A DNA stretch of 12,076 nucleotides from Mucilaginibacter sp. UBA4741 (GTDB taxonomy: Bacteria > Bacteroidota > Bacteroidia > Sphingobacteriales > Sphingobacteriaceae). This document shows positions 1 to 12,076 of this stretch, one piece after another. The stretch is taken from contig DHIR01000205.1 of assembly GCA_002403905.1 (NCBI GenBank), positions 1 through 12,076 on the forward strand, in the 5' to 3' direction. The position numbers and the translations under genes are program-made. Each line of letters starts with the position of its first letter. Positions within the stretch are counted from its first letter, which is position 1. Under the pieces are notes generated by a model that saw only the letters and a program-made list of their open reading frames with translations, made no database searches and had not been told where the DNA came from.

Positions 1-302
1 ATACTCATCCTCGCATCTTTTTTAACGAATTTTTTTACATCGTCATTAATGCTAAGTACCACTTGCACGGATGTATCATTAATAATATTGATATCATTAA
101 CAACGCCAACGTTAATACCGGCAAAGCGCACATTGTTGCCAACCTGCAGGCCGTTAACATTATTAAACCTTCCGCTTAATTTAAACGTAGCGCTAAACAG
201 GCTTTTTTGATTGCCGATAAAAAATATCGCCGCTATAAGCACCAACAGTCCAATAAAAGTGAAAAGGCCTATTCTTATTTTTTGTGAGGGGGTTGTTTTC
301 AT
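1..302 (-). CDS. mlaD: MlaD-like MCE-domain lipid transport protein, N-terminal part (runs off left edge)
   Basis: The first 100 codons of a substrate-binding MCE protein are visible; the rest lies beyond position 1. Residues 1-10 are basic and residues 11-30 form one hydrophobic helix (IGLFTFIGLLVLIAAIFFIG), which anchors the protein in the inner membrane. The MCE domain follows from about residue 38, with the glycine/valine pattern FNNVNGLQVGNNVRFAGINVGVV typical of the family. MCE proteins form a hexameric ring that passes lipid between the MlaEF transporter and the outer membrane. The ATG overlaps the stop of the upstream ATPase gene as ATGA (299-302), which fixes the start and implies translational coupling. 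Family assignment is firm. Subtype (MlaD versus a longer MCE protein) cannot be told from a fragment. Confidence 0.88.
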   Translation of the reverse strand, partial: MKTTPSQKIRIGLFTFIGLLVLIAAIFFIGNQKSLFSATFKLSGRFNNVNGLQVGNNVRFAGINVGVVNDINIINDTSVQVVLSINDDVKKFVKKDARMS

Positions 303-1090
303 GATATATCTTTAAAAAATGATTGTACAAGTTTATTTTTTGATTTATGCAGGTCGTCAAATGAGCCCTCGGCTATGTATTCGCCATCATCCATGATCAC
401 CATACGATCTGCGGTTATGCGCGCGCATTCCATATCGTGTGTAATGATGATAGAGGTAGTTTTATATCTTTTTTGCATGTCCAGGATAAGCTGGCTGATC
501 TCGCGCGAGGTTATGGGGTCAAGGCCGGTAGTGGGCTCATCATAAAGCATGATCTCGGGTTTAATGATCAACGTACGAGCAAGGCCCGCTCTTTTACGCA
601 TACCGCCAGATAGATCAGACGGCATTTTATCAATAGCTTCGGCCAATCCAACAGCCTCTAATACCTCTTCAACACGTTTATCTATTTCGCCCTTATCATC
701 CAGTTTTAATACCCTGGTAAGTGGAAATTCCATATTTTCTCTAACGGTCATAGAGTCGTATAAAGCGCCGCTTTGAAACAGGAAACCTATTTTCATGCGT
801 AGTTCTTTTAGCTCCTTATCACCCAAATCAGCAACTTCTTCTCCAAACACTTTTAATGTGCCGGCATCAGGTATCAGCATACCTACTATACATTGTATGG
901 TAACAGATTTTCCCTCGCCTGATCGGCCCAGAACCACAACATTTTCGCCGCTATGTACGGTAAGGTTAATATCCGTTAAAACATCTTTGCTGCCGAATGA
1001 TTTTTTGAGATGTTTTATCTCAATAACCGCGTCATTCTTATCATGGATTTTATTTTCTTTGGATTCGGCTATTGCTAATTTCTCTTCCAT
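299..1090 (-). CDS. mlaF: MlaF-like ABC transporter ATP-binding protein (lipid transport)
   Basis: A 263-residue ATPase that powers the MlaE permease at the inner-membrane face. All ABC motifs are intact: Walker A GRSGEGKS at 55-62, Q-loop Q106 in FLFQSGALYDSMTV, signature LSGGM at 160-164, Walker B IMLYDEP at 180-186 with catalytic E185, D-loop GLD at 189-191, and H-loop H218. The strings FQSGALYDSMTVRENM and LSGGMRKRAGLAR are hallmarks of the Mla/Ttg2A subfamily and separate it from generic importers. The N-terminus carries about 20 extra charged residues before the first strand (AVIEIKHLKKSFG). The gene starts 3 bases after the permease stop and overlaps mlaD by 4 bases, so all three are one operon. 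A 263-residue length is normal for the family. Substrate is inferred from homology to be phospholipid. Confidence 0.94.
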   Translation of the reverse strand: MEEKLAIAESKENKIHDKNDAVIEIKHLKKSFGSKDVLTDINLTVHSGENVVVLGRSGEGKSVTIQCIVGMLIPDAGTLKVFGEEVADLGDKELKELRMKIGFLFQSGALYDSMTVRENMEFPLTRVLKLDDKGEIDKRVEEVLEAVGLAEAIDKMPSDLSGGMRKRAGLARTLIIKPEIMLYDEPTTGLDPITSREISQLILDMQKRYKTTSIIITHDMECARITADRMVIMDDGEYIAEGSFDDLHKSKNKLVQSFFKDIS

Positions 1091-1093
1091 GAT

Positions 1094-1873
1094 CTATTTA
1101 TAAAATAATAAGCTGGTTATCTGTACAGCAATGGCATCAATAACAAATATCCATAGCGAGGCGGTTACCACGGCCGAATTAGCAGCAAGGCCCACGCTCT
1201 CTGTGCCTTTGCTTGAATGGAAGCCCTTATAACAGCCCACAAAGCCAATGGCCAGGCCAAAAAATATGGTTTTAATAAAAGCGGGTAAAAAGTCTGTATA
1301 ATCTAAAGATGCCAGTACCTTGGTGGCATAAAGCGATAGGCTTATATGATCGCGCAGGTTTAAGGCCAGGAAACCGCCAAACAAGCCTATTACATCGCCT
1401 ATTACGGATAAAAGGGGCACCATTATAGTTGTAGCCAATATGCGTGTTACAACCAGGTATTGCAGCGGATTAGCGCCCGATACATCCATGGCATCCAGTT
1501 GTTCGGTAACTTTCATACTGCCCAGCTCGGCACCAATACTTGAGGCAATTTTACCGGCACATATTATGGCGATGATAACGGGGCCAATTTCGCGAACGAA
1601 GGATACGGAAAGGGTTTTGGGCAGCATGCTTGCCGCGCCAAACTCTACAAGGGTGGGCCTTAATTGTAAAATTAAAACCACACCCATTATAAAGGAGGTA
1701 ATACCAACCAACATCATTGACCGGTATCCTATTTCATAACATTGGCGCACAAACTCAGACCATTCAAACCCGCCAACAAATATGTTTTTAACGAAACGGA
1801 TAAAGAATGATACTTGCTCGCCAATGTCTTCCAGCCACTTTTTCCAGCCGGGTATAGTAATTTCTTCTGCCAT
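1094..1873 (-). CDS. mlaE: MlaE-like lipid ABC transporter permease
   Basis: A 259-residue integral inner-membrane permease of the MlaE/YrbE family. The family core is present at about residues 93-147: FVREIGPVIIAIICAGKIASSIGAELGSMKVTEQLDAMDVSG, followed by NPLQYLVVTRILATT. About five to six hydrophobic segments are visible, the first near residues 55-70 (MMLVGITSFIMGVVLILQL) and the last ending near the C-terminus. An amphipathic N-terminal segment (WKKWLEDIGEQVSFFIRF) precedes the membrane part, as in MlaE. It is the first gene of the permease-ATPase-MCE operon. The ATG at 1873 lacks a good Shine-Dalgarno sequence, which is ordinary in this phylum. A weak minus-7 element lies 27 bases upstream. 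No STAS-domain partner (MlaB) is seen beside it. Confidence 0.94.
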   Translation of the reverse strand: MAEEITIPGWKKWLEDIGEQVSFFIRFVKNIFVGGFEWSEFVRQCYEIGYRSMMLVGITSFIMGVVLILQLRPTLVEFGAASMLPKTLSVSFVREIGPVIIAIICAGKIASSIGAELGSMKVTEQLDAMDVSGANPLQYLVVTRILATTIMVPLLSVIGDVIGLFGGFLALNLRDHISLSLYATKVLASLDYTDFLPAFIKTIFFGLAIGFVGCYKGFHSSKGTESVGLAANSAVVTASLWIFVIDAIAVQITSLLFYK

Positions 1874-1899
1874 GGTTATGCTATTAATGTAACTAACAA

Positions 1900-1929
1900 C
1901 AAAGTTTTGCTTAATTGTTTTACGTTCAA
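1900..1929 (-). promoter_or_regulatory. Candidate promoter of the mla operon
   Basis: On the minus strand AAACTTTG (1900-1907) differs by one base from the Bacteroidota minus-7 consensus TAnnTTTG. A TTG (1927-1929) stands 19 bases upstream, where the minus-33 element is expected. Spacing and distance to the mlaE ATG (27 bases) fit, but the first base of the box is wrong, so this is tentative. The operon could also be read from the pirin gene 82 bases upstream. Confidence 0.35.
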
Positions 1930-1955
1930 TAAACCAGACCCACGGCAGTTGGCTT

Positions 1956-2669
1956 TTATTGCAGCATCGGCACTTCTATGATGAGTAATCTGGTAGTTGC
2001 CTGGGTATCAATAGTTATCGAACTAATATCTACAACACCCAACGCGTCTTTTTTGTTTAAAACCTGATCGTTTATTTTTACGGCGCCCTCCAAAACAAAT
2101 ACATACACGCCATTGCCCGCATTTTTTATCTCGTAAGTGATGGTCTTATCAGCTTCAAATTCGCCCATCGAGAATGTCGCATCCTGGTTTATCCATAAGG
2201 CATCAACATTTTTATCGCCGGTTACCAATGTGGTAAACTCGTTTAATTTAAAAGCGTCTTTAAAATCACGTTGATCATACCTTGGCTCAATATTCTTGAA
2301 TTTAGGGAATAACCATATTTGCAAAGTATTGGCTGATTCCGTTTTAGAGTGATTGTATTCTGAGTGTTCAACACCCGTTCCGGCAGACATTACCTGCACT
2401 TCGCCTGAATGAATTACACCGATATTCCCCATGCTGTCCTTATGTTCCAGCGCGCCGTGTAATGGAATAGTAATAATTTCCATATTATCATGCGGATGGG
2501 TACCAAAGCCCATACCTCCGGCTATAATATCATCGTTTAGTACCCGTAAGGCACCAAAATGAACCTTATCCGGGTGATAATAACCCGCAAAACTAAATGA
2601 GAAATTGGCTTTTAACCATCCGTGATCGCTTGTTCCCCGCTCATTGGCGGGATAAAATGTACTTTTCAT
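1956..2669 (-). CDS. Pirin family protein (YhhW-like cupin, possible quercetin dioxygenase-type enzyme)
   Basis: A 237-residue bicupin of the pirin family. The N-terminal cupin holds the metal site: H58 and H60 in GTHPHDNMEI, then H102 and E104 in MSAGTGVEHSEYN. These correspond closely to the H57/H59/H101/E103 set of E. coli YhhW. Family strings HGALEHKDSMGN (71-82) and IHSGEVQVMSAGTG (86-99) are also intact. The C-terminal half (about 145-237) is the second, degenerate cupin without ligands. The length is close to YhhW (about 230), so the gene is complete. YhhW cleaves quercetin in vitro, but the physiological substrate of bacterial pirins is mostly unknown, so no reaction is claimed here. 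It points the same way as the mla operon, 82 bases upstream of it, and is divergent from the reductase operon. Co-transcription with mla is possible but unproven. Confidence 0.93.
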   Translation of the reverse strand: MKSTFYPANERGTSDHGWLKANFSFSFAGYYHPDKVHFGALRVLNDDIIAGGMGFGTHPHDNMEIITIPLHGALEHKDSMGNIGVIHSGEVQVMSAGTGVEHSEYNHSKTESANTLQIWLFPKFKNIEPRYDQRDFKDAFKLNEFTTLVTGDKNVDALWINQDATFSMGEFEADKTITYEIKNAGNGVYVFVLEGAVKINDQVLNKKDALGVVDISSITIDTQATTRLLIIEVPMLQ

Positions 2670-2683
2670 ATTGCTAAATTTAC

Positions 2684-2695
2684 ATGTTTAAACAT
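2684..2695. promoter_or_regulatory. 12-bp palindrome in the divergent pirin/reductase intergenic region
   Basis: ATGTTTAAACAT is a perfect palindrome in the short gap between the two divergent transcription units, 15 bases upstream of the pirin ATG. On the minus strand it overlaps TATGTTTA (2689-2696), one base away from the TAnnTTTG minus-7 consensus. It could be an operator or just part of an AT-rich promoter. The sequence alone does not decide. Confidence 0.25.
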
Positions 2696-2725
2696 ACAAT
2701 ATTTATTCCAATAATTAATAATGCG

Positions 2726-2733
2726 TATTTTTG
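2726..2733 (+). promoter_or_regulatory. Bacteroidota minus-7 box (TATTTTTG) of the reductase-Uup operon
   Basis: TATTTTTG matches TAnnTTTG exactly and lies 20 bases before the ATG at 2754. Transcription would begin near 2740, giving a very short leader. No clear TTG minus-33 element is seen. The box lies inside the coding extension that an ATG at 2721 would create, which argues for the 2754 start. Confidence 0.55.
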
Positions 2734-2753
2734 CGCAAATTTTAAGTCGATTA

Positions 2754-3410
2754 ATGACAAAGAAAGCAATAATTGTGGGCGCAAGCGGACTAATTGGCAG
2801 TAAACTGCTGGATATTTTGTTAGCACAACCAGATTATGCAGAAGTGTTAATAATCGGCAGAAAAAAAACTAAAATAAAAAATACCAAAATAACTCAATTA
2901 GTAGTAGAGTTTGAGCATTTAGACCATTATGCACCTAGTATAACGGGCGATGTTATTTTTTGTTGCCTGGGTACAACTAAAAGTGTTACGCCCAATTTGA
3001 ACGAGTATAGAAAAATAGATCATGATTATCCATTGCAGCTTGCAGAGATTGCATTAAAAAATGGTATAGAGCAATATCATCTGGTTTCGGCGATAGGCGC
3101 AAATTCAGAGTCATCTAACTTCTATACCAAAATGAAAGGCGATACCGAGGATGATATTAAAAATGTGGGGTTAAAAAGTTTACATATTTATGAGCCCTCT
3201 ATATTAATAGGGTATCGTAAAAGATCAAGGCCACTTGAGCGTATAGCAATTGTGCTTATGAAAATAATAAGCCCCATATTAAGAGGCGGGCTAAAAAAAT
3301 ACAGAGCCATAAGGGCCCTTGATGTGGCAAAGGCCATGTATAAACAATCATTAAAAAACACACCAGGTGTATTTACTTATACATCTGATATTATAAAACA
3401 AAAAGCGTGA
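2754..3410 (+). CDS. NAD(P)-binding Rossmann-fold reductase, HTATIP2/TIP30-like (atypical SDR)
   Basis: A 218-residue protein with an N-terminal dinucleotide-binding motif GASGLIG (9-15) right after the first strand (KKAIIVGA). FCCLGTT (69-75) is the fourth-strand region, and HLVSAIGANSESSNFYTKMKGDTED (109-133) contains an SDR-like Y124-x3-K128 pair with S112 as the likely serine partner. The YxxxKGxxE pattern and YEPSILIGYRKRSRPLE (146-162) are characteristic of TIP30-like atypical short-chain dehydrogenases. An in-frame ATG 33 bases upstream exists, but it would add 11 residues before the Rossmann strand and precede the minus-7 box, so 2754 is preferred. The stop overlaps the GTG start of the ABC-F gene (GTGA), so the two are translationally coupled. 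Substrate is unknown. Confidence 0.85.
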   Translation: MTKKAIIVGASGLIGSKLLDILLAQPDYAEVLIIGRKKTKIKNTKITQLVVEFEHLDHYAPSITGDVIFCCLGTTKSVTPNLNEYRKIDHDYPLQLAEIALKNGIEQYHLVSAIGANSESSNFYTKMKGDTEDDIKNVGLKSLHIYEPSILIGYRKRSRPLERIAIVLMKIISPILRGGLKKYRAIRALDVAKAMYKQSLKNTPGVFTYTSDIIKQKA

Positions 3411-5275
3411 GTACTTATATATCTGTAGAAAATCTTGGCCATCAGTTTCATGACAATTGGCTCTTTAAAAACATTACGCTTGGCATAAACCGGGGGCGCC
3501 GTGTTGCGCTTGTTGGCATAAATGGGGCGGGTAAATCAACCCTGTTAAAGTTATTGGCCGGTCAGTTTTTACCCACCGAAGGTAAAGTTGTACAAACCAA
3601 AGACCTTAGGATGGGCTATCTGGAGCAGGATCCCGGCTTTAAGGATGCCGTTACCATTAGCGACTATATTTTCCATGCCGATAATGTGCAACAGCAAGCC
3701 ATCCGTAAATACGAAGAGCTTTTAGAAAATGACCCCGATAACGCAAAAGCGCTAAACGAGGTGATGGAAGAGTTGAGCGAGGTTGATGCCTGGGAGTATG
3801 AATATAAGATCAAAACCATTTTGGGTCGGTTAGATATTCATCATTTAAATCAAAGTATTACTACCCTTTCGGGCGGACAAAAGAAACGTTTGGCTCTGGC
3901 TAAACTGCTTATTGAAGACCCTGATCTATATATATTAGATGAGCCTACCAATCATTTGGACATTGATACCATTGAATGGCTGGAGAAATTATTGACCGAT
4001 GGCACAAAAACCATACTAATGGTTACACACGACAGGTATTTTCTGGATAATGTGTGTAACGAGATCTTGGAGATTGACCGTGGCAAGATCATACCTTACG
4101 TGGGTAATTACGGCTATTATTTAGAGCGTAAAGCCGAGCGGGAAGCATCTGATGAAGCATCGTTTCAAAAAAACTTCAACCTTTTACGTAAGGAGTTGGA
4201 GTGGATGCGCCGTCAACCTAAAGCTCGTGGCACCAAATCTAAATCGCGTATTGACGCGTTTTATGATTTGGAAGCCAAGACACAAAACGGAGGCCCAAAG
4301 CTAACTGTCGAGTTAAGTGTTAAAACAGCAAGGCAGGGTAATAAAATCATGGAGATCCATAATATAAGTAAGGCCTTTAATGGCAATACTTATGTAGATC
4401 ACTTTAATTATGTATTTAAAAAAGGCGATCGTATTGGTTTAGCGGGTAAAAATGGTAGTGGTAAATCAACGCTGCTAAATATGATTACCGGCGGATTAAA
4501 ACCGGATAGTGGCCATATAGAAAAGGGCGAAACAACGGTATTGGGTTATTTTCACCAGTCGGGTATTACATTTAAGGAAGACGAGCGCGTTATTGACGTT
4601 GTAAAAAACGTTGCCGAGTTTATTACCATGGCTGATGGCAAGATGATATCAGCATCGGCATTGCTTACATTATTCTTGTTCCCTCCTGCTAAACAGTATG
4701 GCTTTATAGCCAAACTAAGCGGTGGCGAGAAAAAACGACTGCAATTAATGAGCATCCTCATGAAGAACCCTAACTTCCTGATACTGGATGAGCCAACTAA
4801 TGATTTGGATATAGATACTTTAAACGTATTAGAAGAGTTTTTAACCAATTATGGTGGTGTATTAATGATAGTATCGCACGATAGGTACTTGTTGGATAAG
4901 CTAACAGAGCAGCTATTTATTGTTGAGGAAAAGGGCCATGTACGTATATATAATGGTAATTATTCTTCTTATAGGCTAGAGCAGGAAGATCAAAAACAAC
5001 AGGACCGTGCGGATAAAGCATCGGGAAATGCGTCCTCTTCTACTTCATCGACACCTAAAAGCAAATTGAGTTTTAAACAACAAAAGGAGATGGACACACT
5101 TGAAAAAGACATTTCTACGCTTGAAGGTCAAATAAAAGAATTGAATAAAAAGCTAAACTCGGGCATAGACAATAGTGCTATTGTAGATACGGCTAAGAAA
5201 ATAAGCGATCTGACTGCCAACCTGGATGATAAAAGCCTGCGCTGGCTGGAGCTAACCGAGTTAAAAGAAGCCTAA
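3407..5275 (+). CDS. uup: ABC-F family ATPase, Uup-like
   Basis: A soluble 622-residue protein with two ABC domains and no membrane segment, as in the ABC-F translation factors that act on ribosomes. Domain 1 has Walker A GINGAGKS (37-44), signature LSGGQ (154-158), Walker B with E179 in ILDEP and H208. Domain 2 has Walker A GKNGSGKS (347-354), signature LSGGE (437-441), E462 and H491. The interdomain linker (about 245-300) contains EWMRRQPKARGTKSKSRI, typical of Uup. A Ser/Thr-rich hinge (538-550) leads to a C-terminal coiled coil (about 551-620) ending in LRWLELTEL, also a Uup feature. Uup in E. coli binds ribosomes and branched DNA and lowers transposon excision; which role applies here is not known. 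It starts with GTG, overlapping the upstream stop by 4 bases, and its TAA overlaps the next ATG by one base. Confidence 0.9.
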   Translation: MSTYISVENLGHQFHDNWLFKNITLGINRGRRVALVGINGAGKSTLLKLLAGQFLPTEGKVVQTKDLRMGYLEQDPGFKDAVTISDYIFHADNVQQQAIRKYEELLENDPDNAKALNEVMEELSEVDAWEYEYKIKTILGRLDIHHLNQSITTLSGGQKKRLALAKLLIEDPDLYILDEPTNHLDIDTIEWLEKLLTDGTKTILMVTHDRYFLDNVCNEILEIDRGKIIPYVGNYGYYLERKAEREASDEASFQKNFNLLRKELEWMRRQPKARGTKSKSRIDAFYDLEAKTQNGGPKLTVELSVKTARQGNKIMEIHNISKAFNGNTYVDHFNYVFKKGDRIGLAGKNGSGKSTLLNMITGGLKPDSGHIEKGETTVLGYFHQSGITFKEDERVIDVVKNVAEFITMADGKMISASALLTLFLFPPAKQYGFIAKLSGGEKKRLQLMSILMKNPNFLILDEPTNDLDIDTLNVLEEFLTNYGGVLMIVSHDRYLLDKLTEQLFIVEEKGHVRIYNGNYSSYRLEQEDQKQQDRADKASGNASSSTSSTPKSKLSFKQQKEMDTLEKDISTLEGQIKELNKKLNSGIDNSAIVDTAKKISDLTANLDDKSLRWLELTELKEA

Positions 5276-5526
5276 TGAAAACATCAGACATTATAGCATC
5301 GTTAGGTGTAATTATACTTTTAATAGCATTTTTATTAAATTTATATAAAAAGATACGGGCAAACAGTCGCCTTTATACGGCTCTGAATTTTACGGGCGCG
5401 GCTATGTGTGGCATTTCGTCATACATGATCAACTTCTACCCTTTTGTAGTTTTAGAGGGCATTTGGGCGAGTTTTGCATTGGTGTCTTTCATAAAGGTTT
5501 CACGTGGAACCCAGGGTGATTTATAA
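5275..5526 (+). CDS. CBU_0592-like small membrane protein
   Basis: An 83-residue protein almost entirely made of three predicted membrane helices: about 5-24 (DIIASLGVIILLIAFLLNLY), 33-51 and 55-74. The order of features (SLGVIILLIAFLLNL, then RLYTALNFTGAAMCGISSYMI, then FVVLEGIWASFALVSF) resembles the small CBU_0592-like family, whose function is unknown. The start shares a base with the uup stop (TAATG), so it is read with the reductase and Uup. The 3' end is unusual: codons for KVSRGTQ (about residues 74-80) contain a near-perfect parS site, so this coding end doubles as part of a ParB-binding region. Family call is from pattern memory and is moderately sure. Confidence 0.75.
   Translation: MKTSDIIASLGVIILLIAFLLNLYKKIRANSRLYTALNFTGAAMCGISSYMINFYPFVVLEGIWASFALVSFIKVSRGTQGDL
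5496..5511. other. parS-like ParB-binding site, copy 1 (inside the small membrane-protein gene)
   Basis: GGTTTCACGTGGAACC matches the bacterial parS form TGTTYCACGTGRAACA except at the two outermost bases. It is a palindrome apart from one central-flank mismatch. It lies in frame in the last codons of the membrane-protein gene and is the leftmost of four sites. Confidence 0.7.
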
Positions 5527-5562
5527 CAAAAAATAACAAAAAAGGCAAACAAAAGCACTTGT

Positions 5563-5613
5563 TTTACCAACAACATACCAATGTTTACCAACTATTACCA
5601 ACAAAATCCAATG
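5563..5613 (+). repeat. Five tandem 10-11-bp repeats, consensus TTTACCAACA
   Basis: The hexamer TACCAA starts at 5565, 5576, 5586 and 5596, followed by the variant ATCCAA at 5606. Start-to-start distances are 11, 10, 10 and 10 bases, close to one DNA turn, so all copies face one side of the helix. Units 2 and 5 end in AATG, units 1, 3 and 4 in AAC. The array sits between parS copies 1 and 2. A phased array suggests cooperative binding of a protein, but I recognise no known motif. Confidence 0.65.
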
Positions 5614-5630
5614 ATGTTTAGCTTAACACA

Positions 5631-5640
5631 TTGGCGCCAA
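5631..5640. repeat. 10-bp perfect palindrome TTGGCGCCAA
   Basis: TTGGCGCCAA is self-complementary over 10 bases and does not extend further. It lies between the TACCAA array and parS copy 2. It is GC-rich compared with the surrounding AT-rich spacer. It may be a protein site or coincidence. Confidence 0.35.
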
Positions 5641-5648
5641 AATCGCCA

Positions 5649-5664
5649 TGTTTCACGGGGAGCA
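5649..5664. other. Degenerate parS-like site, copy 2
   Basis: TGTTTCACGGGGAGCA matches TGTTTCACGTGGAACA at 14 of 16 positions. The mismatches are at 5658 (T to G in the central CACGTG) and 5662 (A to G). The core change would be expected to weaken ParB binding. It is counted as a decayed or weak site because it lies between good copies. Confidence 0.45.
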
Positions 5665-5677
5665 TCGCGCACCGACC

Positions 5678-5691
5678 GGGGTGTTAACCCC
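5678..5691. repeat. Small GC-rich inverted repeat GGGG-TGTTAA-CCCC
   Basis: A 4-bp GGGG/CCCC stem with a 6-base spacer lies between parS copies 2 and 3. It is not followed by a T run, so it does not look like an intrinsic terminator. Function is not apparent. Confidence 0.25.
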
Positions 5692-5712
5692 ATCGAAGAA
5701 AATATAAAAACG

Positions 5713-5730
5713 ATGTTCCACGTGGAACAT
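5713..5730. other. Perfect parS site, copy 3
   Basis: ATGTTCCACGTGGAACAT is an 18-bp perfect palindrome containing the 16-bp parS form TGTTCCACGTGGAACA (5714-5729). Such sites load the ParB CTP-clamp in the ParABS chromosome-segregation system. Its centre is exactly 40 bases from that of copy 4. Confidence 0.9.
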
Positions 5731-5752
5731 GGACAAAAGGAAAACACATTTA

Positions 5753-5770
5753 ATGTTCCACGTGGAACAT
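5753..5770. other. Perfect parS site, copy 4, abutting mnmG
   Basis: This is identical to copy 3 over the 18-bp palindrome, and identity continues for three more bases (GGA). It ends next to the mnmG Shine-Dalgarno sequence, so ParB bound here could touch mnmG transcription. The ATG at its right end (5769) is not the favoured mnmG start. Confidence 0.9.
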
Positions 5771-5775
5771 GGAGG
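5771..5775 (+). promoter_or_regulatory. Shine-Dalgarno sequence of mnmG (GGAGG)
   Basis: GGAGG stands 5 bases before the ATG at 5781. This is a strong ribosome-binding site, rare in this window, and selects 5781 over the upstream in-frame ATG at 5769, which would place the site inside the coding region. Confidence 0.8.
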
Positions 5776-5780
5776 CTAAA

Positions 5781-7646
5781 ATGTTTAAGAAATACGATGT
5801 AATTGTAGTGGGTGCCGGACATGCCGGATGTGAAGCAGCGGCAGCGGCGGCCAACCTGGGGTCATCTGTTTTGTTGGTCACCATGAACATGGGCACCATT
5901 GCGCAGATGAGTTGTAACCCCGCCATGGGCGGCGTTGCGAAAGGCCAGATTGTGCGCGAGATTGATGCAATGGGTGGCTATTCGGGTATAGTAACGGATA
6001 AAACATCTATCCAGTTCCGGATGCTTAACCTATCTAAAGGGCCAGCAATGTGGAGCCCCAGGGCTCAAAGCGACCGCATGCGCTTTGCAGAAGAATGGCG
6101 CCTGGCTTTGGAAAGAACCCCCAATGTTGATTTTTGGCAGGACACGGTTAACTCATTACTCGTTACAAATAATACCATTAAAGGCGTACGCACATCCTTG
6201 GGCATAGAGATAGAGGCCGATGCAGTAGTCTTGACCAATGGCACCTTTATGAATGGTGTTATACATATAGGCGAAAAGAAATTTGGCGGTGGCCGTGCTG
6301 CAGAGAAAGCAACAACCGGCATCACCGAACAACTAATTACGCTGGGCTTTGAATCGGGCAGAATGAAGACCGGCACTCCCCCACGCATTGATGGCCGTAG
6401 CCTAAATTATTCTGTAATGGAAGAGCAGTGGGGTGATGAAGGAGAAAGAGGCCGCTTTTCATATACAGATGTTAAACAAATTGAAGAACAACGTTGTTGC
6501 TGGATTACCTATACCAATACCAAAGTACACGAAACCTTAAAAGAAGGGTTTGAGCGGTCGCCGATGTTTACCGGGCGTATTAAAGGTTTGGGGCCGCGCT
6601 ATTGCCCATCTATAGAGGATAAGATCAATCGCTTTGCCGAGCGCGAACGTCACCAGATATTTGTTGAACCAGAAGGATTAAATACAGTCGAGATCTATGT
6701 AAATGGATTTTCTACCTCGCTACCTGAGGATGTACAGTATAAAGCATTGACACAAATACCCGGGTTTGAGAAAGCCAAAATGTTCCGCCCAGGCTATGCC
6801 ATAGAATACGATTACTTCCCGCCTACCCAGTTGGGATTAACACTGGAAACAAAACTGATAAGCAATTTATATTTCGCCGGTCAGATCAACGGAACAACCG
6901 GTTATGAAGAAGCGGCATCGCAGGGTTTTATTGCAGGTATAAACGCGCATCAAAAATTAAAGGACAAGCACGAGCTGATCATGAAGCGGTCAGAATCATA
7001 CATAGGTGTATTGATAGATGACCTGGTAACTAAAGGGACAGAGGAGCCTTATCGCATGTTTACATCGCGCGCCGAGCACCGTTTGTTATTGCGTCAGGAC
7101 AATGCAGATATCCGCCTAAGCCCTATCGGTCATGAGTTAGGGTTGATCAGCGATGAGCGTTTAGACAAGGTAAAAGCCAAAGTAAAAAACTCTGATGATA
7201 TTGTTGCCTATACCCGCACGCGGTCTATAGAACAAGGCAATGTAAATGGATTGCTAGAAGAGTTGGGCACATCGTCTGTATCGCAAACCACTAAATTGTT
7301 TAATTTGTTAAGTCGTCCGCAGGTTTCTATCAATGATTTAAAAAGAGTTGATTCGGCGCTGGAAAATTATTTATCAGCTTACGATAAAGAAACTATTGAG
7401 CAGGCTGAAATAAAAATCAAATATGAGAGTTACTTTGAAAAGGAAATGGATATTGTTGAGCGAATGAAAAAAATGGAGGACAAAGAAATCAATCCGGATT
7501 TTAATTACCAGCAAATGCAATCCTTATCAAAAGAGGCGCGAGAAAAGTTGATGAAAATAAAACCCCGTACTTTAGGCCAGGCATCAAGGATTTCGGGGGT
7601 ATCACCGTCCGACATATCGGTTTTGATGGTTCATATATCAAGATAG
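5781..7646 (+). CDS. mnmG: MnmG (GidA), tRNA U34 carboxymethylaminomethyl-modification FAD protein
   Basis: A 621-residue cytosolic flavoprotein that, with MnmE, installs (carboxymethyl)aminomethyl groups on wobble uridine of certain tRNAs. Visible motifs: FAD-binding GAGHAG (11-16), CNPAMGG (45-51), GTPPRI (198-203), [12 protein letters not shown] (271-282), [16 protein letters not shown] (367-382), [16 protein letters not shown] (428-443), and the C-terminal tRNA/MnmE-binding signature [25 protein letters not shown] (594-618). Cysteines C45 and C275 match the functionally important pair of the E. coli protein. Length and motifs are complete. The start at 5781 is set by GGAGG; a 5769 start would add four residues. 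The gene begins directly after a parS site. mnmE, rsmG and parAB, frequent neighbours elsewhere, are not in the window. Confidence 0.97.
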
Positions 7647-7758
7647 CATGCAAACGGCTGTAAATCAATCAATTACAAAATATTAATTTTAAGCCATTAT
7701 TTTTAAATCTTAATGACAATCATCGTGAAAAGTAAAAAATGGTTTATTTCGCTTAAAA

Positions 7759-9405
7759 ATGACGTTAAATAAAAAAGGCTGGTTTTTTCATAGAAATTTA
7801 TGGTTTATGATCCTCGCGATGGTGGCTTTAGGCTGCGCCGTACAACAAAGACCGCAAGGAGGGCCGAGAGACCGGGAACCGCCAAAACTTTTAAAAGCAA
7901 CGCCACCCAATTCGACACGCAACTTTACCGCAAAAGAAATCAAACTGGATTTTGATGAGTACTTCAAATTAAACTCCCAGTTCCAGGAGATCACGGTATT
8001 CCCCGCGTCTGATAAAATACCTGATTTTAAAATCCGTCAGAAAAGTTTGGTCATTGATTTAAAAGACACGCTGCAAAAAAACACCACCTACGTTATCAAT
8101 TTTGGAAAAGCCATTGGCGATGTTAACGAAAACAACATTCTGAAGAACTTCACCTACGTTTTTTCGACCGGGAATCATATCGACTCCTTAAGCATGGGCG
8201 GAACCGTAATTAATACCCAAACCGGCTTAAAGGAAAAAGATATAACGGTTATGCTTTTCACTTTAAAACAGGACTCGCTACTTTTTGGTAAAAAGAAACC
8301 CAGCATTTACACCACAACAGATTCGTTAGGAAATTTTACTTTGAAGAATTTGAAAGAAGGCGTTTATAAAATTTATGCTTTAAAAGAACAAAGCCCCGAC
8401 AAAATCTATAATAATGATAATGAGCTGATCGGCTTTTCGACCAGGCTAATTAATTTCACGCACGATACATCTACCATCAGCTTAAAATTATTTAGACAAG
8501 CCCCTACCAAACAAAGGTTCGTCGACCGCAAGTTTACAAACGATGGCGCCATGATGTTTACATTTAATAAACCGCTTGTCAAACCATCCGCGCGTATATT
8601 ATATCCACCCGGATTGGATGAACAGAAAATTATTGATTTTACCCGGACCGGCGACACCGCCATGGTCTATTCTAAAAACATGGATTTTGATTCGATAAGG
8701 GTCGCGTTTTTTGAAAATAACAAGCCTATAGATACTACATCCTTGCGTAAGGGCCGGAAGGAAGCGTTTCAAAGAAATCTGGCATTTCGGTTTGGTATAA
8801 GTTCAACAAACCAACTAAAACCGGGTAATGACCTGCGTATTTATTCGTCCTTGCCGATAGAACCCTTTGACCCAACGTTAATCACTTTAAAAGAGGACTC
8901 AAACCAAGTAAACTATACACTTACAAAAGATACCGGCAAAACCGATAAAAACTTTGTAATGAAATACCGCTGGCGACAAAAAGTAGGCTATACCCTAATA
9001 CTTGAACCGGGCGCTTTTACAGATATATACGGCGATAAAAATAAACGGAAGGTTCAAAAATTCACTATAAATCAGCCCGAAAATTATAGCAATTTAACGC
9101 TAAAACTAACCGTGCCCGATTCTTCAAAAATGTATGTGGTCGAATTATTAAATGACCAGAATATCCCGCTAAGAAGTGATGTCATTACTAAAAAGACGAC
9201 ATTAACCTATCGAAACTACTACGTAGGTAAATTTACATTAAGGGTTACTTATGATGATAACCGCAATGGTAAATGGGACTCTGGTAATATAAAAGAGGGC
9301 CGCCAACCTGAGAATATTTGGGTTTATGATAAACCATTTACATTGCGTCCAAATTGGGAATCGGAAGAAGCGGTAGATATCCCAAAAGAGGTTATTACTC
9401 CTTAA
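7759..9405 (+). CDS. Large Ig-like domain lipoprotein of unknown function
   Basis: A 548-residue predicted lipoprotein. The signal peptide has a basic n-region (1-12), hydrophobic core (about 14-24) and lipobox ALGC with lipidated C26. Residues 36-137 (EPPKLLKATPPNSTRNFTAKEIKLDFDEYF ... TYVFSTG) resemble the SbsA-type bacterial Ig-like domain (Big_5). Residues about 146-210 (GGTVINTQTG, then TDSLGNFTLKNLKEGVYKIYALKE) look like a carboxypeptidase-regulatory/CNA-B-type beta-sandwich. The middle is beta-rich without a motif I know. Near the C-terminus DDNRNGKWD (499-507) resembles an Asp/Asn-rich calcium-loop sequence. The acidic stretch that marks surface-exported lipoproteins in some relatives is absent after C26, so an inner-leaflet, periplasm-facing position is as likely. 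It starts 112 bases after mnmG. Other nearby ATGs are out of frame. No enzyme motif is seen. Confidence 0.85.
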   Translation: MTLNKKGWFFHRNLWFMILAMVALGCAVQQRPQGGPRDREPPKLLKATPPNSTRNFTAKEIKLDFDEYFKLNSQFQEITVFPASDKIPDFKIRQKSLVIDLKDTLQKNTTYVINFGKAIGDVNENNILKNFTYVFSTGNHIDSLSMGGTVINTQTGLKEKDITVMLFTLKQDSLLFGKKKPSIYTTTDSLGNFTLKNLKEGVYKIYALKEQSPDKIYNNDNELIGFSTRLINFTHDTSTISLKLFRQAPTKQRFVDRKFTNDGAMMFTFNKPLVKPSARILYPPGLDEQKIIDFTRTGDTAMVYSKNMDFDSIRVAFFENNKPIDTTSLRKGRKEAFQRNLAFRFGISSTNQLKPGNDLRIYSSLPIEPFDPTLITLKEDSNQVNYTLTKDTGKTDKNFVMKYRWRQKVGYTLILEPGAFTDIYGDKNKRKVQKFTINQPENYSNLTLKLTVPDSSKMYVVELLNDQNIPLRSDVITKKTTLTYRNYYVGKFTLRVTYDDNRNGKWDSGNIKEGRQPENIWVYDKPFTLRPNWESEEAVDIPKEVITP

Positions 9406-9478
9406 ACCAGCCGCAGGAAATCGCTTTTTAATCGAAGGTTTATAAGGAGGCTCCGCAATGCCGTTGTGTTAAGGGATT

Positions 9479-9596
9479 TGTCATCTCGAACGCTAGTGAG
9501 AGATCTATACACAGATATGTCGCCGAACCTATCTTGTATAGATTTTTTCGCTACGCTCAAGAGATAGTTCTCCCTCGTTCCTCGGTCGAAATGACA
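9479..9596. repeat. REP-like composite palindrome at a convergent gene junction, copy A
   Basis: Outer arms TGTCATCTCGA (9479-9489) and TCGAAATGACA (9586-9596) pair with one mismatch. Inner arms GATCTATAC (9502-9510) and GTATAGATT (from about 9536) also pair. The right flank then contains an extra segment (about 9558-9596, with CTCGTTCCTCG) that matches the inverted left arm of copy B at 10301-10324, so this copy looks composite. It lies between the ends of two converging genes and could act as a bidirectional terminator. Bases 9406-9478 show nothing recognisable. Confidence 0.75.
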
Positions 9597-9621
9597 TTTT
9601 TATTTATTAATTCACATCCTC

Positions 9622-10131
9622 TCATTGAAACCAACCGGAGTACATTACGTAATTATCAGGCAGTTTATCCAGCATAACGCGTTGTTCGTCTGTTAAAGGT
9701 TTGATCTTTTTGGCGGGGGCACCTGCATATAGATAGTCTGATTCGCAAACGGTGTTTTCTAATACTACTGAACCGGCACCGATGATCACGTATTCTTCTA
9801 CCACACAATTATCCATTACTATGGCACCCATGCCTACCAGTGTATGATCTTTTAGCGTACAGCCATGTACCAAAGCGTTATGACCAATAGAAACATAATT
9901 GCCAATGTTAGTAGCCGCTCCGTTATAGGTACAATGGATAACGGCCCCATCCTGTATGTTGGTGTTATTACCGATCCTGATATAATTAACATCGCCACGT
10001 ATAACCGCGTTAAACCAGACAGAGCATTTATCGCCCATTATTACATCGCCAACAATGGTAGCGTTTTCGGCGATGAAACATTCTTGGCCCCAGGTGGGAG
10101 TTTTGTCTTTTACGGGGAGGATTACGGGCAT
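9622..10131 (-). CDS. Gamma-carbonic anhydrase family protein (left-handed beta-helix)
   Basis: A 169-residue hexapeptide-repeat protein. Repeats of the form [LIV]-G-x4 run from about residue 20 to 128 (ATIVGDVIMGDKCSVW, NYIRIGNNTNIQDGAVIH, TNIGNYVSIGHNALVHGC, VGMGAIVMDNCVV). Three histidines are placed as metal ligands: H66 in GAVIH, and H84 and H89 in SIGHNALVH, with the five-residue spacing seen in Cam (H117/H122). NAVIRGD (41-47) carries the conserved Arg and Asp. A C-terminal helix follows (147-169). The size matches YrdA/CamH-type trimers. Many such proteins lack measurable anhydrase activity, and PaaY/CaiE-type thioesterase-associated relatives look alike, so the reaction is left open. 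It is alone on the minus strand, converging on the lipoprotein gene. Confidence 0.93.
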   Translation of the reverse strand: MPVILPVKDKTPTWGQECFIAENATIVGDVIMGDKCSVWFNAVIRGDVNYIRIGNNTNIQDGAVIHCTYNGAATNIGNYVSIGHNALVHGCTLKDHTLVGMGAIVMDNCVVEEYVIIGAGSVVLENTVCESDYLYAGAPAKKIKPLTDEQRVMLDKLPDNYVMYSGWFQ

Positions 10132-10197
10132 GATATTAATTAGTGATTGATTGAATTATTGAATGAGCGAATTTACGTCAAGAAACTTAATTTTTAT

Positions 10198-10205
10198 TAT
10201 GTTTG
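10198..10205 (+). promoter_or_regulatory. Bacteroidota minus-7 box (TATGTTTG) of tRNA-Gly
   Basis: TATGTTTG is an exact match to TAnnTTTG, ending 10 bases before the mature tRNA 5' end, the expected distance for a tRNA promoter with a very short leader. No good minus-33 TTG is visible. Confidence 0.6.
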
Positions 10206-10215
10206 ATTAACATTA

Positions 10216-10288
10216 GCGGAAATAGCTCAGTTGGTAGAGCATCAGTTTCCCAAACTGAAGGCCGCGGGTTCGAATCCCGTTTTCCGCT
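10216..10288 (+). tRNA. tRNA-Gly (anticodon CCC)
   Basis: A 73-nt cloverleaf folds completely: acceptor GCGGAAA/TTTCCGC (10216-10222 and 10281-10287), D-stem GCTC/GAGC, anticodon stem TCAGT/ACTGA with loop TTCCCAA (10247-10253, anticodon CCC at 10249-10251), variable loop AGGCC, and T-arm GCGGG-TTCGAAT-CCCGT with one G-U pair. The discriminator base is T (10288), as usual for bacterial tRNA-Gly. CCA is not encoded. It reads GGG codons. It stands alone on the plus strand with its own promoter and is followed 12 bases later by a palindrome. Confidence 0.96.
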
Positions 10289-10300
10289 CGATCTCAAATA

Positions 10301-10392
10301 TGTCATTTCGATACGAGGAACGAGTGAGAAATCTTATGCGTGCGATTCACCTATCAGGCGTATAAGATTTCTCGCTACGCTTCGAAATGACA
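10301..10392. repeat. REP-like palindrome at a convergent gene junction, copy B
   Basis: Outer arms TGTCATTTCGA (10301-10311) and TCGAAATGACA (10382-10392) are perfect inverted repeats. Inner arms GAGAAATCTTAT (10326-10337) and ATAAGATTTCTC (10362-10373) are also perfect. The whole 92-bp unit can fold into a long hairpin interrupted by asymmetric bulges. It lies between the tRNA and the nadB 3' end, which converge, and may terminate both. Such palindromes are usually multi-copy in related genomes. Confidence 0.8.
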
Positions 10393-10412
10393 TCGTTTTG
10401 AAGGATACACTA

Positions 10413-12005
10413 TTAAAACACCGTATCCTCCAAAAGCTCCTGGTGTTTAGGATAATCCGTAGTATAATGTAACCCCCTGCTCTCTTTACGCATCATGGCA
10501 GATTTTACAACGATGTAGGATACCTGTATCAGATTACGTAGCTCGCAAAGCTTAACGGATAGTTTGGTTTGTTTATAAAATGATTCTGTTTCTTCGTATA
10601 ATAACCCTAAACGGCGCATGGCTCTTTCCAGCCTGAAATCAGATCGAACAATACCTACATAATCATTCATTAGCTTTTGCATTTCGCGTACGTTGTGCGT
10701 AACCAGGATATCTTCGTTTGATGATTTTACACCTTTTTCATCCCAGTCGGGTATATTATCCGGGATAGTAATGGCATCAAATTTATCAATGGCGTTTTTA
10801 TAGATCCGGTGCGCAAATACCAATGCTTCTAATAATGAATTTGACGCTAACCTATTAGCGCCATGCAATCCTGTTGATGAACATTCTCCGCAGGCATACA
10901 AACGCATGATGGATGATTGCCCATAATGATCAACCATTACCCCCCCGCACATATAATGGCAGGCCGGCGAAACGGGTATCATATCCTTAGTCATGTCAAT
11001 GCCTATCTCTAAACATTTGGCGTATATGTTAGGAAAATGCTTTAAAATATCTTTTTTACTGCGATGACGTATATCCAGATAAACATAATCTTCGCCCGAT
11101 TTTTTTATCTCGGCATCAATGGCCCTTGCAACAATATCACGCGGAGCTAATGATCTGCGTTCGTCATATTCCTGCATAAATTCTTCGCCGTTGGTGCGCT
11201 TTAGTATACCACCAAAACCGCGCACTGCTTCTGATATTAGGAATGAAGGATAGTCGCCCGGATTATATAAAGCAGTTGGATGGAACTGTATAAATTCCAT
11301 ATTTCTAACTTTTCCTTTAGCACGATATACCATAGCCACACCATCACCGGTAGCTATAGTTGGATTTGTAGTTACCGAATATATATGCCCCGCACCGCCC
11401 GATGCCATAACCGTAACTTTAGATAAAAACTTCTCCACCTCGTTAGTAACGGTATTTAAAGCATAAATACCATAACAAGTGATATCGTCTGATGATTTAT
11501 CTACAAACTCGCCTAAATGGTGCTGGGTTATCAAATCGACAGCAAAATAATGGGTAAGTATCTCAATATTAGGATTTTTATGTATCTGCTCTAATAAAGA
11601 ACGTTCAATTTCAAAACCGGTAATATCTTTATAATGCAGTACCCTAAATTCAGAGTGTCCTCCCTCTTTTGCCAGGTCATATAAGCCCTCATTTGTTTTG
11701 TCAAAACTGGTTCCGTATTCAATAATTTCATTAATACGTTCCGGTCCTTCCTTCACCACAATCTCCACAACTTCTTTATCACATAGTCCATCACCGGCAA
11801 TTAAGGTGTCATTAATGTGTTTATCAAACGAATCTTCCTTTTTATCCACAACTACCGCAACACCTCCCTGGGCATATTTAGTGTTCGATTCGTCTTCGTT
11901 TGATTTTGTAACTATCAGTACCTTACCGTGTTTTGCAGCTTTTAGTGCAAAACTTAATCCGGCAATGCCAGAACCTACAACCAGAAAATCCACAGATTTG
12001 GACAT
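10413..12005 (-). CDS. nadB: L-aspartate oxidase
   Basis: A 530-residue flavoenzyme that oxidises L-aspartate to iminoaspartate, the first step of de novo NAD synthesis; NadA then makes quinolinate. The order of motifs is complete: FAD-binding GSGIAG (11-16) near the N-terminus, TKYAQGGVA (42-50), GGHSEFRVLHYKDITG (115-130), FIQFHPTALY (238-247), EAVRGFGGIL (259-268), RRSLAPRDIVARAID (283-297) with the catalytic Arg at 289, HYMCGGVMVD (350-359) and GECSSTGLHGANRLASNSLLEALVF (373-397). The latter strings separate it from succinate dehydrogenase flavoproteins, and no sdhB/C gene is adjacent. The alpha-helical C-terminal domain (about 430-530) is present. Length matches E. coli NadB (540). nadA and nadC are not in the window. 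It is read alone, away from the right edge. Confidence 0.97.
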   Translation of the reverse strand: MSKSVDFLVVGSGIAGLSFALKAAKHGKVLIVTKSNEDESNTKYAQGGVAVVVDKKEDSFDKHINDTLIAGDGLCDKEVVEIVVKEGPERINEIIEYGTSFDKTNEGLYDLAKEGGHSEFRVLHYKDITGFEIERSLLEQIHKNPNIEILTHYFAVDLITQHHLGEFVDKSSDDITCYGIYALNTVTNEVEKFLSKVTVMASGGAGHIYSVTTNPTIATGDGVAMVYRAKGKVRNMEFIQFHPTALYNPGDYPSFLISEAVRGFGGILKRTNGEEFMQEYDERRSLAPRDIVARAIDAEIKKSGEDYVYLDIRHRSKKDILKHFPNIYAKCLEIGIDMTKDMIPVSPACHYMCGGVMVDHYGQSSIMRLYACGECSSTGLHGANRLASNSLLEALVFAHRIYKNAIDKFDAITIPDNIPDWDEKGVKSSNEDILVTHNVREMQKLMNDYVGIVRSDFRLERAMRRLGLLYEETESFYKQTKLSVKLCELRNLIQVSYIVVKSAMMRKESRGLHYTTDYPKHQELLEDTVF

Positions 12006-12064
12006 AGAATATGTATTAGATGTGTAAAATTATAAAGTATGTTAACAACAGGGTTCAAAGATGT

Positions 12065-12072
12065 TAATTTTG
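12065..12072 (+). promoter_or_regulatory. Candidate rightward minus-7 box (TAATTTTG) for a gene beyond the right edge
   Basis: TAATTTTG matches TAnnTTTG exactly and points out of the window, divergent from nadB. A TTA (12042-12044) sits 20 bases upstream, in place of the usual TTG. The downstream gene cannot be seen. On the minus strand no equally good box for nadB itself is visible in 12006-12076. Confidence 0.35.
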
Positions 12073-12076
12073 TGTA

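What the first reader, a model, noticed from the sequence alone, without database searches (positions are those of the whole stretch)
5496..5770. Cluster of four parS-like sites: a probable chromosomal centromere beside mnmG
Seen: two identical 18-bp perfect palindromes (ATGTTCCACGTGGAACAT at 5713 and 5753), a 14-of-16 match at 5496 and another 14-of-16 match at 5649, all within 275 bases. Known: parS in many bacteria is TGTTYCACGTGRAACA, bound by ParB and usually near oriC, where mnmG also often lies. Inference: this is the ParB loading zone of the chromosome and the window is origin-proximal, even though parA, parB and rsmG are not adjacent.
Basis: partly seen in the sequence, partly recalled or inferred. 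Interest (0 to 1): 0.75.

Follow-up and report, generated by a model that had tools for sequence, protein, structure and literature searches.

The report
Chromosomal centromere sites beside mnmG
The short mirror-image DNA motifs in front of the mnmG gene are almost certainly sites by which a Bacteroidota bacterium's chromosome is gripped for segregation, and many relatives keep such sites next to mnmG although the genes for the gripping proteins lie far away.

Summary
In detail: two perfect parS sites (5714, 5754) and two 14-of-16 matches (5496, 5649) lie within 275 bp. The only other exact site in this Mucilaginibacter-like bin is on a contig with another mnmG, probably of a second species. 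One ParB with parS-type residues is encoded elsewhere, next to parA. The position is conserved: in 79 named Bacteroidota loci the 14-bp core occurs 143 times in mnmG leaders and 6 times in 1.55 Mb elsewhere; motif-only searches found mnmG beside the sites in 29 of 30 and 28 of 30 fetched loci. In eight complete relatives 21 of 21 rRNA genes point away from parS (dnaA as centre 16, parB 12); dnaA lies 0.37-1.03 Mb and parB 0.50-1.33 Mb off. In many relatives DnaA boxes cluster 4-6 kb beyond mnmG. So this is the chromosomal parS centromere in the origin region. Corrections: 5649 is a decayed parS; mnmG starts at 5781. The kind of element is known; its anchoring to mnmG was not seen in ten paper searches. 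GC skew supports only weakly; ParB binding is untested.

The parts
5713..5730 (.). parS site (16-mer 5714-5729) inside a perfect 18-bp palindrome, upstream of mnmG
   Evidence: like positions in relatives
5753..5770 (.). parS site (16-mer 5754-5769) inside an identical palindrome, directly upstream of the GGAGG before mnmG
5496..5511 (.). probable third parS site: 14-bp core intact, outermost base of each arm changed; near the 3' end of the small ORF; L014 has an intact site at the like place
5649..5664 (.). decayed parS: central CACGTG lost; the aligned site of L014 is also broken
5781..7646 (+). mnmG (gidA); ATG at 5781 after GGAGG, not the ATG at 5769 that overlaps the end of the palindrome
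   Evidence: TIGR00136, 828.3 bits, cut-off 524.85; this ATG is shared by all 10 aligned leaders
5275..5526 (+). small CBU_0592-family membrane protein; carries the 5496 site near its 3' end
   Evidence: NF047864, 37.6 bits, cut-off 25
3407..5275 (+). ABC-F ATPase, upstream neighbour; found at this place in 41 of the 44 loci L014-L057 and in none of L058-L093
7759..9405 (+). gene of no NCBIfam family (lipoprotein-like by my reading), relative found beyond mnmG in 74 of 80 named loci
   Evidence: in L078 the DnaA-box cluster begins at its 3' end
9622..10131 (-). gamma carbonic anhydrase-like gene
   Evidence: best model NF050158, 152.1 bits, below its cut-off of 250
10413..12005 (-). nadB (L-aspartate oxidase)
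   Evidence: NF006567 and TIGR00551 above cut-off
12006..12076 (.). edge of the nadB-nadA divergent spacer, candidate oriC by analogy with relatives; the contig ends here
   Evidence: inference from relatives

Best explanation
This is the chromosomal parS centromere of a Mucilaginibacter-like bacterium. The two perfect palindromes, probably helped by the 5496 site, load the single ParB. By analogy with Bacillus, Caulobacter and Pseudomonas (established knowledge), ParB would close as a CTP clamp, spread over the mnmG region, be moved by ParA and recruit Smc-ScpAB, so that the newly copied origin region separates first. The sites lie in the 5' leader of mnmG, a few kb from the probable oriC. 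In the great majority of Bacteroidia loci examined the sites touch mnmG, while in complete relatives parB and dnaA lie hundreds of kb away, so ParB acts in trans. Shown: motif, rarity, anchoring to mnmG, one parS-type ParB, origin-type rRNA directions in relatives, DnaA-box clusters nearby in many relatives. Inferred: ParB binding, spreading, SMC loading, segregation.
For: Two exact consensus sites, chance mean 0.14. The one other exact site in the bin is also at a mnmG. The 16-mer is identical to parS2/parS3 of Pseudomonas aeruginosa (PMC4368675, passages). One ParB with R at the position of R173 and G at that of G201, the parS code and not the Noc code Q/R (PMC7383237, passages); ParA gene adjacent. 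143 cores in 79 leaders against 6 in 1,546,607 other bases. Motif-led searches find mnmG at 29 of 30 and 28 of 30 fetched loci. Exact core in 225 of 257 Bacteroidia genomes (backward control in 8 by my count). 21 of 21 rRNA genes point away from parS; about 2e-5 for random centres. DnaA boxes beyond mnmG in relatives. ScpA in 9 of 9 genomes.
Against: No binding data. The own genome is a fragmented bin, so origin proximity comes from relatives. GC skew is weak: in G091 the symmetric third-position fit puts the origin 48 kb from parS, but the raw symmetric fit 0.23 Mb and the unconstrained fits 0.3-0.7 Mb away; sparse samples of G021 and G096 do not switch cleanly at parS. ParB and core do not track each other: 9 of 11 genomes without a ParB hit have the core, against 216 of 246 with one; of the four near-complete ones without ParB three have the core, and PF02195 also finds nothing in those four. 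In Mucilaginibacter the oriC candidate has few DnaA boxes, and an equal peak of boxes lies inside nadB coding sequence. By bits the best NCBIfam model for the ParB is the Noc model, though below its cut-off.
Confidence: 0.93

Rival explanations
1. The palindromes are operators through which a transcription factor, possibly ParB itself, controls mnmG; segregation is secondary or absent.
For: In 38 of the 43 printed leaders L014-L057 with sequence before mnmG, the nearest core starts 21-40 bp before the start codon (my count), so bound protein would touch the leader or promoter.
Against: In other Bacteroidia families the sites follow the mnmG stop codon instead (for example L225, L228, L234). 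One site of the window lies in coding sequence of the upstream ORF. Arrays of up to eight cores occur. A recalled Bacteroidota promoter pattern was found in only 3 of 45 leaders and at no fixed place, so the promoter itself is not located.
Confidence: 0.05
2. The motif is a true parS, but this locus is not origin-proximal; it is an outlying site.
For: Skew is weak and ambiguous; dnaA and parB lie far away.
Against: Of the 14 exact 16-mers in eight complete relatives, 13 are in the mnmG leader and one, in G102, is 7 kb upstream of it; 21 of 21 rRNA genes diverge from it; DnaA-box clusters are nearby in many relatives.
Confidence: 0.05
3. Chance palindromes or repeat elements without function.
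For: The window does hold inverted-repeat elements elsewhere, at 9568-9601 and 10296-10376.
Against: Chance mean 0.14 per window; conserved position in many relatives; the sequences of those elements differ from the palindromes.
Confidence: 0.01

Closest known systems
Pseudomonas aeruginosa parS1-parS4 cluster (PMC4368675)
   Same: parS2 and parS3 are the identical 16-mer TGTTCCACGTGGAACA; four sites closest to oriC, two perfect and two with one mismatch (abstract in listing and passages).
   Different: Here the sites sit at mnmG, and in complete relatives parB lies 0.5-1.3 Mb away.
Caulobacter parS cluster about 8 kb from ori (PMC5815017)
   Same: Tight cluster of parS near the origin (passages).
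   Different: Other spacing: in the loci usually two sites some 24-55 bp apart in the mnmG leader, against sites spread over 5 kb.
parS clusters of gut bacteria by Hi-C, with Bacteroides caecimuris (PMC10197239)
   Same: Includes two Bacteroidetes; parS clusters used to place the origin; in the 12-strain set the origin does not systematically go with dnaA (passages).
   Different: The passages do not say which gene the sites adjoin, and report no known condensin in the two Bacteroidetes, whereas the nine genomes searched here have ScpA.
Ancestral origin gene cluster with parA, parB, gidA, gidB, dnaA, dnaN (discussed in PMC2099444)
   Same: gidA (mnmG) counted among the origin genes (passages).
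   Different: In the eight complete relatives dnaA and parB are far from mnmG; gidB (rsmG) was not located.

Membership tests
Chromosomal parS site (ParABS) | 16-bp palindrome TGTTYCACGTGRAACA | tested here: met
   Two exact sites; 5496 keeps the core; 5649 does not
Chromosomal parS site (ParABS) | ParB and ParA in the genome | tested here: met
   ParB on C142, 178.8 bits, with a ParA-type gene next to it (only sub-cut-off NCBIfam matches to ParA/MinD-type families)
Chromosomal parS site (ParABS) | ParB with parS-type recognition residues (R173, G201 in Caulobacter numbering) | tested here: met
   Alignments to solved ParB and Noc chains and PMC7383237 (passages)
Chromosomal parS site (ParABS) | Sites concentrated near the replication origin | tested here: met
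   In eight complete relatives by rRNA direction; skew only weakly supportive; not testable in the fragmented own genome
Chromosomal parS site (ParABS) | ParB binds and spreads; sites needed for segregation | not testable with these tools
   Needs ChIP-seq, binding assays and mutants
Noc-binding site (NBS) | A Noc protein with Q173/R201 to bind it | tested here: not met
   The one ParB-family protein has R/G; its Noc model score 230.3 is below the cut-off 315
Operator of mnmG | Sites confined to the promoter or leader side of the gene | tested here: not met
   Sites follow the stop codon in several other families; in the window's own family they are on the leader side

The most novel reading that the evidence does not exclude
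In the class Bacteroidia mnmG is the fixed address of the chromosome's centromere: parS, and probably oriC a few kb beyond, stayed with mnmG as the remnant of an ancestral origin cluster, while parAB and dnaA dispersed. dnaA and parAB would then mislead origin calls in this class, and the mnmG/parS pair would be the usable landmark. A bolder extension is that ParB loading in the mnmG leader couples expression of this tRNA-modification gene to origin segregation.
Probability: 0.8. Interest if true: 0.5.

Novelty: new member of a known kind. Interest (0 to 1): 0.4.

Why it matters
parS itself is textbook biology. The useful part is the address: a sequence-only landmark (parS cores touching mnmG) for centromere and origin in a large class, with dnaA 0.37-1.03 Mb off in the eight complete relatives tested. 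If it holds, it would help origin calling and replication-rate estimates from metagenomes, and it raises the question why parS stays with mnmG while the genes of its own proteins lie elsewhere.

Tried and rejected
GC skew: 20 stretches of 20 kb in each of G091, G021 and G096, then 60 stretches in G091. Weak and noisy; partial support in G091 only.

Co-occurrence of ParB and the core as a test of linkage: no association, so it neither proves nor disproves ParB as the binder.

A recalled Bacteroidota promoter pattern in the leaders: 3 of 45, no consistent promoter.

DnaA boxes within the window: one exact (11842) and four with one mismatch. The exact one and that at 11497 lie inside nadB, and boxes at like spacing recur in relatives, so I do not count them as oriC.

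C207 as a true second copy in the same chromosome: thought less likely, since its mnmG is about 80% identical in DNA to the window and to the nearest relatives and the bin has 1.94% contamination. Not excluded.

Papers: Livny et al. 2007 is not held; known here only as cited in other papers. The ten paper searches were read as listings. Passages were read of PMC10197239, PMC7383237, PMC13342612, PMC2768785, PMC2099444, PMC5815017 and PMC4368675. None of what I saw described parS anchored to mnmG in Bacteroidota. That is no proof that it is unpublished: most subscription papers and all preprints are outside the library.

Full report
Setting. The window is the whole contig C90 (12,076 bp) of a 4.07-Mb, 299-contig genome bin, 80% complete and 1.94% contaminated. 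The best named relatives by MnmG are two Mucilaginibacter MAGs (98% and 95% identity). Genes in order: two that I read by eye as an MlaF/MlaE-like pair, a pirin-like and an NAD-binding gene (my reading, no family search), ABC-F, a CBU_0592-type small membrane protein, mnmG, a lipoprotein-like gene without NCBIfam match, a gamma carbonic anhydrase-like gene, tRNA-Gly, nadB.

Observation. All four reported sites exist at the stated places. Two are exact and lie in identical 18-bp palindromes 40 bp apart. The second palindrome ends at 5770, is followed at once by GGAGG, and the start codon of mnmG is 5781. 5496 keeps the 14-bp core, and L014 has an intact parS at the like place. 5649 is broken, and so is its counterpart in L014. 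I count two certain sites, one probable and one dead. In P. aeruginosa sites with an outermost-base mismatch in one arm are bound only slightly less well (PMC4368675, passages); 5496 has one in each arm, so its strength is a guess.

Own genome. With up to two mismatches there are nine places: four here, two on C207, three single 2-mismatch places on other contigs. C207 carries another mnmG with a parS pair before it, one exact and one with one mismatch, but at about 80% DNA identity, so it is best seen as a second species in the bin. ParB is single and lies beside parA on C142, followed by a gene that I read as dapB. Its DNA-binding part aligns with ParB and Noc chains of solved structures, and the residues that separate parS from Noc recognition are of the parS type.

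Conservation. One search kept the best 80 of 591 MnmG-encoding stretches, so that sample leans to close relatives. Of the 79 with sequence before mnmG (one locus begins within the gene; some leaders are short), 68 have at least one exact core within 400 bp upstream and 61 have two or more; 143 cores lie there and 6 in the other 1,546,607 bases. Eleven of the 79 have none. To lessen the bias, two searches used the motif alone. A tandem-core pattern hit 53 of 296 phylum genomes; the tool laid 30 loci, from Bacteroidia, and 29 hold mnmG beside the sites; the thirtieth lies at a contig end. Some of these, of one unnamed genus (g15), have six to eight cores. A single-core pattern hit 225 of 257 class genomes (backward control in 8, by my count of the table); of the 30 loci laid, 28 hold mnmG, in several cases with the core just after the stop codon; L244 and L245 show none within 1.5 kb. 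The laid loci are the tool's first ones, not a random draw. Outside Bacteroidia I did not test adjacency. In the order, 89 of 121 genomes have the exact 16-mer, 1-3 each (backward control in 3 by my count).

Origin. From I picked 15 genomes and searched dnaA; eight are single-contig (seven of the same genus, one of the same family). parS cores lie in the mnmG leader in all eight, and in two further two-contig genomes; G102 has its only exact 16-mer 7 kb upstream of mnmG, besides two cores in the leader. dnaA lies 373-1032 kb and parB 503-1328 kb from parS. 16S genes, which by established knowledge mostly run with replication, point away from parS in 21 of 21 cases, against 16 with dnaA and 12 with parB as centre; random centres would do this in all eight genomes with probability about 2e-5, if the genomes are independent and the terminus lies opposite (for G102 the centre used was the site 7 kb from mnmG, which makes no difference at this scale). 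GC skew is weak: in G091 the third-position symmetric fit puts the origin 48 kb from parS, with parS in the best 6% of positions (raw skew: 232 kb, best 14%), but the unconstrained fits lie 0.3-0.7 Mb away; G021 and G096 samples are not clean. DnaA boxes with at most one mismatch reach 2.2 per locus at 4.5-5.0 kb beyond the mnmG start, against 0.03-0.31 in the bins from -10 to +3.5 kb. In 23 of the 36 loci L058-L093 (outside Sphingobacteriaceae by name) a cluster with a weighted score of 5 or more lies at +3.7 to +5.1 kb (my count; weights are mine); in L078 it begins near the 3' end of the lipoprotein-like gene and fills the following spacer. In 40 loci with nadB, nearly all Sphingobacteriaceae, the first 400 bp upstream of nadB hold 1.49 boxes per locus against 0.31 for the backward control, but a like peak (0.72 in 100 bp) lies inside nadB itself. 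In the window that spacer starts at 12006 and is cut by the contig end at 12076.

Mechanism. ParB loading at the palindromes, clamp sliding, ParA-driven movement and SMC recruitment are inferred from well-studied ParABS systems. ScpA is present in all nine genomes searched, own included, so a Smc-ScpAB partner is plausible, unlike in the two gut Bacteroidetes of PMC10197239 (passages). The operator reading is disfavoured because in several families the sites follow mnmG, or lie in coding sequence, and form arrays. A side note: in the insect endosymbiont Blattabacterium, also of this phylum (recalled), dnaA, gidA and parA were reported missing together (PMC2768785, passages).

Results against. 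ParB and core do not co-vary in the class sample: 9 of 11 genomes without a ParB hit have cores, and 216 of 246 with ParB have them. Seven of the eleven are less complete, but G438, G429 and G574 are rated 97-100% complete, and PF02195 finds nothing there either. The 0.5-Mb single-contig genome G430 lacks both. DnaA boxes are sparse in Mucilaginibacter itself, so oriC next to nadB is a lead, not a result.

Verdict. A real chromosomal centromere, correctly read by the first stage, of an ordinary known kind. Its anchoring to mnmG in most loci examined, apart from parAB and dnaA, is the part worth keeping.

Noticed in passing
G000:C207 (L011), 1-6368: A second mnmG/ABC-F locus with its own parS pair in the same bin, only about 80% identical in DNA to the window: probably a contig of another species.
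   Followed up: partly
G438 (class sample): A 3.0-Mb genome rated 100% complete with 12 exact parS cores but no ParB hit with TIGR00180 or PF02195.
   Followed up: partly
L202, L203, L206, L214 (unnamed genus g15): Six to eight parS cores upstream of mnmG, most neighbours about 40-65 bp apart, far more than the usual pair. I guess Flavobacterium or a relative; not checked.
   Followed up: no
window 9568-9601 and 10296-10376: Inverted-repeat elements flank the gamma carbonic anhydrase-like and tRNA-Gly genes.
   Followed up: no
families f88, f61 and f55 of the class sample: Genomes with ParB but no exact parS core: 7 of 7 in f88, 5 of 8 in f61, 3 of 6 in f55 (my count); they may use a variant parS.
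   Followed up: no
L060, L061, L062, L076, L085: Runella and Larkinella loci have very dense DnaA-box clusters beyond mnmG but only imperfect parS-like sites in the leader.
   Followed up: no
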